Part shown: positions 1 through 64,000 of the stretch, one piece after another | Layout: every line of letters begins with the position of its first letter | Position numbering within the stretch: position 1 is the stretch's first letter | From: Bdellovibrio sp. BCCA | Lineage (GTDB): Bacteria > Bdellovibrionota > Bdellovibrionia > Bdellovibrionales > Bdellovibrionaceae | Direction: 5' to 3' | Assembly: GCF_037996825.1 (NCBI RefSeq) | Contig: NZ_JBBNAC010000001.1 | Location: forward strand, 868,001 to 932,000 | Length of the DNA stretch: 64,000 nucleotides | Program-made: the position numbers and the translations under genes | The notes under the pieces: generated by a model | Told to the model about the DNA's origin: nothing | The model's input: only the letters and a program-made list of their open reading frames with translations | The model's database searches: none

Positions 1-86
1 CGTTGCAAACTCCACTCTGCCGGATTCAAACCGAAGTTTTTAAGTTGTGCCTGAAGTTTCAAAAGAGTCATTTCGTAAGATTTCAT
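1..86 (-). CDS. Partial CDS, N-terminus only, unknown function
   Basis: The start of a minus-strand gene that runs off the left edge. Read leftwards from an ATG at 86 it gives about 28 residues beginning MKSYEMTLLKLQAQLKNFG, with no stop before the edge. A purine-rich Shine-Dalgarno (AAAGGACGG) lies just upstream of this ATG. The visible part is a short amphipathic helix-like segment. No family can be named from so little sequence. Confidence 0.6.
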   Translation of the reverse strand, partial: MKSYEMTLLKLQAQLKNFGLNPAEWSLQ

Positions 87-236
87 AGGAACCGTCCTTT
101 TAAAGTTTGTGTTTCGTTCGCCATGTCCCTTGTGCAAGGCGAAAGCCGGACGGTGCGTCTGGTAAGCTGCAATTAAACGTTGCTAGAGGTGCTTAAGCCC
201 TTGAGTTGTCTGGGGCGGTGGTCTACGTTCTTGGAT

Positions 237-635
237 ATGAGACGCAATGCTTTCCTTGGATATTTAATCGCACAAGTCGTCGTCATCGTTCTGGTGACGG
301 TTATCTTTAAAACCATTCCCGATCGTCAGATTGCAGCCACCGTGGCAGGAGTCCTCTTTGTCGGACTTCCGGTGGTTTTGATGGCGCTGGAATATAAGAG
401 AGCTCAGCTCAGCCAGTTTTTCTGGTTTGTGGCGGTTCTTCAGTTTTGGACGTTGTTTGCTTTGCCGATCTTGGGAATTCGGCTCTTAAATTGGGGAGTT
501 TCCTTTGAGGAGTTATCGTTTATTGGAATTCCCGGACCTGTGCTGCATCAGTGGTCCAGTAAAAGTTACATGGTGATGGTGATCTTCACCGCGTGGACTT
601 GGTTTAAACTCTCTCGCAAGCCTTCAGAACAGTAG
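237..635 (+). CDS. Small four-helix membrane protein, unknown
   Basis: A 132-residue protein from the ATG at 237. A TTG at 180 in the same frame would add 19 residues, but the hydrophobic region starts right after the ATG. Four hydrophobic segments are visible, around residues 6-25, 34-54, 61-85 and 110-125, so it is an inner-membrane protein. I do not recognise a family and see no catalytic motif. It stands alone, facing rpsR, and the two share a strong terminator hairpin. The start choice is uncertain because neither candidate has a good Shine-Dalgarno. Confidence 0.65.
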   Translation: MRRNAFLGYLIAQVVVIVLVTVIFKTIPDRQIAATVAGVLFVGLPVVLMALEYKRAQLSQFFWFVAVLQFWTLFALPILGIRLLNWGVSFEELSFIGIPGPVLHQWSSKSYMVMVIFTAWTWFKLSRKPSEQ

Positions 636-645
636 GTCAGAAAAT

Positions 646-675
646 AAAAAAGCCGGCGATAAACCGGCTTTTTTC
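646..675. terminator. Bidirectional terminator between 237-635 and rpsR
   Basis: A perfect stem AGCCGG/CCGGCT with a seven-base loop is flanked by an A-run on the left and a T-run on the right. It can therefore end transcription from both sides. It sits exactly between two convergent genes. Confidence 0.85.
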
Positions 676-711
676 TTCCCATCAGGAAATCATTATTTCA
701 GCAGAGAGCTA

Positions 712-981
712 TTAGATCTCGAAAGGAACTGGAGAGATCGCTTCAGCTCTGTGGAAATTATCGTAAGAATCAGAACCAGAAGGCAATAGGCCTAGGTTAC
801 GAGCTTTCTTAACTGCAGCAGCAACTTTCTTTTGTTGAGCTACGCTAAGCTTAGAGATTCTAGATGGAGTGATTTTACCACCGTCACCGATAAAACGTGT
901 CAAAGAAGCTGGATCTTTGTAATCGAATACGTGATCGCCTGAGAATTCCTGACGGTATTTGCTACGAGTTGTCTTTTTCAT
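712..981 (-). CDS. rpsR: 30S ribosomal protein bS18
   Basis: An 89-residue protein with the bS18 core: YKDPASLTRFIGDGGKITPSRISKLS, the two residue stretches that contact 16S rRNA, then a basic KKVAAAVKKARNLGLLP helix. It is a structural component of the small-subunit platform, where it pairs with bS6. Length is normal. In many bacteria rpsR lies between rpsF and rplI; here it is monocistronic, divergent from rpmB-rplX and closed by the terminator at 646-675. Identification is by recognition of the family signature. Confidence 0.96.
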   Translation of the reverse strand: MKKTTRSKYRQEFSGDHVFDYKDPASLTRFIGDGGKITPSRISKLSVAQQKKVAAAVKKARNLGLLPSGSDSYDNFHRAEAISPVPFEI

Positions 982-1041
982 TACTATCCTCTTTCGATTT
1001 CCTTTTGGTTAGCGAGTTAATGTGTGTACAAGAAAAAAGAG

Positions 1042-1071
1042 TTGCCATCAAGTGTCTTTTTACTTTATATG
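1042..1071 (+). promoter_or_regulatory. Candidate sigma-70 promoter for rpmB-rplX
   Basis: TTGCCA at 1042-1047 matches the -35 consensus in five of six positions, and an AT-rich TATATG/TTATAT block follows at 17-18 bases. It lies in the divergent space between rpsR and rpmB, about 80 bases before the rpmB start. This is inference from motif matching only. Confidence 0.35.
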
Positions 1072-1152
1072 GTTACTTCTTGTTTGCAGCGCCCCTATTA
1101 AGTTTGAAGGATGGCGTTGACCCAGACTTTAGATGAGCCAGAGGAGCTTAGA

Positions 1153-1437
1153 ATGAGCAGATGTGAAATTACTGGAAAAGGCCCTGTTGTTAAGAACTTG
1201 GTGTCTCACTCCAACATTAAAACTAAATCGACAGCTCAACCAAATGTTCAGAAAAAACGCATCTTTAGCCGCGTTTTGAACCAAATGGTGAGATTGCAAA
1301 TCGCTACTAGCGCGATCCGTGATATGGAACACGTTGGCGGTTTCGATAACTACATTCTTAATTCAGACGATTCCAAGCTTTCAAAAAGAGCTATGGCCGT
1401 TAAATTGAGAATCAAAAAGAAAATTTCTTCTAAGTAA
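1153..1437 (+). CDS. rpmB: 50S ribosomal protein bL28
   Basis: A 94-residue protein starting MSRCEITGKGPVVKNLVSHSN, which matches the bL28 N-terminus; the body has the RIFSRVLNQMVRLQIATSAIRDMEH region and a basic tail. It binds 23S rRNA near the E site. The ATG at 1153 was chosen over an upstream ATG at 1111 because the bL28 signature begins there and GGAGCTTAG precedes it. It is followed 12 bases later by rplX, so the two are co-transcribed. rpmB commonly pairs with rpmG rather than rplX. Confidence 0.95.
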   Translation: MSRCEITGKGPVVKNLVSHSNIKTKSTAQPNVQKKRIFSRVLNQMVRLQIATSAIRDMEHVGGFDNYILNSDDSKLSKRAMAVKLRIKKKISSK

Positions 1438-1449
1438 TTGAGGCCGTAA

Positions 1450-1704
1450 ATGAAATTGAAAATTAAAAAAGGCGCGACTGTACAAGTTATCACTGGCTCT
1501 GACAAAGGTAAGAAGGGTTCAGTTTTGGCTGTTGATGCTAAAAATATGAAAGTTCAAGTTCAAGGTGTGAAAGTACAAACACACTACGACAAAAAAGACG
1601 GTCTTTTGAAAAAAGAAGGCTTCATCGACTACTCAAATGTGAAGATGGTTGAAGCTGCTGCGAAAAAGACTTCTAAAAAAGCTACTAAGTCTAAAAACGC
1701 GTAG
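1450..1704 (+). CDS. rplX: 50S ribosomal protein uL24, short form
   Basis: An 84-residue KOW-domain protein. The motif KIKKGATVQVITGSDKGKKG is the uL24 N-terminus, with the glycine of the KOW turn in place, and the body continues to KEGFIDYSNVKMVE. uL24 starts large-subunit assembly by binding the 5' end of 23S rRNA. Bacterial uL24 is usually about 100 residues; here the conserved C-terminal strand region (in E. coli around RVGFRFEDGKKVRF) is missing, and a Lys/Ala/Ser tail replaces it. Normally rplX sits between rplN and rplE in the spc operon. Whether this is the only copy cannot be told from the window. Confidence 0.88.
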   Translation: MKLKIKKGATVQVITGSDKGKKGSVLAVDAKNMKVQVQGVKVQTHYDKKDGLLKKEGFIDYSNVKMVEAAAKKTSKKATKSKNA

Positions 1705-1715
1705 TTTTTAAGTCA

Positions 1716-1752
1716 GACGGATCTGTCATAGGATCCGTCGGCAAAGTTTGCC
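1716..1752 (+). terminator. Possible terminator hairpins after rplX
   Basis: An eight-base perfect inverted repeat (GACGGATC at 1716-1723, GATCCGTC at 1732-1739) is directly followed by a second small palindrome, GGCAAA/TTTGCC, at 1740-1752. There is no clear T-tract, so it could be an RNA-stabilising 3' end rather than an intrinsic terminator. Confidence 0.4.
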
Positions 1753-1879
1753 TAAGACAAAGTCTAAATTTGGTCCTTAAGGCGATCTCTCCATTTAAGT
1801 CTCTAATATAGCTGCGTAAAATCTAAGTTGGGTTTACAAAGATTACTTTGACCTAACTTGTTAAAAGAGGAGAGGCAGC

Positions 1880-2230
1880 TTGAAAAGGGATCAAATCTCA
1901 GCATTAAAAAGCACAAAAGCACTGTTCTCGGCGACGATGACGGTGCTTTTTTTTTCGTCGTTGGCGTCCGCTGATCTAGGTGATTCTTTAGTGCTGTGCA
2001 AGCACAACAAAACTGTTCGCACATTGCGTGTTGAAATGGGCGAAGATCAAAAATGCAAAGCCATTTATACAAAGCAAGGTGTCGATGAAACAATCGGCTC
2101 AGGGCAGAATCCGAATTCTTGTGTTGAGTTTGTTTCCAACGTCCGAAAAAATCTAGAGGAAGCAAAGTGGAATTGTCGCGAAGTTAAAGAAGCGCGCACA
2201 TCCACAGTCATCCCTGGCGGAGCGGAGTAA
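1880..2230 (+). CDS. Small exported protein, unknown
   Basis: A 116-residue protein starting at a TTG that follows a strong AGAGGAGAGG Shine-Dalgarno. A signal peptide covers roughly residues 1-31: basic start, hydrophobic ATMTVLFFSSL, and a likely cleavage at ASA-DLG. The mature part has four cysteines and no recognised domain, and is probably periplasmic. It ends four bases before the nitrilase-family gene and is likely co-transcribed with it. An internal ATG (residue 20) would shorten but not destroy the signal peptide. Confidence 0.65.
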   Translation: MKRDQISALKSTKALFSATMTVLFFSSLASADLGDSLVLCKHNKTVRTLRVEMGEDQKCKAIYTKQGVDETIGSGQNPNSCVEFVSNVRKNLEEAKWNCREVKEARTSTVIPGGAE

Positions 2231-2234
2231 GTTT

Positions 2235-3074
2235 ATGAGTTCAGAGTTGGTCGTCGCAGCAGTGCAAATGACATCAGTTGATGATGTCGAGGCCAACCTG
2301 AAACAAATCGAAACTCAGCTCGCAGAGATTTTTAAAAATTCTCAACCGCGCTTTGTGAGTTTTCCGGAAAACTGTCTTTATCTTCGTGTCGCTGAGGGCG
2401 AAAAAATCGAGGGACTGACTCTTTCTCATTCGGCATTTTCTAAACTTTCTGAGTTAGCAAAAAAATACAATACGCATTTGCACCTGGGTTCCGTTCCTCT
2501 CTATGTCGAGGGGCACCTTTATAACTCTTCGGTGCTTGTGACTCCGTCGGGAGACGCTCAGCCCACGTACCAAAAGCTGCACCTGTTTGATATTCAGCTT
2601 GAAGGGCAAAAACCTATTCGCGAGTCTGATGTTTTCCGTCATGGGCAAAAGCCGAACATCATCGAAGTCGACGGCTGGCGCATTGGTGAAGCGATTTGTT
2701 ACGACGTGCGTTTTGCCGAGTTGTTTTCTCAATACGCGCGCCAAGAAGTGGATTTGATTTTGTTGCCTGCGGCCTTCCTTGTGAAAACGGGGGAAGCTCA
2801 CTGGGAGATTTTGCTTCGTGCACGTGCAATTGAGAGTCAATCTTATGTGATGGCGGCGGCTCAAGGTGGCACTCATCGAAGTACTAAGACCGGGGCGACT
2901 CGTGAAACTTACGGTCATAGTTTGATTATTGATCCGTGGGGCACAGTGGTGGGGCAAGTGGCAGAACGTGCTCAAGGCGCCACAGTCGCGAAGCTTTCTC
3001 GTGAGCGTATCGACAAGGTCCGCCAACAGATCCCGATGAAATTCCATCGTCGTCTTCAGTTGCCTAAAGTCTAG
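2235..3074 (+). CDS. Carbon-nitrogen hydrolase (nitrilase superfamily, Nit1-like amidase)
   Basis: A 279-residue cytoplasmic hydrolase. The nitrilase catalytic triad is visible: Glu45 in FPENC, Lys114 in YQKLHLFD and Cys155 in GEAICYDVRF. The YQKLHLFD block and the ending RQQIPMKFHRR resemble the Nit1/Nit2 branch, which includes enzymes that remove the amide from deaminated glutathione or omega-amides. Length fits that branch. The exact substrate cannot be set from sequence alone. It follows a small exported protein closely, with no pathway partner nearby. Confidence 0.88.
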   Translation: MSSELVVAAVQMTSVDDVEANLKQIETQLAEIFKNSQPRFVSFPENCLYLRVAEGEKIEGLTLSHSAFSKLSELAKKYNTHLHLGSVPLYVEGHLYNSSVLVTPSGDAQPTYQKLHLFDIQLEGQKPIRESDVFRHGQKPNIIEVDGWRIGEAICYDVRFAELFSQYARQEVDLILLPAAFLVKTGEAHWEILLRARAIESQSYVMAAAQGGTHRSTKTGATRETYGHSLIIDPWGTVVGQVAERAQGATVAKLSRERIDKVRQQIPMKFHRRLQLPKV

Positions 3075-3154
3075 AAATCCTGCACTATTTCAATGACAAT
3101 TTTCTCAATTAGCTTTTAATATGCGCTCGAAGCGCTAAGCCAAGGAGCTGGATT

Positions 3155-3406
3155 ATGATCCGAGTTTTCTTAGTTTTGTTTCTGCTATCCTCAGGGGTGA
3201 TTTTTAAAGCTCATGCGCAGGACGAGGCCGCCGAAGCTCCGCAATACGACGAAGCTCGTGAAGCCGAAATCGCGCAAAAAGCCAAGAAGCGCCTTTATCC
3301 CGGCGGCAGGGATGAAGAGGATTTAAAAGTCCAAAGCCAAGTTTCTACACCCGTAAGAAAAATGGCGCCACAGGCTGAAATTAAAGAAGAGCCTGTTGAA
3401 GAGTAG
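3155..3406 (+). CDS. Small acidic exported protein, unknown
   Basis: An 83-residue protein with a clear signal peptide: MIRVFLVLFLLSSGVIFKAHA, cleavage probably at AHA-QDE. The remaining 60 residues are charged, rich in Glu, Ala and Lys, and look unstructured. An SD-like AAGGAGC stands before the ATG. It lies between the amidase and the ETF-quinone oxidoreductase genes on the same strand. No family is recognised. Confidence 0.65.
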   Translation: MIRVFLVLFLLSSGVIFKAHAQDEAAEAPQYDEAREAEIAQKAKKRLYPGGRDEEDLKVQSQVSTPVRKMAPQAEIKEEPVEE

Positions 3407-3480
3407 GACGGCAGTCCGCAGTGCCGGAGCGCCTGTGGCGCGGAGGCTGGAGCAGCTTCAAGTTAGATTTAGGAGTATTT

Positions 3481-5217
3481 ATGTCAATGTATAATGATCT
3501 ACCAGAAGGCGTAACTCGCGAAACCATGGATGTCGACGTATTGATCGTCGGCGGTGGTGCTGCGGGACTTTCTTGCGCGCTTCATTTGCAAAACCAAATT
3601 CAACAACACAACGAAGATGTTTCAGCGGGTCGCAAACAAGGCGAACAAATTCCTGAGCAAATGATCGTTGTTCTCGAAAAAGCTTCTGAGATCGGTGCAC
3701 ATAGTTTCTCTGGCGCAGTTTTAAATCCAAAAGCTTTGCGCGAGCTTGTTCCGAACTTTAAAGAAGAAGGTTGCCCTCTTGATTCTGAAGTGAAAAAAGA
3801 TGCGGTTTACTATCTTGGATCTGATTTCTCTTTCAAACTTCCTATCACGCCTCCGCCGTTTCATAACGAAGGCAACTACATCATCTCTTTAAGCAAGTTC
3901 AACCGTTGGTTGGGAACGAAGTGTGAAGAGAAGGGTATCAATATCTTCCCAGGTTTCGCCGCTGTTGAAGCTTTGTATGAAGGTAACAAAATCGTAGGTG
4001 TTCGCACAGGCGATAAGGGGCGTGATAAAAACGGAAAACCAAAAGCGAACTTTGAACCGGGTTTGATTTTAAAATCCAAAGTCGTGATCTTCGCTGAAGG
4101 AACTCGTGGTTCGCTTTTCAAACAAGTTGAGAAAAAATTAGATCTTCGCGCTGGAAAAAATCCAGAAGTGTTCGAAGAAGGTGTGAAGGAAGTGATCCAA
4201 ATGCCTCCGGGCACGGTGGAAGCAGGAAAGGTGATCCATACTCTTGGATTCCCTCTTTCTAAATCTATCGGTGGTACTTTCATCTACACAATCCCAGGTG
4301 ATAAAATCATCGTAGGTCTTGTGGCTTACTTGGATACGCAAGATCCATTGCTTGATCCACACCGTGAATTGCAAAAATTGAAAACTCATCCGTTCCTGAA
4401 GAACATGCTTAAGGGCGGTAAAGTGGTGGCTTACGGTGGTAAGACATTGCCTGCGGGTGGCTGGTATTCAATGCCGAAACTTTATGGTGATGGATTCTTA
4501 GTTTGCGGTGACTCTGCCAGCATGGTGGATGTGCAAAAACTTAAGGGTATTCACTTGGCGATGAAATCCGGTATGCAAGCGGCAGAGACGATTGTTGAAG
4601 GCCTTGCAAAAGGTGGCGATTTCTCTGAAGCGACAACTCAAGCTTATGAAAAACGCATTGAAAGCAGCTACGTGAAAGACGAGTTGTACCGTGTTCGTAA
4701 CTTCCATCAAACTTTAAGCAAAGGGATGTTTGCTTCCATGCCTTTAATCGCCTTGCAAGAGGCGACAGGCGGCCGTGGTCTTCACGATCATATGAAGATT
4801 GAGCATATCGACGCGGATACAACTGAAAAAGTCGTCGATATCTGGGGACCTTATGGTTTAGACCATGAAGAAAACCAGCTTCCGAAGCCAGATGGGGAGC
4901 TTTTCTTTGATAAGCTTTCGAGCGTCTATTTGACGGGAACGATGCATGATGAGGACTCTCCAAATCACTTGATCCTGAAGGATGGAGACATCTGCCGTAC
5001 GGTATGTGAGCCTAATTACAAATCACCTTGTAATCATTTCTGCCCAGCTAGCGTATATGAGATGGTACCGTCTAAGGTCGAAGCAGGTAAGAAGGACTTA
5101 CAAATCAATTATACTAACTGTATTCACTGTAAGACTTGTGATATTAAGTGCCCATTCGAAAACATCGAGTGGACCGTTCCTGAAGGGGGCGGTGGACCAC
5201 AGTATCGCGAAACATAG
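3481..5217 (+). CDS. Electron transfer flavoprotein-ubiquinone oxidoreductase
   Basis: A 578-residue membrane-associated enzyme that takes electrons from reduced ETF (fatty acid and amino acid oxidation) and passes them to ubiquinone. Near the N-terminus is the FAD Rossmann motif VLIVGGGAAGLSCALHLQ, mid-protein the second FAD contact region GFLVCGDSASMVD, and at the C-terminus one 4Fe-4S site, NCIHCKTCDIKCP, with a fourth cysteine upstream. This is the ETF-QO order. The ATG at 3481 was chosen, since TTAGGAGT lies just before it and homology begins there; an in-frame GTG at 3421 would add 20 atypical residues. The ETF subunit genes are not in the window. Confidence 0.93.
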   Translation: MSMYNDLPEGVTRETMDVDVLIVGGGAAGLSCALHLQNQIQQHNEDVSAGRKQGEQIPEQMIVVLEKASEIGAHSFSGAVLNPKALRELVPNFKEEGCPLDSEVKKDAVYYLGSDFSFKLPITPPPFHNEGNYIISLSKFNRWLGTKCEEKGINIFPGFAAVEALYEGNKIVGVRTGDKGRDKNGKPKANFEPGLILKSKVVIFAEGTRGSLFKQVEKKLDLRAGKNPEVFEEGVKEVIQMPPGTVEAGKVIHTLGFPLSKSIGGTFIYTIPGDKIIVGLVAYLDTQDPLLDPHRELQKLKTHPFLKNMLKGGKVVAYGGKTLPAGGWYSMPKLYGDGFLVCGDSASMVDVQKLKGIHLAMKSGMQAAETIVEGLAKGGDFSEATTQAYEKRIESSYVKDELYRVRNFHQTLSKGMFASMPLIALQEATGGRGLHDHMKIEHIDADTTEKVVDIWGPYGLDHEENQLPKPDGELFFDKLSSVYLTGTMHDEDSPNHLILKDGDICRTVCEPNYKSPCNHFCPASVYEMVPSKVEAGKKDLQINYTNCIHCKTCDIKCPFENIEWTVPEGGGGPQYRET

Positions 5218-5250
5218 AAGAATCAGCGCATAGGGACTGGTTCTTCTTAA
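5216..5250 (+). terminator. Hairpin after ETF-QO gene
   Basis: GAAGAATCAG and CTGGTTCTTC form a ten-base stem with one mismatch around an eleven-base loop, ending in TT. It lies immediately after the stop codon. A weak intrinsic terminator is the simplest reading. Confidence 0.4.
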
Positions 5251-5269
5251 CAAAAGAAAGGACCAGCCC

Positions 5270-6394
5270 ATGCCTCAATTTTTTGCCTCCACAGCCCGTG
5301 GCCTTGTTGAACCTCTAGAAAAAGAACTGAAAGAACTCGGACTTAAAGTCACTGACCGTTATATCGGTGGTGTGTTCTTTGAGAGCAACTGGGAAGGCTG
5401 TTACAAAGCCAATCTTCATTCCCGTTTAGCAAGCCGTATCTTGAAACCTGTTTTGGATTTCACGGCTTACCAACCTGAAGAACTTTATAACCAAATTCTT
5501 CGTCACGACTTCACAAAATATATTAAACCAACTCAAACGATTTCTATTGATGCGAGCATTTCTGATTCTAAGATGCGCGATCAACGTTTCGTTGCGATGA
5601 AGGTGAAAGACGCTATCGTCGATCAATTCCGCGAAAAATTTGGTGTGCGTCCTGACGTTGATAACGAAAATCCTTCTTTGCGCATTCACGTGCGCGCGAT
5701 CAAGAATCAATTCAACGTGGCGATCGATACTTCGGGCGACAGCTTGTTTAAGCGTGGCTACCGTAAAGAAGTGGGCGAAGCTCCTTTGAAAGAAAACTTG
5801 GCAGCGGGTTTAATCAAAGTTTCTGAGTGGGACGGTCAAAGCCCTATTATCGACTTCATGTGCGGTTCTGGAACTTTCTTGATTGAAGCGGCGATGATGG
5901 CTTTGAACATCGCTCCGGGTATCAATCGTACAAGATTCGGTTTCCAAAACTGGTTGAACTACGAAAAGGAAACTTGGGAAAAAGTTGTTCAAGAAGCGAT
6001 GGATGCGGAAAAAGAAGAACTTCCATTTAAATTCTATGGTTACGACATCGACAACCGCGTTTTGAAAAATGCAAAAGACAATGCAAAACGCGCGGGCGTA
6101 GATCAAGTGATCGAATTCAAAAAAGAATCCGTAGCGACTGTTGAACCTCCTGTAGAAAAAGGTTTGATCATCGTGAATCCTCCTTATGGTGCGCGTATCG
6201 GCGACGAAGACAATCTTCGCGACGTGTATCGTGATTTGAGCTTCACATTGAAGCACAGATTCAAAGGCTGGGACGCTTGGGTTCTTTCTGGAAACAAAGA
6301 ATTGATCCAAGATTTGAAATTAAAATCGACTCGTAAGCACTTCGTGTTCAACGGAAATATCGAGTGCCGTTTCCTTAAATATAGTATGTTTTAG
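5270..6394 (+). CDS. rlmL: 23S rRNA guanine-N2 methyltransferase, RlmL-type
   Basis: A 374-residue class I methyltransferase. The N-terminal third is a THUMP-type RNA-binding region (about residues 50-160, with RLHVRA-like LRIHVRAIKNQFNVAIDTSG). The catalytic half has the SAM motif DFMCGSGTFLIEAA and the target-base motif NPPYGARIG. This matches the N-terminal RlmL half of the E. coli RlmKL fusion, which makes m2G2445 in 23S rRNA; the RlmK half is absent, which is common outside gamma-proteobacteria. The start ATG at 5270 follows an AGAAAGGACCAGCCC ribosome site. Confidence 0.85.
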   Translation: MPQFFASTARGLVEPLEKELKELGLKVTDRYIGGVFFESNWEGCYKANLHSRLASRILKPVLDFTAYQPEELYNQILRHDFTKYIKPTQTISIDASISDSKMRDQRFVAMKVKDAIVDQFREKFGVRPDVDNENPSLRIHVRAIKNQFNVAIDTSGDSLFKRGYRKEVGEAPLKENLAAGLIKVSEWDGQSPIIDFMCGSGTFLIEAAMMALNIAPGINRTRFGFQNWLNYEKETWEKVVQEAMDAEKEELPFKFYGYDIDNRVLKNAKDNAKRAGVDQVIEFKKESVATVEPPVEKGLIIVNPPYGARIGDEDNLRDVYRDLSFTLKHRFKGWDAWVLSGNKELIQDLKLKSTRKHFVFNGNIECRFLKYSMF

Positions 6395-6543
6395 CGCGGA
6401 CGCGCAGGATGTCGCAGCGGGCGTCGGCCCGCGAAGACTGGACTTTGTTCAGCTGTGATTGTTTTGCGAAGTGTCTCCGTCCTGTGAGGGCTGTTTCCTG
6501 GCCATCGTGGCCAGGAAAGTAGAGAATTTTACCTGAGGTTTTT
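6395..6543. repeat. G+C-rich structured spacer with three hairpins
   Basis: A 149-base spacer much richer in G+C than its neighbours. It holds GCGGGC/GCCCGC at 6417-6432 with a four-base loop, a GCGCGGACGCGC cluster near 6394, and a perfect eleven-base stem TTTCCTGGCCA/TGGCCAGGAAA at 6494-6518 with a TCG loop. No T-tract follows, so these are not clear terminators. They could be a dispersed repeat, a processing site, or leader structure of the next gene. Confidence 0.5.
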
Positions 6544-6951
6544 GTGAAGAGATTTTTTTTGTTGTTGTTTGTGTTTCCTTCTTTTGGTTGGGCTGCTTTG
6601 CCGGTTCTCAATTACAAAAACGTGGAGTGCCAACTTCGCGTTGATGGGAAACTTGTAAAAACGCAGTCCCAACCTTTGATGACTTTGATCATTGAAGACA
6701 GTCTTGGGCGTTTTACGCAGATCCAGTTTGGTGATGAGCAAAAGAAAATCCAATATCAACTTTTACTTGAGAACGCTCCAGCGACAAGTGAATCAGGACT
6801 TTCTTTGGCTTCGACAGATGGGGCTGTTCTTGTTTTGCAAAACCTGATGATCGACACTCTAGAAAGTTCTTCTGAGTTTTCAGCGAAAGATGTAACCTGG
6901 GTTCGGATTGCACAAGGCACACACAGTGTGTCCTGCTCTCTGAAACCATGA
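6544..6951 (+). CDS. Small exported protein, unknown
   Basis: A 135-residue protein from a GTG start with GAGG eight bases upstream. The signal peptide is clear (MKRFFLLLFVFPSFGWA, cleavage near WA-ALP). Two cysteines remain in the mature part, one near the start (NVECQL) and one near the end (SVSCSL), and could form a disulfide in the periplasm. No family is recognised. Its stop overlaps the start of the next gene by four bases (ATGA), so the two are translationally coupled. Confidence 0.65.
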   Translation: MKRFFLLLFVFPSFGWAALPVLNYKNVECQLRVDGKLVKTQSQPLMTLIIEDSLGRFTQIQFGDEQKKIQYQLLLENAPATSESGLSLASTDGAVLVLQNLMIDTLESSSEFSAKDVTWVRIAQGTHSVSCSLKP

Positions 6952-7424
6952 ATGATGAAATTCAATTTTTAGTCGACGAAAATCTATTGGGCCTGGTGAG
7001 GCAGCTCCGCATGATGGGTGTGGATGCGGCCTCTTATAAATCAGTCAGTGACGATGAGTTGCTGACGATCTCCGAAAAAGAAAATCGTATTCTTCTTACT
7101 AAAGACCGCCGCTTATTTCACAGAATTCCCGAAGGGCGCGGTTATCTTGTCCAAAGTGAACCCCCTGAAGAACAACTGCTTGAAGTTTTAAAACATTTTT
7201 CTATAGGGGAAAGTGACGAGGCTTTAGCGCGCTGTTTTGAATGCAATACACTTATCGAAGAAGTACCGAAAGAATCTGCGCGGGGGCGCGTGGATGCAAA
7301 GACCTTTGCAATTTACGGTGTCTTTTATGAGTGTCCGACATGTCATCGCATCTATTGGGAAGGTTCGCACTTTGAAAAACTTCTTAAGAAAGTAGAGCGA
7401 ATAAGAAACGCCGTTAGAAAATAA
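6948..7424 (+). CDS. Mut7-C domain protein (PIN-like RNase fold with zinc ribbon)
   Basis: A 158-residue protein. The N-terminal 85 residues carry the PIN-like Mut7-C pattern: LVDENLLGLVRQLRMMGVDA, DDELL and LLTKDRRLF, which place the acidic residues of this nuclease fold. The C-terminal part is a zinc ribbon with two CxxC pairs, CFEC and CPTC. The family is thought to bind or cleave RNA, but cellular substrates are poorly known. It overlaps the preceding exported-protein gene by four bases, an odd pairing since this protein is cytoplasmic. Confidence 0.8.
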   Translation: MNDEIQFLVDENLLGLVRQLRMMGVDAASYKSVSDDELLTISEKENRILLTKDRRLFHRIPEGRGYLVQSEPPEEQLLEVLKHFSIGESDEALARCFECNTLIEEVPKESARGRVDAKTFAIYGVFYECPTCHRIYWEGSHFEKLLKKVERIRNAVRK

Positions 7425-7458
7425 AAAAGGTCTTTGGAATTACCAGAGACCTTTTTAG
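7424..7458. terminator. Bidirectional terminator
   Basis: GGTCTTTGG and CCAGAGACC form a nine-base stem with one mismatch, flanked by an A-run on the left and T-run on the right. It lies between convergent genes ending at 7424 and 7479. Confidence 0.85.
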
Positions 7459-7478
7459 TTTTAACTTTTCAAAAAAAA

Positions 7479-7844
7479 TTAGAACGGCTTGTTCACAGCG
7501 ATAAACGCTGCTGACGTGCCAAGGCCCCAAAGTAGAACAGCCACAGGCCAACCGATGTAGCCTTTTCTTTTAACCAAAGAAATACCGATTCCCAAAAGAA
7601 CCCAGATGCCGATCTTTGCTTGAACCCAAGCAGGCAAGCCAGAAACAAGTCCCAAGCGAGCGGCCATTCCGAAACCACTCACCAAGATCAGCAATAGACC
7701 AATACCGTGAGTGACAAAGCCCATGATGCGAGCTGGTTTTTTAAGTTCCACTTTTGCGTAAGCCGCAATAAGAAGTCCGCCGAAGCCAAAGAACAGAAGC
7801 ATTAGGCCAAGTAGGTGAAGGACTTTATAAAACTGATAGGACAT
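7479..7844 (-). CDS. Four-helix membrane protein, unknown
   Basis: A 121-residue integral membrane protein. Four hydrophobic helices are visible at about residues 8-28, 38-62, 72-88 and 98-116, joined by short basic loops. A histidine in the first helix and another in the second (THGIG) recall small haem or SirB-like membrane proteins, but this is not enough for a call. It begins 11 bases after the lpxD stop and is likely its operon partner. Confidence 0.65.
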   Translation of the reverse strand: MSYQFYKVLHLLGLMLLFFGFGGLLIAAYAKVELKKPARIMGFVTHGIGLLLILVSGFGMAARLGLVSGLPAWVQAKIGIWVLLGIGISLVKRKGYIGWPVAVLLWGLGTSAAFIAVNKPF

Positions 7845-7855
7845 GATGTGTCTCC

Positions 7856-8902
7856 TTATTCTGCATTAAGGCCCAAGTGTTTTAGGACGCGAGCCAGGTC
7901 TTTTCTCATTCTTGTAATATGGGTTTTATTGGCCAATGTTTTAAGAGCGTCACGGAGAGGTTCTAAAGGATAACCTCCGTATTGGCCAGGCTCTGTGATG
8001 TTGAAAGTGACAGCACCACGTCCTGCAATCACGACACGGTCACAGACAGTGATATGATCAGAGATGGCGGCTTCTCCGCCGAACATGCAGTTGTTGCCGA
8101 TCGTACTTGAACCTGCGACTTTAAATCCGGCCGCCATCACGCAGTTGTCTCCGATCACGACGTTATGAGCGATGTGACAGAAGTTATCCATCTTTGTGCC
8201 GTGACCGATTTTAGTTTCCGTGAGAGCCGCGCGATCCACAGCGCAGTTTGCTCCTAATTCCACATTGTTTCCGATCACGACGCGACCGATTTGTGGAATC
8301 TTTTTGTGAGTTCCCTCTTTGGTCATCGCAAAAGAAAATCCATCGGCACCGATTGTCGTGTGTGGATGAATTTCACAGTGAGAGCCTAGTGTGCAGTGTG
8401 CACCGATGAAAACTTGCGGATGAATCAAAGAGTGATCGCCGATTTCGGCATAACATTCGATAATAGTCTGTGCGCCGATCGTACAACCGTCGCCGATTTT
8501 TGCTTGTTCGCCGATCACCGCGTAAGGTCCCACGCTCACGTTTTTGCCAAGATGCGCGGAGGGATGAACAACTGCTGTGGAATGAATTTTCGTTTCTTGG
8601 TTGAAGCGATTCATCTTTCCGTCAAACAGCGGAAGAACTGCAGCCATTCCAAGTTGAATGGAGCCTGTTTGAAAGAATGTGCTCTTCGTATCCGTCGGAA
8701 GCGAAAGTGATTTGTGAGCGACAATGATCGCAGCATTAGCTTGCAAAGCCTGATTGAGTTGATCCGGTTTTGAAACGAAAACCAGACTCTCAGAGTCACT
8801 TTTTTCAGGTGGAAGAACCTTGGTTGCAACAGCCTCTGCACGGCCAGAAACGAAGGTGAGATCGGACGACTTAAGATCTTTAATAACTTCTGCTGTAATC
8901 AT
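7856..8902 (-). CDS. lpxD: UDP-3-O-(3-hydroxyacyl)glucosamine N-acyltransferase LpxD
   Basis: A 348-residue enzyme for the third step of lipid A synthesis, adding a 3-hydroxyacyl chain to the glucosamine amine. Residues 1-100 are the uridine-binding N-domain, followed by a long run of hexapeptide repeats (left-handed beta-helix) from about 105 to 310 and a helical tail. The catalytic histidine is His246 in HIAHN. The ATG at 8902 was preferred to a GTG at 8923 because GAGG precedes it and the family N-terminus fits. In most proteobacteria lpxD lies with bamA, fabZ and lpxA; here it pairs only with a small membrane protein. Confidence 0.93.
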   Translation of the reverse strand: MITAEVIKDLKSSDLTFVSGRAEAVATKVLPPEKSDSESLVFVSKPDQLNQALQANAAIIVAHKSLSLPTDTKSTFFQTGSIQLGMAAVLPLFDGKMNRFNQETKIHSTAVVHPSAHLGKNVSVGPYAVIGEQAKIGDGCTIGAQTIIECYAEIGDHSLIHPQVFIGAHCTLGSHCEIHPHTTIGADGFSFAMTKEGTHKKIPQIGRVVIGNNVELGANCAVDRAALTETKIGHGTKMDNFCHIAHNVVIGDNCVMAAGFKVAGSSTIGNNCMFGGEAAISDHITVCDRVVIAGRGAVTFNITEPGQYGGYPLEPLRDALKTLANKTHITRMRKDLARVLKHLGLNAE

Positions 8903-8938
8903 AGTGATGCCTCGCGCTAACACTTTCCTATTATTTTT

Positions 8939-8969
8939 TTGATGTCAAGACACTGGGTGATAGTATAGA
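8939..8969 (+). promoter_or_regulatory. Weak candidate promoter upstream of 9027 gene
   Basis: TTGATG at 8939-8944 and TATAGA at 8964-8969 resemble -35 and -10 boxes, although the 19-base spacing is long. They lie in the 124-base divergent space between lpxD and the next plus-strand gene. Confidence 0.25.
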
Positions 8970-9026
8970 TCTGCTTATTGAACACTTTCGATCTTTTCTC
9001 ACCTTTAATTTTAGAGAGGAACTGAG

Positions 9027-9548
9027 ATGGCTAAGAAGGCTGCGAAAAAGGAAGCACCTGCGGCAAAAGCAAAAAAAGCGGCGGCAAAACCAGCTGCGAA
9101 AGCACCTGCAAAGGCGAAGGCCCCTGCTGCAAAACCAGCGGCGGCAAAAGCAAAAGCGGCGCCTCCTCCTCCTGCGAAAGCGGCTAAAGCTGAAAAGCCT
9201 TCTAAAGCGGCGAAATCTGCTCCAGCTCCTGAAAAAGTTGAGAAGAAATCAAAAATCGAAGCAGCTCCCGCTCCAGTTGAAGTCGCTGAAGCTCCTAAAA
9301 AAGAAAAAAAGGTCAAAATTGATAAGACGGGACTGTCTGAAGATCAAGTGAAGTGGCATGAACTTCATGAGAAGTACAAGGCAATGAAAGCTCCTTCGTA
9401 CAGTATTTCGGGTCAATTTGAAGCGAAAACTCCGCTGCAACACAAAATTTTTGGCTGGGGTTTTGTTCTTTCCAATGAATACGATCGTCTAGAAGTGCTT
9501 TTTGAAGACGGCAAACGAATGCTGATCAGCAATAGGAAGCTGTCATAG
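9027..9548 (+). CDS. Histone H1-like tailed protein with C-terminal Tudor-like domain
   Basis: A 173-residue protein with two parts. Residues 1-95 are almost only Ala, Lys and Pro, in AKKAA/APAAK/PAKAK repeats, like the tails of bacterial histone H1-like proteins. The last 60 residues are ordinary: TPLQHKIFGWGFVLSNEY then DRLEVLFEDGKRMLIS. The pattern 'H-x-IFG-x-G-x-V ... VLFEDGKR-L' resembles the small beta-barrel seen in CarD/Tudor-like domains. A nucleic-acid-binding or nucleoid role is likely but inferred. AGAGAGGAACTGAG gives a good ribosome site. It is followed by infA. Confidence 0.8.
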   Translation: MAKKAAKKEAPAAKAKKAAAKPAAKAPAKAKAPAAKPAAAKAKAAPPPPAKAAKAEKPSKAAKSAPAPEKVEKKSKIEAAPAPVEVAEAPKKEKKVKIDKTGLSEDQVKWHELHEKYKAMKAPSYSISGQFEAKTPLQHKIFGWGFVLSNEYDRLEVLFEDGKRMLISNRKLS

Positions 9549-9560
9549 GGCAGAAAAATA

Positions 9561-9590
9561 TTGCAAGGCGCTGCAATCTGACCTACTAAT
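9561..9590 (+). promoter_or_regulatory. Possible infA promoter
   Basis: TTGCAA at 9561-9566 is followed after 17 bases by TACTAAT. No Shine-Dalgarno is visible before the infA ATG at 9599, so if this promoter is real the transcript would be almost leaderless. The -10 match is weak. Confidence 0.25.
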
Positions 9591-9598
9591 TTATCTGC

Positions 9599-9817
9599 AT
9601 GGCAAAAGACGATTTAGTACAAATAGACGGAAAAGTAATCGACGCCCTTGCGGGTGGCCTTTACAAAATTGAACTTGATAATAAAGCGATCATTAACGCA
9701 AAACTTTGCGGAAAAATGAGACGTTTTAATATTCGCGTGGTTGTGGGTGACCGTGTGAGCGTAGGGGTTTCTCCTTACGATCCTAGTCATGGCCTGATCA
9801 TGTTCCGTCATAAATAA
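9599..9817 (+). CDS. infA: Translation initiation factor IF-1
   Basis: A 72-residue OB-fold protein with the IF-1 signature: MAKDDLVQIDGKVIDAL, then the central IINAKLCGKMRRFNIRVVVGDRV, the region that contacts the ribosomal A site. It blocks the A site during initiation and supports IF-2 and IF-3. Length is exactly typical. The start lacks an SD-like sequence. Upstream is the H1-like protein and 46 bases downstream is tex; infA usually sits near the spc/alpha ribosomal operons, so its place here is unusual but not unique. Confidence 0.95.
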   Translation: MAKDDLVQIDGKVIDALAGGLYKIELDNKAIINAKLCGKMRRFNIRVVVGDRVSVGVSPYDPSHGLIMFRHK

Positions 9818-9863
9818 TTGATTTAAACACTCAAAACTTCTTCCAATTAAATCTAGAGGTTCT

Positions 9864-12221
9864 ATGGATCAGGCTCTTCAGAGTTATTTGGCGCGTATTG
9901 CACCTACAGTCCCTGCGAAATCAGCTCAAGCTGTTATTGAGCTCGCTGCGGAAGGCGCAACAGTCCCTTTCATCGCTCGTTACCGTAAGGAAAAAACAGG
10001 TAACCTAGACGAAGTTCAAATTCGTGCAGTGATTGAAGGTCACGAAACTTACAACGAAATCGTAAAGCGTAAGGCTTTCTTGATTAAAGAAATCGGGGAG
10101 CAGAACAATCTTACGGCGGAAATCCAAAAGCGTATCGAGCTTTCTTGGGATTTGGGCGAGCTAGAGGAAATCTACAAGCCGTTCAAGAAAAAGAAAAAAA
10201 CCAAAGCAACGATCGCGCGCGAAGCGGGATTGGAACCTTTGGCGCAATGGATTTGGGATATGGGCCATGGTCTGATCAAAGACGATGTGACTATGGAGAT
10301 GAAGGCGAAAAACTTCCTCAATCCGACTGCGAAGATTGTGACTTACGAAGAAGCGCTTAAAGGTGCTCAAGACATCTTGGTTGAGAAAATCGCCAATGAT
10401 GCCGACCTTCGTGCGATGGTTGCGAAAAACTACAATGACAAAGGCCGCGTGATTGCTAAAGCGGCTAAAGGCTACAAACCAAATTCGAAGTACGAAATGT
10501 ACAAAGAATTTGAAGAGCCGGTTAAAAACCTCATGGATGCTAAAAACAATCACCGCTACTTGGCGATGAGACGTGGATGGCAAGAGGAAGAGTTGTCTGT
10601 TGATGTAAAAGCAGACGACGAAGAAAATTTAAAAGCTTACGAAAAGTTTGCGACTTCAACTCCAGACAATGCGATTGGTGACTTCTTGAAACAATCAGCT
10701 CGCCTGGCTTTGAACGTTTACGTTCTTCCTTCCATCGTGAATGAAGTTCACCGTGTGTTGAAAGAAAAAGCCGATCAAGATGCGATCACAGTTTTCGCTG
10801 AAAACGTTCGTAAACTTTTGTTGGCTTCTCCTTATGGACCAAAATGCGTTTTGGGTGTCGACCCTGGTTTGAGAACAGGTTGCAAAGTAGCGTTGATTGA
10901 TAAATCAGGCGCTTTCATTTCTCACACAGTTCTTTACACTTTGGGTGACGATGCTGAGAAAAAAGCGAAAGCTCTTTTCGGTGACGTTCTAAAACAAATC
11001 CAAATCGAAGCGATCGCAGTCGGTAACGGTACTGCCGGTCGTGAGACGGAATCTTTCTTGCGTAAAGTTTTGAAAGATCTTGGTAAGAATATTCCTGTTG
11101 TGATGGTTTCTGAATCGGGTGCCTCTGTGTACTCTGCTTCCGAAGTGGCTCGTGAAGAGTTCCCGGATCTTGATGTCACTGTAAAAGGTGCGATCTCGAT
11201 TGCGCGTCGTTTGCAAGATCCTTTGGCGGAGCTTGTGAAGGTTGATCCTAAATCGATCGGTGTCGGTCAGTACCAACATGACGTGAACCAATCTCAATTG
11301 AAAAAATCATTGGAAGCAGTTGTTGAATCTTGCGTGAACAACGTGGGTGTTGACGTGAACACAGCTTCTGCAGCGTTGTTGTCGCATGTTGCGGGTATCG
11401 GTCCTGCTCTTGCGAAAGGCATTGTAGAAGCTCGTAAGAAAGCTTTGTTCACAGATCGCGCGGAGCTTTTGAAGGTTCCTAAGTTCTCTGCAAAAGTTTT
11501 TGAACAAGCTGCGGGTTTCTTAAGAATTCCGGGTGGAAAACAAGTTTTGGATTCTACAGGAATCCATCCAGAGCGTTATCAAGCCGTGACAGACATGGCG
11601 AAGGACCTTGGTGTTTCTTTGTCTGAAGTGATCGGTGAAGGTGCGAAGAAACTTCTCGCGCAAAGAACAAAATGGGCTCAGCTTGTTGGTGAGTTTACAT
11701 TTGATGACATCGTGAAAGAACTTGAAAAGCCGGGCCGCGATCCTCGTGATCCGTTCAAGGTTTTCCAATTCCGCGATGACATCATGGAAGTGAAAGATTT
11801 GAAAGAGGGCATGATCTGCCCGGGTATCGTGACGAACGTAACGAACTTCGGTGCTTTCGTTGATATCGGTGTTCACCAAGATGGTCTTGTGCACATTTCA
11901 GCTCTTTCTCACAAGTTCGTGGATGATCCTCGTAAAGTGGTTAATCCAGGCGATCATGTGACTGTGAAAGTTCTTAAAGTGGATGTGGTTAAAAACCAAA
12001 TCTCTTTGACGATGAAAATGGATGACGCTCCTGAGGCTTCTATGCCTCGTGAGAAACGTGCGGATCAACCTCGCCAAGGTGGATACAAACCAGGCGGCGG
12101 CGGTCAAAGACCATCCGGCGGTGCGGGACAAAGACCAGCAGGTGGTCCTCCAGCGAAACCGGCAAATCCGTTTAACAATCCGTTTGCGGCTTTGATGAAT
12201 GTTCCAACGAATAAAAAATAA
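9864..12221 (+). CDS. tex: Tex family RNA-binding transcription accessory protein
   Basis: A 785-residue nucleic-acid-binding protein. Domain order is as in Tex: an N-terminal helical region with ATVPFIARYRKEKTGNLDEVQ, a YqgF/RuvC-like domain starting VLGVDPGLRTGCKVA (about residue 330), helix-hairpin-helix repeats with LSHVAGIGPALAKGIV (about 515), and a C-terminal S1 domain, GMICPGIVTNVTNFGAFVDIG (about 652-720). The last 50 residues are a Gly/Pro/Arg-rich tail. Tex binds RNA and DNA at the transcription machinery and affects virulence genes in other bacteria. AGAGG precedes the ATG. The next gene is 11 bases on. Confidence 0.95.
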   Translation: MDQALQSYLARIAPTVPAKSAQAVIELAAEGATVPFIARYRKEKTGNLDEVQIRAVIEGHETYNEIVKRKAFLIKEIGEQNNLTAEIQKRIELSWDLGELEEIYKPFKKKKKTKATIAREAGLEPLAQWIWDMGHGLIKDDVTMEMKAKNFLNPTAKIVTYEEALKGAQDILVEKIANDADLRAMVAKNYNDKGRVIAKAAKGYKPNSKYEMYKEFEEPVKNLMDAKNNHRYLAMRRGWQEEELSVDVKADDEENLKAYEKFATSTPDNAIGDFLKQSARLALNVYVLPSIVNEVHRVLKEKADQDAITVFAENVRKLLLASPYGPKCVLGVDPGLRTGCKVALIDKSGAFISHTVLYTLGDDAEKKAKALFGDVLKQIQIEAIAVGNGTAGRETESFLRKVLKDLGKNIPVVMVSESGASVYSASEVAREEFPDLDVTVKGAISIARRLQDPLAELVKVDPKSIGVGQYQHDVNQSQLKKSLEAVVESCVNNVGVDVNTASAALLSHVAGIGPALAKGIVEARKKALFTDRAELLKVPKFSAKVFEQAAGFLRIPGGKQVLDSTGIHPERYQAVTDMAKDLGVSLSEVIGEGAKKLLAQRTKWAQLVGEFTFDDIVKELEKPGRDPRDPFKVFQFRDDIMEVKDLKEGMICPGIVTNVTNFGAFVDIGVHQDGLVHISALSHKFVDDPRKVVNPGDHVTVKVLKVDVVKNQISLTMKMDDAPEASMPREKRADQPRQGGYKPGGGGQRPSGGAGQRPAGGPPAKPANPFNNPFAALMNVPTNKK

Positions 12222-12232
12222 GGAGAATTAAC

Positions 12233-12328
12233 ATGGCAGTAAAAGGAAAATCTAAAAAAGGTATCCGTCACAGAATGAAAAGAATCGCTAAGAAAAAGCG
12301 TATGTACAGAGCGAAAATCCGCAAGTAA
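12233..12328 (+). CDS. 31-residue very basic peptide, unknown
   Basis: A tiny ORF with an excellent AAGGAGA Shine-Dalgarno seven bases before its ATG, directly after the tex stop, and closed by a strong terminator. The peptide starts MAVKGKSKKGIRHRMKRIAK and ends RAKIRK; more than half its residues are Lys or Arg and it has no acidic residue. Composition and size recall the shortest ribosome-associated proteins (bTHX, or the COX24/bS22 type of actinobacteria), but I cannot claim homology. Its position after tex suggests an RNA-binding role. It is short enough to be missed by routine gene calling. Confidence 0.75.
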   Translation: MAVKGKSKKGIRHRMKRIAKKKRMYRAKIRK

Positions 12329-12351
12329 GAGAAATCTGAAAGTGAAGATAG

Positions 12352-12389
12352 AAACCCACACTTAAACGGTGTGGGTTTTTTGTTTTTTA
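12352..12389 (+). terminator. Terminator of the infA-tex region
   Basis: A perfect ten-base stem AAACCCACAC/GTGTGGGTTT with a seven-base loop is followed by TTTTGTTTTTT. It lies 23 bases after the basic peptide's stop and faces a convergent gene. Confidence 0.9.
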
Positions 12390-12401
12390 GAGAGCAAACT
12401 T

Positions 12402-13223
12402 CTAAAACCAATCGGTATATTCGTCGCCTCCCAAAGGATCGTTGTTTTCTTCGTTTTCATCGCGGATCGTTAGTTTAATAGTGTACAGCTCGCGCCCCCA
12501 ATGAGTGGTGCATTTGATTTCATATCCGAACCACGTTTGTGGATCATTTAGGGGATCTGGTCTGCCAACGCGTTGTCGTGGGCCTGCGCCGACAGGTGTT
12601 TCAAAAGCAGTGAGATTATTTGTTACTAGGTAATTCACGCGCTCATCTGTTCCATACCATCTAGTTTTATTTTCGGACGGAAGTTTAAAAGAAGCATTTT
12701 GAGATACGAATGTGAGAAAATAGAGGCCCGTATTTTTTGGGAACTCTGGAATTAAAGTGGGAGCTGCGCCACCGTAGCATTTAGGATCAGACTGGAGGCT
12801 GCAATCGACTACCGTCGTGTCTCCAGGAGGAGTGAATCCTGCTGTGTTCGAACGTAGATAATAGTAGGGTCGGAAAGAAATGATCGGACACTTTTCGGGA
12901 CTGAGCGTGCCGATGTCGAAATTGACATTGCTATAGTAGAGTTGTCCTTCAGGCACGCTAATGTTGCAATTCAGAGTGCTTTCAAGCGGAGAATCTGCAT
13001 CGAAAGCACAATTGCCCATTCGTTCAAAACCCGCTTTTTCATCAGCGGACTCCCATTGCACACCCAACTTTAGGTAAAGAGGACTGCTTTCTGGAACGCC
13101 ATCAACTATATTGGTGTCGTCAGTAGAAGGTTGTTCAAGAACGGTTTCAGGTTCTTCGGAGCAACCGACGTTAAAACCTGCGATCATGAATGTTGCAATT
13201 AGAATTTTGTTTATTGGTCTCAT
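12402..13223 (-). CDS. Probable lipoprotein, unknown
   Basis: A 273-residue exported protein from the ATG at 13223. It starts MRPINKILIATFMIAGFNVGC; the cysteine after NVG would be the lipidated residue, though Asn at position -3 is unusual for a lipobox. The mature part begins with an acidic linker rich in Glu, Pro and Asp, followed by a cysteine-containing domain with no recognised family. A GTG at 13253 would extend the leader by ten residues; neither start has a good ribosome site. It is monocistronic, convergent with the tex group. Confidence 0.65.
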   Translation of the reverse strand: MRPINKILIATFMIAGFNVGCSEEPETVLEQPSTDDTNIVDGVPESSPLYLKLGVQWESADEKAGFERMGNCAFDADSPLESTLNCNISVPEGQLYYSNVNFDIGTLSPEKCPIISFRPYYYLRSNTAGFTPPGDTTVVDCSLQSDPKCYGGAAPTLIPEFPKNTGLYFLTFVSQNASFKLPSENKTRWYGTDERVNYLVTNNLTAFETPVGAGPRQRVGRPDPLNDPQTWFGYEIKCTTHWGRELYTIKLTIRDENEENNDPLGGDEYTDWF

Positions 13224-13443
13224 GGGACTTGAGATCGGTGATTGTAGCGGCACTTTGAAGTCTAGATTTATAAACTAACATCAATTTGTTTAAAAATTTA
13301 CATCTTGGACATGAGTCCAGTTAGGATACTTTTCAGCATAGGTGCTACGGGATAATACTTCACCGGTTTCGCTTTGAGTCTTCTGGTTTTCTCTTTAGTG
13401 GGAATGTCTTTCGCGATATTCTTGATCAACTAAGGAGGTCTTC

Positions 13444-14832
13444 ATGATTATTCAACCTCATATTCTGACAAAAGCTCTGGATGCGGCTTTGAGCACAGGG
13501 GCGGATTTTGCAGATATCTTTGTCGAAGACACATATTCATCTCAACTTTCAGTTTTAAATTCTAAACCCGAGCAAGCGATTGTCGGTCAGCTTTACGGCG
13601 CGGGAATTCGTTTGTTCTTTGGACACGAAATCGTTTATGTGACAACGAACGATCTTTCAGAGGTAGGTCTGGTGAAGGCCGCTTTGAATGCGGCACAAAG
13701 CCGTGGCACGGGCACGGCGAAAAAGACTTTGCCGTTGATGCAAGTGCCGTTTGATTCTATTCACACTTACGGTGAAAAACCGTGGGAGATGAACCGTGAT
13801 CGTAAGTTCCAATGGTTGAACTCGATGGATCAACATGCGCGTGCGCGCCATTCTTCTGTGACTCAAGTTGAAGCGGGATTGAATGAAAAATTCCAGCGGG
13901 TGCAAATCGCGAACTCTCGCGGCGTGATGGCTTATGATGAGCGCGCTTATTCGCGCATTCGTCTTGAAACGTTCGTTGAAAAAGATGGCGTGAAAGAAAG
14001 TTCGACGGAAGATGAAGGCCACATGGGGACTTCGGAAATCTATGATCAAATCAATTTAAAATCTCTTGCTGAAAAAGCGGTGGATTGTGCTGTGATGTTA
14101 ACAACAGCCAACTATGCTCCGGCGGGAGAAATGCCTGTTGTGATCGACAATGCTTTTGGTGGAGTTATTTTCCACGAAGCATGTGGGCACGGACTTGAAA
14201 CAACAAGTGTTGCTAAAGATGCTTCAGTTTTCTGCGGAAAAATGGGTCAAAAGATCGCTCACGAAAGTGTGACGGCTATTGATGATGGAACGATTGAAAA
14301 TGGCTGGGGCTCTTTGAATCTTGATGACGAGGGAAATAAGACGAAGAAAACAACGTTGATCGAAAATGGCGTTTTGAAATCTTACATCGTCGATGAAATG
14401 GGTTCTCGTCAAACAGGTTTTGAGGCGACAGGAAGTGGTCGTCGTCAGTCTTACAAATATGCTCCGGCGTCGCGTATGAGGAACACCTACATCGCTGCGG
14501 GAAAAGATAAGTTTGAAGACATGATTCGTGATGTGGATTATGGTCTTTACGCAAAAAAACTGGGTGGCGGCTCTGTGAATCCAGGTACGGGTGATTATAA
14601 CTTCCAAGTGCGTGAAGCTTACATCATCCGCAATGGCCGTATTGATGAAGCGGTTAAAGGCGCATGCTTGATCGGCCGCGGTATCGACACTCTTGGAAAG
14701 ATCACAAAAGTTTCTGACGATTTACAATTGGCACGCGGAATGTGCGGCTCTGTGAGTGGCAGTATTCCAGCGGCGGTTGGTCAGCCACAGATCTTGGTTT
14801 CTAGCCTCATGGTCGGCGGGAGAGCGAAATAA
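13444..14832 (+). CDS. tldD: Metalloprotease TldD subunit
   Basis: A 462-residue subunit of the TldD/TldE (PmbA) protease. The zinc motif HEACGH gives His244, Glu245 and His249, and the region after it, GLETTSVAKDASVF, is as in TldD. The complex degrades unfolded peptides and, in some bacteria, trims microcin B17 or CcdA. A near-perfect TAAGGAGGT ribosome site precedes the ATG. The stop overlaps the next ATG by one base, so tldD and pmbA are coupled and made in equal amounts. No peptide-precursor gene is visible nearby. Confidence 0.94.
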   Translation: MIIQPHILTKALDAALSTGADFADIFVEDTYSSQLSVLNSKPEQAIVGQLYGAGIRLFFGHEIVYVTTNDLSEVGLVKAALNAAQSRGTGTAKKTLPLMQVPFDSIHTYGEKPWEMNRDRKFQWLNSMDQHARARHSSVTQVEAGLNEKFQRVQIANSRGVMAYDERAYSRIRLETFVEKDGVKESSTEDEGHMGTSEIYDQINLKSLAEKAVDCAVMLTTANYAPAGEMPVVIDNAFGGVIFHEACGHGLETTSVAKDASVFCGKMGQKIAHESVTAIDDGTIENGWGSLNLDDEGNKTKKTTLIENGVLKSYIVDEMGSRQTGFEATGSGRRQSYKYAPASRMRNTYIAAGKDKFEDMIRDVDYGLYAKKLGGGSVNPGTGDYNFQVREAYIIRNGRIDEAVKGACLIGRGIDTLGKITKVSDDLQLARGMCGSVSGSIPAAVGQPQILVSSLMVGGRAK

Positions 14833-16172
14833 TGGATACAATTAAACAGAATTTTCAAAAAATCGCAGATCAAGCTAAGAAAGATGGCGCTAAAGTAGAA
14901 ATGCTCATTTCTGGCGGCGAAAATCTTAAGATCGGTTATTCAAAAAAGAAATTAGAGTCTTTTGAATCCACGCAGTCTCAAATGGCGGGACTTCGTGTGA
15001 TCCTTGGTGCGAATCAAGGTTATGCTTATACAGAGAATCTTTCTGATGAATCCTTGCTTCGTACATACGGTGAAGCTTTGAACAACGCAAAGACGGTGCA
15101 AAAAGGCGAGACTCAAGCAGTTCCTCTTTTAAAACCGCAAACGGTGCAAGCGATGAACCTTTTCCATCCTGAAGAAATTGCGATGGATAAAAAGTTGGAA
15201 GTCGCTCGTCTTTTGGAAGAAAAATGTCTCGATAAAGATGCGCGTATTCAGTCCGTTCCTTATTCTGGATTCAATGAGACTGTAAGTTTCAGAAGGATTT
15301 TGAACTCTGAAGGGCTAGATCAAGAGTTTAAGCAAAACTATTTTTCTGGTTATGCTTATCCTTTGGCTAAAGAAGGTGAGTCGACAAAAATGGACGGCGA
15401 TGGTTTCTTTGCACGCTCATTTAAAGACATCAATATTCAAGAAGTGGCTGATGAAGGTGTGACACGAGCGATTTCTCGTTTGGGAGCGCAAAAGCTTGCG
15501 ACGGGTAAATACGCTGTCGTGATTGACCGCACGCAGTTTCCGATGATTCTACAAATGATCGAAAGCTATTTTTCTGCCAAAGAAGTTCACGAAGGAAAGT
15601 CTTTGTTTAATGGAAAATTGGGACAAAAAATTGCGAGCGAGAAGTTCCAATTGATTGATGATCCTTTTGAGCCTACGGGCACAGCGGTTCGTCCATTTGA
15701 TGACGAAGGGGCTGCTTCACAAAAGACAGTTCTTTTTGAAAATGGCGTGCTTAAAAACTTCCTTACGAACTTAGAGTACGCGAAGAAAATGAATCTTCCG
15801 CACACGGCTCACGCTCGTCGTAGCCCGGCTTCTCAACAAGGCATTTCTTCGACGAATCTTGTTGTGAAAAAAGGAACGAAGTCTTTAGAAGAACTTTTGG
15901 CTTCTTATGACAAAGTTGTGCATTTGACAGAGTTCTCTGCGGGTTTGCATGCCGGATTTAAAGAATCGACAGGCGATTTCTCAATGCCTGCTGAAGGTTT
16001 CTTGTATGAAAACGGCAAGCGTGTGGGGCCTATTGACCAATTTGTGATGTCAGGAAATGTTTTGGATCTTTTACGTGATATTGAAGATCTAAGCAATCAA
16101 TATGGAAAACCAGGAAGCTCGATGATCTGTCCTGATGTTTTGGTGAAGCCGCAGAGTTTTGCGGGAGCTTAA
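14832..16172 (+). CDS. pmbA: TldE/PmbA, non-catalytic partner of TldD
   Basis: A 446-residue paralogue of TldD with the same two-domain layout but no HExxxH zinc motif; the equivalent region reads IESYFSAKEVHEGKSLF. TldE lacks a metal site of its own and forms a heterodimer with TldD, enclosing the active site. The first residues, DTIKQNFQKIADQAKKDGAK, and the late NVLDLLRDIEDLSNQ are typical of PmbA. The ATG overlaps the tldD stop. A strong terminator follows within a few bases, closing a two-gene operon. Confidence 0.92.
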   Translation: MDTIKQNFQKIADQAKKDGAKVEMLISGGENLKIGYSKKKLESFESTQSQMAGLRVILGANQGYAYTENLSDESLLRTYGEALNNAKTVQKGETQAVPLLKPQTVQAMNLFHPEEIAMDKKLEVARLLEEKCLDKDARIQSVPYSGFNETVSFRRILNSEGLDQEFKQNYFSGYAYPLAKEGESTKMDGDGFFARSFKDINIQEVADEGVTRAISRLGAQKLATGKYAVVIDRTQFPMILQMIESYFSAKEVHEGKSLFNGKLGQKIASEKFQLIDDPFEPTGTAVRPFDDEGAASQKTVLFENGVLKNFLTNLEYAKKMNLPHTAHARRSPASQQGISSTNLVVKKGTKSLEELLASYDKVVHLTEFSAGLHAGFKESTGDFSMPAEGFLYENGKRVGPIDQFVMSGNVLDLLRDIEDLSNQYGKPGSSMICPDVLVKPQSFAGA

Positions 16173-16207
16173 AAAGAAAAAGCCCAGGTCACCCTGGGCT
16201 TTTTTAT
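16173..16207. terminator. Terminator after pmbA
   Basis: AGCCCAGG and CCTGGGCT make a perfect eight-base stem with a four-base loop, with A-runs before and a T-run after. It lies between convergent genes and can act in both directions. A near-identical stem recurs at 26670-26702. Confidence 0.88.
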
Positions 16208-17883
16208 TTCTGTATGTTGTTAAAAAATTTGGGTTTTGATTTTCTTATAGCTTCAATAATTTTCAGGAAGTCGGTATAGACTTTTTCGCCGTTGGTGCAT
16301 GAGGCCGCTTCTATAGTGTTGCATTTTATATTATCTTTTAAATTTCCAGTATCAACGATAGATGCGAGTAATGTTTCCGCAGAAATTGAATACACTATCG
16401 CCCCGTCCGGTGCATAGTTCAGAGCTCTGTCTTGAATGTAGCTTGGAACTTCAGCGTTCGGATCTACATATAATTTTCTAAAAATGGCATCTCCCAGAGT
16501 ATAGGGAAACAGTTTGGTGGAAGCTTCGGATCTAAGGTCTAAACTTTGATCTGGCATAAAAGCAACTGTTAGAAATCCAAAGGAAGACGAATCAAGTTCA
16601 TTTAAAATTATTTGTGATCCTTGACGGTGCATGAGAAGGCGTCTTTCGCAGGCAGCTAATTCTAAATTTTTTGAGTGAATTCCGTAATCGGTGGACAGAT
16701 TGCTCTTAAGAAGCTTAAGAAATGCTACCACAGCTTTTTCACTGTAAAAGGATTGAGACTCTGTACGAACTCTTTTAATTTCTTTTAGTACTTCAAAAGT
16801 TACTTCTGAAGAAGGGATGATATCGTATTTGGAGAAATATGAAAATAGATCTGCGCTTTCATTTAGTCTCAAGGCCTCTAGAATTTCACCAGAATTCAGA
16901 GTTTTGATAAGAATATTTTGATTGGTGATGCTGACAAATTTCTCAACGTCGTATTGAAACTGCTTCGAAAGCGCCACGCTGAACAATAGATTATTGTGCT
17001 TCTGGTATGCGATTTGAGCCAGCTTGAATAAATTAGTATCAAGACGTTTGATTGCCAATGATACTACAACGGCAGTTTCTTTCCATGTTGAAGTTTCTTT
17101 TAATATCAAGAGACGTGAATCTAGCGCATTTTGTAACGTTAATAACTCAGAATTATTTACTGGTTTAAGGTACCCGGCTCTAAGCGCTAAAATATTATCT
17201 AGATCGTAAGTGGAGCGACAGGTTTGCAAAAGGTGCAAGGTGTGAGAGCTTAGCGCTTTTCTTCTAAAAGCAAGTTTCAGGGAATCTTGCGAACAAAGGC
17301 TTTGTAGAGAAACTTTTTGTGTGAGGGAGTCAGTATATGCGGCAAACTCATCGAGAGAAAAGTGATCAGTGTCAACATAGAGGTATAATTTCTTTTCGAT
17401 GAAATCTGTCGGTACTAACTCGGAGTTCAGTTCATAGTTTGATGTCCGATTGTTAAGTGCGATCAAGTCTTGTACTGGCATTTTTGAGATATTGCTTGAA
17501 AACTTGATAGACCACTGAAGAAAATTTTTAAAATGGAGTTTTCTTTTTTCTTGGGGAATACTTTCCGAGTAGTCAGTCATTGATTTGATTAAATTGCTAA
17601 ATGCAACTTCATGAACGGAAAGAAGTGCCTTTTGAGCCTCGGCCTTTCGGAGCTGGGACCATACCAAACATAAATCGCCGGGCTTAGTACTTGTGCTTAA
17701 TGATACAATGTCGAGATCTTCAGTTTTCGTCTGAGTGTTCTCACAGAATTGTGGATCTCGAACGGCAGCGATAGTGGCTGTGCCGTTGTTATTTTTTGCG
17801 CTATCTTTTTTAAATGAGCAAGCCCCCATGCTGAAGCACAGTGCTGAAAAAATTAGAATAGGGGCTCTTGATATTTTGCTCAT
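16204..17883 (-). CDS. Large lipoprotein, unknown
   Basis: A 559-residue lipoprotein. The ATG at 17883 opens a clear type II leader, ISRAPILIFSALCFSMGAC, with the lipidated Cys in MGAC followed by SFKKDSAKNNNG. The rest is largely helical, rich in Leu, Ser and Lys, with scattered cysteines and no named domain; regularly spaced helices recall repeat-scaffold proteins. It begins 11 bases after the small exported protein upstream, so both are in one transcript. Its first mature residues (CSFxKD) match those of the lipoprotein at 38516, hinting at a shared family. Confidence 0.7.
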   Translation of the reverse strand: MSKISRAPILIFSALCFSMGACSFKKDSAKNNNGTATIAAVRDPQFCENTQTKTEDLDIVSLSTSTKPGDLCLVWSQLRKAEAQKALLSVHEVAFSNLIKSMTDYSESIPQEKRKLHFKNFLQWSIKFSSNISKMPVQDLIALNNRTSNYELNSELVPTDFIEKKLYLYVDTDHFSLDEFAAYTDSLTQKVSLQSLCSQDSLKLAFRRKALSSHTLHLLQTCRSTYDLDNILALRAGYLKPVNNSELLTLQNALDSRLLILKETSTWKETAVVVSLAIKRLDTNLFKLAQIAYQKHNNLLFSVALSKQFQYDVEKFVSITNQNILIKTLNSGEILEALRLNESADLFSYFSKYDIIPSSEVTFEVLKEIKRVRTESQSFYSEKAVVAFLKLLKSNLSTDYGIHSKNLELAACERRLLMHRQGSQIILNELDSSSFGFLTVAFMPDQSLDLRSEASTKLFPYTLGDAIFRKLYVDPNAEVPSYIQDRALNYAPDGAIVYSISAETLLASIVDTGNLKDNIKCNTIEAASCTNGEKVYTDFLKIIEAIRKSKPKFFNNIQK

Positions 17884-17894
17884 TTGGGAATTTT

Positions 17895-18260
17895 TTAGAA
17901 GCCTTTGCAGTTGTCTTTGCCGCGAGAGATTTCGCATGCCACTTGGTGCAAGCCTCTGATTTGAGACCATGCGCTGTCGACTTCGTCTTCAGACTCAGTT
18001 CTGTCAGCGTTTTCTCTGATGATTTCAGCTTCCACGATCAACTTCGTTAATTGACCAACTTTATTGCCTTCAGCAGTTGATGCTAGGCCTACTTCTTCTT
18101 GGAAAATATTCATTTCTTTGATCATTTCTTCCATTTGGAACGATTGATTCGCCATAATTCTAGTGTGTTCCAAGTCAAACTCAGCAGATTCTTCTGCCAT
18201 AGCATGAACTGAACCTAAAAGAACTAACGCCGCGATAGCCATTTTGAATTGCTTTTTCAT
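17895..18260 (-). CDS. Small exported helical protein, unknown
   Basis: A 121-residue protein from the ATG at 18260, which has a strong AAAAGGAGAGAG ribosome site. The signal peptide is KKQFKMAIAALVLLGSVHAMA, cleaved near AMA-EES. The mature part is acidic and predicted helical, with two cysteines near the end (VACEISRGKDNC) likely to pair. No family is recognised. It is the first gene of a two-gene operon with the large lipoprotein; a functional link is possible but unproven. Confidence 0.7.
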   Translation of the reverse strand: MKKQFKMAIAALVLLGSVHAMAEESAEFDLEHTRIMANQSFQMEEMIKEMNIFQEEVGLASTAEGNKVGQLTKLIVEAEIIRENADRTESEDEVDSAWSQIRGLHQVACEISRGKDNCKGF

Positions 18261-18463
18261 GTTCTCTCTCTCCTTTTTGGTTTTATCCAAAACATTGATA
18301 TGCGAGGGCCGTGCCTGCATTTAATGCGTTTATGGGGGATTTTACTGTTTAAGAAGGAGACAGGGGACGGTGATTGGCTTCGGGGAGAATCGGTCGTCTC
18401 AGTATAAGACACTCGGGCTTTGTGATTGATGAAGCTTAAAAATTCTGCAAGCGAATCAAAAAT

Positions 18464-18500
18464 AAAAAGCACTGACTTTAATGGTCAGTGCTTTTTTATT
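18464..18500 (-). terminator. Terminator of the repeat lipoprotein gene
   Basis: AGCACTGAC and GTCAGTGCT form a perfect nine-base stem with a seven-base loop; on the minus strand a T-run follows. It starts six bases after the stop of the 18506-19519 gene. Confidence 0.85.
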
Positions 18501-18505
18501 TTAAC

Positions 18506-19519
18506 TTAGTGTTTTCCTAGATTAGCCAACAACATCTGCATGAAAGTCATCATCATTTGTTGTTGTGACGTACCCATACCTGTTGAAGGAAGTGCCGCTG
18601 ATTGGCCTTGAGTCAAACTGCCAAGTAGAGTTGAGATCATTGAGTTGTTGATCACTTGAGAACCTGCGAGCTGTCCCAAGCCAAAGTTAGAACCTGAAGT
18701 GAATGCACCCAATAAATTCTGCAACATCGAAGTGTTCATACCACCAGGAAGATTGATTCCAGAAATTCCTGTCACAGAACCCATGCCGATTTGACCAAGG
18801 ATGCTTGTCAGCATTGAAGAGTTAAAGCCGGATTTTCCGATTCCAAGAGTCGCGCCTGATGAAATACTTTGAATAATGCTTGAAAGATCAGTTCCGCCAA
18901 GACCTGTATTGCCAAGGTTACCAGTCAATGAACTAATCAGTGATCCCGCGACTTGCGAAATGTTTCCTGAAGTCACTCCAGCCACCGGAAGATTTTGAAA
19001 CAAAGATCCCGTCAGAGTTTGAATCAAACCTGTTGGCAATCCGCCACCCGTGCCTGTTGTCGAATTTAAAATTGAACTCAACGATCCGTTGCCAATAATT
19101 CCCAACAAATCACTTAACTGTGAACTTGGGAGTCCGATATTGCCGGCACCCTGAGTGGCACCACCAATAAGAACGGGGATGATGGCGCTGAGATCATTAC
19201 TGTTGCCAAGACCTGAACCATTGAGAGCAGAACCTGCCATTCCCAGGATCATACTGATCTGTGAACTATCTAACATCAATCCTGATGAAAGTTTTTGATT
19301 CGTGATTTTAGTTGCGACGTTGTGATCAACAGAATGTTCTTTCAAAGCCGCTTCAATATTATTAAGCATCTTTTGTGCTTCAGAGTTATTCACGACAGGA
19401 GCTGTTGAAGCTGCCTCTTGTGAACCGTCGTTAGTTGCTTTTAGTGGAGCTAAGTTATTATTGCATCCTGCAAGAAACCCAATCGCTAACAATGCTGAAA
19501 CGATAACCTGTTTGTTCAT
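18506..19519 (-). CDS. Lipoprotein of repeated Gly/Ser/Leu units
   Basis: A 337-residue lipoprotein. The leader NKQVIVSALLAIGFLAGC has a proper lipobox (LAGC), then Asn-rich CNNNLAPLK. From about residue 80 to 310 the protein consists of loosely repeated units of 35-45 residues, each with a motif like 'S-x-L/I-L-x-x-L/I-L-G-x-L/I-G' (for example SSQLSDLLGIIGNGSL, SSMLTSILGQIGMGS, TSMLQNLLGAFTSGS). Charged residues are almost absent there. It ends in a Met/Gln-rich helix. No family is recognised; a surface or periplasmic scaffold is a guess. It is monocistronic. Confidence 0.72.
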   Translation of the reverse strand: MNKQVIVSALLAIGFLAGCNNNLAPLKATNDGSQEAASTAPVVNNSEAQKMLNNIEAALKEHSVDHNVATKITNQKLSSGLMLDSSQISMILGMAGSALNGSGLGNSNDLSAIIPVLIGGATQGAGNIGLPSSQLSDLLGIIGNGSLSSILNSTTGTGGGLPTGLIQTLTGSLFQNLPVAGVTSGNISQVAGSLISSLTGNLGNTGLGGTDLSSIIQSISSGATLGIGKSGFNSSMLTSILGQIGMGSVTGISGINLPGGMNTSMLQNLLGAFTSGSNFGLGQLAGSQVINNSMISTLLGSLTQGQSAALPSTGMGTSQQQMMMTFMQMLLANLGKH

Positions 19520-19831
19520 GTGGTTCCCTCCTCATTGAGATCCGAAATCAGGTTAGTTCTAAATTTTGAAAATAAAAACCGGGTGAAAAAAATAAATTTT
19601 GCGCTGTTCACGCTTCTGACAGTTTTAAAAAACTAAGTGTTCAAAAAATTTTCACTAGAGCTGAGATAACATAAGAATGACTGATCGTTGTTCAGTTCAA
19701 AAAGCTTACGACGTTTTTTTCGTTTATTATGTAAATGTGGTAATCTCAAAACGAAGCGATGAAAAATCTCATCGCCGTTCTAATAACAACAGAATGCTCG
19801 CTACAAAGATTTATGCGAACGCATGCACTTT
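19520..19831. other. 312-base A+T-rich spacer
   Basis: No credible gene is seen; the only ORF crossing it (19677 on) has no ribosome site and runs antisense into the HAD gene. Near 19751-19779 is a stem GCGATGA/TCATCGC, with outer AACG/CGTT pairing, that on the minus strand is followed by TTCGTTTT and so can end the HAD transcript. The part next to 19519 is A+T-rich and should hold the promoter of the repeat lipoprotein, but no convincing -35/-10 pair stands out. Confidence 0.5.
19745..19779 (-). terminator. Likely terminator of the HAD gene
   Basis: A perfect seven-base stem GCGATGA/TCATCGC with a six-base loop, extended by AACG/CGTT, is followed on the minus strand by a short T-tract. It lies about 50 bases past the HAD stop codon. 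Confidence 0.5.
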
Positions 19832-20605
19832 TTATTTTTTCAAAATCGCAGCGGCAATCTCAGTAAATCCCAAACCACCACGCGCTTTCGTCACGTAAGT
19901 AGGCTTGTTCTTAATCTGATCAATGAAGTTTTGAATATTCGCAACGGCAAAACTGTGAGGGAAGTAGGTGAACATTGGCTCATCGTTTGGAGAATCTCCG
20001 CTAAAGCCACAGACTTTTTTTGCGTCTTCTGCATTCACGCCAAATTCTTTTTCTAAGAAGCGCAAAGACATCGTGAGTTTGTCATAACTTCCAAACCAAC
20101 CATTCACGTGAATGGAGCTGACTTTTGCTTGAGCGCCATGGGAATGAAAGATATCGACAATCTTTTGCACTTCACTTTGAGGCAGAGCGGGGACGTCCTC
20201 ACAGAAATCGATGGCCAGATCCATCAAACGACAAAACTGATCACTGGCAAGATCGCAGCCAGGAACTTTTTGAAGAATTTCTTTTTCCAACTGCTGAAGC
20301 TTTAAGCGATTTTCTTTTTGTGTTTGCTCATCAAAAAAGAAATGGCGATGCATTTTTTTTCCATGGTAGCGGAAATAAAATCCGCCGTTTTCTCCAACAA
20401 TGCCACTCACGGGCCAGACGCGCGCAATCATTTCGCACCAACCAGCAGGACGACCCGTTACCGGAATTACGTGGATGCCGGAGTCATGAAGTTTCCATAA
20501 AGCCTCGTAAGCTTCAGGACCTAGATGACCTTCATCCGTCAAAGTGTCGTCGATATCTGTGAGAAGAAATTGAAGTCGGTGATTGAAATTCGAAACGTCT
20601 TGCAT
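19832..20605 (-). CDS. HAD-IIB family phosphatase
   Basis: A 257-residue hydrolase of the haloacid dehalogenase superfamily, Cof/sucrose-phosphatase-like branch. Motif I is LLTDIDDTLTDEG (nucleophile Asp and acid Asp), motif II VIPVTGRPAGW, and motif IV GFSGDSPNDEPMF. The cap region carries HVNGWFGSYDKLTMSL. Such enzymes dephosphorylate sugar phosphates (mannosyl-3-phosphoglycerate, sucrose-phosphate, trehalose-phosphate), so substrate is open. Upstream of its start is a cluster of GGTACC-containing repeats. It is divergent from topA. Confidence 0.85.
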   Translation of the reverse strand: MQDVSNFNHRLQFLLTDIDDTLTDEGHLGPEAYEALWKLHDSGIHVIPVTGRPAGWCEMIARVWPVSGIVGENGGFYFRYHGKKMHRHFFFDEQTQKENRLKLQQLEKEILQKVPGCDLASDQFCRLMDLAIDFCEDVPALPQSEVQKIVDIFHSHGAQAKVSSIHVNGWFGSYDKLTMSLRFLEKEFGVNAEDAKKVCGFSGDSPNDEPMFTYFPHSFAVANIQNFIDQIKNKPTYVTKARGGLGFTEIAAAILKK

Positions 20606-20610
20606 ACCTC

Positions 20611-20706
20611 AAGGTACCAGCTTCCCATCGTACCGAAAAGGAACATGTACCTTTTTTCGACAGAGGGAAGCAGGTACCTATGGCGAATGGCTGGTACCTA
20701 TGGCGA
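20611..20706. repeat. GGTACC-rich repeat cluster between HAD gene and topA
   Basis: In about 95 bases there are three GGTACC hexamers and two partial GTACC copies. AGGTACCAGCTTCCC at 20612-20626 and GGGAAGCAGGTACCT at 20665-20679 form an inverted repeat with 14 of 15 matches. GGTACCTATGGCGA occurs twice as a direct repeat, at 20673-20686 and 20693-20706. This looks like a regulator-binding region or a remnant of a dispersed repeat. Confidence 0.7.
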
Positions 20707-20830
20707 GGGTTGTCAAAAATTAGACTTGCACCAAAAGGCAATCGCCTTCATTTTTTGTCTATATATATAGTACGGGCTACACCACAGACATTTGTCTAGG
20801 TGAGATCCGAACTACAATGAAGGACTTAGC

Positions 20831-23524
20831 ATGGCCAAAAAAAGTGACGCATCAGATGGTATTAAGCTTGTCATTGTGGAGTCTCCCACAAAAGCCAAGA
20901 CCATTCGTAAGTTCCTCGGAAGAGATTATGTCGTTGAATCTTGCATGGGTCATATCCGTGACCTGCCACAATCTGCGAAAGACATTCCTGAGAAAGTAAA
21001 AAAAGAGAAGTGGGCACAGCTTGGTGTCAACGTCGATAAAAACTTTGAACCTCTTTACTGCGTTCCTAAAGACAAAGTGAAAGTGGTGAAAAACCTGAAA
21101 GACAAACTTGATGAAGCCTCAGAGCTCTTCCTCGCAACCGATGAAGACCGCGAAGGGGAGTCAATCAGTTGGCATTTGTTGGAAGTTCTAAAACCGAAAG
21201 TTCCCACAAAGCGCATGGTGTTTCATGAGATCACGAAGGACGCGATTCAGAAAGCGTTGAAAGATACACGTGAAATCGATTTGAATCTTGTGCGTGCACA
21301 AGAAGCGCGCCGTGTTTTAGACCGTTTGGTGGGTTACACCATTTCTCCGCTGCTTTGGAAAAAAGTGGCTTACGGTCTTTCTGCGGGTCGCGTGCAATCC
21401 GTGGCCGTTCGTTTGATTGTTGAAAGAGAACTTGAGCGCATCCGCTTTAAAAAATCCGCTTACTGGGGAGTTCTTGCCGAACTTTCTAAAGACGGTGTGA
21501 ACTTCGAATCTCGTTTGCAGCAATATAAAAATCAAAGAGTTGCAACAGGTAAAGACTTCGACGGTTTGACAGGTCAACTGACAGCCGGAAAAGATGTTTT
21601 AGTTTTAGATGAAAAAACGGCGGCAAAACTCGCTGCTGATTTGAAATCCGGTGCATGGACTGTTTCTGATGTGGAAGAAAAACCCACGTTCAGAAAACCA
21701 GCGGCTCCGTTTATCACTTCGACTTTGCAACAGGAAGCCAACCGAAAATTAGGCCTAAGCTCTCGCGAAACAATGCAAGTCGCGCAGAAATTGTACGAGC
21801 AAGGTTTCATCACCTATATGCGTACGGATTCTACGTTCTTGTCGAATGAAGCGATCAATGCGTCTCGCGATTGTATTCAATCGAAATACGGAAAAGAGTA
21901 TCTGACTCCACAACCGCGCAACTATGCTGCGAAAAAAGTGAAAGGCGCGCAAGAGGCCCATGAAGCCATCCGCCCTGCAGGAAATCAATTCATGGACCCA
22001 GATGAGACAGGTCTGACTGGAACTCAATTCCGCCTTTATGATTTGATCTGGAAACGCACGATTGCTTCGCAAATGGTCGACGCTCGTCAAAAGCAAGTGA
22101 GCGCAAAGATCACAGTGGGTGATGCTTTGTTTGGTGCTTCGGGAATGACAATTGAGTTCCCGGGTTTCTTGCGTGCTTACGTTGAAGGAAGTGACGATCC
22201 AGAAGCAGATTTGGCTGAAAGAGAAGTGCGCTTGCCGGCGTTGAAAGTCAAAGACGCTGTGAAATGCGCAAAATTAGATCCAACATCGCATGAAACAAAA
22301 CCGCCAGCTCGTTATACAGAGGCAAGCCTTGTACAAACGATGGAAAAAGAAGGTATCGGTCGTCCGTCGACGTACGCTTCTGTTATCGGAACGATCATCG
22401 ATCGTGGTTACGTTCGTAAGAATGGAACAGCTTTGATTCCGACTTTCACGGCGATGATTGTTTCAAAACTTTTAAGTCAGTATTTGTCTGAGTATGTGGA
22501 TCTTGGATTTACTTCCGAGATGGAACAAAGTCTTGATAATATCGCCGACGGTGATTTGGATTGGGAAAAATATTTGGCGTCGATCTACAAAGGACCAAAA
22601 GGTCTGCGTTCCCGTGTCGACGATCAAGAGGAAAAAATCAATCCCGATGAAGCGCGCACAATGACTTTGGAAGGCATGGATAAATATAAATTCCACGTCG
22701 GCCGTTATGGTGCCTACGTCACAACAAAGCGTGACGGAGAAGATGTTAGTGCTTCGTTGCCAGACAATGAATCTCCTGCAGATATCACTCCTGAAATCGC
22801 TGAAAAATTGATTGATCAAAAAATCAATGGGGCTGACTCCATCGGAAAAGATCCAAAAACAGATCTTCCAGTTTACGTATTGAATGGCCGCTATGGTCCT
22901 TACGTGCAGCTGGGTGATGTGTCTCCAGAAGATGATAAACCAAAACGGGCTTCTCTTCCTCCAGGCACTCAGCCGGAGCAAGTGGATCTCAAGATGGCAT
23001 TGGAACTTTTGTCTTTGCCAAAAACTTTGGGTGAACATCCCGGCACGGGTAAGGAAATCAAAGCGGGCTTGGGTCGCTTTGGTCCATTCGTTGTGCACGA
23101 TGGAGATTATCGTTCTATTCCAAAAGGCGAAAGTATCTTCACAATCACTTTGGAAAGAGCTCTTGAAATGCTCAGCCAACCGAAGAAGGGGCGTGGTAAA
23201 GCGGCTCCATTGAAAGATCTTGGGGCACACCCGGATTCTGGCGATGCGATTCAGGTTTATAACGGACCTTACGGGCCTTACATTAAGAGCGGAAAAGTGA
23301 ATGTGTCTTTGCCAGAGGGAACAACTCCCGACACAGTGACTTTAGAACAAGCTGTTGCCTTGATTAATGAAAAGGGCGGCACGAAGGTTAAAGGAAAAGG
23401 CAAAGCCAAAGGAGCTGCGAAAGCGGCTGCTCCCAAGAAGGCTTTAAAGAAAGCTACGACCGCTAAGGACAAAGCCGAAGCTCTCGGTGTCAAAAAAGTA
23501 GTCACTCGCAAGTCAAAAAAGTAA
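20831..23524 (+). CDS. topA: DNA topoisomerase I
   Basis: An 897-residue type IA topoisomerase, which relaxes negative supercoils. The Toprim domain starts KLVIVESPTKAKTIRKFLG and includes the acidic triad TDEDREGE; the catalytic tyrosine is Tyr329 in FITYMRTDS. After the core, from about residue 600, are four or five repeats of the type 'GRYGAYV/GRYGPYVQ/GRFGPFV/GPYGPYI' (topoisomerase I C-terminal repeat) instead of cysteine zinc fingers. A Lys/Ala-rich tail of about 45 residues ends the protein. GAAGGAC precedes the ATG. It is monocistronic with a hairpin after it. Confidence 0.96.
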   Translation: MAKKSDASDGIKLVIVESPTKAKTIRKFLGRDYVVESCMGHIRDLPQSAKDIPEKVKKEKWAQLGVNVDKNFEPLYCVPKDKVKVVKNLKDKLDEASELFLATDEDREGESISWHLLEVLKPKVPTKRMVFHEITKDAIQKALKDTREIDLNLVRAQEARRVLDRLVGYTISPLLWKKVAYGLSAGRVQSVAVRLIVERELERIRFKKSAYWGVLAELSKDGVNFESRLQQYKNQRVATGKDFDGLTGQLTAGKDVLVLDEKTAAKLAADLKSGAWTVSDVEEKPTFRKPAAPFITSTLQQEANRKLGLSSRETMQVAQKLYEQGFITYMRTDSTFLSNEAINASRDCIQSKYGKEYLTPQPRNYAAKKVKGAQEAHEAIRPAGNQFMDPDETGLTGTQFRLYDLIWKRTIASQMVDARQKQVSAKITVGDALFGASGMTIEFPGFLRAYVEGSDDPEADLAEREVRLPALKVKDAVKCAKLDPTSHETKPPARYTEASLVQTMEKEGIGRPSTYASVIGTIIDRGYVRKNGTALIPTFTAMIVSKLLSQYLSEYVDLGFTSEMEQSLDNIADGDLDWEKYLASIYKGPKGLRSRVDDQEEKINPDEARTMTLEGMDKYKFHVGRYGAYVTTKRDGEDVSASLPDNESPADITPEIAEKLIDQKINGADSIGKDPKTDLPVYVLNGRYGPYVQLGDVSPEDDKPKRASLPPGTQPEQVDLKMALELLSLPKTLGEHPGTGKEIKAGLGRFGPFVVHDGDYRSIPKGESIFTITLERALEMLSQPKKGRGKAAPLKDLGAHPDSGDAIQVYNGPYGPYIKSGKVNVSLPEGTTPDTVTLEQAVALINEKGGTKVKGKGKAKGAAKAAAPKKALKKATTAKDKAEALGVKKVVTRKSKK

Positions 23525-23531
23525 TTTGTTC

Positions 23532-23558
23532 ATCCCCCTTTTCGTAAGGGGGATTCTT
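23532..23558 (+). terminator. Hairpin after topA
   Basis: ATCCCCCTT/AAGGGGGAT is a perfect nine-base stem with a five-base TTCGT loop, followed by TCTTTG. The T-tract is weak but the stem is strong and lies seven bases past the stop. Confidence 0.65.
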
Positions 23559-23602
23559 TGCTAAATTTGCTCGACGTAATTTCAGGAACAGTCGGAGTAA
23601 GT

Positions 23603-24502
23603 ATGAGCGACAGCTCACGCAAAGGACAATTAGAACTGGGGATCAATCGCGCTCCAGAGAAAGATAGAAACTTCCACTTGGGTGGACGTAGTTTTTATTT
23701 CTTCGACTTTGACGACAACATCGCGTTTCTTACGACACCTCTAATTCTTTTCCATAAAAATGATCGCTCCGAAGTGCAAATCTCTAGCGGAGATTTCGCT
23801 CAGTACCATCAGTCGATTGGTAAGTCCGGTCCTTACGCTGACTACCAACTTGATTTCTGTGACATGACAGGAACATTCCGTAACTTCCGCGATGTGCATA
23901 TTGGTGAAGTCGAAAAACTTCAGGGTAAAAAGCAAATTTTCGTGCAAGATGTGGCCGCTGCTTTGGGCTTTCCGGATTTTCAATGGAAAGGTCCGTCTTG
24001 GGAGTGTTTCTATCACGCGGCGTTCAATCAACGCCCGGTTTCTGTGATCACGGCTCGCGGTCACCATCCCGAAACTTTAAAAGATGGCATCCGCGTTTTC
24101 GTTCAAAATAAACTGCTTCCTTTAGAACCTAATTACCTCAGCATCTATCCCGTGAGTCATAAAGAGACACGTTTAGAGTTGGGCGATTTGGATTTCACAC
24201 AAGGAACCGCAGAGTTAAAACAGCGCGCCATTCGTGCGAGTGTGGAAAAGGCCATTGAACTTTATGGCTACAACGCACATCACCGTTTTGGTATGTCCGA
24301 TGATGATCCTAAAAATATCCAACTTATCGTTGAAGAGATGACTCGACTAAAGGCGAGATTCCCTGAGATGTCTTTCTTTATGATCGAAACACAGCATGGA
24401 AACTTCATTAAACATGAAGTGAAGCTGGGCGGTTTGCGCGGTGAGAAAGTGGAGAACCTCTCACAACTGTCCTTTTTCGAAGAAGACAGACAAAAGTCCT
24501 AA
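23603..24502 (+). CDS. HAD-superfamily-like protein, unassigned
   Basis: A 299-residue protein from the ATG at 23603, which has GGAGTAAGT before it (a TTG at 23558 is less likely). It carries the order of HAD motifs: motif I FYFFDFDDNI (Asp35, Asp37, but Asn where Thr is usual), motif II VSVITARGH, a later Lys in VEKAIELYG, and motif IV GMSDDDPKN. Between I and II lies a long insert with aromatic residues and no cap I recognise. This suggests a phosphohydrolase, but the family is not one I can name. It stands between topA and prc. Confidence 0.72.
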   Translation: MSDSSRKGQLELGINRAPEKDRNFHLGGRSFYFFDFDDNIAFLTTPLILFHKNDRSEVQISSGDFAQYHQSIGKSGPYADYQLDFCDMTGTFRNFRDVHIGEVEKLQGKKQIFVQDVAAALGFPDFQWKGPSWECFYHAAFNQRPVSVITARGHHPETLKDGIRVFVQNKLLPLEPNYLSIYPVSHKETRLELGDLDFTQGTAELKQRAIRASVEKAIELYGYNAHHRFGMSDDDPKNIQLIVEEMTRLKARFPEMSFFMIETQHGNFIKHEVKLGGLRGEKVENLSQLSFFEEDRQKS

Positions 24503-24606
24503 AATCCTTCCCACGTCCTAATTTATGACGAGCTTCATAAATAGAATGCTCTCTACTAAATCTTTGATAATCTAATGAAATCAGTTTCGAACATGGAAGG
24601 ATCAGC

Positions 24607-26625
24607 ATGAGTTCATTCTCGAAAGGTGTTAAAGGTTTCATTGTTGCTGGATCATTGGCGATTTCATCGATTGCCTCAGCTCAGCTTAAAGAAGGTTTGG
24701 AATGCCGTTATCTCACGGTGATAGAACAAGGCTTCTTAGCAAATCACGTTAAGTATTCTAATCGTGATACTGAGTTGCAAACGCGAGTCGTAGATCAATA
24801 TCTTAAGAGATTAGATCCTTCTAAAATTTATCTGACTCAAGCTGATGTTGAACAAATCAAAAAAATCACAGGCAATGTTTTTGAAAAAACAAAAAACAGA
24901 GATTGTGGCTTCCTTGATCAGACACAAAAGCTCGTTCTTGAGAGAGTGCAGGATCGCGCTGATTTTGCGAAAAAATACTTGGGCAAAGATTTTAAATTCG
25001 ATGCCACAACGGAATTCACTTTCGATCCTGATAAAAAGCCTTGGCCAAAAGATGCTGCCGAAGCTAACGAATATCTAAAAAAATATATTCAATTCCAAAT
25101 CGGAAATTACTTGGCAACAGACATGAAACTGGATGAAGCCAAGAAAAACGTCATTAAAAATTACGAGCGCGCAGTGAAGAGAACCCAAGAGACAACTCAA
25201 GATGATTTGTTCTCTGGTTACCTGGATTCTTTCGCAAGAGCTTTAGATCCACATTCAAGTTTCTTCTCTCGCGATGTGCTTGAAGATTTCGAAATTCAAA
25301 TGCGTCTTTCTTTGGAAGGTATCGGAGCGACACTTTCTTCTCAAGACGGCTTCACAGTTGTGGAACAGCTTGTTCCTGGTGGGGCAGCGGCGAAATCAGG
25401 TTTGATTGAGCCTCAAGATAAGATCATTGCTGTCGGCCAAGAAAAAGGCGCGATGGAAAATGTGATTGATCAAGACTTGAAAGACGTTGTTAAAAAAATC
25501 CGTGGTAACAAAGGAACGAAAGTTCGTTTGACGATCTTGCGTAAATCCGGTGACGCGAAAAAACGTTTCGACGTTACGTTGACTCGTGAAAAAGTGAACT
25601 TGGAAGACGAGGCAGCATCTATCACGTTCGTTGATAAAGAAATCGACGGTAAGAAAAAGAAGTTGGGTATCATCAACTTCCCATCTTTCTATGCGGATTC
25701 TCGTCGTGGCGGCAGATCTTCTGCTGCGGATATGAAAAAACTTGTGAAAGAAGCTGTTGATAAAAAAGCAGACGGCTTAGTGCTGGATCTTTCTAATAAC
25801 GGTGGTGGATCCCTTGAAGATGCTGTGAAAATCGCAGGTCTTTTCTTTCAAACTGGAAACGTGGTGAAGCAATCTTCTAAAAATGAAGGCCGTGCTGAAT
25901 CAGCTCTTCGTGATACTGATCCAACAGTGGACTGGGCGGGACCTCTTGTTGTTTTGACAAGCCGTATTTCTGCTTCAGCTTCTGAAATCGTATCAGGAAC
26001 TTTGCAAGATTATAAACGTGCCGTGATCGTTGGTGGTGACCATACATACGGTAAAGGAAGCGTTCAATCCGTTCTTCCGATTCCAAATAACTTGGGCGCC
26101 ATCAAAGTGACTGTGGGTATGTTCTTTATCCCAGGTGGTAAATCGACTCAGCATCGCGGTGTTGATGCAGACGTTGTGTTGCCGGGGCCTTACAGCACGG
26201 ATGACATTGGTGAGAAGTACATGGATTACTCCCTTCCGCCAAAAACAATTGAAGCGTTTATTTCTCCAGATGCTTACGTAAAAGAAGGCCCTGGTGCATG
26301 GAAGGAGCTGAAACCTGAGTGGTTGAAGTCTTTGCGTGATAGATCTTCTGAGCGTGTGGCTAAGAACGATGAATTTAAAAAGATCGTGGATGAGTTAAAC
26401 AAAGCCAAAGCGCGCGGAAAAGTGATCCGTGTCAGCGAAGTGCTAAAAGATAAAAACGAAAAAGATAAAAAAGATAAGGCTAAGAAGACGGCTAGTAAGG
26501 CTAAGAAAAATGAAGAGTACTTGAAGCGTCCTGATATTCAGGAAGCAGAAAGTGTACTTCTGGATCTGATTCAGTTGCAAGAGGGTAAAGCTCTTGTAAC
26601 TCCGAAGCAGGCCAACGCTAAGTAA
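24607..26625 (+). CDS. prc: Tail-specific C-terminal processing protease
   Basis: A 672-residue S41 protease. The signal peptide is VKGFIVAGSLAISSIASA. Then come a helical N-domain, a PDZ domain (about residues 220-310, LSLEGIGATLSSQDG ... VVEQLVPGGAAAKSGL) and the protease domain. Ser457 in SASASE and Lys483 in TYGKGSV are the catalytic dyad. The C-terminus has a Lys/Asp/Ala-rich stretch. Such enzymes trim C-termini of periplasmic proteins, including peptidoglycan hydrolases and lipoproteins. GAAGGATC precedes the ATG. It is monocistronic with a strong terminator. Confidence 0.93.
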   Translation: MSSFSKGVKGFIVAGSLAISSIASAQLKEGLECRYLTVIEQGFLANHVKYSNRDTELQTRVVDQYLKRLDPSKIYLTQADVEQIKKITGNVFEKTKNRDCGFLDQTQKLVLERVQDRADFAKKYLGKDFKFDATTEFTFDPDKKPWPKDAAEANEYLKKYIQFQIGNYLATDMKLDEAKKNVIKNYERAVKRTQETTQDDLFSGYLDSFARALDPHSSFFSRDVLEDFEIQMRLSLEGIGATLSSQDGFTVVEQLVPGGAAAKSGLIEPQDKIIAVGQEKGAMENVIDQDLKDVVKKIRGNKGTKVRLTILRKSGDAKKRFDVTLTREKVNLEDEAASITFVDKEIDGKKKKLGIINFPSFYADSRRGGRSSAADMKKLVKEAVDKKADGLVLDLSNNGGGSLEDAVKIAGLFFQTGNVVKQSSKNEGRAESALRDTDPTVDWAGPLVVLTSRISASASEIVSGTLQDYKRAVIVGGDHTYGKGSVQSVLPIPNNLGAIKVTVGMFFIPGGKSTQHRGVDADVVLPGPYSTDDIGEKYMDYSLPPKTIEAFISPDAYVKEGPGAWKELKPEWLKSLRDRSSERVAKNDEFKKIVDELNKAKARGKVIRVSEVLKDKNEKDKKDKAKKTASKAKKNEEYLKRPDIQEAESVLLDLIQLQEGKALVTPKQANAK

Positions 26626-26669
26626 GGCGTCTTAAGAGTCCTTTGAGTAGGGCCATGTTTGTTGTTGTT

Positions 26670-26702
26670 AAAGCCCAGGGCAGAACCCTGGGCTTTTTTT
26701 AT
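26670..26702. terminator. Terminator after prc
   Basis: AAGCCCAGGG/CCCTGGGCTT is a perfect ten-base stem with a five-base loop and a seven-base T-run. It serves prc and, through its A-run, partly the convergent oxygenase gene. Confidence 0.88.
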
Positions 26703-27967
26703 TTTATAGCTGCAACTGCGCCTGCATTAGCAAGAGCTTGTAAGGCTACAAGATCTTGCTTCTGAGATGCACCCTTGAGGTAAGTGCTTACTGCACAAGC
26801 TTTGTTTGCATTCAGAGCTTTGACAAGTTTCAGAAGGCCGCTTTTAAATGAGCTTTCAACTAAAACTCCGCCGAAACTTAAATAGATTTTTTCTTTTGAA
26901 GTGATGGACTGTTGCCACAAGATCAACGAACGATCACTGCGCAGTTGAATTTCGGATTTTACCGATAATTTGCAATTCGTAACGGGAATTGTTTTAAATC
27001 CTTGCAGAGAAATATGCTGCATCCAGGATTTAAGAAACGCTTCTTGAAGTTCTAGCGAGTTCAATGTTTGAAGTAATTTGATTGATTGCTGGTAAGCCTC
27101 CGGGAGTTCGAAAACTTCACCTGAAGGCTTGTGCAGATTTTTAAATGACGTCGTAACCTTGTGCCCGACATCACCAAGTTTTTTATCAAGCAGACTTTTT
27201 AAAGATTCAGAGACCATGTCTTTTTGAGGTTTATCCACCCAAATGCCAAGACTCCATGTCGCGCTGAAGGAACCGTCAGACTCTGCAATATGCCATTCGG
27301 AAGAAGGCCAATAGGTCATGTCGCCCGGACCGGCCTCCAAAAGCTGGGAATCTTTTTTGTATTTGTCGTATTTAAACGAACGATCAAGAGCAGGATTTTT
27401 TTTGCCAAATTCTGAGGGCCAAAGACGGAATTTCTTTGTTCCAGCCACCGGAAAGCTAAAAACTCCGCAAGAGTCCACGTGAACACCAAACGGTGTCTTG
27501 CGATAGTTCCCGAGATAAAGACCCATCTCAGAAAAACGATTGGGGTAACCTACATGACGATAAAGCTCATTCGTGAAATCAGTTAAAAGATGTTGTTTCT
27601 TAAGGTTCACGGTCAAAAGTTCATCGCAGACTAAGCAGTAATCCGAGAAGAGGTCTTTCATGCGCTTGTGATATCCCAAAAGAGATTTGTCTTTTTTTAC
27701 GGGAAGAACTTGCAGGACGTCTTCAGCTCCCACCTTAAAACCCTGGATGTAAAACTTAAAGCCCTCGGGATTGTTGGTCTTGCGGCAGCGATCGCTATAA
27801 AGAACCAAAAGGTCAAAGATCTCGGCATCGCTCATTTCTAAAAGACCCGATTTAACGTTCTTTAAAAGAAGAGGCTTTTTTTCCCAGTTGTTCTTGGCGA
27901 AATCTTGCCAAAATTTCTGATCTAACAAGATGGGTTTGGTAGAAGACAAGGACGATTTTTGAGCCAT
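26699..27967 (-). CDS. JmjC/cupin-type 2-oxoglutarate oxygenase, probable
   Basis: A 422-residue protein with a JmjC-like core. The iron triad His163, Asp165 and His226 is seen in FGVHVDSCGVFSFPV and SSEWHIAES, with the lysine of GTKKFRLWP in the place that binds 2-oxoglutarate in related enzymes. The N-terminus, FWQDFAKNNWEKKPLLLKN, is the entry region typical of ribosomal oxygenases such as RoxA. The target may be a ribosomal protein, but other JmjC proteins with this fold modify different partners. The C-terminal 180 residues are of no known family. No good ribosome site is seen before the ATG. Confidence 0.8.
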   Translation of the reverse strand: MAQKSSLSSTKPILLDQKFWQDFAKNNWEKKPLLLKNVKSGLLEMSDAEIFDLLVLYSDRCRKTNNPEGFKFYIQGFKVGAEDVLQVLPVKKDKSLLGYHKRMKDLFSDYCLVCDELLTVNLKKQHLLTDFTNELYRHVGYPNRFSEMGLYLGNYRKTPFGVHVDSCGVFSFPVAGTKKFRLWPSEFGKKNPALDRSFKYDKYKKDSQLLEAGPGDMTYWPSSEWHIAESDGSFSATWSLGIWVDKPQKDMVSESLKSLLDKKLGDVGHKVTTSFKNLHKPSGEVFELPEAYQQSIKLLQTLNSLELQEAFLKSWMQHISLQGFKTIPVTNCKLSVKSEIQLRSDRSLILWQQSITSKEKIYLSFGGVLVESSFKSGLLKLVKALNANKACAVSTYLKGASQKQDLVALQALANAGAVAAIK

Positions 27968-28046
27968 AGAGGCCGAGATTCAATGAGAAACCCTAACGAG
28001 TCAAACAAAGAAGGGCTGAGTGAAAATAAGGGGTTGGCAAATTTAC

Positions 28047-28068
28047 TGAGTTCCCCAAAAGGAACTCA
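28047..28068 (+). promoter_or_regulatory. Leader hairpin upstream of rlmI
   Basis: TGAGTTCC and GGAACTCA are a perfect eight-base inverted repeat with a six-base loop in the divergent space, 57 bases before the rlmI ATG. It may be a leader structure or an operator for either neighbour. Confidence 0.35.
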
Positions 28069-28124
28069 TAGTCCTTGTGAGAGGCGCAGATTTGGCTTAA
28101 AAAGAGCCTCTTCTAAGGAATTAT

Positions 28125-29342
28125 ATGAACTCTGCGGCTGTCACATTTGAAGAACCCGTTTTGGCCATCGAGCTTAAAAGGGACGTCACAAAGCACCTTA
28201 AAAGAGGGCACCGTTGGATCTTTGCCAATTGTTTTGACGAAGGACGCCCGCCTAAGTCGGGGATTCATCTTTTGGTTTATAAAGGCGAGGCGCTTGCCTT
28301 GGGAATCTGGCAGGGTGACACGCAATTGCGCTTCCGCGTTTTGGTTTTGGCGGATGAGCCTATTTTTAGACGCAATAACGTGAAAAGAACCTTGGAGCTT
28401 TACTTCGACAGCCAATGGCGCAAGGCCGTTGAGATTCGTAAGACCTTTGATTTATCCATCACAAATTCTTTCCGTCTTATTAACGGCGAAGGGGATGGCC
28501 TTCCTGGTTTGATCGTGGATGTTTACAACGATACAGCTGTGATTAAGCATGACCATGCCATCATGGAAAAAACTTGGAATGCAAAAGTAATCGCTGAAAA
28601 AATTCGGGCCGACTTTCCTCAGGTGAAATGCGTGTATCTAAAACGCCGTAACGACGTCGAAGAAAAAGGCGTCAACATCGTTGGAACCTTAGCACCTGAA
28701 GTGCAATTTCTTGAAAATGGCGTGTTGTTCGCATCAAACATTCGCGATGCCGCTAAGACAGGTTTCTTTTTAGATCAAAGAGACAACCGGAAGATGATCC
28801 AGCACTTTGCCAAGGGAAAAACGGTCCTAAATCTTTTTAGTTATACGGGCGGGTTTTCTCTTTTCGCTGCAAAGGGCGGAGCCAAAGAAGTGACCAGCGT
28901 TGATATTGCCAAGGTTGCCATTCAAGCGGTCGCTCGCAATTTTGAAATCAACGGCTTCAAAACTGCACACACTGATATTGCGACGGACGCTTTTGCTTTT
29001 CTTGAACAGCAAAACGTAGAAAAGAAAAAATATGATCTTGTGATCACGGATCCTCCCAGCTTTGCGCCGAATGAAAAATCCGTGGAACAAGCGAAAGCCG
29101 CTTACACCAAGGTCTTTTCAAATTCGATTAAGCTTGTAAACTCTGAGGGCTTATTCGCCGCGAGTTCTTGCTCAAGTCATATCTCAACCAAAGAGTTCAT
29201 CGATATCTGCCAGGAAGCCTTCTCGAAAGCGCGTAAGAAGGGAACCTTGGTTTATCTGGGCGGACAACCTGTGGATCACCCTTATCCATTGGCTATGGAA
29301 GAGCTTCGTTATCTGAAGTTTGCGCTCTTCCGTTTGGATTAA
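28125..29342 (+). CDS. rlmI: 23S rRNA cytosine-C5 methyltransferase, RlmI-type
   Basis: A 405-residue methyltransferase. The first 90 residues form a PUA domain (RGHRWIFANCFDEG). The catalytic part has the family motifs GFFLDQRDNRKMIQ, VLNLFSYTGGFSLFAA (SAM site) and ITDPPSFAPN, then ASSCSSHIS with the catalytic cysteine region. RlmI makes m5C1962 in 23S rRNA in E. coli; close paralogues modify other sites, so the position is inferred. AAGGAATT precedes the ATG. The chorismate mutase gene follows in 24 bases. Confidence 0.88.
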   Translation: MNSAAVTFEEPVLAIELKRDVTKHLKRGHRWIFANCFDEGRPPKSGIHLLVYKGEALALGIWQGDTQLRFRVLVLADEPIFRRNNVKRTLELYFDSQWRKAVEIRKTFDLSITNSFRLINGEGDGLPGLIVDVYNDTAVIKHDHAIMEKTWNAKVIAEKIRADFPQVKCVYLKRRNDVEEKGVNIVGTLAPEVQFLENGVLFASNIRDAAKTGFFLDQRDNRKMIQHFAKGKTVLNLFSYTGGFSLFAAKGGAKEVTSVDIAKVAIQAVARNFEINGFKTAHTDIATDAFAFLEQQNVEKKKYDLVITDPPSFAPNEKSVEQAKAAYTKVFSNSIKLVNSEGLFAASSCSSHISTKEFIDICQEAFSKARKKGTLVYLGGQPVDHPYPLAMEELRYLKFALFRLD

Positions 29343-29366
29343 TTTTAAAAAGTAGAAGGTAGAACT

Positions 29367-29654
29367 GTGGAAACCATTGCCAGTCTTCGTCAGGAAATTG
29401 ATCAGGTTCATAAAGAGTTGCATGACTTGCTTCTGCGCCGTCGTGATTTGACGATGGCAGTATGGAAAATCAAGAAAGAGCAAGGTCTGCCGTTTTATAG
29501 CCCTGAACGGGAAGAGCAGATTCTAAAAGACTTCGTGAACTTGGGAACGGGACCGTCCAAAGACCCATTATTTGAGGAACTTCTTAAGAATGTGATGGAG
29601 TCTATTCTTAGAGAGTATCAGACGTATTTAAACGCCAAATATCCGCTAAAATAA
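29367..29654 (+). CDS. Stand-alone chorismate mutase, AroQ class
   Basis: A 95-residue all-helical enzyme that converts chorismate to prephenate, the first step to Phe and Tyr. The pattern LRQEIDQVHKELHDLLLRRRDL with the active-site Arg residues, then MAVWKIKKEQG and YSPEREEQIL, matches the AroQ fold (E. coli PheA N-domain). The start is GTG, with AAGGTAGAAC before it. It is not fused to prephenate dehydratase or dehydrogenase. It follows rlmI in the same direction and may share its transcript; no other aromatic pathway gene is in the window. Confidence 0.87.
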   Translation: METIASLRQEIDQVHKELHDLLLRRRDLTMAVWKIKKEQGLPFYSPEREEQILKDFVNLGTGPSKDPLFEELLKNVMESILREYQTYLNAKYPLK

Positions 29655-29657
29655 ACG

Positions 29658-29686
29658 ACAGCTTCTGACCGCTTTGTCAGAGCTGC
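29658..29686. terminator. Hairpin between convergent genes
   Basis: CAGCTTCTGAC and GTCAGAGCTG pair with one bulged base around a six-base loop. It lies between the chorismate mutase and U32 stops. The T-tract is poor on both strands. Confidence 0.4.
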
Positions 29687-29696
29687 CTTCGTTCAA

Positions 29697-32309
29697 TTAT
29701 TTCTTACGACTTTGATATTCTTTTTCTCTTTGAAAATGACTTTCAGAAAGACCGTAACTTTCAACGTTTCCAAGGTCTTTGATCAATGATTCCAAATCCT
29801 TTTTGCCGTTGATAAAGTCCAAGTGTCCTTGGATTTTTGCAATGAGTTCCGTCTCGCGTTCCTTCAAAGCTTCATAGCGGATGTAACCCAGACCCAGCGA
29901 TTCCCATTCTTTAATGAAACGAGCTGCCGACTGAGAAGTGGCGTTGAACATGGTGTTGCGACACTCTTGATCGGGTTTAATTTGATGCCAGTTGCCGAAC
30001 TGATCTTTGAGTTTTACCTGATGTTTTTCACAAGGCTTGCCACAATCTTTGAAGCTGGAGCCTTTGCTTAAGAACGCCGCGAACACACAATGCTCCATGT
30101 GGAAGCTTGGCATGTATTGATAAGCAGTGACTTCAAAACGATCAGCTTGACCGGCTTGAATCAACTCACTGACTTGCAAGTGGTTAAGATCATAACCCAA
30201 GCACAGACTTGAAAGTCCCTTATCAAGCAGATACTGAGCTGTTAGATGATTAGTGACGTTTAAGCTGAAATCACCTAAGATCTGACCCTGATAAGCATTG
30301 GCTTGCAGGTACTGAACAGCACCTAAATTGCGCGCAAGAATCGCATCGGGATTGAGATTCAAAAGGTGTTTGATATTACGGTGCTCATTTGGTTTTAAGA
30401 TACGTGTTGTTGCGATAGCAACTTTCAAATCTTGTTCTCTTAAAAGATTTAGACTTGGTTCGAAATCAAGACCGAATTCGAAATCCAAAATAACGAGATT
30501 CAAACTTTCAGTGCTAAGCGTTCCCGCTTTGATCGCATTCGCCACATCTTCAACTTGCGCTTTTTCACGCAAGAGAAGATTTAGCTTCACCCCAGAAGCT
30601 TCTTTTTGTGATGCTTTTTTATTTTCAATCCACGAACCCATTTGGGTGGCAGAACCAATTTCTGGCGCTCTACCGTTTTGAATACGCAGCTCCGTCAATT
30701 CTTTAACAAGCTGTTGGCGCAATTCTTTGATCTGGCGGTGAGGTAAAAACAGAGGAGTTGCATTGTCCAACTCGCAAGAAAAGCCTTCACCACGGAACGG
30801 ACTTCCCATCAAAGCAAAAAGCTCTTCGCGCAAATCAAGAGAGTTCAGTCCTTTGCTTTTTGCGGCTTCACAAACGTTTTCAGAATAAGCAGTGACGGTG
30901 TTTTTGCCATCAGAGTATTCGACCTTCAGAGGTTGATCCAAGGAAGCTTCGGCGCGAATGAACACAGGCACGCGTTTTTTTCTTTGTTTGTCTTCAACGC
31001 TCAAAGCGACATCTTTTTTAAGATCTTTATCGTGATTATAGAAAACACGGGCACCCAAGTACAAACCATCCATCGCGATGTCACGGGAGAATTCCAATTC
31101 AAAACGACGGGGATTCAATGTTTTTACGGCGAAAACGAATCCGCCTTTTTCAACACTTTGTCCGTTACGATCATTGTAGACCCAAAGAACACCATCACCG
31201 GCTTTGATGAAATCAGCCTTCAAACCTTGCGCGACATTCTCTTCCGTGATTTCCACTTCTAAAGAGTTGCCGTTCACGCGCGAGATTTTTCCGAACTCAA
31301 AACCTCTATGTGCACTGAAAGTTCCCTCGACCAATTCTTGGTGATTCACGCCATGGAACCAACCGCTGTAAAAGCCGCGAGAAAATGCCGTGGCCATTTG
31401 CTTTTTTAAAAGAATCGGATTTGTAAGAATATGATTTTTTTGAGCTGTCGTAATCGCTTCGTCAAAGCTGCGAGCCGCTGTTGCTACATATTCAGGAGTT
31501 TTTAAGCGGCCTTCGATTTTAAAGCAATCAACACCAGCCTCTAAGAGGCTTGGAACTTCGTTGATTCCACAAAGATCTTGAGGAGAAACTAGGAACGATT
31601 TTCCATTAAGGTCGCGCTTTTCACCATCAACGTGCATTTCATAATTGAAGCGACAGCTTTGCGCACACTGACCGCGATTGGCAGAACGACCGCCGATACC
31701 TTCAGAAGTAAAACATTGTCCTGAGTAGCTCACGCACAAAGCACCGTGAACAAAGACTTCGATTTCTTTGCTGGTATTTTGTTTGATCGCTTGAATTTCT
31801 TTGATGGAGTTTTCACGCGCTAAAACGAAACGCTGAATACCCAAATCGTCCAACCACTGAATAGCTTCGGCATTGCTGATACTCATTTGCGTGGAAGCGT
31901 GAACACGTTGATGCGGAGCCATTTGGCGAATCATTCGCACCAAGCCGAGGTCTTGAACGATGAAGGCGTCTGGTTTTAAAGGAAGAATTTTTTCAAGGGT
32001 TTCGGCTGCTTTGTGAAGCTCGTTTTGGAAAATTAAAATATTGAAAGCCAGGTTTACTTTCACGCCGTAAAGATGGCAGGTATCGATGATCTCTTTGACC
32101 TCTTCAATTTGAAAGTCGTAACTGCGACCGCGGGCATTGAATCCTGGAACTCCCATGAAAATGGCATCGGCACCATTGTGAATGGCAGCCATAGCCATTT
32201 CTTTTGTACCTACGGGGAGCAACAGTTCGGGACGCTTCAAATTTTGATTTTCCATAGGGGGGTAATTAGCCAGCACCGAGGCTTTTTCGCAAGGGGAAAG
32301 AGGGGACAT
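29697..32309 (-). CDS. U32 family protein, RlhA-like (large form)
   Basis: An 870-residue protein (852 from the ATG at 32255). The N-terminal 330 residues are the U32 barrel: PELLLPVGTKEMAMAAIHNGADAIFMG, then FVHGALCVSYSGQCF and a cysteine-rich SANRGQCAQSCRF. The family includes RlhA, which hydroxylates C2501 in 23S rRNA, and TrhP, which modifies tRNA; older notes call it peptidase. Four or more cysteines (also CVFAAFLSKGSSFKDCGKPC) probably hold an Fe-S cluster. At 870 residues it is longer than E. coli RlhA (about 650). The GTG/ATG at 32309 has AAAAGGG nearby, while 32255 has no ribosome site, so the longer form is kept. Confidence 0.85.
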   Translation of the reverse strand: MSPLSPCEKASVLANYPPMENQNLKRPELLLPVGTKEMAMAAIHNGADAIFMGVPGFNARGRSYDFQIEEVKEIIDTCHLYGVKVNLAFNILIFQNELHKAAETLEKILPLKPDAFIVQDLGLVRMIRQMAPHQRVHASTQMSISNAEAIQWLDDLGIQRFVLARENSIKEIQAIKQNTSKEIEVFVHGALCVSYSGQCFTSEGIGGRSANRGQCAQSCRFNYEMHVDGEKRDLNGKSFLVSPQDLCGINEVPSLLEAGVDCFKIEGRLKTPEYVATAARSFDEAITTAQKNHILTNPILLKKQMATAFSRGFYSGWFHGVNHQELVEGTFSAHRGFEFGKISRVNGNSLEVEITEENVAQGLKADFIKAGDGVLWVYNDRNGQSVEKGGFVFAVKTLNPRRFELEFSRDIAMDGLYLGARVFYNHDKDLKKDVALSVEDKQRKKRVPVFIRAEASLDQPLKVEYSDGKNTVTAYSENVCEAAKSKGLNSLDLREELFALMGSPFRGEGFSCELDNATPLFLPHRQIKELRQQLVKELTELRIQNGRAPEIGSATQMGSWIENKKASQKEASGVKLNLLLREKAQVEDVANAIKAGTLSTESLNLVILDFEFGLDFEPSLNLLREQDLKVAIATTRILKPNEHRNIKHLLNLNPDAILARNLGAVQYLQANAYQGQILGDFSLNVTNHLTAQYLLDKGLSSLCLGYDLNHLQVSELIQAGQADRFEVTAYQYMPSFHMEHCVFAAFLSKGSSFKDCGKPCEKHQVKLKDQFGNWHQIKPDQECRNTMFNATSQSAARFIKEWESLGLGYIRYEALKERETELIAKIQGHLDFINGKKDLESLIKDLGNVESYGLSESHFQREKEYQSRKK

Positions 32310-32441
32310 GAGCCCTTTTACAAAACTGATGTTGGGTCCTGTCGACTTTTTAGACGGCCCTGGAGAGTTTATAGGCGCTGATTCAAAACTCCGGAGGCGT
32401 GCTATAACGGCGACTCCAAAACTTATTACCTGGAGTATCTT

Positions 32442-33425
32442 GTGTTTAAAAAGTTTGTAGCGACGGCTTTAGTTGCGTGTTTTGCAGTGCCTGCAATGGC
32501 TCGCCCGCAAATTCGCATTTTCTATTCTCTTCCTTGGTATCCAACAGGTGTTGAGGTTATTAAAGACGGTGAGGATACATCTCGTTTGCTTGTTCGTCAG
32601 GCGATTAAAAACTCTTCGTCACACAAAGATGCTTATAAGACACTCGTCACGACAACGGATTTTTTTGAAACGCAGTTTGGCCGTCGCAGTTATGATGGAC
32701 AAAACTCTGAAATTTTAGCCACGGTAGGGCTTGGCAAAATCAATATCATTCCTGTTTTTAGCGCCTTTAAACAAAATGCAGCGTGGGCTTCAGGCTTAAA
32801 CCGTTTCCTTTTCGGTGCCGGCGGCTCTGTTCTTGATAATTTTGAAAAACACATCGACGTGGTTGCGCACGAATACACTCATGCCATCGTGGATACATCT
32901 TCTCGTTTAAAATACGAGGGTGAAGCGGGAGCTTTGAATGAAAGTTTCGCGGACGTATTCGGAGAAATGGCTGAAGTTTATTCGGGTCGTTCCACTCAAA
33001 AATGGTTGATCGGTGAAAACGTTTTGACTGAAAACGGCAAACGTCAATTCAGTCAAAAAGAAGGTCGCACGATCGTAGCGTTGCGTGACATGATGAATCC
33101 TGAGAGAGGTTTGGATAAACAGCCTTCTCATGTGTCGCAAATTCCAAAAGAAATGGGACCTGGTTGTGTTCCTTCTTCTGGCAATGACAACTGCGGCGTT
33201 CACATGCTTAGTGGTATTCCAAACAAGGCTTCGGCTTTGATGGTAGAAGCTTTGGGTTGGGAAAAGATGAAAGGTATTTTCTATACCGTCATGACTCAGA
33301 AGCTTACGCCAGATGCGCAATTCCAAGATTATGCGCGTGAGATGCTTAATACTTGTGCGGAGCGCTTAAGTCCTCAAGAGTGCAACGCTGTTTTTGAATC
33401 CCTTCGTGCGGTTGGACTGCGCTAG
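32442..33425 (+). CDS. Exported M4-type (thermolysin-like) metalloprotease, short form
   Basis: A 327-residue secreted protease. It starts at a GTG with TGGAG upstream; the signal peptide is KKFVATALVACFAVPAMA. The zinc motif is His143-Glu144-x-x-His147 in HEYTH, with Glu167 in LNESFADVFG as third ligand, and the second active-site histidine in DNCGVHMLSGI. These match M4 (thermolysin/protealysin). Thermolysin-like enzymes usually carry a propeptide of 150-200 residues; here the mature domain begins right after the signal peptide. Function is probably extracellular or periplasmic protein breakdown. It is divergent from the U32 gene. Confidence 0.88.
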   Translation: MFKKFVATALVACFAVPAMARPQIRIFYSLPWYPTGVEVIKDGEDTSRLLVRQAIKNSSSHKDAYKTLVTTTDFFETQFGRRSYDGQNSEILATVGLGKINIIPVFSAFKQNAAWASGLNRFLFGAGGSVLDNFEKHIDVVAHEYTHAIVDTSSRLKYEGEAGALNESFADVFGEMAEVYSGRSTQKWLIGENVLTENGKRQFSQKEGRTIVALRDMMNPERGLDKQPSHVSQIPKEMGPGCVPSSGNDNCGVHMLSGIPNKASALMVEALGWEKMKGIFYTVMTQKLTPDAQFQDYAREMLNTCAERLSPQECNAVFESLRAVGLR

Positions 33426-33455
33426 TTTCTTCTCAGACCCCTTTATATTTGATCT

Positions 33456-33511
33456 GAGCCCGGTTTTCGGGCTCTTTAAAGAATCTCCAAGGTCCCCTTT
33501 TTCGGGACCTA
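33456..33511 (+). terminator. Two tandem hairpins after the M4 gene
   Basis: GAGCCCG/CGGGCTC at 33456-33474 with a GTTTT loop, followed by TTTAAAG, is the likely terminator. A second stem AGGTCCC/GGGACCT spans 33490-33510. Both lie between the protease and the dehydrogenase operon. Confidence 0.6.
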
Positions 33512-33574
33512 TTTGACGTGACAAAAGCTTCTCTTTTCGCTTAGATAGACGCGAATTAGAGATGGAGATTTTCA

Positions 33575-34684
33575 ATGTCGAAAAAGACCACTGTGAAAGC
33601 AGGGAGCAAGCCGTCTGCGAAAAAAGCAGCGAAGCCCACTGCGAAGGCAGCTACGAAGACTTCTAAAAAAGTAACAACTAAAGCAGATAACTTTGGCGGA
33701 CTCTCTGAAGAGATCTTGCTTCGCATGCATGACTTGATGGTGAAATCGCGCGTGCTTGAAGAGCGTCTGATTAAAATCTACAAAGCCGGTGAAGCGTATT
33801 TCTGGATCGGTGGACCGGGCGAAGAAGCTTTCGGTGTGCCACTCGGAATGCTTGCGAACAAAGGTCAAGGCCTTGCTCATGATTGGTTCCACTTGCACTA
33901 TCGTTGTACGCCAACGTTGTTGGCTCTTGGTATGACGATGATTGATTCTATTCGTTTGATCATGAATAGATCCACAGACCCTTCAACGGGTGGTCGTAAC
34001 TTTGCCAACCACTATTGCTTCCCGCAATGGAACGTGGCTCCTGTAACTTCTCCTATCGAAGTTCAATATCCGATTGCTTGCGGAACGGCTCACGCGCAAA
34101 AACGTTTCGGTAAAAAAGCGATTTCGATTGTGACTGGCGGTGATGCCGGAACTGCGGAAGGTGATTTCGCTTCGGCATTGATCTTGGCGTCTCGTAAAGG
34201 CCAAGAGTTGCCAATTCTCATTACTGTTCAAAATAATAAATTCGGTATCTCAACTCCGTTTGAAGGACAACACGGTGAAACGAACATCGCGGACCGTGCG
34301 AGAGCTTTCAATATTCGTTCACGCGTGATCAACGGTAACGATCCTGTTGAATCTTACTTGGCGATGCAAGAAGAGATGGAATACATCCGCAAAACTGGAA
34401 AGCCTTCGTTTATCGAAGCGCACGTGACTCGTTTGTACGGTCACTCTTCAGCAGATGGTGCGAATAAAAAAACTCATATGTTTGATCCTGTCTTCGAATT
34501 TGAAAACAGATTGATCAAAGCGGGTATCATTTCTGAAAAAGCCGCGAAGAAAATCTGGGAAATCTATGAAGAAGAAGGAGTCTTGGCGCAAGAGAAAGTT
34601 CGTCAAGAACCGTCACCAACTTCGGAATCTGTTTGGGATCATGTATTCGTCGGCAATGAAAATGCAGACTGGAGGAAATTCTAA
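33575..34684 (+). CDS. 2-oxoacid dehydrogenase E1 alpha subunit (branched-chain type)
   Basis: A 369-residue thiamine-diphosphate enzyme subunit that decarboxylates a 2-oxoacid. The cofactor site GGDAGTAEGDFASALILAS ... VQNNKFGISTP and the block YRCTPTLLALGMTMIDSIRLIM resemble the branched-chain (BkdA/BCKDHA) family more than pyruvate E1. The first 38 residues are a Lys/Ala/Thr-rich tail like a histone H1 tail, unusual for this enzyme. GGAG precedes the ATG. The stop overlaps the beta gene by one base. E2 and E3 genes are not in the window. Confidence 0.87.
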   Translation: MSKKTTVKAGSKPSAKKAAKPTAKAATKTSKKVTTKADNFGGLSEEILLRMHDLMVKSRVLEERLIKIYKAGEAYFWIGGPGEEAFGVPLGMLANKGQGLAHDWFHLHYRCTPTLLALGMTMIDSIRLIMNRSTDPSTGGRNFANHYCFPQWNVAPVTSPIEVQYPIACGTAHAQKRFGKKAISIVTGGDAGTAEGDFASALILASRKGQELPILITVQNNKFGISTPFEGQHGETNIADRARAFNIRSRVINGNDPVESYLAMQEEMEYIRKTGKPSFIEAHVTRLYGHSSADGANKKTHMFDPVFEFENRLIKAGIISEKAAKKIWEIYEEEGVLAQEKVRQEPSPTSESVWDHVFVGNENADWRKF

Positions 34685-35739
34685 TGGCGAGTGTAGCACA
34701 GGCTATCAGAATGGCCCTTCACTACGGTGAAAAAAATCTTGGTGTTAAAGACATCTTTGGACAAGACGTAGGCGCACCTCTTGGTGGTGTATTTACGGCG
34801 ACTCAAGGTCTTAAAAATGCGTGGAACTCTCCGCTTGATGAACGCGGTATCATCGGTATGGCGATGGGTATTGCGATGACGGGCGACCGTTGTGTAGCTG
34901 AGATCCAATTTGCGGATTATATCTTCAATACAATTGATCTACTAAAAATTGCCGGAAACACTTTGTGGTGTACAAACGGCCAAGTCGAACTTCCGATGGT
35001 GGTGATGACTCCTGTAGGGGCGGGAATTTTTGGTTCCGTTTATCACTCTCATTCGTTTGATGCTTGGGCTTCTCGTCTTCCAGGTTGGAAAATCGTGATG
35101 CCTTCAAATCCTTTGGATGCTTACGGCTTGATGCTTTCTGCGATCAAAGATCCAAATCCTGTTTTGTATCTAAAATCGAAAGCTTTGATGCGCCATAAAG
35201 GTGATGAACTCATCCCTGGTGAACCAGTTGATGAAAAAGAATTAAAAGCGATGATTGATAAGCCGGTGCAAAATGCAGAAGGCTGGAAGCCTCGTTGGCC
35301 AGATCTTGAAGAGTACATGGTGCCAATTGGTAAAGGTAAGATCACTCACTCTGGAGAACACATCACGGTTGTTACATACAGCCGCATGGTTCATCTTTGT
35401 GATGAAGTGGCTGCGAAATTGGCGCAAGAGGGAATCTCTGTTGAAGTGATCGATCTTCGCTCCATTTATCCTTACGACTGGCAGTTGATTAAGTCTTCCA
35501 TTGAAAAAACAGGTCGTGTTCTTTTCGTGAATGAAGATACGGAAGTAACAAACTTTGGTGAGCACTTGGCTTATCGTGCAACTCAGGAGTTGTTCTATCA
35601 ATTGATGGCACGTCCTCGTGTCCTTGCTGGTAAAAACTTGCCTGGTATCGGGCTTCATCCAAATCTTGAGAAGAACTCTGTGCCACAGCTTACTGATATT
35701 GAACTTGCGATTCGTGAAGTCGTAGCGGAAGTCCCATAA
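34684..35739 (+). CDS. 2-oxoacid dehydrogenase E1 beta subunit
   Basis: A 351-residue partner of the alpha subunit. Typical motifs are GVKDIFGQDVGAPLGGVF, GIIGMAMGIAMTGDRCVAEIQFADYI and EVIDLRSIYPYDWQ, followed by GRVLFVNEDT. These match BkdB/PdhB. Compared with the common form it has about 40 extra residues around 185-220 (KGDELIPGEPVDEKE through PVQNAEGWKPRWPD). Together with the alpha subunit it forms the E1 tetramer, which feeds an E2 core elsewhere. It overlaps both neighbours by one base. Confidence 0.9.
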   Translation: MASVAQAIRMALHYGEKNLGVKDIFGQDVGAPLGGVFTATQGLKNAWNSPLDERGIIGMAMGIAMTGDRCVAEIQFADYIFNTIDLLKIAGNTLWCTNGQVELPMVVMTPVGAGIFGSVYHSHSFDAWASRLPGWKIVMPSNPLDAYGLMLSAIKDPNPVLYLKSKALMRHKGDELIPGEPVDEKELKAMIDKPVQNAEGWKPRWPDLEEYMVPIGKGKITHSGEHITVVTYSRMVHLCDEVAAKLAQEGISVEVIDLRSIYPYDWQLIKSSIEKTGRVLFVNEDTEVTNFGEHLAYRATQELFYQLMARPRVLAGKNLPGIGLHPNLEKNSVPQLTDIELAIREVVAEVP

Positions 35740-36581
35740 TGACGAAAAAAGAAGTGAACCACAGAAAAAAAGTCCGTCGTCGTGTTAATAAAAAAAGCGC
35801 GAAGATTCTTTTCGATAAGTACGAGCTTTATCGTAAAGCCGTACAATCGGCGGAAAACGATGTTGTTTTTATCCGCGATACCTATAAGGAATTAAAAGGT
35901 AAAGGCGCTCGTACTTTCCGTGAAGACTTCTGTGGAACTTTTGCTCTTTCGACAGAGTGGATTAAGTTGAATCCTCGTCACGAGGCGATCGGTATTGATC
36001 TTGATCCAGAACCGATGGCTTACGGTCGTCAGAATTATTTGATTAAGATGAGACCTGAACAGCAACGTCGTATGAAGTTGCTTGAAGGAAACGTTCTTGA
36101 TGCAAATCTTCCGAAGGCTGACATTGTGGCTGCAATGAACTTCTCTTATTTTTGTTTTAAGCAAAGAGACGTTCTAAAAAAATATTTTGCGAACGTTCTA
36201 AAGACGTTGAATAAAGATGGAATGTTTTTAGTGGATATTTTCGGTGGCAGTCAGTGCTACGATGCCATTGAAGACACCATTAAGCACGAAGGCTTTACTT
36301 ACTACTGGGATCAAACAAACTTTGATCCTGTGACGAATGAAGCTCTTTTCCATATTCACTTCAGAGTTTGGGGTAAAAAAATCGAGCAAGTTTTCAGTTA
36401 CGACTGGAGAATTTGGTCGATCCCTGAGATCCGCGATATCATGCACGAAGTGGGCTTTAGGAAGACTCACGTGTATTGGGAAGGCACTGCTAAGGACGGC
36501 ACGGGTGACGGTAACTTCACACGCGTTGATCACGGTGAAGCCTGCCAAAGCTGGATTGCCTACATCGTAGGTGAAAAGTAA
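35739..36581 (+). CDS. Class I SAM-dependent methyltransferase
   Basis: A 280-residue methyltransferase. A basic N-terminus (HRKKVRRRVNKK) is followed by the SAM site EDFCGTFALSTEWIKL, then AIGIDLDPEPMAYGR and AAMNFSYFCF. It has no target-recognition domain that I know; the tail near CQSWIAYIVG is typical of several uncharacterised small-molecule or protein methylases. It is the third gene of the dehydrogenase operon with one-base overlap, which suggests co-regulation, although a link to branched-chain acid metabolism is only inferred. Confidence 0.8.
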   Translation: MTKKEVNHRKKVRRRVNKKSAKILFDKYELYRKAVQSAENDVVFIRDTYKELKGKGARTFREDFCGTFALSTEWIKLNPRHEAIGIDLDPEPMAYGRQNYLIKMRPEQQRRMKLLEGNVLDANLPKADIVAAMNFSYFCFKQRDVLKKYFANVLKTLNKDGMFLVDIFGGSQCYDAIEDTIKHEGFTYYWDQTNFDPVTNEALFHIHFRVWGKKIEQVFSYDWRIWSIPEIRDIMHEVGFRKTHVYWEGTAKDGTGDGNFTRVDHGEACQSWIAYIVGEK

Positions 36582-36593
36582 GTCTTACATCTT

Positions 36594-36634
36594 AAGAGGC
36601 GGAAGTGTCTAATCCGTGTCCGCCTCAAATTCTT
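36594..36634 (+). terminator. Terminator-like hairpin after the methyltransferase
   Basis: GAGGCGGA at 36596-36603 and TCCGCCTC at 36619-36626 form a perfect eight-base stem with a fifteen-base loop, followed by AAATTCTTT. It closes the three-gene operon. Confidence 0.55.
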
Positions 36635-36716
36635 TAAGTCAAAATAAACAACAATAAACCTGGCAGAACCCTTGCTTAGGGCTTCTTCATCTCAAAATAC
36701 TAGAAGGACGTTGGCG

Positions 36717-37532
36717 ATGAAAAAGTTTGTGGGCCCGGGCTTGGGGTTGGTTTTGTCTGTTTCTCTTTTGGCGGGGTGTTCGTCTTCGAAGGATGCTAAA
36801 GCGCCTGCTCAGTGTGTTCCGGCTTCGCAAATGGATGGAATTATCGGAGGAGTGAAAGTAACGGCGGCCGATGCTTTGGCTAAGAAAGTCGTTTTGCTTT
36901 TAATCAAATCAGGCAAAGACTCTTCCATTTGCACGGGAACTCCGGTTTCTCGCGACGTCATTTTGACGGCAGCTCACTGTGTGAAGAACGCTGATAAAGT
37001 GATGGCGATTTTCCACACGGACATTACTTGTGAATCTGGATTTAACAAAGAGAAACAGTCTGTGATCGCGAGTGATTTCCTTTATCACAAAGACTACTCA
37101 GGACGTTCTAATGCGGAAAATGACGTGGCTCTTGTCAAACTTCCAACATCTATTCCTTCTGATTATCACGTTAGTAAAATCTATGACGGGAAAAGTGCTC
37201 TAAGTTCTGACACTGTGACCTTGGCAGGCTATGGTATTACGGCGGAATCAGGCGAAGGCTCTATGTTCCTTCGTACGACTCAAAAGAGTTTTAAAAAAGA
37301 TCTCTACACGACTTCAACGAACGTTGTGATGTCACAACCTGACAACGGAATTTGTTCTGGAGATTCTGGCGGCCCGGTATTCGTGGAAGTACGTGGAGAG
37401 TTGCAAATTCTAGGCGTAAATTCCATCGTGAATGGTCGCACGGAAGCAACGGTGTGCCACGGTCGCGGAGTTTCTATGTATGCTCCCTATTACCAAGATT
37501 GGGTTCAAAGACAGATTCCAAATCTAAGATAA
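36717..37532 (+). CDS. Trypsin-like serine protease lipoprotein
   Basis: A 271-residue S1-family protease. The ATG at 36717 starts a lipoprotein leader, LVLSVSLLAGC, with lipidated Cys21. Catalytic residues are His87 (TAAHC), Asp136 (NDVALVKL) and Ser217 (GDSGGP). Cysteines at several family positions suggest disulfides. As a lipoprotein it is held at the envelope. S1 proteases are plentiful in predatory bacteria and may help break down prey protein, though this is inference. An upstream in-frame ATG at 36672 is less likely. It is monocistronic. Confidence 0.88.
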   Translation: MKKFVGPGLGLVLSVSLLAGCSSSKDAKAPAQCVPASQMDGIIGGVKVTAADALAKKVVLLLIKSGKDSSICTGTPVSRDVILTAAHCVKNADKVMAIFHTDITCESGFNKEKQSVIASDFLYHKDYSGRSNAENDVALVKLPTSIPSDYHVSKIYDGKSALSSDTVTLAGYGITAESGEGSMFLRTTQKSFKKDLYTTSTNVVMSQPDNGICSGDSGGPVFVEVRGELQILGVNSIVNGRTEATVCHGRGVSMYAPYYQDWVQRQIPNLR

Positions 37533-37694
37533 TTTTTTAAACAGGGGTCTGTTTCTAGTGGCCCCTTCTTTGCTCTTCATACCTCGTGTGACCTGAAAGT
37601 GTTCTAAATTCTTTTTGAGCATTCCTGAGAGACGCGGGCTGGCGCCTGCTGTCTATTTTTTGGTCGCATCTTTAAGCGATTACGGAGAGCAGAT

Positions 37695-38489
37695 ATGATG
37701 AAGTTTTCAGCCTTAATTCTTTCTTTGACCCTTGTTTCGCAAGCGGCGTTGGCTAAGATTCTTGTTATCTCTGATATCGATGACACAATTAAAGTGACTC
37801 ACGTTTTGACTAAAGAAGGAGCGGCAACCTCTTTTGTGGATGAAACCAGCCGCTTTGCCGGAATGCCGGAGCTTTATCAGTTGCTTAAAAAATCTCACAA
37901 GGATATCGAGTTTCACTATGTCAGTTTGGCGCCGTGGCTTTTGATGCGTGACAAGCATGAAGACTTTTTAGAAGAAAATGATTTTCCGATCACGAAGCTT
38001 GATATGAACATGGGGATCAAGCAAGATCCTGAGCTAAAGCAAAAAGTGATTCGTAAGTTGCTTGATAAAAAGAAACCTGAGCTGGTAATTTATTTCGGCG
38101 ACAACGGTCAGTTTGATACTGTTGTTTATGATCAAATGGTGAAAGAGTATCCGCAGATTCCTCATGTGAGTTATATCCGTGAAGCTTATTCTTCTTTGGG
38201 TGAATCGAAGTATCCTACCTTGCCTGGACAAATTGGTTTTGTCACAACGGTTGAAGTCGCTATCGATCTTATTCAAAAAAAGATTTTACCTGCGAACACC
38301 TACGGATCTATCGAGCGCGAAGTTTTTAAACGTTTGCTTCGTGACGAAGAAGGTGGTGAGACATTTGGTAAAATGGTTTTCCCGTGGTGGCAAGATTGCC
38401 GTGATTTCAAATGGCAGTGGACGGTCGAAAATCCATCTCTGCAATTGCTGGCCATTGAAAGCGCGATTGCGAAGAAGTGTCAGAAGTAA
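37695..38489 (+). CDS. App1-type phosphatase (DUF2183), exported
   Basis: A 264-residue protein with a signal peptide (MKFSALILSLTLVSQAALA). Right after it comes ILVISDIDDTIKVTHV, the DxDxT nucleophile motif of HAD-type phosphatases (Asp27, Asp29), and later IYFGDNGQFDTVVYD. This arrangement matches the catalytic domain of App1, a phosphatidate phosphatase in yeast whose bacterial relatives are little studied. The exported location suggests it acts on phospholipids or phosphoesters in the periplasm, perhaps of prey. GGAG precedes two adjacent ATGs. The lipoprotein gene follows in 26 bases. Confidence 0.82.
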   Translation: MMKFSALILSLTLVSQAALAKILVISDIDDTIKVTHVLTKEGAATSFVDETSRFAGMPELYQLLKKSHKDIEFHYVSLAPWLLMRDKHEDFLEENDFPITKLDMNMGIKQDPELKQKVIRKLLDKKKPELVIYFGDNGQFDTVVYDQMVKEYPQIPHVSYIREAYSSLGESKYPTLPGQIGFVTTVEVAIDLIQKKILPANTYGSIEREVFKRLLRDEEGGETFGKMVFPWWQDCRDFKWQWTVENPSLQLLAIESAIAKKCQK

Positions 38490-38515
38490 TTCGGTAAGTG
38501 AAAGAGGATGTGATA

Positions 38516-39694
38516 ATGAAAACAAAGGCTTCATTCTCATTGATAGTAGCTTCAACTATGCTGTTGTCGGCGTGCTCATTTCAAAAAGATCCTGATAAAA
38601 AAGCTCCAGCGACTCCTGCTCCTGTGAAAATCGGGATGACGAAGGAGGAGTTGCAACAAGAAATCTTGAAGTCCTCGGATATTGCTTTTCCGGACAAACT
38701 TTTACTCGCGGCAAAAAAAGAAGATAAAGACCTTGTATATAGATTACTTCGAGAAGCGACAAGCAAAGATCTTAATGAATATGGAGTCGGCGGTTTTACA
38801 GCGATGGAGCTTCTTATCAAAAGTGGTGAAGATAGTCTGTTTTTAGATGCTTTATCTAAAGGTGGTTCACTTTACAAGTTTAGAAAGGGTACAAAATATC
38901 GTATCTATTCAATTCTGGATGACTCTCCAAATAACTTTCTGGATCTTTCTAAAGAGGCAATACCAAAAGCCGATGAAAAAATGAGGAAAGATGCAGTTTA
39001 TTCACTCATGTCGCCTTCCACTTTTCTCTCGAACTATTGGGAGACCAATTATCCGGTACTACGAGTTGTAGAAGGAAAGACTGTTTTGGAAAGCATCAAG
39101 AATTTTAAGGCTGGGTATATTGATATTTCGCTAAGGTATGAACGAGTGCAGTCATGGGCGCCCCTTTTGAAGCTCATAGAGGATACAGAAGGACCGATTA
39201 CAAACGGTGTCTTTGAGTTGCTTTTGTTCTTTGTCGAAATAAGAGACCCTTATAGTGTGCAATATTTAAAAGACAAAATTGGAGTTCTCTCGGCCGAACA
39301 ACGGCAGCAACTTCTTCAAAGTGTTACCTATCCGACAGTAGAATGGCTACTTGACCTGAATAGTATTATTTCTTTTAGTGAAGATGAATTCCATTTCTTA
39401 GAGTCGAAAACAATCAAAGAACTGGAATTGATAGAAGCTAAAAAACTAAAGGCCATTCGAGCTAATTTTAATCGTTGGGATGTAAATGAGTATACAGCAA
39501 AGAATTTGCCGAGATTGTATTCCTTCTTAAATGATAAGTTTAAGGGTATTGATGGTAAGGTGGATGATAGGGCCGCAGGAATTGGTAGTAATGCGGAATT
39601 TAGATCTTTTTCATACCGAAATCTTTATGAAGCTCTTATGGAAGATGATACTTCCGAATATCAGCGATGCCTGACTTGGTACGATAAATATTAA
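38516..39694 (+). CDS. Lipoprotein, unknown, ankyrin-like segment
   Basis: A 392-residue lipoprotein from the ATG at 38516 (GAGGATG ribosome region). The leader FSLIVASTMLLSAC has a good lipobox; the mature start CSFQKDPDKKAP closely matches that of the large lipoprotein at 16204-17883. Residues 60-120 read ARKEDKDLVYRLLREAT-like and GFTAMELLIKSGED, resembling one or two ankyrin repeats. The remainder is helical without a named family. It follows the App1-like phosphatase in 26 bases and may share its transcript. Confidence 0.7.
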   Translation: MKTKASFSLIVASTMLLSACSFQKDPDKKAPATPAPVKIGMTKEELQQEILKSSDIAFPDKLLLAAKKEDKDLVYRLLREATSKDLNEYGVGGFTAMELLIKSGEDSLFLDALSKGGSLYKFRKGTKYRIYSILDDSPNNFLDLSKEAIPKADEKMRKDAVYSLMSPSTFLSNYWETNYPVLRVVEGKTVLESIKNFKAGYIDISLRYERVQSWAPLLKLIEDTEGPITNGVFELLLFFVEIRDPYSVQYLKDKIGVLSAEQRQQLLQSVTYPTVEWLLDLNSIISFSEDEFHFLESKTIKELELIEAKKLKAIRANFNRWDVNEYTAKNLPRLYSFLNDKFKGIDGKVDDRAAGIGSNAEFRSFSYRNLYEALMEDDTSEYQRCLTWYDKY

Positions 39695-39757
39695 ATTTAG
39701 AAAACATAATATAAGGGGAAAAGTGGTGGCGGTTTCCAAAGAACACGCCACACATTT

Positions 39758-40768
39758 TTATTTTACGCCTTGTCCTTGTTTTTGTCTTGGCCCTGGCGGT
39801 GGAGCTAAAGGAACTCTTCCGGAACTTGTAGGAGTAGGAGAAGAAACTGACGATCCGCAAACATCGGAACTGATTTCGCACGAAGCGGTCATTTCTCTGC
39901 AAAACTTGCTATTTTCAGTTTGAGATTGAAGGAAAGAATTTAATAAAGGATCTCCTTTGCCTTCTTGCATTCTCTCTATTTCGCGGAGGCACTCTGTAAG
40001 ACCATTGTCTTTGTCTCCAGACTGAACAATACGGTCACCACCGGATTTTTTTTCTCCAGAAACGTCGTAGTCTGATTGTAAAGCTTGTTTAAGTCTTCTC
40101 ACGAAGGAAGGTCTGCGTTCACTTTTAGACTGTCCGACATTGTACGTAGGATATTTATCAGCGAATTTTTTATCGGCTGCATCGCTGGGGTTGTTGCTCT
40201 TAAAAGGATCGGGGCTGTTTAAAAGTAAATAGTTCATGTTTTCGGAAGCGTCCCATCCGAATAATGAACTATCAAAACCGTAATATTTACCTAGGCTTTT
40301 CATCGCTTTATAATCGAGATTCGAATTTCTGGTTAAACCGGGATAGATAGCACTTTCCCAATCGTTAGGTGCAACGTCAGAACTTTTTTCGGTGGCTCTT
40401 TTTGACCAGTCTTTACTGATGTACTTTTGGCAAAAGCCATAATCACGTAACATAGAAATGACGACTCGTTGATAGTTTGCTCTCGCATCAAAGTTTGTTG
40501 CGATATTATTTTTTCCTGAGTCATCGAGTTTCATATGTTGAACAGCCATTGTCCCTAAAAGGGCAAGCCACTTTTCAGACGGAACGACTTCTCTACCATC
40601 GGCTTTGTCTGCGAAATATTTTTGAGCACCGCAGGAGACACATTCTAAATAAGTGTTTTTGAGTCTTTGACCACTGCTGCGGCAATTGAACTCATCATAG
40701 CCCGCGAAGCTGGTTGCGGAAGTGAATGCGATGGCTGCGATGGTTAGGATTTGCTGGTATGTTTTCAT
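39758..40768 (-). CDS. Exported cysteine-rich protein, unknown
   Basis: A 336-residue protein with a signal peptide, KTYQQILTIAAIAFTSATSFA. The mature N-terminus has a cluster FNCRSSGQRLKNTYLECVSCG, and the C-terminus another FCREMTASCEISSDVCG; eight or so cysteines suggest disulfide bonding in the periplasm. The last 30 residues are Ser/Pro/Gly/Gln-rich. No family is recognised. It is convergent with the lipoprotein gene and alone on its strand, 98 bases after the pyrE stop. Confidence 0.7.
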   Translation of the reverse strand: MKTYQQILTIAAIAFTSATSFAGYDEFNCRSSGQRLKNTYLECVSCGAQKYFADKADGREVVPSEKWLALLGTMAVQHMKLDDSGKNNIATNFDARANYQRVVISMLRDYGFCQKYISKDWSKRATEKSSDVAPNDWESAIYPGLTRNSNLDYKAMKSLGKYYGFDSSLFGWDASENMNYLLLNSPDPFKSNNPSDAADKKFADKYPTYNVGQSKSERRPSFVRRLKQALQSDYDVSGEKKSGGDRIVQSGDKDNGLTECLREIERMQEGKGDPLLNSFLQSQTENSKFCREMTASCEISSDVCGSSVSSPTPTSSGRVPLAPPPGPRQKQGQGVK

Positions 40769-40866
40769 CCCTTACTCCTGGTAGTAAACCAGTCCTTATT
40801 ATCGGAATAAGACGGGATTTCTTAAGAGGGAGACTTTGGTCCAGTCTCCCTTGAAAGGAATGGCGA

Positions 40867-41382
40867 TTAGAAATCTGATTTTTTAAATAGAGGCGTGAGT
40901 TCCAAACCGACTTCAACAAGTTTTGGCTCTGGGAAAACGGGACCACGATGAATCACGCAAAGAACGTGGCTGATCTGTGCACCAATCGAGCGAAGATCGG
41001 CTGTTGAAAGTACGACCTGTCCGCCTGTTGTCACAACGTCTTCGATCACGCAAACTTTTTTGTCTTTGATTTCTAAGCCTTCAGCAAATTTGCAAGTGCC
41101 GTACTCTTTGGCTTCTTTGCGCACGAATACGCAAGGGATTCCTGTTTCTAGTGACAGAGCTGTTGCGATAGGAATACCGCCCATTTCAAGACCTGCTAAT
41201 ACCTCAGTACCCGTAGGAATAAGAGGAGCCATGTGTTTTGCGATTTCACGAAGCAAAGCAGGTTGCGCTTCAAAACGATATTTGTCGAAATACTCGTTCG
41301 AGATTTGGCCTGAGCGCAATTTGAATTCGCCCGTCAAGTGAGCGATGTCGTAGATTTTTTTCGCTAATTCTTGCTTTGTCAT
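40867..41382 (-). CDS. pyrE: Orotate phosphoribosyltransferase
   Basis: A 171-residue enzyme that joins orotate to PRPP, the fifth step of UMP synthesis. The PRPP loop is VCVIEDVVTTGGQVV, with GLEMGGIPIATALSLETG and FVRKEAKEYGTCKFAEG, which carry the catalytic Lys residues. The ATG at 41382 was chosen, with GGGAG before it; an upstream in-frame start adds only four residues. It is the third gene after the CNNM and cutA genes, 35 bases past cutA. Its ribosome site lies inside a seven-base inverted repeat, so translation may be controlled. Confidence 0.92.
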   Translation of the reverse strand: MTKQELAKKIYDIAHLTGEFKLRSGQISNEYFDKYRFEAQPALLREIAKHMAPLIPTGTEVLAGLEMGGIPIATALSLETGIPCVFVRKEAKEYGTCKFAEGLEIKDKKVCVIEDVVTTGGQVVLSTADLRSIGAQISHVLCVIHRGPVFPEPKLVEVGLELTPLFKKSDF

Positions 41383-41384
41383 AA

Positions 41385-41410
41385 GATCTCCCAACGAGTT
41401 TTAGGAGATC
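41385..41410 (-). promoter_or_regulatory. Hairpin covering the pyrE ribosome site
   Basis: GATCTCC (41385-41391) and GGAGATC (41404-41410) are a perfect inverted repeat with a twelve-base loop in the cutA-pyrE gap. In the mRNA the 3' arm contains GGGAGATC, the pyrE Shine-Dalgarno, ending two bases from the ATG. No T-tract follows. It could limit pyrE translation. Confidence 0.5.
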
Positions 41411-41417
41411 ATAGAGG

Positions 41418-41732
41418 TTATTTCAGGCTTTCTTCAAGCCACTTCTTATAGGAGTCATTGATTCCTAGGACGGGGAGAGTCATAACGCACGGAACGTCGT
41501 AGGGATGCAGCTCTTGCACTCTTTTTGTGATTCTTTCCTGCGCGTCAGGGGTTTTCAATGTCTTGAGGATTAGGATATATTCAGAGCTTGTCTCTATTTT
41601 TCCTTCCCACCAATACATCGACTCCATTCCCGGAATGATATTCGCGCAGCCAATAATTTTCTCTTCCAATAAAGTCTGCGCGATTTTTTCAGCCGAAGTT
41701 TTGTCGGGGCAAGGAATATAAAACAAGATCAT
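41418..41732 (-). CDS. cutA: Divalent-ion tolerance protein CutA
   Basis: A 104-residue CutA1 protein, a trimeric signal-transduction-like fold of uncertain role named for copper tolerance. Signature parts: PCPDKTSAEKIAQTLLEEKIIGCANIIPG, MYWWEGKI, EYILILKT and HPYDVPCVMTLPV. It starts three bases after the stop of the CNNM/CorC-type gene, so both are in one transcript with pyrE. The association with an ion-related CNNM protein is suggestive of a metal-linked role but not proof. Confidence 0.94.
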   Translation of the reverse strand: MILFYIPCPDKTSAEKIAQTLLEEKIIGCANIIPGMESMYWWEGKIETSSEYILILKTLKTPDAQERITKRVQELHPYDVPCVMTLPVLGINDSYKKWLEESLK

Positions 41733-41735
41733 GGA

Positions 41736-42776
41736 TTAACTCTTGCGGAGTTTTTGTTTGCGCAATTGCCATTGTTCAAGCGCAAATTTTCTCATGTCTT
41801 CGACGTTGTCCAGCTCATCAACGATTTCAACACCCAAAAGTGTTTCGACAGCATCTTCTAAGCTCACAAGACCAGCCACGATTCCGTATTCATCAACGGC
41901 CAAAGCGATGTGCTCTTTTTCTTTGATAAAGAAATCGAGAACCTGAGACACCGTCATGCGCTCTGGAATACTTGAAATCGGAGTCACAAGGTCGCCAACC
42001 GGTTTGTCATGTTGGTCGTTAGAAAGAGCTTCGTGAATTTTATAACGATAAGTCATACCGATAATGTTATCGAGACTTCCTGAATAAACCGGAATGCGCG
42101 AAAAACGCAGTGGTTTGTACTTCATGAATACATCTTCCACTGTCAGCTCTTTATCCAAAGCAAAGAAAACCGAACGCGGAGTCATGATATCTGAAACGTA
42201 GATCTTATCGAGCATCAAAAGATTTTTGATGATGTTGGACTCTTTGCCTTTCAAAGTTCCTTCTTCGACACCGATCTCTGCCGTCATCAGAATTTCTTCG
42301 CGGGTGACTTCGGGATCTTCAGAGCTTTTAGAAAACAACTTACCTAACCACTCTGACATAATCACCAGCGGATAAAGCATGATGATCATCAATTGAATGG
42401 TGTAGGCAGAAAACGGCAAAAGCATTTTCCAGTGAGAAGCTCCGATGGATTTAGGAATGATTTCTGAAACTACCAAGATCAAAAATGTCAGAACGAAAGA
42501 CGCTGCGGTAACAGCTTCTTGTCCATAGTGAATTTGAATTTGATAAGCAATCGCTGCGGAGCCAAGGGTGTGAGAGACGGTATTAAGTGTCAGGATAGCA
42601 GAAATAGGGCGGTCGATGTTTTCCTTAAGATGTTCCAGAAGCTTGGCGCTTCGTCGGTTCTCTTTGACAAGGACTCCGATGTAAGCCGAAGTCGATGTGA
42701 GCAGAACCGCCTCAAGCATCGAACATAAAAATGAAATTCCAATTGTGGAAAAGAATAAAACGATGATCAAAGTCAT
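41736..42776 (-). CDS. CNNM/CorC-type membrane protein with CBS domains
   Basis: A 346-residue membrane protein. Residues 1-170 are a DUF21/CNNM transmembrane domain (ISFLCSMLEAVLLTSTSAYI, ILTLNTVSHTLGSAAIA). Two CBS domains follow (about 200-320), with DIMTPRSVFFALDKELTVEDVF and EYGIVAGLVSLEDAVETLLG. Relatives are Mg2+/Co2+ efflux or Na+-coupled Mg2+ transporters, regulated by ATP at the CBS pair. The C-terminal CorC/HlyC transporter-associated domain is missing or reduced to a basic tail, so this is the short form. First gene of the operon with cutA and pyrE. Confidence 0.9.
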   Translation of the reverse strand: MTLIIVLFFSTIGISFLCSMLEAVLLTSTSAYIGVLVKENRRSAKLLEHLKENIDRPISAILTLNTVSHTLGSAAIAYQIQIHYGQEAVTAASFVLTFLILVVSEIIPKSIGASHWKMLLPFSAYTIQLMIIMLYPLVIMSEWLGKLFSKSSEDPEVTREEILMTAEIGVEEGTLKGKESNIIKNLLMLDKIYVSDIMTPRSVFFALDKELTVEDVFMKYKPLRFSRIPVYSGSLDNIIGMTYRYKIHEALSNDQHDKPVGDLVTPISSIPERMTVSQVLDFFIKEKEHIALAVDEYGIVAGLVSLEDAVETLLGVEIVDELDNVEDMRKFALEQWQLRKQKLRKS

Positions 42777-42973
42777 AGATGAAGTAAATCTGAGAAGTTA
42801 AATGTGACCGGCCGAAGCCTGTGATATTCCATAGATGTTTAAGTGTACCATAGCAGGGAAGGCTCATGTCTATAACGCAAGATGCAAAACTGTATCGCGG
42901 CAGGTAATAACAAGGACTTTTGACCCTGGTGCAGTTGTTTTTATAGACTTTGGTAAAGGAAAAAGGAGTCAAG

Positions 42974-43774
42974 ATGAAGATCGTGGTCGCTCTTATGGCA
43001 GCGTTGGGGCTGCAATGGTTTGTGATGTGCTCAAATAGTAATGCCGCCGTCAAAACAGAACCCGTCGAGTACAAAGATGGAAAAACAACTTTGGAAGGCT
43101 TCTTGGCTTACGACGACACAGTGACATCTCCTCGTCCCGCAGTCGTGATTGTGCATCAGTGGATGGGACTGACAGATCACGAAAAAAACAGTGCACAACG
43201 TTTGGCTCAGCAAGGTTATGTGGCTTTTGCTTTAGACATTTACGGTAAAGGTGTTCGTCCGGGATCACCACAAGAAGCCGGCAAACTTGCGACTCAATAC
43301 AAAAGCGATATTAAATCTTTTAGACAAAGAGAAAAAGCCGCTCTTGATTTTATCTCAAAAAATAAAAAAGTAGATCCGAAACGTATCGTGATTATAGGTT
43401 ATTGTTTTGGTGGAACCGGAGCTTTGGAAGCCGCTCGTGCTGGATTTCCTGTCATAGGAGCTGTGAGCTTTCACGGAGGGCTTTCCACTCCGAACCCTCA
43501 GGAAACTAAGAGCGTAAAACCTAAGTTGCTAGTCATGCATGGTGCGATTGATCCGAATGTTCCTCTGACTGAGGTTGAAGGCTTTATGAAAGAGATGAAT
43601 GATGCTAAGGCAGACTATCAGTTCATTGCTTATTCAGGTGCCGTGCACGCATTCACGCAAAAAGAAGCGGGCAATGATCCATCAAAGGGAGTTGCATACA
43701 ATGAGGCGGCGGACCGTCGCTCTTGGCAAGCCTTTATGGATTTCCTCCATGAGGTCGTTCCTGTGTCTAAATAG
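42974..43774 (+). CDS. Exported dienelactone hydrolase family protein
   Basis: A 266-residue alpha/beta hydrolase. The triad is Cys144 (GYCFGG), Asp193 (HGAIDPNVP) and His225 (GAVHAFTQ), as in dienelactone hydrolase; VIVHQWMGLTDHEKNSAQRLA is the usual early block. The start at 42974 has AAAAAGGAGTC before it and gives a signal-like leader (KIVVALMAALGLQWFVMC), so the enzyme is probably periplasmic or a lipoprotein. The natural substrate is likely some ester or lactone. It is monocistronic with a terminator. Confidence 0.87.
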   Translation: MKIVVALMAALGLQWFVMCSNSNAAVKTEPVEYKDGKTTLEGFLAYDDTVTSPRPAVVIVHQWMGLTDHEKNSAQRLAQQGYVAFALDIYGKGVRPGSPQEAGKLATQYKSDIKSFRQREKAALDFISKNKKVDPKRIVIIGYCFGGTGALEAARAGFPVIGAVSFHGGLSTPNPQETKSVKPKLLVMHGAIDPNVPLTEVEGFMKEMNDAKADYQFIAYSGAVHAFTQKEAGNDPSKGVAYNEAADRRSWQAFMDFLHEVVPVSK

Positions 43775-43798
43775 TCGTCAATCGTGAAAATATGGTAA

Positions 43799-43834
43799 GG
43801 GGAGCCCTCGCGGATGGCGGGGGCTTTTTATTTG
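43799..43834 (+). terminator. Terminator of the dienelactone hydrolase gene
   Basis: GAGCCCTCGC pairs with GCGGGGGCTT (one G-T pair) around a five-base loop, followed by TTTTTATTT. It lies about 25 bases past the stop. Confidence 0.8.
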
Positions 43835-43873
43835 TGCTAGATGCTTCTTTTTTAAAACAAAAAAGGAGTCATC

Positions 43874-44338
43874 ATGAAGTCATTATTGCTTGCAGTTCTC
43901 GTGTCATTTTCTTTGGTTTCTTACGCGGGAGTTTCTCAGGCTTCTCAAGATGTTGTTTCAGCTAAAAAAGGTAAATCAGAACCGGCTCCAAAAGACCGTG
44001 ACGAGCGTAAAGGCGGAAACGAAGACGTAGATCCGCGTCAGGAAACTTACGAAGGCAACGATCGTGATGGCGGTTCTTTTGATGGTGGTGGTTACGAAGG
44101 CGGCAGTGGTGAAGGCGGAATGATCGGAGAGATTTTTTATGCTCCAGGAAGTTCGCACCAACCTGTGACCACAACATCCAAAAAAGAAGATCGTGGTGAC
44201 GTGATCGTTTACACTATTATCACACGCCAAGCAGTAAGCCCGACAGAGCTTTGCACAACAACGACTGTAACTACAGTTCATAAAGCGACTGAAAAAGTAG
44301 TCTCTTCAGATACGGACACTTACTGCATCAATTTCTAA
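43874..44338 (+). CDS. Small exported Gly/Asp-rich protein, unknown
   Basis: A 154-residue protein with a signal peptide (MKSLLLAVLVSFSLVSYAGVSQA). The middle is disordered-looking and rich in Asp, Arg, Gly and Glu (DRDERKGGNED, GGSFDGGGYEGGSGEGG). The last 60 residues form a Thr-rich segment with two cysteines (ELCTTTTVTTV and TYCINF) likely to pair. AAAAGGAGTC precedes the ATG. No family is recognised. Confidence 0.7.
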   Translation: MKSLLLAVLVSFSLVSYAGVSQASQDVVSAKKGKSEPAPKDRDERKGGNEDVDPRQETYEGNDRDGGSFDGGGYEGGSGEGGMIGEIFYAPGSSHQPVTTTSKKEDRGDVIVYTIITRQAVSPTELCTTTTVTTVHKATEKVVSSDTDTYCINF

Positions 44339-44355
44339 AAAATCGAAAAATTTAG

Positions 44356-44388
44356 AATAAAAAAGGGAGTTGACTCCCTTTTTTTATT
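44356..44388. terminator. Bidirectional terminator
   Basis: AAAAGGGAGT and ACTCCCTTTT form a perfect ten-base stem with a two-base loop, with A-runs before and T-runs after. It lies between the stops of convergent genes. Confidence 0.88.
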
Positions 44389-44843
44389 TAGCTGGCTTGC
44401 TCTCGATCTTGTTTTTCTTTTCTTCGGCTTTGTCGTTCTTCGACAAAGTCCATAACCAATAAAGCTACTGCACTTTCTAGTGCGCTGCTTTTTCCGGAAG
44501 CGGCTTGTGGCTTTTGTTCGAAGCCCATTGCTTTAAGCCAAGTGTCTTTTCTTAAAGTGTAAATCAAAACTCCGGCTGAGATCACTGTCATACCAAGGTA
44601 GATCCACATGCTCGTAGAAAAATAGAAACTTTCACTGTTGTCGAACTGCCCTGCGATACGGGCGATCAACAAAGAAAGTCCTACGCAGAACAACGCCAAT
44701 GCGCCAACACAGGAAGTGATAATCAAACCCAGAGATCTAAGGTGCAAAACCAACTGTTGAGTGATTGCAACACCGGGCTCTTTAAAAAGGTTCTTGGCAC
44801 TGCCCAGGAAAAATGAAATCAGAGGAAGAAGAAGCTTCATCAT
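44388..44843 (-). CDS. YqjE-like two-helix membrane protein
   Basis: A 151-residue protein with two transmembrane helices, around residues 35-62 and 78-102, and a charged, Lys/Arg/Glu-rich C-terminus. The shape matches the YqjE/holin-superfamily-III proteins. The evidence for that is mainly the gene order: it begins one base after a DUF883 (YqjD-like) gene, as in the E. coli yqjD-yqjE operon. In E. coli the pair is membrane-bound, stationary-phase linked and tied to ribosomes. Sequence alone would not prove the call. Confidence 0.65.
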   Translation of the reverse strand: MMKLLLPLISFFLGSAKNLFKEPGVAITQQLVLHLRSLGLIITSCVGALALFCVGLSLLIARIAGQFDNSESFYFSTSMWIYLGMTVISAGVLIYTLRKDTWLKAMGFEQKPQAASGKSSALESAVALLVMDFVEERQSRRKEKQDREQAS

Positions 44844-44844
44844 T

Positions 44845-45075
44845 TTAGTCCTCCTTCTTTCTATAAATCATGCGCGCGATGACAAAGCCGGCAAGAATAG
44901 CCATGCCGACAGACGCCCACGGATTTTCTTTGACGAAGGCCGTTGCGGTGTCTTTCATCTCTTTAGCTTGTTTCTTTTGTTCATCAGGAATTTTATCGGC
45001 AAGGGAAGACTTGTATTGCTTCAACTCTTCCTGAAGCTGTTTCTTGATTTCTGCAATCAACTCGCTGCGATCCAT
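44845..45075 (-). CDS. DUF883 (ElaB/YqjD) family membrane-anchored protein
   Basis: A 76-residue protein: an acidic, amphipathic helical N-part (LIAEIKKQLQEELKQYKSSL) and a C-terminal anchor VKENPWASVGMAILAGFVIARM, the hallmark of ElaB/YqjD/YgaM proteins. These sit in the inner membrane and bind stationary-phase ribosomes in E. coli. It is the first gene of a pair with the YqjE-like gene; the start is the ATG at 45075 with no clear strong ribosome site. Confidence 0.83.
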   Translation of the reverse strand: MDRSELIAEIKKQLQEELKQYKSSLADKIPDEQKKQAKEMKDTATAFVKENPWASVGMAILAGFVIARMIYRKKED

Positions 45076-45175
45076 GTTGCTGTCCTATCACTGAGAAATA
45101 AACACCAACCTATTTCGGTTGATTTACGTCTCAGTTTAATATCGGTCGACAACTTCAAGTCGATGGTCGAGGCAC

Positions 45176-46015
45176 TTAGAACTTGGATTTCGCTACGGCT
45201 TCAATAAATGCTTTGCCAGTGGCGGAGCGTTTGAGGCTGGGGCGATAAACTAAGCACAATGAATCTTTAAAGCTCGCAATTTGTTCGTGGGCTTCTTCGA
45301 TAGAAGCTGTGTTTGCAAGGATAACGCGTTTTGGAAGAATGGCGTGACCAGCTCCGGCTTGCAAGAGACTCGCGATAACTTCGAGATTGGAAGAAGAAAT
45401 TTTGCGCGAGTAGCGAATTCCTTTTTTTTGCAGACGTTCCAAGATTGTCTGAGCTTGAAAAAGATTTGAATCAAAAATCAAAGTGTCGCTGATGACAGAA
45501 CCTTTCTTCTTCCATACGGTGACCTCGTCTTCACAGACTTCCTTAATAATTAAATCAGGATGTTTTTCGGGATTCATTACTAGGCCAACATCGATCAAGC
45601 TATCACGAACCATTTGCAAAATATTGCGAGACAAATCGTGCATCAATTGAATGTTCAGTAATGGATGCTCTTTCAAAAGAGCCGGAAGAAAAACGGGAAG
45701 TGTATATCTGGCAACGGAAGGGTGCACTCCCAAGCGAATCGTTCCTTTGACGGTTTGGTCTAAGGATCCCGCTTCACGCAACATCTCTTCCCAAAGCTCA
45801 ATCATCTGATCTGAATATTGATAAATCTGAAGACCTGATGGAGTTAAGGTCACGCCTTTTTTTGATCTTTCAAAAAGAGTTACACCCAACATATCTTCTA
45901 GTTTTTTAATAGCCACGGTCAGAGTCGGCTGACTGACGTGAAGCTCTTGAGCAGCACGACTCATGTTTCCGGTTCGGGCAATGGTTTTAAAATATTTTAA
46001 GACATCAATATCCAT
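45176..46015 (-). CDS. LysR family transcriptional regulator
   Basis: A 279-residue regulator. The N-terminal helix-turn-helix is YFKTIARTGNMSRAAQELHVSQPTLTVAIKKLEDMLGVTLFERSKKGV, which is standard for LysR. The rest is the periplasmic-binding-like effector domain (GTIRLGVHPSVARYTLPVFL). It is divergent from the DUF898-M48 pair and may regulate it or itself. The effector is unknown. The region upstream contains TTAATCAT direct repeats. Confidence 0.92.
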   Translation of the reverse strand: MDIDVLKYFKTIARTGNMSRAAQELHVSQPTLTVAIKKLEDMLGVTLFERSKKGVTLTPSGLQIYQYSDQMIELWEEMLREAGSLDQTVKGTIRLGVHPSVARYTLPVFLPALLKEHPLLNIQLMHDLSRNILQMVRDSLIDVGLVMNPEKHPDLIIKEVCEDEVTVWKKKGSVISDTLIFDSNLFQAQTILERLQKKGIRYSRKISSSNLEVIASLLQAGAGHAILPKRVILANTASIEEAHEQIASFKDSLCLVYRPSLKRSATGKAFIEAVAKSKF

Positions 46016-46023
46016 AGATAATC

Positions 46024-46047
46024 TTAATCATGATATTTTTTAATCAT
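46024..46047. promoter_or_regulatory. Possible LysR operator repeat
   Basis: TTAATCAT occurs at 46024-46031 and again at 46040-46047, sixteen bases apart, in an A+T-rich tract just upstream of the LysR start. LysR proteins often bind repeated T-N11-A sites near their own promoter. This is inference. Confidence 0.3.
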
Positions 46048-46225
46048 CAAATTTATTTATTTTAATGAGACTAAAAAACCGCAACATAATTCTTCCAAGA
46101 GTTTTCTGATAATTTCCATTCGGAGTTTTTTTCCGTCTCAAAGCTAGAAAATTTGTAAATTCATTAATGTTTAAGGTCTAGTTCGCCGATCCTTTAGGGG
46201 TTCAAAACTTCAAAGGAGTCAGCAC

Positions 46226-47194
46226 GTGGATGTATCGGCAGAGACCACTATACAGAAAGGCCGTTTCCAGTTCTCATACATGGGTGACGGAGGCGACATG
46301 GCCTTGCTCATGTTGAAGAATCTTTTCTTCACGATCATTACTCTCGGAATTTATCGTCCATGGGCTAAAACAAATATGCGTCGTTATATTTGGGAGAATA
46401 TAAAATTCATGGGCGACGGCGGCACCTATGTCGGCACGGGCAAAGAACTTTTTCGTGGATGGATGAAGCTCTTTGGTTTGATTGTTGTTCTGGTTGTCGT
46501 TTCAAAAGCACTGGAAACTTTGCTGCCAGTTTTAAAAATTCCGCTGGCTATCATCGTTCCGTTTTTCTATGTCTTTGTTTTTGCCATTGCGACGTATTCG
46601 GGGCTTCGCTACCGCCTTTCACGCACGCTGTGGAGACAAATTCGCTTCGGTGTTGATAAAGATGAGGCCTCAATAAAAGAGTTCATCAGACTTTATCTTA
46701 AAGGCATTTTGTTTTCGATTCTTACACTTGGATTTTATTATTCTATTTTCCGCAATAAAGTTCGAACTTATTTGACCAATAGATCTCGTTTGGGATCGGC
46801 GTATTTTAAATATGATGGAACTGATGACGATTACTTTAAGCTTTATTGTAAAGGTCTTTTCCTCTCTATTATTACACTGGGAATTTATTCGCCGTGGTTT
46901 ATGGCAAACCTCATCAAGTTTCGTTTAAAACACACGAGCTTCCAGAATGCGCGCTTTGAATTCACGATGGCCGGCAAAGAGGTTTTCATCTATGGACTTG
47001 TTGCCTACTTTGGCGCGATCTTTTCTTTTGGTTTGGCCGTGCCTTGGATCTTTTCTTGGGGATTGCGTAAAATCACGGAAAATATTTATGTCGAAGGGGC
47101 GTTAGACTTGAGCTCCATCCAACAACGCGCCAGCGACGGAAGTGCAATGGCGGACGATATCGTAGCGGAGTACGATTTGGATTTAGGTTTCTAA
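46226..47194 (+). CDS. DUF898 (YjgN-type) membrane protein
   Basis: A 322-residue multi-helix membrane protein from a GTG with AAAGGAGTC before it. Three copies of a repeat are visible: NLFFTIITLGIYRPWAKTNMRRY, GILFSILTLGFYYSIF and GLFLSIITLGIYSPWFMANL, which are the DUF898/YjgN signature, plus aromatic and basic loops. The function of this family is not established. An M48 metalloprotease follows in 4 bases, so they are co-transcribed, and the LysR regulator is divergent. Confidence 0.88.
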   Translation: MDVSAETTIQKGRFQFSYMGDGGDMALLMLKNLFFTIITLGIYRPWAKTNMRRYIWENIKFMGDGGTYVGTGKELFRGWMKLFGLIVVLVVVSKALETLLPVLKIPLAIIVPFFYVFVFAIATYSGLRYRLSRTLWRQIRFGVDKDEASIKEFIRLYLKGILFSILTLGFYYSIFRNKVRTYLTNRSRLGSAYFKYDGTDDDYFKLYCKGLFLSIITLGIYSPWFMANLIKFRLKHTSFQNARFEFTMAGKEVFIYGLVAYFGAIFSFGLAVPWIFSWGLRKITENIYVEGALDLSSIQQRASDGSAMADDIVAEYDLDLGF

Positions 47195-47198
47195 TTTC

Positions 47199-48254
47199 AT
47201 GACTTCTTATCGCGCAAAGTATTTTGATGGCACAAAGCCGGAGTCTCACCTTGTTGAAGTGAGTATCAAGAACGCCGTTCTTGAAATCATCAAAGAGGGA
47301 GAGATTCTGGATCACTGGCCGTTGAAATTAATTTACCGCGATAGCACGCATCTTTCGATAGTGATGTTGGCTTGTCAGGGAGAAGACGATGCGAGATTAG
47401 AAATTCTAGACAAGAATTTCTTAAAAGAGCTTCAAGGAAAAACATCCGTTCCAAAAAAAGGTCCGCTTAACGTTGGCACAAAAGAAGTTCTATTCTGGAT
47501 CGCAGGCATTGTCGCAGCTGTTTCGCTTTTATTCATGAGCGTAAAGCCAGTCACAAAATTTTTAGCAAAAAAAGTAAGTCACGAAACCGAAAGAAAGCTA
47601 CTGTCGTCGGCGATCAGTTTCGCTAAGCCCGATTACTGCACTCTAAACCTTGAGGAAAGTTTTGCTTTAGAAAAACTTCTTTCCAGAATTTATCCACAAT
47701 CAGCGGAAGATAAAAATCTCGGCATACAAATTCACATAGTGAAGAATCCGATAGAAAATGCTTTCGCTCTGCCAGGCGCTGAAATCTGGATTTACAATGG
47801 CTTGTTGCAAAAAGCACAATCTCCAGAAGAAATCGCCGGCGTTCTAGCACATGAAATAGAACACGTAAAACAACGCCACGTCTTAGAGACCATCGTAAGA
47901 GGAACACTCTTAACATCATTCTTAAGCCTCGCTGCAGGCGACGCCTCAGGAGCCCTGTTGGTAGACCCACAAACGGCAGCAAACTTATTATCGCTCAACT
48001 ATGACAGAGACATGGAAGCAAGCGCCGACGAAGGCGCAAGAACACGTTTAAAAGCCGCCAACGTTTCCACCCAAGGAATCATCAACTTCTTCGAAAGAAA
48101 TCAAAAGAAGGGGATAGAGATTCCAAAATTCCTATCAACACATCCCCTCAACGAAGACCGAATTCAAAAGTTCAAAGAGGACATCAAATCCGAAAAATCA
48201 GAACCACTTTTAACAAAACAAGAATGGGCTGCACTGCAATCGTCTTGTAAATAG
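47199..48254 (+). CDS. M48 family membrane metalloprotease
   Basis: A 351-residue protease. The first 100 residues form a small domain (YFDGTKPESHLVEVSIKNAV) common to M48 proteins; a transmembrane helix follows (VLFWIAGIVAAVSLLFM), then the catalytic domain with LAHEIEHVKQRH (HExxH) and the Glu in MEASADEGA. A Cys pair may help fold. It likely faces the periplasm and cleaves membrane or periplasmic proteins. It is co-transcribed with the DUF898 gene upstream and ends before the palindromic element. Confidence 0.9.
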   Translation: MTSYRAKYFDGTKPESHLVEVSIKNAVLEIIKEGEILDHWPLKLIYRDSTHLSIVMLACQGEDDARLEILDKNFLKELQGKTSVPKKGPLNVGTKEVLFWIAGIVAAVSLLFMSVKPVTKFLAKKVSHETERKLLSSAISFAKPDYCTLNLEESFALEKLLSRIYPQSAEDKNLGIQIHIVKNPIENAFALPGAEIWIYNGLLQKAQSPEEIAGVLAHEIEHVKQRHVLETIVRGTLLTSFLSLAAGDASGALLVDPQTAANLLSLNYDRDMEASADEGARTRLKAANVSTQGIINFFERNQKKGIEIPKFLSTHPLNEDRIQKFKEDIKSEKSEPLLTKQEWAALQSSCK

Positions 48255-48333
48255 CCTTCAATACTTTTGCGCACTATAGCCAGAAAAAAGAAGCAGGCAC
48301 CTTTTACAAAGACGAAGAAAGATGGGGATTTTA

Positions 48334-48528
48334 TTTGCCCAAAACCTCTGTCGAGCTGTGGGTTGGCTTTAGTAAGGTTAGTACGTAGGAAGGCCTTCGT
48401 CGGCGCCACGATGGCGCGTACCACTGCAAAGCAGTGGCGACGATTGAGCCCGGATGGCGTGCCTTCCGTAGAACTAGCCTTACTAAAGCCAACCCACAGC
48501 GCGCACCGAGAGTTTCGATTTGGGCAAA
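48334..48528. repeat. 195-base imperfect palindrome with branched interior
   Basis: The outer ends are TTTGCCCAAA (48334-48343) and TTTGGGCAAA (48519-48528). A perfect 22-base inverted match joins 48356-48377 to 48478-48499. Closer in, GGAAGGC (48388-48394) pairs with GCCTTCC (48461-48467). Inside that, GTCG (48399-48402) and CGAC (48438-48441) enclose two hairpins: GCGCCA/TGGCGC at 48403-48417 and CCACTGC/GCAGTGG at 48421-48437. The result is a three-way-junction shape. There is no transposase gene. It may be a MITE-like mobile repeat or a structured RNA. Small ORFs inside are by-products. Confidence 0.75.
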
Positions 48529-48560
48529 AAAAAGCCCCGGTGTTTCCACCGGGGCTTTGA
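48526..48560 (-). terminator. fusA terminator
   Basis: AAAGCCCCGGTG/CACCGGGGCTTT is a twelve-base stem with a four-base loop; on the minus strand a seven-base T-run follows. It directly abuts the right end of the 195-base palindrome. Two smaller hairpins, AGTTCT/AGAACT (48561-48577) and CTTCGGC/GCCGAAG (48585-48601), lie between it and the fusA stop. Confidence 0.88.
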
Positions 48561-48611
48561 AGTTCTAACTAAGAACTAGCATTACTTCGGCGAAGCCGAA
48601 GTGTAGACTAG

Positions 48612-50720
48612 CTACTTCTGCTCAGCTGCGCGCTTTGCTTGGTATTTCTTCGCAAGTTCTTCTTGGATGTTACGAGGTACAGGAGCGTACTTCGCGAATT
48701 CCATAGAGAACTCACCTTTACCTTTAGTACCAGAACGAAGATCAGTTGAGTAACCGAACATTTCAGTCAATGGTACTTCCGCTTCGATAACGCAGTTACC
48801 TTCGAAAGCAGTAGTTCCTACGATAGTACCACGGCGTTGGTTGATTTGACCAACCGCTGAACCTTGGTATTCGTCTGGAACAGTTGTCTCAAGCTTCATG
48901 ATAGGCTCAAGAACTGTTGGTTTCGCAGCAGCGTACACTTCACGAAGAGCCGCCATACCAGCGATTTTAAACGCCATGTATGAAGAGTCGACGTCATGGT
49001 AAGCACCGTCTTCAAGAACAACTTCAACGCCAACAATTGGGAAACCAATGAGTGGACCTTTAACAGTTTGTTCTTTGAAACCTTCTTCAACAGCTGGGAT
49101 GAATTCTTTTGGAATACGACCACCCACAACTTTGTTGTCGAATTTAAATACAGAACCGTCTTCTTGCGGAGGCAATGGAACGATTTTACCAACAATCTTC
49201 GCGTACTGACCCGAACCACCCGTTTGTTTTTTATGAGTGTAATCGAATGCAGCTTCTTGAGAGATCGTCTCACGGTAAGCAACCTGAGGTTGACCTACGA
49301 TCACTTCACAGTTGAACTCACGCTTCATGCGCTCAACGTAGATTTCCAAGTGCAACTCACCCATACCAGAGATGATAGTCTCATTTGATTCCTCGTCACG
49401 GTGTACGCGGAATGTAGGGTCTTCCTTACGGAACTTTTGCAACGCTTTAGAGAAGTTATTCGCAGCAGTTTTGTCCTTAGGAGCAACTGCCAAAGAGATA
49501 ACCGCGTCTGGAACGTGCATAGATTGCATAGATGCGTGGATGTTCTCGTCACAGAAAGTATCACCAGATGCACAGTCGATACCGAACAACGCAACGATGT
49601 CACCAGCGTAAGCTGTATCGATGTCTTCCATCTTATCAGAGTGCATACGAACCAAACGAGGAATCTTAACAGATTTCTTGTTCACTTGGTTCACGATGAA
49701 ATCACCTTTAGCCATCTTACCTTGGTAGATACGCATGTAAGTCAACTGACCAAATGGAGTCTCTTGAAGTTTGAACGCCAAAGAAACCAACGGTTTGTTG
49801 TTGTCTGGGAAGAGGTCAAACTTCTCTTCGTTCTTGTCAAGATCAAGAGCTTGCTCTTTTTTCTCAGCAGGAGACGGAAGGTAGTAAGTAACCGCGTCCA
49901 TCAAACGTTGAACACCTTTATTTTTGAAAGCAGAACCGCAAAGAACCGGAACAAGTTTCAAGCCGATAGTTCCTTTACGGATAGCAGCGCGAATCTCTTC
50001 AGTTGTCGGCTCTTCTTCCATCAAGAATTTCTCTTCGATAGCAGAGTCGATATCAGCCAATTTACCGATCATGATCTGACGGTATTTTTTCGCTGTTTCA
50101 ACTAGATCCGGTGGGATCTCGCCAACAACAACGTTTTCTCCGCTTTCACCTTCATTGATGTAAGACTTCATATCAGTCAAATCAACGTGACCTCTGTGTT
50201 GATCTTCCAAACCGATTGGGATTTGGATCATCACAGCGTTCAAGCGCAATTTTTCGATCAAAGCGTCAGTAACACGGTATGGGTTCGCACCTTGGCGATC
50301 CAACTTATTAACGAAAGCCAAACGAGGAACGTTGTAACGTTTCATTTGACGGTCAACAGTGATGGATTGAGATTGAACGCCGGCAACACCACAAAGAAGA
50401 AGAACGGCACCGTCAAGAACGCGAAGAGAACGTTCAACTTCAACTGTGAAGTCCACGTGCCCCGGAGTGTCGATCAAATTGATTGTGTAGTCTTTCCAGT
50501 GAACTTGCGTCGCCGCAGACTGGATAGTGATACCTTTTTCTCTCTCTAGATCCATGGAGTCCATTGTTGCACCGACGCCGTCTTTACCACGAACTTCGTG
50601 GATAGCGTGGATACGGCCTCCATAGAACAAAATACGCTCAGAAGTCGTCGTTTTTCCCGAGTCGATGTGAGCCGAGATACCGATATTTCTGACCATATCA
50701 ATATTCCATTTTTTGGACAT
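48612..50720 (-). CDS. fusA: Elongation factor G, mitochondrial-type (spdEFG1-like)
   Basis: A 702-residue translation GTPase that drives ribosome translocation. G1 is AHIDSGKTT (residues 17-25), with Ser where ordinary EF-G has Ala, then RGITI-equivalent KGITI, DTPGH and NKLD. The long matches [19 protein letters not shown] and [16 protein letters not shown] are like mitochondrial EF-G1, the class called spdEFG1 in spirochaetes, planctomycetes and delta-proteobacteria. Domains II-V follow in normal order. The gene is alone, not in an rpsL-rpsG-fusA-tuf operon. AAGAAGGG gives the ribosome site. Confidence 0.93.
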
Positions 50721-50883
50721 AACTTTACCCTTCTTAATTGGTCGTTGTTTTAATAGTTATATTTATGAAAGCATTCGGATTATCACCAAATAAAGCCGAG
50801 TGCAAAAGAAGATTCTAGGCTAGGCTAGTGACGCAATGCAATGCGAAATGGCTATTGCCTAGGATTGACGTAAACTTGGTGGC

Positions 50884-52332
50884 ATGACGGACCTCCACGA
50901 ACTGCTGACCACGAATTTTAATTTTACCTCGTTTCGAGGAGAGCAAGAAGCCATTTTGCGCAAAGTTTGGGCAAATGAAAATCTCCTCGCATTAATGCCG
51001 ACTGGAATGGGAAAAAGCCTCTGCTTTCAGTTTCCGGCCAAGATTCGCGAGGGATTGGTCGTGGTTATTTCGCCTCTAATCGCACTCATGCAAGATCAGG
51101 TTTTTAAGGCCCAAGACCTGGGGATTCCCGCTACATTTCTTAGTTCAACATTGAGTCGGGATGAGCGTTTGTCAAGGCAGGCTCGGATTGCCGCCGGAGA
51201 CTATAAACTGCTTTATGTGACGCCCGAGCGTTTTCGCAAAACTGAATTCTTAGAGGCGATCAAAGGCCGAAAGATCCAGCTTTTGGCTGTCGATGAAGCT
51301 CACTGTATTTCGCAATGGGGGCATGACTTCCGCCCGGATTATTCGCGTGTGGGGGAGTTCCGTGCGCTCTTAGGAAACCCGCCGACATTGGCTTTGACGG
51401 CGACCGCGACACCGGAAGTGCAAAAAGATATTCTCGCAAAATTGTTTATGCCAGAGGCAGAGATTATTTCTGCAGGCATCGAGCGCCCGAATCTCGCTTT
51501 GAATGTTCATGATATCTACGGCATCGATGAAAAAATTCGCGCGATCGTGGGACTTCGTCATCAGCACGATGGAGCAGCGATTGTTTATTGCTCTCTTATT
51601 CAAACGCTAAAAAAAATCTCCTCATCATTAAATCGCTTGGGCATTGATCACTTGATTTATCATGGAGACCTTCCTCCGCCGGATCGCAAGCGCAATCAAA
51701 AAAGATTTATCACGGAAGCCTCGCCGCTGATGATTGCCACTCCGGCGTTTGGTTTGGGAATTGACAAAAACAACGTGCGAGTTTTGGTTCATGCAGAAAC
51801 ACCGAGTTCTTTGGAATCTTACTTCCAGGAAGTCGGACGCGCGGGGAGAGATGGCAAAGAGTCCTTTTGTCATTTGCTCTACGATCAGGATGATGTCACG
51901 ATTCAGATGGAGTTTTTAAAGTGGTCGCATCCGGAACCTGAGTTCATTCGTAAAATCTATCAATTGATTGATGAAAAACGCATGCAAGTCGATCAGGGCG
52001 GTTTTGATTTCTTGCGCGAGCAAATGAACTTCAAAAATCGCCGAGATTTCCGTTCGGAAGCGGCGGTGAGTATTCTGGAGCGTTGGGGATGTCTGGAAAA
52101 ATCCGAGGATCCGTTTCCTTACGTTTGTGTGCATGCGCCAACAGATGAACAATTCGCGACGGAAAATGGAGCGGAGATTTTAAAAGCTCAGAATACAAAA
52201 CTGCTCAAGATGGTTCAGTGGGCGACGCAAGATTCGGAATGCCGCTTGAACAAAATTTATCACTACTTCGGACATGAGCACGAAACTCCTTGCGGAAAGT
52301 GCGATGTCTGTGTGGCAAGAAACGGAGAATAG
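50884..52332 (+). CDS. recQ: RecQ-family DNA helicase, short form
   Basis: A 482-residue superfamily 2 helicase. Motif 0 FRGEQEAILRKVW, Walker A MPTGMGKSLCFQFPA, DEAH in AVDEAHCISQWGHDFRPDYS, motif VI EVGRAGRDGKES. The RecQ zinc region is at the C-terminus, with Cys pairs in ECRLNKIYHYFG and CGKCDVC. There is no HRDC domain and little winged helix, so it is a RecQ-short protein. It probably acts in recombination and repair. The ribosome site is weak. Its stop is three bases before the next ATG. Confidence 0.9.
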   Translation: MTDLHELLTTNFNFTSFRGEQEAILRKVWANENLLALMPTGMGKSLCFQFPAKIREGLVVVISPLIALMQDQVFKAQDLGIPATFLSSTLSRDERLSRQARIAAGDYKLLYVTPERFRKTEFLEAIKGRKIQLLAVDEAHCISQWGHDFRPDYSRVGEFRALLGNPPTLALTATATPEVQKDILAKLFMPEAEIISAGIERPNLALNVHDIYGIDEKIRAIVGLRHQHDGAAIVYCSLIQTLKKISSSLNRLGIDHLIYHGDLPPPDRKRNQKRFITEASPLMIATPAFGLGIDKNNVRVLVHAETPSSLESYFQEVGRAGRDGKESFCHLLYDQDDVTIQMEFLKWSHPEPEFIRKIYQLIDEKRMQVDQGGFDFLREQMNFKNRRDFRSEAAVSILERWGCLEKSEDPFPYVCVHAPTDEQFATENGAEILKAQNTKLLKMVQWATQDSECRLNKIYHYFGHEHETPCGKCDVCVARNGE

Positions 52333-52335
52333 AAA

Positions 52336-53418
52336 ATGAAAATGTTTTTCAAAGTTCTTTTATTCGTAGGTTCGTTGCTTTTTATATCGTCGGGCTTTGC
52401 TGCCAAACTTCCTCTTGAAAAACTAAAAATGCCTGTAGGATTTAAAGTCTCCGTATGGGCCACCGTGCCTGGAGCACGCTCTTTGGCGCAAGCGCCTGAT
52501 GGCCGTATTTTTGTTGGCACTCGCAGTGGAGACAAAGTCTATGTTGTGCAAAATGGAAAGGCACAAGTTTTAGCGCAAGGCCTCGATACTCCCAATGGCG
52601 TGGCCTACAAAGATGGAAAACTTTATGTCGCTGAGATCAGCCGCATTCTTGAATTTGACGTCAGCAAACAGACGGCATTGCCAATGAAGCCTTCGCGTAT
52701 TTTAGAACAAAAATTTCCTTCCGATACTCATCATGGTTGGAAGTTCATTCGTTTTGGTCCCGATGGTTTGCTGTATGTTCCGGTCGGAGCAAACTGCAAC
52801 ATTTGCGATCCAGGAAAAGAATATGCGCGCATTTACAAAATTGATGTGAATGGAAATTCAAAAGAAGAAATCGCTCAAGGAATTCGCAACACCGTGGGGT
52901 TTGATTTTCACCCGACGACGAAAGAACTTTGGTTCACCGACAACGGACGTGATTGGCTCGGAGACGACCGCCCGCCTGACGAGTTGAACCGTTTAACAAA
53001 AATCGGGGAGAATTTTGGTTTCCCTGGTTGTCACGGCAAAGACATCTTAGATCCTGAGTTTGGCAAAGGAAAATCGTGCAGGAACTTTACTCCGCCTGTT
53101 GCGGAATTGCGCGCGCATGTCGCCGCTTTGGGAATGCGTTTTTATACAGGGAACATGTTTCCGGCGGAATATAAAAACAGTATTATTCTTGCGGAGCACG
53201 GGTCTTGGAATCGCTCCACAGCTCAAGGCTACCGTTTGACCTTTGTGAAATTAAACGGTTCCCAGGTGGAAAAAGTAGATGGATTCGTCGAAGGTTGGCT
53301 GCAAGGGGATTCGGCGTGGGGACGCCCTGTGGACGTGGAGGTTCTGAGTGATGGTTCCATGCTTGTCTCTGACGACAAGGCCGGCGTTATTTACCGAGTG
53401 ACGTATCAGGGGAAATAA
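52336..53418 (+). CDS. Exported PQQ-dependent sugar (sorbosone-type) dehydrogenase
   Basis: A 360-residue beta-propeller enzyme. The signal peptide is FFKVLLFVGSLLFISSGFA. Typical blocks include ARSLAQAPDGRIFVGTRSGDKVYVV, DTHHGWKFIRFGPDGLLYVPVGANCNIC, GNSKEEIAQGIRNTVGFDFHP and ELWFTDNGRDW. Relatives are soluble glucose/sorbosone dehydrogenases that use PQQ in the periplasm. Whether this cell makes PQQ is not shown here. GGAG precedes the ATG. It is in an operon between recQ and aat, an unrelated mix. Confidence 0.88.
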   Translation: MKMFFKVLLFVGSLLFISSGFAAKLPLEKLKMPVGFKVSVWATVPGARSLAQAPDGRIFVGTRSGDKVYVVQNGKAQVLAQGLDTPNGVAYKDGKLYVAEISRILEFDVSKQTALPMKPSRILEQKFPSDTHHGWKFIRFGPDGLLYVPVGANCNICDPGKEYARIYKIDVNGNSKEEIAQGIRNTVGFDFHPTTKELWFTDNGRDWLGDDRPPDELNRLTKIGENFGFPGCHGKDILDPEFGKGKSCRNFTPPVAELRAHVAALGMRFYTGNMFPAEYKNSIILAEHGSWNRSTAQGYRLTFVKLNGSQVEKVDGFVEGWLQGDSAWGRPVDVEVLSDGSMLVSDDKAGVIYRVTYQGK

Positions 53419-54086
53419 TGGTCGTAAAGGTTCAGCACTCCTCAGTGGATTTTCCTGACGCTCGCGACACGCTTGCCGAAGGAATCATTGCGGTCGGAGG
53501 AAAGTTAGATGTGGGAACGCTGTATGCGGCTTACTCTCGCGGAATTTTTCCGTGGCCTCAGCCGGGACTTCCTATGCTTTGGTTTTCTCCTGAACAGCGT
53601 GGTATTTTAGAATTCAAAGACTTCAAGGTTCCAGAAAGCCTGCGTCGCTATCGCCGCCGAAATCCGCAAATAGATTTCACCGTCAACAAAGACTTTCACC
53701 AAGTGATTGAAGAGTGTTCAAAACAGCCGCGTCCTGGACAAGAAGGGACGTGGATCACACCTATGATGAAACGCGCGTATTTGGAATTTTTTAAAGAGGG
53801 ATACTGTCTCTCGATTGAAGTGCGCGAAAACAATATCGTGATCGGTGGAATTTACGGCGTTCTTGTCGAAGGTGTTTTCAGTGGCGAAAGTATGTTCTAT
53901 AAAAAAACCAACGCTTCAAAATTGGCGCTGTGGTTTCTTGTTGAGCTTCTGCAAAGCCAAGGTCACGAATGGATTGATGTGCAAATGGTGACTCCCGTTA
54001 TTGGAAGTATGGGAGGCAAATATGTCGACCGCGAAGATTATCTTGAGATGCTAGAAAAGCGTCATCAAGATCTCGGTTTTGAGTGA
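53418..54086 (+). CDS. aat: Leucyl/phenylalanyl-tRNA-protein transferase
   Basis: A 222-residue enzyme that adds Leu or Phe to proteins with basic N-termini, marking them for ClpAP degradation. The family parts are GIIAVGGKLDVGTLYAAYSRGIFPWP, WFSPEQRGIL, GTWITPMMKRAYLEF, GIYGVLVEGVFSGESMFYK and VTPVIGSMGGKYVDR. Length is typical. It overlaps the preceding gene by one base and is the last gene of the operon; a weak hairpin follows. Confidence 0.95.
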   Translation: MVVKVQHSSVDFPDARDTLAEGIIAVGGKLDVGTLYAAYSRGIFPWPQPGLPMLWFSPEQRGILEFKDFKVPESLRRYRRRNPQIDFTVNKDFHQVIEECSKQPRPGQEGTWITPMMKRAYLEFFKEGYCLSIEVRENNIVIGGIYGVLVEGVFSGESMFYKKTNASKLALWFLVELLQSQGHEWIDVQMVTPVIGSMGGKYVDREDYLEMLEKRHQDLGFE

Positions 54087-54110
54087 CCACTCTTTAGTCA
54101 ACGTTACACG

Positions 54111-54162
54111 AAATTCCTGCGAACGCCGAGGGCGTACTTTGGGCTTCACTAGGAATTTGTTT
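54111..54162 (+). terminator. Hairpin after aat
   Basis: AAATTCCT (54111-54118) pairs with AGGAATTT (54151-54158), enclosing a smaller ACGCC/GGCGT hairpin, then TGTTTC. It probably ends the recQ-aat transcript, although the loop is large. Confidence 0.4.
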
Positions 54163-54263
54163 CATGGGTCGCTTTGCGATCTCTTTTATATTCGAAATGA
54201 TTACGGGTTTTTCATGCCACGCTTCTTGCTCTCCCGTCCTCGAGATAATGGAACGGAGATGAT

Positions 54264-55700
54264 ATGAAAGCCCATTTATTAGGAGCTGCCGCTGCAGTTC
54301 TTTTGAGTGTTCTTGCTGGTACCCCCGCTCAAGCCCAATCCCAAGGGAGTGTGGCCGTAGCTAAGAGCCAGCTTACTGTTGGTCAGAGATATTATATCTC
54401 TGCAGATTCTTTGAACGTTCGTTCAAGCAACTCGACGACGGCAAATAATGTTGTCGGTAAGCTTGTGAAAAACGACATCGTAGAAATTTATGATGTGTTG
54501 AACGAAGCCACACCTTTGGTGCAAGTGAAGATTATTAAGTCTTCAAATATCTCAAGCACAGCAGCTCCCGAGCTATATGTTTCAAAAGACTACTTAAGTG
54601 CGGTTCTTGTTGTCGTTCCAGAGTCGAACTCAAAGTATTTTGTGATTCAGAATATCGCGACAGAAAAGACACGTATCTATGAGCGTTGTACAATGTCTCC
54701 GGGTTGCCCTCACACGTTGGTGATGGAGACAGACACAGTTGTCGGTCGTCCTGAAGAGGGAACTGACAGTGATCCTAACGCGTTTAAAACGTGGGTGGGT
54801 CACGGTCGCATTGCTTCGTGGGTGAAGTTCTATCAAGACGGTCTTGGTTTTTATCCTCGTTGGTACACTCCAGGTCAAAACATTAGCACGATTCCAGATC
54901 CAGTGACAGACAGCATGAGTCTGTTGATGGGTGGAAGAAAATGGATTGTTAAAAACTCTCAAGGTAAGACGTCGAATTACGGTGCGTTTGGTTGGTATGC
55001 GGCGAAACTTTCTCCTGAAGGTGAAGACGGCGTGAACTACCAATGGATCCACGGAACTATCGGTTGGGGTAAAGACGGTGCGAAACCTATCGAGATGACT
55101 CGTGGTAAGATGATCAACTTCTTCTCTAATCCAGGTTCTCACGGTTGCACACGTTTGGAAAACAGAGCAGTTGCTTACATGAGGCATTTGTTGCCGGTGG
55201 GTACAGATATCTACCGCGTTTATGCAAGAGAAGCGACTCGTGAAGTGGCTCCGTACTCTCGCTACAGAAGTGCTTACAATAATCCATTCCGTTGGGAATT
55301 TATGTTGTTAACAAATGGCGCGGCAGAGTCGGGCGGTTTGACGGCTGATGCGAACACAATCCGTTCACAAGGTGTTCGTGTGAGTTCTGCAAACTTAATT
55401 GAGCAAGGTATTTACGAAGTGAATCATTATCCAACAGTGATGGGTCTTGATTATACGAAGTCAGCGGCTTCGGGTAAATCAGGCGACCGTTATAACATCG
55501 ACAAGAAAAACAAAGGTGCTTCGAATTTCAGAGGTTATTTCTTGGTGGATGAAGGTCGTTTCGTAAACTACCAACATCCAAGTTATTCAGCGACAGGTGG
55601 TGCGGTTCGTACCGGTGGCTTGGCAGAGTTTAGAACTTCTGTGCCTGAATATTTGCGAGCAGCTCCTGGTCAAATTCAAGTTCCGGCGATCAATCGTTAA
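54264..55700 (+). CDS. Exported L,D-transpeptidase (YkuD) with SH3 domain
   Basis: A 478-residue exported enzyme. The signal peptide ends at AQA-QSQ (about residue 25). Residues 40-95 form a bacterial SH3-like domain (DSLNVRSSNSTTANNVVGKL). The YkuD catalytic site is His263 (HGT) and Cys295 (SHGCTR). The remaining C-terminal 160 residues are of unknown fold. L,D-transpeptidases make 3-3 peptide crosslinks or attach proteins to peptidoglycan; Bdellovibrio uses several to toughen the prey wall. Whether this one acts on prey or self is unknown. GGAG precedes the ATG. Confidence 0.9.
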   Translation: MKAHLLGAAAAVLLSVLAGTPAQAQSQGSVAVAKSQLTVGQRYYISADSLNVRSSNSTTANNVVGKLVKNDIVEIYDVLNEATPLVQVKIIKSSNISSTAAPELYVSKDYLSAVLVVVPESNSKYFVIQNIATEKTRIYERCTMSPGCPHTLVMETDTVVGRPEEGTDSDPNAFKTWVGHGRIASWVKFYQDGLGFYPRWYTPGQNISTIPDPVTDSMSLLMGGRKWIVKNSQGKTSNYGAFGWYAAKLSPEGEDGVNYQWIHGTIGWGKDGAKPIEMTRGKMINFFSNPGSHGCTRLENRAVAYMRHLLPVGTDIYRVYAREATREVAPYSRYRSAYNNPFRWEFMLLTNGAAESGGLTADANTIRSQGVRVSSANLIEQGIYEVNHYPTVMGLDYTKSAASGKSGDRYNIDKKNKGASNFRGYFLVDEGRFVNYQHPSYSATGGAVRTGGLAEFRTSVPEYLRAAPGQIQVPAINR

Positions 55701-55719
55701 TTTTTCATATCTCCAGACT

Positions 55720-55750
55720 CCAGAGAGGCTTTTCCGGCCTCTCTGGTCCT
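55720..55750 (+). terminator. Terminator-like hairpin after the transpeptidase gene
   Basis: CCAGAGAGGC/GCCTCTCTGG is a perfect ten-base stem with a seven-base loop, followed by TCCTCGTCTC. The T-tract is weak. Confidence 0.55.
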
Positions 55751-55891
55751 CGTCTCACCCTGAGACATTGCTAAGCCTTAATTGTTCCTCGTACAAAGTT
55801 TAGACAGGCCAAGTGACGTAAACCCTTGAAAGACCGGGGGTATAGCCGTTGCATTTTACTTCTTCGAATCATTAATTTTTCGGGAGGAAGT

Positions 55892-57421
55892 ATGTCTAAG
55901 AAGAATTTATTGGCTAAGGGCCTAGTGACTTTGTCTCTATTCACGCAACACTTCGCGTGGGCACAAACAACGAAGACAGTGGAAAGACCTCCACAGTTTG
56001 TCGCGTTTGCATTTGACGGCTCGTACAATAATGAAATCTGGCAATACTCTCGTGATTTCACGAAGCACAAGAAAACAGAAGGCGTTGATACGCATTTTAC
56101 TTTTTTCATCAACCCCGTTTATCTATTAACTCCCGCAACGAAATCTATTTATAAAGCTCCAGGTGGAAATCGCGGTTCTGCGATTGGTTGGGGCGATGAC
56201 AATCCGGATGTTTCTGAGCGCGTAAACCAAATGAACGATGCGTATCGTGAAGGTCACGAGATCGGTTCGCATGCGGTTGGTCACTTTGACGGCAGCCGTT
56301 GGACGGAAGACGATTGGAAATCTGAATTCAGCCAATTTGATTATATTGTTAAAAACATGTTCTCAATCAATGGATTGCGTACGACGTCTCGTCAGTACAA
56401 CTCTTTGATCTTCCTTAAAGACATCGTGGGATTCCGCGCTCCGCAATTGGGTGTGAGCAAAGGTCTTTATCCGACACTGGCAAGTTATGGATTTAAATAC
56501 GACACGTCTAAAACTGCGATGGAAAACTACTGGCCGACAAGAAACTCTTACGGCACTTGGAACTTCCCATTGGCTGAAGTGAAAGAGCCAGGTGGTGCGC
56601 GTCGTTGGATCTCTATGGATTACAACTTCTGCGTGCGTGACTCTGCAAGAATTTTGGCGGAACAGCCAGATGCGATGAGTGTCACGGCTTACGATTCTAA
56701 AAAAGGTAAGACAATCAAGAACAATGATAAATTCTGCTTGAAGGCGATCTCTGCTGAACAAAAAGCAAAAGTAAAAGCCAACATGTTGAACATCTATCGT
56801 TCTTACTTTAATACGAACTACTACGGCAACCGTGCGCCCATTCATATCGGTCACCACTTCTCTAGCTGGATGAGCGGTGCTTACCTTGAAGTATTCTACG
56901 AATTCGCAAACGAAGTGTGCTCGAAACCAGAAGTAAAATGCGGAACTTACGCGGACTTGTTGAAATTCGTAGAGGGCAAATCTTCTTCAGAGATCGCAGC
57001 TCTACAAGCCGGTAACTTTGCAAAGCTTCCACGTCCAAAAGCGGCGACAATGGCTCGCCACTGGGACTTGGATATCAAAATGGTTTCTGCGGATGACTCT
57101 ATGAAGTTCGAACTTGTTGGTAAAGACGCGCAACGTGCAGGTCTTAAGAAAATGATCTCTATCGATGGTGTAACAACGGAACTTAAAGGTGACTTGAGCC
57201 TTGATGCGGTTCGTGCAATCGCTCAAAAAGGTGAAGACGCTTTGGTTCGTATCGCGGTGAAAGACCGTTTGGATAAAGAAGTAGCGACAGCGACTTATCA
57301 AATCGAAAAAGTGGGAACATCTGAAGAAGTTGTTGGTAAAGACAACATCGAAGAAAAATGGTTGGAAGGCCACTTGGCAGGTGCTCACGCTGAAGACGAA
57401 ATGGATACAAGAGGACACTAA
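55892..57421 (+). CDS. Exported polysaccharide deacetylase family protein
   Basis: A 509-residue exported protein from the ATG at 55892, with TCGGGAGGAAGT before it. The signal peptide is NLLAKGLVTLSLFTQHFAWA. A NodB-type domain follows: motif 1 FAFDGSYN (Asp42, but Gly where the second Asp is usual), motif 2 GSHAVGH (His127, His131), motif 3 GFRAPQLG. Such enzymes remove acetyl groups from chitin or peptidoglycan sugars; Bdellovibrio deacetylases mark prey wall for lysis. The last 120 residues look like an Ig-like beta domain. It overlaps the protease gene by one base. Confidence 0.85.
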   Translation: MSKKNLLAKGLVTLSLFTQHFAWAQTTKTVERPPQFVAFAFDGSYNNEIWQYSRDFTKHKKTEGVDTHFTFFINPVYLLTPATKSIYKAPGGNRGSAIGWGDDNPDVSERVNQMNDAYREGHEIGSHAVGHFDGSRWTEDDWKSEFSQFDYIVKNMFSINGLRTTSRQYNSLIFLKDIVGFRAPQLGVSKGLYPTLASYGFKYDTSKTAMENYWPTRNSYGTWNFPLAEVKEPGGARRWISMDYNFCVRDSARILAEQPDAMSVTAYDSKKGKTIKNNDKFCLKAISAEQKAKVKANMLNIYRSYFNTNYYGNRAPIHIGHHFSSWMSGAYLEVFYEFANEVCSKPEVKCGTYADLLKFVEGKSSSEIAALQAGNFAKLPRPKAATMARHWDLDIKMVSADDSMKFELVGKDAQRAGLKKMISIDGVTTELKGDLSLDAVRAIAQKGEDALVRIAVKDRLDKEVATATYQIEKVGTSEEVVGKDNIEEKWLEGHLAGAHAEDEMDTRGH

Positions 57422-58305
57422 TGAGAATTTGGAAGGTCCTCCTTCTTGGAGTTCTATGTATAAAGATGGCAGGGTGCGGGTTTGAAGCCGCACCCACGTC
57501 TGCTTTAGAACTCGATAACAGAGACTCTTCCCAGGTTATTTATGGTGACGATTCGATCCGCGACGTCACTGGCGAAGCGCCAAACTCTGAAGCCAGTGTG
57601 GCTCTTGTTAAAAAATCTCTTTACGATCAATACAAAAAAAATAGAGCGATTTACAGTGTTGGCGAAGTTTATGGCGTGGAAGATCTTTCATGGAGCGATC
57701 AGCCTGCATTGGCTTTTTGTTCCGGAATCTTTCTTGGCGATGATCTCGTTTTGACGGCCGGTCATTGTGTTGAAAATGATTTTTCATGTGCAAATACGAA
57801 CATTGTTTTTCACTTTTCCGCTGACAGTCAGGTGACAACGGCAATCGCATGTAAGGAAGTCGTGAAGTACCGCAATGACATCAACGGCGCGGGACTGGAT
57901 TATGCTCTGATCCGCATGGAAAAAAATATTGGACGTCGTAGCTTTGTATTAAACTCGTCAGCTTTTAAACGCCCTCAGGTAGCAGACAGCCTGTACTCCC
58001 TGGGATATCCGTTGGGCAGTTTTATGAAGAAGGCCTTAGGGAAAATCCGTAAAATTGTTCCTGAATCACAAGTCTATGTGTCGACTTTGGATGTCTTTGA
58101 GGGGAACTCGGGATCGCCGGTGTTTTCGGCTAAAACCCATCAGCTTGTCGGTATTTTGTCTAGCGGTGAATCTGATTTTACTCAAAAATCTGATGATGAC
58201 TCTGCGGTTCAAGTGAAGCGTTGCTCGAATAAAGGCTGTTCAGGGGAGTTCATCACTCCGATTGAAAAAATCCTGGCGGATATTGGTAAAAAACGTAGCG
58301 AATAG
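57421..58305 (+). CDS. Trypsin-like serine protease lipoprotein
   Basis: A 294-residue S1-type protease. The leader RIWKVLLLGVLCIKMAGC gives a lipidated Cys19. The triad is His115 (TAGHC), Asp160 (LDYALIRM) and Ser230 (GNSGSPVF). Cysteine pairs occur around the active site. The GNSGSP form places it nearer to V8/glutamyl-type endopeptidases than to trypsin, but specificity is not clear. It is translationally coupled to the deacetylase, an overlap that implies joint expression. It is likely envelope-bound. Confidence 0.87.
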   Translation: MRIWKVLLLGVLCIKMAGCGFEAAPTSALELDNRDSSQVIYGDDSIRDVTGEAPNSEASVALVKKSLYDQYKKNRAIYSVGEVYGVEDLSWSDQPALAFCSGIFLGDDLVLTAGHCVENDFSCANTNIVFHFSADSQVTTAIACKEVVKYRNDINGAGLDYALIRMEKNIGRRSFVLNSSAFKRPQVADSLYSLGYPLGSFMKKALGKIRKIVPESQVYVSTLDVFEGNSGSPVFSAKTHQLVGILSSGESDFTQKSDDDSAVQVKRCSNKGCSGEFITPIEKILADIGKKRSE

Positions 58306-58329
58306 ATCTAAATCAACGTACTTTAAGCC

Positions 58330-60150
58330 ATGCTTCTGATCAGTACATATAAACTCGAAAAATCTTTTGCCGGTAAATCTTTGTTTCGCAATGTCAGTTT
58401 GGGCATTGAAGAAGGTGAACGCGTGGGACTTGTCGGTCCAAATGGAGCCGGGAAGTCCACTTTATTGCGCATCCTCGCCGGGCAAATGGAAGCAGATGCA
58501 GGCGACGTGACGATGAAAAAAGGTCTGCGCTTGGGATTTCTGGAGCAGACGCCTCATTTTAAAGACGGCGAAACTATTCTTGAAGCGGTCTTAAGTAAAA
58601 CTGCAGATCATCATGAGTCTTTGGGCGCGGCCTATGAATGGATGGCGCGCTTGGAGCTTTCTCAATTCGGCGAAGATTTTTTAGTGAAAGATCTTTCGGG
58701 CGGTTGGAGAAAGCGTGTGGCCTTGGCGCGCGAGTTGATCCTTGAACCTGAACTTTTGATGCTCGATGAGCCGACGAATCACTTGGACGTGACAAGTATT
58801 AAATGGCTTGAGGAATTTTTAGAGCGGGCTCCTTTTGCAACATTGATCATCACCCATGATCGTTTGTTCTTGCAGCGTGTGACGAATAAGATCTTTGATC
58901 TTGATCCCAAGAATCCCAATTACTTGCTCTCTGTTAAAGGTGGCTACCTAGATTATCTTGAAGCCAAAGATCTTTTGATCAATGCACAAGAACAGCGCGA
59001 ATTGGTTTTAAAGAACACTCTTCGTCGTGAGACCGAATGGCTTCGTCGCGGAGCCAAAGCCCGTCAGACAAAACAAAAAGCCCGTATCGAAAGAGCGGGT
59101 ACGTTGAAGGATGACGTCCAAGAGCTGGTGGTGAAAAATGCCGCTCGTGTAGCGAAAATTGAATTTAAAGACGCTGAACGCAATCCGCAAAAGCTGATGG
59201 AAGTGGATCACGTGACCAAGGCTTATGATGGACGCGTGCTCTTTAAAGATTTCTCTTATTTGGTTTCGCCCAAAACACGTTTGGCCTTGCTGGGGGATAA
59301 CGGTTCTGGCAAATCCACATTGATTCGTATTTTGTTAGGCGAAGAAGCGCCGGATACGGGGCGCGTGGCGCGTGCTGATAAATTAAAAGTCGCCTACTTT
59401 GAACAAAATCGCGAAACCTTAAAACCCAAAGAGTCGGTTCTTAAAAACATCGTGTCTGATGGGGACTATGTTCACTATCAGGGACAGTATGTCTTTGCGC
59501 GCAGTTATTTGGAGCGGTTTTTATTTAATCGTCAGCAAATGGATCTTCCGGTCGAAAAACTTTCGGGCGGCGAGCAAAGCCGTTTGCGTCTGGCGCAGTT
59601 GATGCTTAATGAAGCCCAAGTTTTGATTCTCGATGAGCCAACAAATGATCTGGATGTGGCGACGTTGACGGTTCTTGAAGAATCTTTAAAAGAATTCAAT
59701 GGCGCTGTGATTCTTGTGACCCATGATCGTTACTTCATGGATCAAGTGGCTTCGCAAATCATTGCTTTCCATAAAAAATCTGATGGCACAACATCACTTG
59801 AAAACTTTGCGGGCTATCTGCAATGGGAAGAGTGGTTTGAAGAACAAAAAGAAATCGAAGCGGCAGAACTTAAGCGTGAAGCTGAAGCAAAAAAAGAAGC
59901 AGCGAAATCTTCTTCGAAACCTGTGAAGCTTTCGTTCAAAGAAAAGTTTGAACTGGAAAACATGGAAGCCACGATTTTAGAGCTGGAAGAAAAGTTGAGT
60001 GTTGCACAAGAAGAATCTCAAAGGCCTGAAGTCGTAAGCCAAGCTTCCAAGGTGCAAGAGCTTTACAGTGTGATTGCCGATCTTCAGGGAAAAATCGAAA
60101 AGCTTTATGCTCGTTGGGCAGAGCTTGAGAAAAAAGAAAAGGGCTCCTAG
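58330..60150 (+). CDS. ABC-F family ATPase, Uup-like
   Basis: A 606-residue protein with two ABC domains and no membrane helix. Walker A motifs are GPNGAGKST and GDNGSGKST, signatures DLSGGWRKR and KLSGGEQSR, and Walker B LLMLDEPTNHLD and VLILDEPTNDLD. The linker is basic (RRGAKARQTKQKARIERA). A C-terminal coiled coil (about 520-606) with many Glu/Lys is typical of Uup. ABC-F proteins act on the ribosome; Uup affects DNA transposition and ribosome function. No ribosome site is clear before the ATG, which is 24 bases after the protease stop. Confidence 0.9.
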   Translation: MLLISTYKLEKSFAGKSLFRNVSLGIEEGERVGLVGPNGAGKSTLLRILAGQMEADAGDVTMKKGLRLGFLEQTPHFKDGETILEAVLSKTADHHESLGAAYEWMARLELSQFGEDFLVKDLSGGWRKRVALARELILEPELLMLDEPTNHLDVTSIKWLEEFLERAPFATLIITHDRLFLQRVTNKIFDLDPKNPNYLLSVKGGYLDYLEAKDLLINAQEQRELVLKNTLRRETEWLRRGAKARQTKQKARIERAGTLKDDVQELVVKNAARVAKIEFKDAERNPQKLMEVDHVTKAYDGRVLFKDFSYLVSPKTRLALLGDNGSGKSTLIRILLGEEAPDTGRVARADKLKVAYFEQNRETLKPKESVLKNIVSDGDYVHYQGQYVFARSYLERFLFNRQQMDLPVEKLSGGEQSRLRLAQLMLNEAQVLILDEPTNDLDVATLTVLEESLKEFNGAVILVTHDRYFMDQVASQIIAFHKKSDGTTSLENFAGYLQWEEWFEEQKEIEAAELKREAEAKKEAAKSSSKPVKLSFKEKFELENMEATILELEEKLSVAQEESQRPEVVSQASKVQELYSVIADLQGKIEKLYARWAELEKKEKGS

Positions 60151-60186
60151 AGGTACGGACTTACTTTTGGTAGCGCAAGTGCGTTA

Positions 60187-60615
60187 CTAGTCATCAAGAT
60201 AAGCTTTGAGTTCTTTTAAGTGATACTTCCAACCAATAGTGAAGTCCTTGATTGCCTGCGCGCGCTTTGCCTCGGGTAATGTGTTCCATCCTTCGTGAAC
60301 GACAGTCAGAACTCTTTGTGATTTGTCGTCTTGAATGCGAAACGTGCAGCGAGTTTCCGCGTCCTTGACCCAGTCTTTTTCTTTCCAGGTAAAGGTGATT
60401 TCTTGTTTTGCTTTCACCGTCAAAACTTTTCCAGAAGCCAGTTGAGCTTTGCCGCTGTCATCTTCCCAAGCTTCGCGGAATTTTCCTCCGACTTTAGGTT
60501 CAAGAACAACGTCTTCACTCCACCAGTTTTCAAGTTCATCGGTGTCAGTGAGAGCACTCCAAATTTCCGCCGCTGTTGCGTGAATCTTGATGGATTCTTC
60601 GATGATGTCTTTCAT
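60187..60615 (-). CDS. SRPBCC / AHSA1-type protein
   Basis: A 142-residue START-like domain protein. The opening IEESIKIHATAAEIWSALTDTDELENWWSED and later EWEDDSG/VLTVVHEGW-type strands match the activator-of-Hsp90-homologue (AHSA1) branch of SRPBCC, which binds hydrophobic ligands. No catalytic role is known. GAGGACAAC is the ribosome site. It starts 10 bases after the DUF3750 gene, so they form an operon. Confidence 0.85.
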   Translation of the reverse strand: MKDIIEESIKIHATAAEIWSALTDTDELENWWSEDVVLEPKVGGKFREAWEDDSGKAQLASGKVLTVKAKQEITFTWKEKDWVKDAETRCTFRIQDDKSQRVLTVVHEGWNTLPEAKRAQAIKDFTIGWKYHLKELKAYLDD

Positions 60616-60625
60616 GTTGTCCTCG

Positions 60626-61348
60626 TTAAAACGCTTTGTCTTTCATGCCCACGCGACCGATCAAGGGAAGTTTTAAAGCCGGTCTTAAAAAATCGATGCC
60701 GAAGTTAAGCCCCAAAAGGTTGACCTCAACACCTTCATTTAATCCCAACGTAAAACCCAGAAGGCCCCACAAGGACACTTGCACACCTGTGCCGGATTCA
60801 CTCCATCCTACAAGATCGCCTTGATTAATCCAATCTTTCCCAATGGCGTTGGACGGAAGCTCGACTTTTAATTCATCCACATTGCGAATAATGTGCGAAA
60901 CAAAAGTGTTGCTGTTAGGCCCTGGGTAAGCGCGATAGACATTCTTGTAAGCATAATTTTTTGCGAGCTTATCAATTTGCGGGATCGCTTTTTCAGCGGC
61001 TTCTCCGCGCAGGTCTTCAAGCAACTCCGGCTTGGCGCCATACCAGTAGCGATCTGGAATATCGTGCTGAATAACGACAGCTTCAAGGCCGCGGTTCACG
61101 CGCCAGCCAATCACGTGATAGGTTGTGTACTCGGTAGCGTTTTTTTCTTTGGTAGCAATCCATGAGTGCACGGCGAAGTACCCACGCCAAGCAAACGTCC
61201 TTGCAGCGTAAACCTGCACCACGGCTTCTTTTTCCTTGTGAGAATCTGGAGCGAGGCCCGCACTGTCGCGCGAAGCCGTACGCCAATCTTGTGCGGAAGC
61301 CGAGGTCACATTGAGAAGGGAAGCGAGAAGAATCGAGAAAAGTTTCAT
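60626..61348 (-). CDS. Exported DUF3750 family protein
   Basis: A 240-residue protein with a short signal peptide (KLFSILLASLLNVTSASA). The core EAVVQVYAARTFAWRGYFAVHSWIATK and NTFVSHIIRNVDELKVELPSNAIGKDW is the DUF3750 pattern, seen widely but without known function; a His and a Cys-like role in a papain-like fold is possible but not shown. A perfect TATAAT lies seven bases before its ATG with no Shine-Dalgarno, so its message may be leaderless. First gene of a pair with the AHSA1-like gene. Confidence 0.85.
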   Translation of the reverse strand: MKLFSILLASLLNVTSASAQDWRTASRDSAGLAPDSHKEKEAVVQVYAARTFAWRGYFAVHSWIATKEKNATEYTTYHVIGWRVNRGLEAVVIQHDIPDRYWYGAKPELLEDLRGEAAEKAIPQIDKLAKNYAYKNVYRAYPGPNSNTFVSHIIRNVDELKVELPSNAIGKDWINQGDLVGWSESGTGVQVSLWGLLGFTLGLNEGVEVNLLGLNFGIDFLRPALKLPLIGRVGMKDKAF

Positions 61349-61354
61349 GGGACT

Positions 61355-61360
61355 ATTATA
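61355..61360 (-). promoter_or_regulatory. Consensus -10 box at a likely leaderless start
   Basis: On the minus strand TATAAT at 61360-61355 is followed, after six bases, by the ATG at 61348. Transcription would begin about at the ATG. No ribosome site is present. The -35 region shows no good match. Confidence 0.45.
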
Positions 61361-61413
61361 GACTGGGAGGACATCATTTTTGTGAAAAAAATGATGAGAT
61401 TTTCTTAAAAAGG

Positions 61414-61444
61414 AAAACCCCGACTTTTTAGATCGGGGTTTTGA
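61414..61444 (-). terminator. Terminator of the outer-membrane operon
   Basis: AAAACCCCGA/TCGGGGTTTT is a perfect ten-base stem with a nine-base loop, 21 bases past the stop of the 61465 gene. On the minus strand TTTTCC and TTTTT follow. A second hairpin, ATCATTTTT/AAAAATGAT, lies at 61373-61395. Confidence 0.8.
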
Positions 61445-61464
61445 AAATTCACCGTAAAGGAAAA

Positions 61465-62376
61465 TTAGTGAGCTTTACGAAGGACGAAATTGCCTTCAAA
61501 GCCTTTGATATTGGTTCTCCAAGAACCTTTGTATTCGTCACCAATCAAAGTTCCCTCAAACGTTGCTTGGTACGGAGAATTGTTCGGGTTGTAGCGAGGC
61601 TTTCCCGTCAAAGTCAAAGTCGCTGGAGTCAACTCTGGTTGGTAAACCGCAGTTAACGTCAAAGAGACTGTTTCACCTGGATCGTCATCACGTTTGAATT
61701 CTCCGATCAACAGGGGAACCGCGCCATCCTTGATAACTTGCAAAGTGATTTTAAAACCGAATTTGGCTTTGCCATCGACAACGTTGTTACCGGCATAAGT
61801 GCCAGAGATGCTTTCGTACTGGCGACGAAGTCTTTCGTAGTATTCGTTTTGCTCGTTATTGCCCGGCACATTGTTTTCAGTGGAAGACAATGTCAGGTTC
61901 AAAGCACCGATCACACCGGATACAGACTTTACTTGGCCGACAATTTGTTGTCCGCGAATTTGCGCATTGATCGTGTGAATGTCGTCAGGACCCAAATTGC
62001 TTTCGCCCGCAGTTCCCACCACGGAGTTTGTGAAGATCAACTGAGAGCTTTGCGGGATGTAACGGATTTTGAAGTTGTAGCCAGGCCCTACGGGGTTGAG
62101 TTTTTTGTAGTTTCCGCGCAAAACCAAACGGTAGATGTCTTCGCCGTCAGAGTTTTTGCCGATAGGCTCAGACAATGTAAAAAGACGAAGCTCTACGTCT
62201 TGTTGTGAGCTTGGAGTCGTCAATTTTCCGCCGTAAGTTCCAACCACTTTTTCAAAATTGTTGGATTGCTCCTGAAGGTCCGCAGCCTCTTTCGAGTTGT
62301 TTTTTGATTTGTCTTTATCAAATGCGCAAGCCGCTAAGCTTAGAATCGCAACTGAAAGGATTAATTTTTTCAACAT
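61465..62376 (-). CDS. Lipoprotein, unknown
   Basis: A 303-residue lipoprotein. The leader KKLILSVAILSLAAC has a good lipobox; the mature start is CAFDKDKSKNN, similar in form to two other lipoproteins in the window. After a short acidic linker come two similar beta-rich segments, each opening with 'GTYGGKL/GTYAGNN' and ending with a 'G-x-Y-K-G-S-W/GQIVGQVKS'-type strand, suggesting two copies of a lipocalin-like or immunoglobulin-like fold. It starts 11 bases after the TolC gene and is probably its partner. Confidence 0.72.
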   Translation of the reverse strand: MLKKLILSVAILSLAACAFDKDKSKNNSKEAADLQEQSNNFEKVVGTYGGKLTTPSSQQDVELRLFTLSEPIGKNSDGEDIYRLVLRGNYKKLNPVGPGYNFKIRYIPQSSQLIFTNSVVGTAGESNLGPDDIHTINAQIRGQQIVGQVKSVSGVIGALNLTLSSTENNVPGNNEQNEYYERLRRQYESISGTYAGNNVVDGKAKFGFKITLQVIKDGAVPLLIGEFKRDDDPGETVSLTLTAVYQPELTPATLTLTGKPRYNPNNSPYQATFEGTLIGDEYKGSWRTNIKGFEGNFVLRKAH

Positions 62377-62387
62377 ACGTGCCCCTC

Positions 62388-63869
62388 TTATTTATTATAT
62401 TCAGAAGACGCAGAGTCATCTGGAATCAATTCGTCTCTGGCTGCAGCCCACTCATTCAATGCGATGGCATAGTTACCCACTGCTTGACTGTACTGAACCT
62501 CAGAGTCGAAGAAATTATTCATTGCAGTGATTAACACAGAAATATCCGTACGGCCTTGATTGTAAGAGCGGTTGAGCTCTTGCGAAGCCTTTTCACGGAA
62601 GCCTTTCTGTTTCTCAGTGCTCAAAGCAATCGCATAAGCTGCCTGAACCTTGCGCTGTGCTTGGGCTTCTGAGTTTTGTGCTTCAGAAAGTTCACGGGTC
62701 AAACGAGTTTGCTCCAGATCTTTCGTAAGCTTTCTATTGATAACAGTTTCATTTTGAATGTCGGAGCCAAAGTTGTAAGCGAACTTAAGACCCGCGTAAT
62801 ATTTTGGATGAGTTCCTGAAGCGAGTTCAGAATAGGAATTTTCCGCCGATTCATCCGCGCCTGAAGTATAAACCTTGCCGACGAAATTCAAAGTCGGGTA
62901 GCTTAGTGATTGAGCGGCATCCAAAGACTCTTGAGCCGCTTCGACTTTGAGTTTTTGCGAACGGATCGAGCGAAGATCTTCCACTTTCTTTTCAACCAAT
63001 TTTGGAACTGGCGGAATGTCTTTAGGAACTTCGAACTTGATTTCAGTTCCTGGCTCCAATGCCAGAAGTGTCAGAAGATTTTCTAAGTTTGCAAGATAGT
63101 CTGTTGAAGCCGTTTTTACTTTCTGTTCGCGAGTTTCAAACTCTGCTTGAACTTGCGGCAGATCGCCTGGGTTGGAGTAGCCCAAAGACGTTTTTCTTTT
63201 TACTGCATCAACAAGCTTTTTATAACGGTCGCGAGAGTTCACGGCTTCTTTGAAGTTTTCTTGTGAAACATAAGTGTTCCAGAACTGACGGATCGCCTCA
63301 AGCACGACGTCTTCAAGTTCATTCGCACGAGCGATGTTGTTTGCCTGGTATGTCAGCTCCGCTGCGTTCACAACGCCACGGTCAGCAATACCAAAAAAAT
63401 TGCCTAACAAAGACTGCTCTAAAGTTAAACCGGCAAGATCAGCTGTTTGTTCTGGGATCGGAGGGTTTGAAGTAATGCCTTCTGCTTCCGCTTTTTGAGA
63501 AAGACGGCTGAGTTCTAAACCTAAAACCGTTCCAGTTGTGAAAGGCTTTTTCAGACTCGCCGTAGTTTTATAGCGTTCGTACTTTACGTCGGCTGCCTGG
63601 TTTGAGTTGGAAAGAAGACCCACGGTTTTGTCGTATTCGAAACCTGTTTCTACCAAAAGTTGCCAATCATAAGCTGACAACGTTTTCACAGGTTCCAGAC
63701 GGAACTGTTGGTACTTCAAATTCACTTCCATTGTTTTAGGTCCCTGTTTCAAAACAAGTTCCGCAACAGATTTTTGATTCAAAGTAATTTCTTTCGGAGC
63801 GGGAGCTTTTTGGGCCCAAGCTCCTTGCATTGCTGTCGTACTAAGAAGAGCTAGAAATAGTTTTACCAT
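62388..63869 (-). CDS. TolC-family outer membrane efflux protein
   Basis: A 493-residue protein. The signal peptide is VKLFLALLSTTAMQGAWA. The long helical hairpin domains of the TolC fold are visible as amphipathic heptads, for example ELTYQANNIARANELEDVVLEAIRQFWNTYVSQENFKEA and the second copy near EAQAQRKVQAAYAIALSTEKQKGFREKASQELNRSYNQGRTDI, where RTDIS is the family signature. It exports drugs, proteins or metabolites with an inner-membrane partner, not seen in this window. Its ATG overlaps the upstream stop by seven bases. Confidence 0.88.
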   Translation of the reverse strand: MVKLFLALLSTTAMQGAWAQKAPAPKEITLNQKSVAELVLKQGPKTMEVNLKYQQFRLEPVKTLSAYDWQLLVETGFEYDKTVGLLSNSNQAADVKYERYKTTASLKKPFTTGTVLGLELSRLSQKAEAEGITSNPPIPEQTADLAGLTLEQSLLGNFFGIADRGVVNAAELTYQANNIARANELEDVVLEAIRQFWNTYVSQENFKEAVNSRDRYKKLVDAVKRKTSLGYSNPGDLPQVQAEFETREQKVKTASTDYLANLENLLTLLALEPGTEIKFEVPKDIPPVPKLVEKKVEDLRSIRSQKLKVEAAQESLDAAQSLSYPTLNFVGKVYTSGADESAENSYSELASGTHPKYYAGLKFAYNFGSDIQNETVINRKLTKDLEQTRLTRELSEAQNSEAQAQRKVQAAYAIALSTEKQKGFREKASQELNRSYNQGRTDISVLITAMNNFFDSEVQYSQAVGNYAIALNEWAAARDELIPDDSASSEYNK

Positions 63870-64000
63870 GTTACTTTTGTTCCTAATTCAAAGTTGTCTT
63901 TTTGCAGAGCAATCTCGCTGCTGTCGTTGAGATTTCTTTGAGACCATTCTGTGAAAAGAGACCATTTATTAGAGATCGCAAAATCAAGACCGTATCCCAT
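63863..64000 (-). CDS. Partial CDS, C-terminus of an outer-membrane beta-barrel protein
   Basis: The last 45 residues of a minus-strand gene that begins beyond the right edge. It ends with YGLDFAISNKWSLFTEWSQ and a final strand NFELGTKVTW, alternating hydrophobic residues with an aromatic last residue, the export and assembly signal of outer-membrane barrels. Its stop overlaps the TolC-family start, so the two are translationally coupled. The family of the barrel cannot be told. Confidence 0.7.
   Translation of the reverse strand: MGYGLDFAISNKWSLFTEWSQRNLNDSSEIALQKDNFELGTKVTW

Follow-up and report, generated by a model that had tools for sequence, protein, structure and literature searches.

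A dispersed family of non-coding DNA palindromes in Bdellovibrio with locus-specific arms around a shared three-way-junction core

The window, i.e., the whole stretch of 64,000 nucleotides of Bdellovibrio sp. BCCA that was analysed, contains a palindrome of 195 bases at positions 48334-48528, which lies between a gene for an M48-like protease (47199-48254, + strand) and fusA (48612-50720, - strand), both named from the original prediction and their encoded sequences. On the fusA strand, the palindrome is directly preceded by the intrinsic terminator of fusA (48526-48555, - strand; hairpin 48534-48555, T run 48526-48533), which finishes at the palindrome's edge. The original prediction had the unit spanning almost all of the M48-fusA gap, which proved to be an overstatement, as it takes up 195 of the 357 bases between the two stop codons. 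Direct reading confirmed its outer ends of ten bases each, TTTGCCCAAA (48334-48343) and TTTGGGCAAA (48519-48528), and the predicted richness in G+C was also borne out (55.9% in the unit and 63.3% in its core, vs. 42.6% in the M48 gene and 45.2% in fusA). The perfect inverted match that had been put at 22 bases is indeed present, but the perfect run is 23 bases long. The mirroring runs beyond these outer ends: a segment past the far end of the element, 48324-48340 (GGGGATTTTATTTGCCC, - strand), is a mirror copy, at 15 of 17 positions, of 48522-48538, which comprises the T-tail and the descending arm of the fusA terminator. When folded as RNA, 48334-48528 reaches -117.4 kcal/mol, compared with -63.8 +/- 4.4 kcal/mol for shuffled sequences (n = 200; z -12.2), none of which equals it, and the unit holds the sole perfect inverted repeat of at least 23 bp with a spacer of up to 220 in the window. 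The z value of the fold and the uniqueness among the window's inverted repeats rule out a chance palindrome, and the structure is far beyond chance.

Read on the fusA strand (-), the element is composed of the 5′ (fusA-side) arm of a long stem (48473-48500), a conserved core (48383-48472) and the 3′ arm (48355-48382), in which both arms are locus-specific and complementary to each other at 27 of 28 positions. The core is matched by our covariance model R1 with 103.8 bits, and a search of the own genome also finds it. Its stem GGAAGGC (48388-48394) with GCCTTCC (48461-48467), which had been predicted correctly, spans 48388-48467 and is fully paired here, less so in other copies, and a small hairpin, GCC-N5-GGC (48448-48458), is seen in the fold and in the alignment of six cores. 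The inner stem, P2 (48397-48402 with 48438-48443), encloses two perfect hairpins, as predicted, and thereby closes a three-way junction (48397-48443) that is indicated by the sequence, the fold and covariation. The hairpin P4 (GCGCCA/TGGCGC, 48403-48417) is the more conserved of the two by sequence reading and alignment, whereas P3 (CCACTGC/GCAGTGG, 48421-48437) is hypervariable yet paired family-wide, as judged from sequence reading and covariation.

The core is dispersed in the own genome and in related ones. Searching the own genome (4.01 Mb, 2 contigs) at the DNA level returned five further distinct sites, and the alignment of the six cores gave a model of 90 columns and 27 pairs, 10 of which show two-sided changes; searching the own genome with this model recovered 6 copies with E values of ~2e-13 or better. 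Model matches were found in 24 of 59 genomes, i.e., 22 of 24 in the genus (own included), 2 of 13 others in the family (one weak) and 0 of 22 in other families of the order. The 22 genus genomes with matches carry 2-30 copies each, and the model search of the 24 genus genomes found zero copies in G003 and G004. An exact 21-base pattern taken from the core matched three named records, all of which are Bdellovibrio MAGs. We extracted 122 copies, excluding the window's own match (the same as L010), and dropped one contig-edge copy, leaving 121 for the analysis of arm pairing, end motifs and outer flanks; because orthologues were counted separately unless stated, the copy counts are not independent. 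The repeat family was not found named in the literature searched, and a paper beyond that search may name it. We conclude that this is a real genus-wide repeat family, a non-coding DNA palindrome of Bdellovibrio. The contrary case considered in the original prediction was a single copy with no conserved pairing, i.e., a one-off local inverted duplication without relatives. The mirrored fusA tail does show local duplication, but the same core at 6 own-genome sites and in most of the genus, with stems that covary, leaves this reading with practically no probability, and it was rejected in favor of a family of dispersed cores.

Each copy, once oriented, consists of a left arm, a core and a right arm, and the part common to all is the three-way-junction core of ~90 nt. 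Within a copy the arms pair with a median local score of 29, vs. 7 for arms taken from different copies, and at least 22 of 30 arm pairs are Watson-Crick in 116 of the 121 copies; good arms are absent in the other 5. In 82 pairs (non-independent) from different loci with a core identity of 90% or more, the arm identity is 0.60, against a background of 0.56 +/- 0.07. For pairs from the same locus it is 0.81 where the core identity is 0.90-0.95 (n = 13) and 0.97 where the cores reach 0.95 or more (n = 11). Three copies in G013 are an exception, being alike in their arms (0.82) as well as in their cores. The cores themselves cluster by genome: 42 of 92 copies have their nearest core within their own genome, where 7.8 would be expected, a count that omits G019, G006 and G002 as close relatives of other genomes. 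The arms thus belong to the locus, and the core is common to the copies. Since the arms are unrelated despite near-identical cores, and since the cores cluster by genome, cores and arms have different histories: either the cores move and the arms are made or rewritten on site, or resident palindromes swap cores with one another.

Short end motifs, GCGRGGATTTG before the core and CAAATYTTGCT after it, lie mostly 32-42 nt from the core and are less conserved than the core. At least 8 of 11 motif positions are matched on the left in 72 and on the right in 55 of the 121 copies (21 and 17 in shuffled flanks), and at least 9 of 11 in 39 and 29 (3 and 0 in shuffled flanks), with the motifs having been derived from the same data. 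The window's copy has them only in degenerate form. We also note one copy in G019 (L188, orthologous to L016), which has lost the P4 hairpin and whose arms still pair, with a compensatory change.

In 28 of the 121 copies, compared with 1.2 expected, the mirroring of the outer flanks exceeds the 99th percentile of the cross control. Several genomes show an inverted copy of half of the fusA terminator past the element, and in the own-genome copy listed as both L011 and L004, the terminator tail of the upstream gene forms the left arm and an inverted copy of that tail forms the right arm. Because M48 orthologues occur in only 3 of 24 genomes, the flanks of fusA, available from 23 of 24 genomes, were used for the empty-site search, with L077 left out of the site comparison. 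The core is located behind fusA in 9 of these 23 loci; G009 has a weak remnant of it, and G007 has both flanks with neither an element nor a mirrored tail, which may reflect an insertion or a deletion. Five further sites searched for a clean empty site yielded no polarized clean insertion; L016 and L170 proved to have orthologues in G019. With regard to target-site duplications, a 235-nt block in G001, absent from G019, has TATTTT repeats at its borders, within a T tract (insertion or deletion), and at a second site 377 nt were lost or gained between T tracts. At L016:1968-1985, the sequence CCGCCACGGTGGCGGTAG lies in a stretch that has many short partial matches elsewhere in G019, perhaps another dispersed palindromic repeat.

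With respect to genes, 90 of 118 copies lie downstream of a same-strand gene according to a crude ORF caller, often 35-70 nt past the stop codon. Among the 114 copies with both neighbors called, 51 are in convergent gaps, which hold no orientation information, 8 in divergent gaps and 55 in tandem gaps, the last being sense in 36 cases and antisense in 19; these gap types are rough, since 40 of the 122 copies were flagged by this caller as spanned by an ORF of at least 80 aa. Of the 51 copies in convergent gaps, 40 have a core that is closer to the stop codon of the upstream gene. In 39 of the 90 copies behind a same-strand gene, a terminator lies between gene and core, so that the transcript of the upstream gene should mostly end before the core. 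The best reading of this placement behind genes and terminators is that insertion there is either tolerated or preferred. One of the 11 copies in HD100 (1,339,154-1,339,243, +) falls within the coordinates published for the transcript APsRNA6 (1,338,787-1,339,441, +; PMC3627812), a coordinate match that is backed by a c-di-GMP riboswitch in G006, the genome that we identify with HD100, located inside the published HD100 merRNA coordinates. APsRNA6 (L181; G006:C1:1338787-1339441) contains an ORF of 92 codons for a membrane-like peptide that ends just before the element, and APsRNA6 may therefore be a small mRNA.

The core stems covary strongly, with pairing conserved across the family: 95.1% of the cells are paired, and 376 cells are double-changed vs. 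99 in shuffles. Wobble states are rare (G.T in 3 and A.C in 5 of 1888 cells of P2, P3 and P4, with one loop-closing pair omitted), whereas in the control, RNase P RNA taken from 23 loci within the genus, G.T accounts for 171 and A.C for 7 of 2306 cells. The two alignments were built differently, i.e., the cores were fitted to the model and RNase P RNA was aligned by MAFFT and RNAalifold, but differing methods alone should not remove G.T and A.C alike. In the arms of 27 orthologous copy pairs, 793 pairs are the same, 67 are double-changed, 12 are G.T, 13 are A.C, 24 are other and 17 are gapped, and 34 of the 67 double changes are transversion-type swaps for which there is no G-U route. Paired changes without intermediates, including multi-base blocks, are observed in the family. 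Across 19 G001/G019 pairs, the arms diverge by 13.7% and 15.2%, roughly double the 6.9% of the core, and the outer flanks by 4.8% and 10.6%. One core position holds a conserved U.G pair (108 of 111), and the mismatches at arm positions 8-27 are strand-asymmetric (C.T 50 vs. A.G 3; A.C 22 vs. G.T 12), an asymmetry that was first seen in an ungapped count and then in a gapped recount and that, judged by eye, is largely the motif of one subfamily. In several copies in G005, A.C and C.T arm mismatches recur close to the core at a spacing of three pairs, which looks like a motif of a subfamily.

Covariation of this kind invites the reading, raised in the original prediction, of a structured RNA, here an element in mRNA 3′ regions that acts in stability, processing or termination and whose stems are kept by RNA selection. 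The covarying stems, the location of most copies after a same-strand gene and the HD100 copy inside APsRNA6 (PMC3627812) all agree with it, as do the conserved U.G pair and the end motifs, which would pair GGG with TTT and thereby fit an RNA on that strand. However, G.T is not commoner than A.C in either the core or the orthologous arms, unlike in RNase P RNA, half of the paired changes are of the transversion type, 39 copies have a terminator between gene and core, and no Rfam family reached its gathering score in the window stretch 47900-48900 or at the 7 loci searched. The covarying stems and the one copy within a transcript stand, but because the G-U signature seen in RNA of the same genus is absent from this covariation, a structured RNA is not the best reading, and we regard it as improbable.

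The other reading of the original prediction, a MITE-like repeat that lost its transposase, survives only in part: the core and short end motifs are common to the copies, but the long arms are not, and the analysis found no parent transposon. Its broader form, a REPIN- or MITE-type hairpin moved in trans by a transposase, with arms kept by selection for a hairpin recognized by its shape, is consistent with the dispersal, the clustering of the cores by genome, the end motifs lying mostly 32-42 nt from the core and the finding that 21 of the 24 genus genomes carry Y1 transposase genes. REPINs, too, are reported to combine conserved ends and compensatory changes with a spacer whose length and pairing are constrained (PMC3116915). 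Against it, none of the 24 Y1 loci tested (of 79 Y1 matches) has a core within ~1.5 kb, and the Y1 genes bear a different inverted end motif, AGGTRCCTGS, at 11 of the 24 loci (on both sides in 10, mostly ~780-830 bases apart); moreover, G008, G013 and G017, which carry 6-11 copies, gave no Y1 match, and the long arms are not common to the copies. RAYT/Y1 was rejected as the mobilizer on the first two of these grounds, and the reading as a whole appears unlikely to us. Among 10 pairs of inverted copies (L044-L053), no transposase-like ORF was seen by eye in the 3 pairs with ORF lists. Solitary copies of AGGTRCCTGS occur on the - strand of the window at 48290-48303, in the same M48-fusA gap, and near 20670, and L160 (G018), near a Y1 gene, has a 7-base tandem repeat, ATGAGTG, with a 14-mer occurring 13 times. 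A different kind of mobile DNA would carry only the folded core and build its inverted arms from the target: upon insertion behind a gene or terminator, an inverted copy of the flank would be made on the far side, giving every copy long inverted repeats of local origin. This fits the arms of L011, the mirrored fusA terminator and the near-identical cores with unrelated arms; we hold this to be a rather doubtful possibility, and the exchange of cores between old palindromes is a possible alternative to it. The related idea that the arms are plain target duplications is weakened by the conserved end motifs and partly revived by the arm comparison and L011.

On balance, we lean toward a dispersed DNA element whose locus-owned arms are kept complementary by fold-back template switching rather than by RNA selection. 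The core, a three-way junction when folded, caps a long hairpin with arms of the local site. It would let one DNA strand fold back during replication, and the growing strand could then switch template to the opposite arm, so that one arm would be rewritten as a copy of its partner. A mutation in either arm would thereby be erased or doubled, and the arms would therefore drift in step. Long tracts may occasionally copy flanking DNA, e.g., the fusA terminator tail, to the far side, and the cores may spread, or swap between resident palindromes, independently of the arms. Template-switch mutation is an established process elsewhere (PMC8794818). Here it is inferred from sequence comparison; the clearest candidate for such an event is L017/L039, where the left arm is the same and the right arm is perfect only in G001, which could also be recombination. 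The U.G pair, the GGG/TTT pairing of the ends, the asymmetric mismatches, the 5 of 121 copies with poor arms and the G013 trio count against template switching, and a possible alternative is that a protein recognizes the DNA hairpin or cruciform, in which case selection for that structure would likewise purge G.T and A.C alike. No host function is needed to explain the observations, the striking part of which is the locus-specific, step-locked arms around a shared core.

Covariation is usually read as proof of a functional RNA, whereas this family covaries strongly without the G-U signature and is therefore a natural case in which the pattern could arise from DNA copying and not from RNA selection. 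A simple test that separates the two is to compare the G.T to A.C ratio with that of an RNA from the same genome, and the many replicate palindromes could serve to measure fold-back template switching in living bacteria.

Among known systems, integron attC sites are likewise DNA hairpins, which have little conserved sequence and are recognized by their fold; as attC sites are generally described, the Bdellovibrio element differs in that its conserved part is central rather than terminal. MITEs and other small mobile repeats (ERIC/RU, NEMIS) are also short, non-coding, dispersed and palindromic. However, the terminal inverted repeats of a MITE are common to its copies, whereas the long inverted arms here are not, and the element has no parent transposon that we could find. 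The nearest known kind is the REPIN, a short, dispersed, intergenic palindrome that forms a hairpin and in which the sequence of the spacer is reported to be less important than its pairing and length, compensatory changes being seen as well (PMC3116915). Unlike in REPINs, the most conserved part of the Bdellovibrio element is the internal three-way-junction core, flanked by arms that are locus-specific and near-perfect, and the element occurs in 2-30 copies, with no core by a Y1 gene at 24 loci. Template-switch (quasipalindrome) mutation, as described in PMC8794818, resembles what is seen here in its multi-base paired changes and its reverse-complement copies made in one event; the difference is that the known process acts at ordinary loci, whereas in Bdellovibrio it appears to be provoked by a dispersed element at every place where that element is located.
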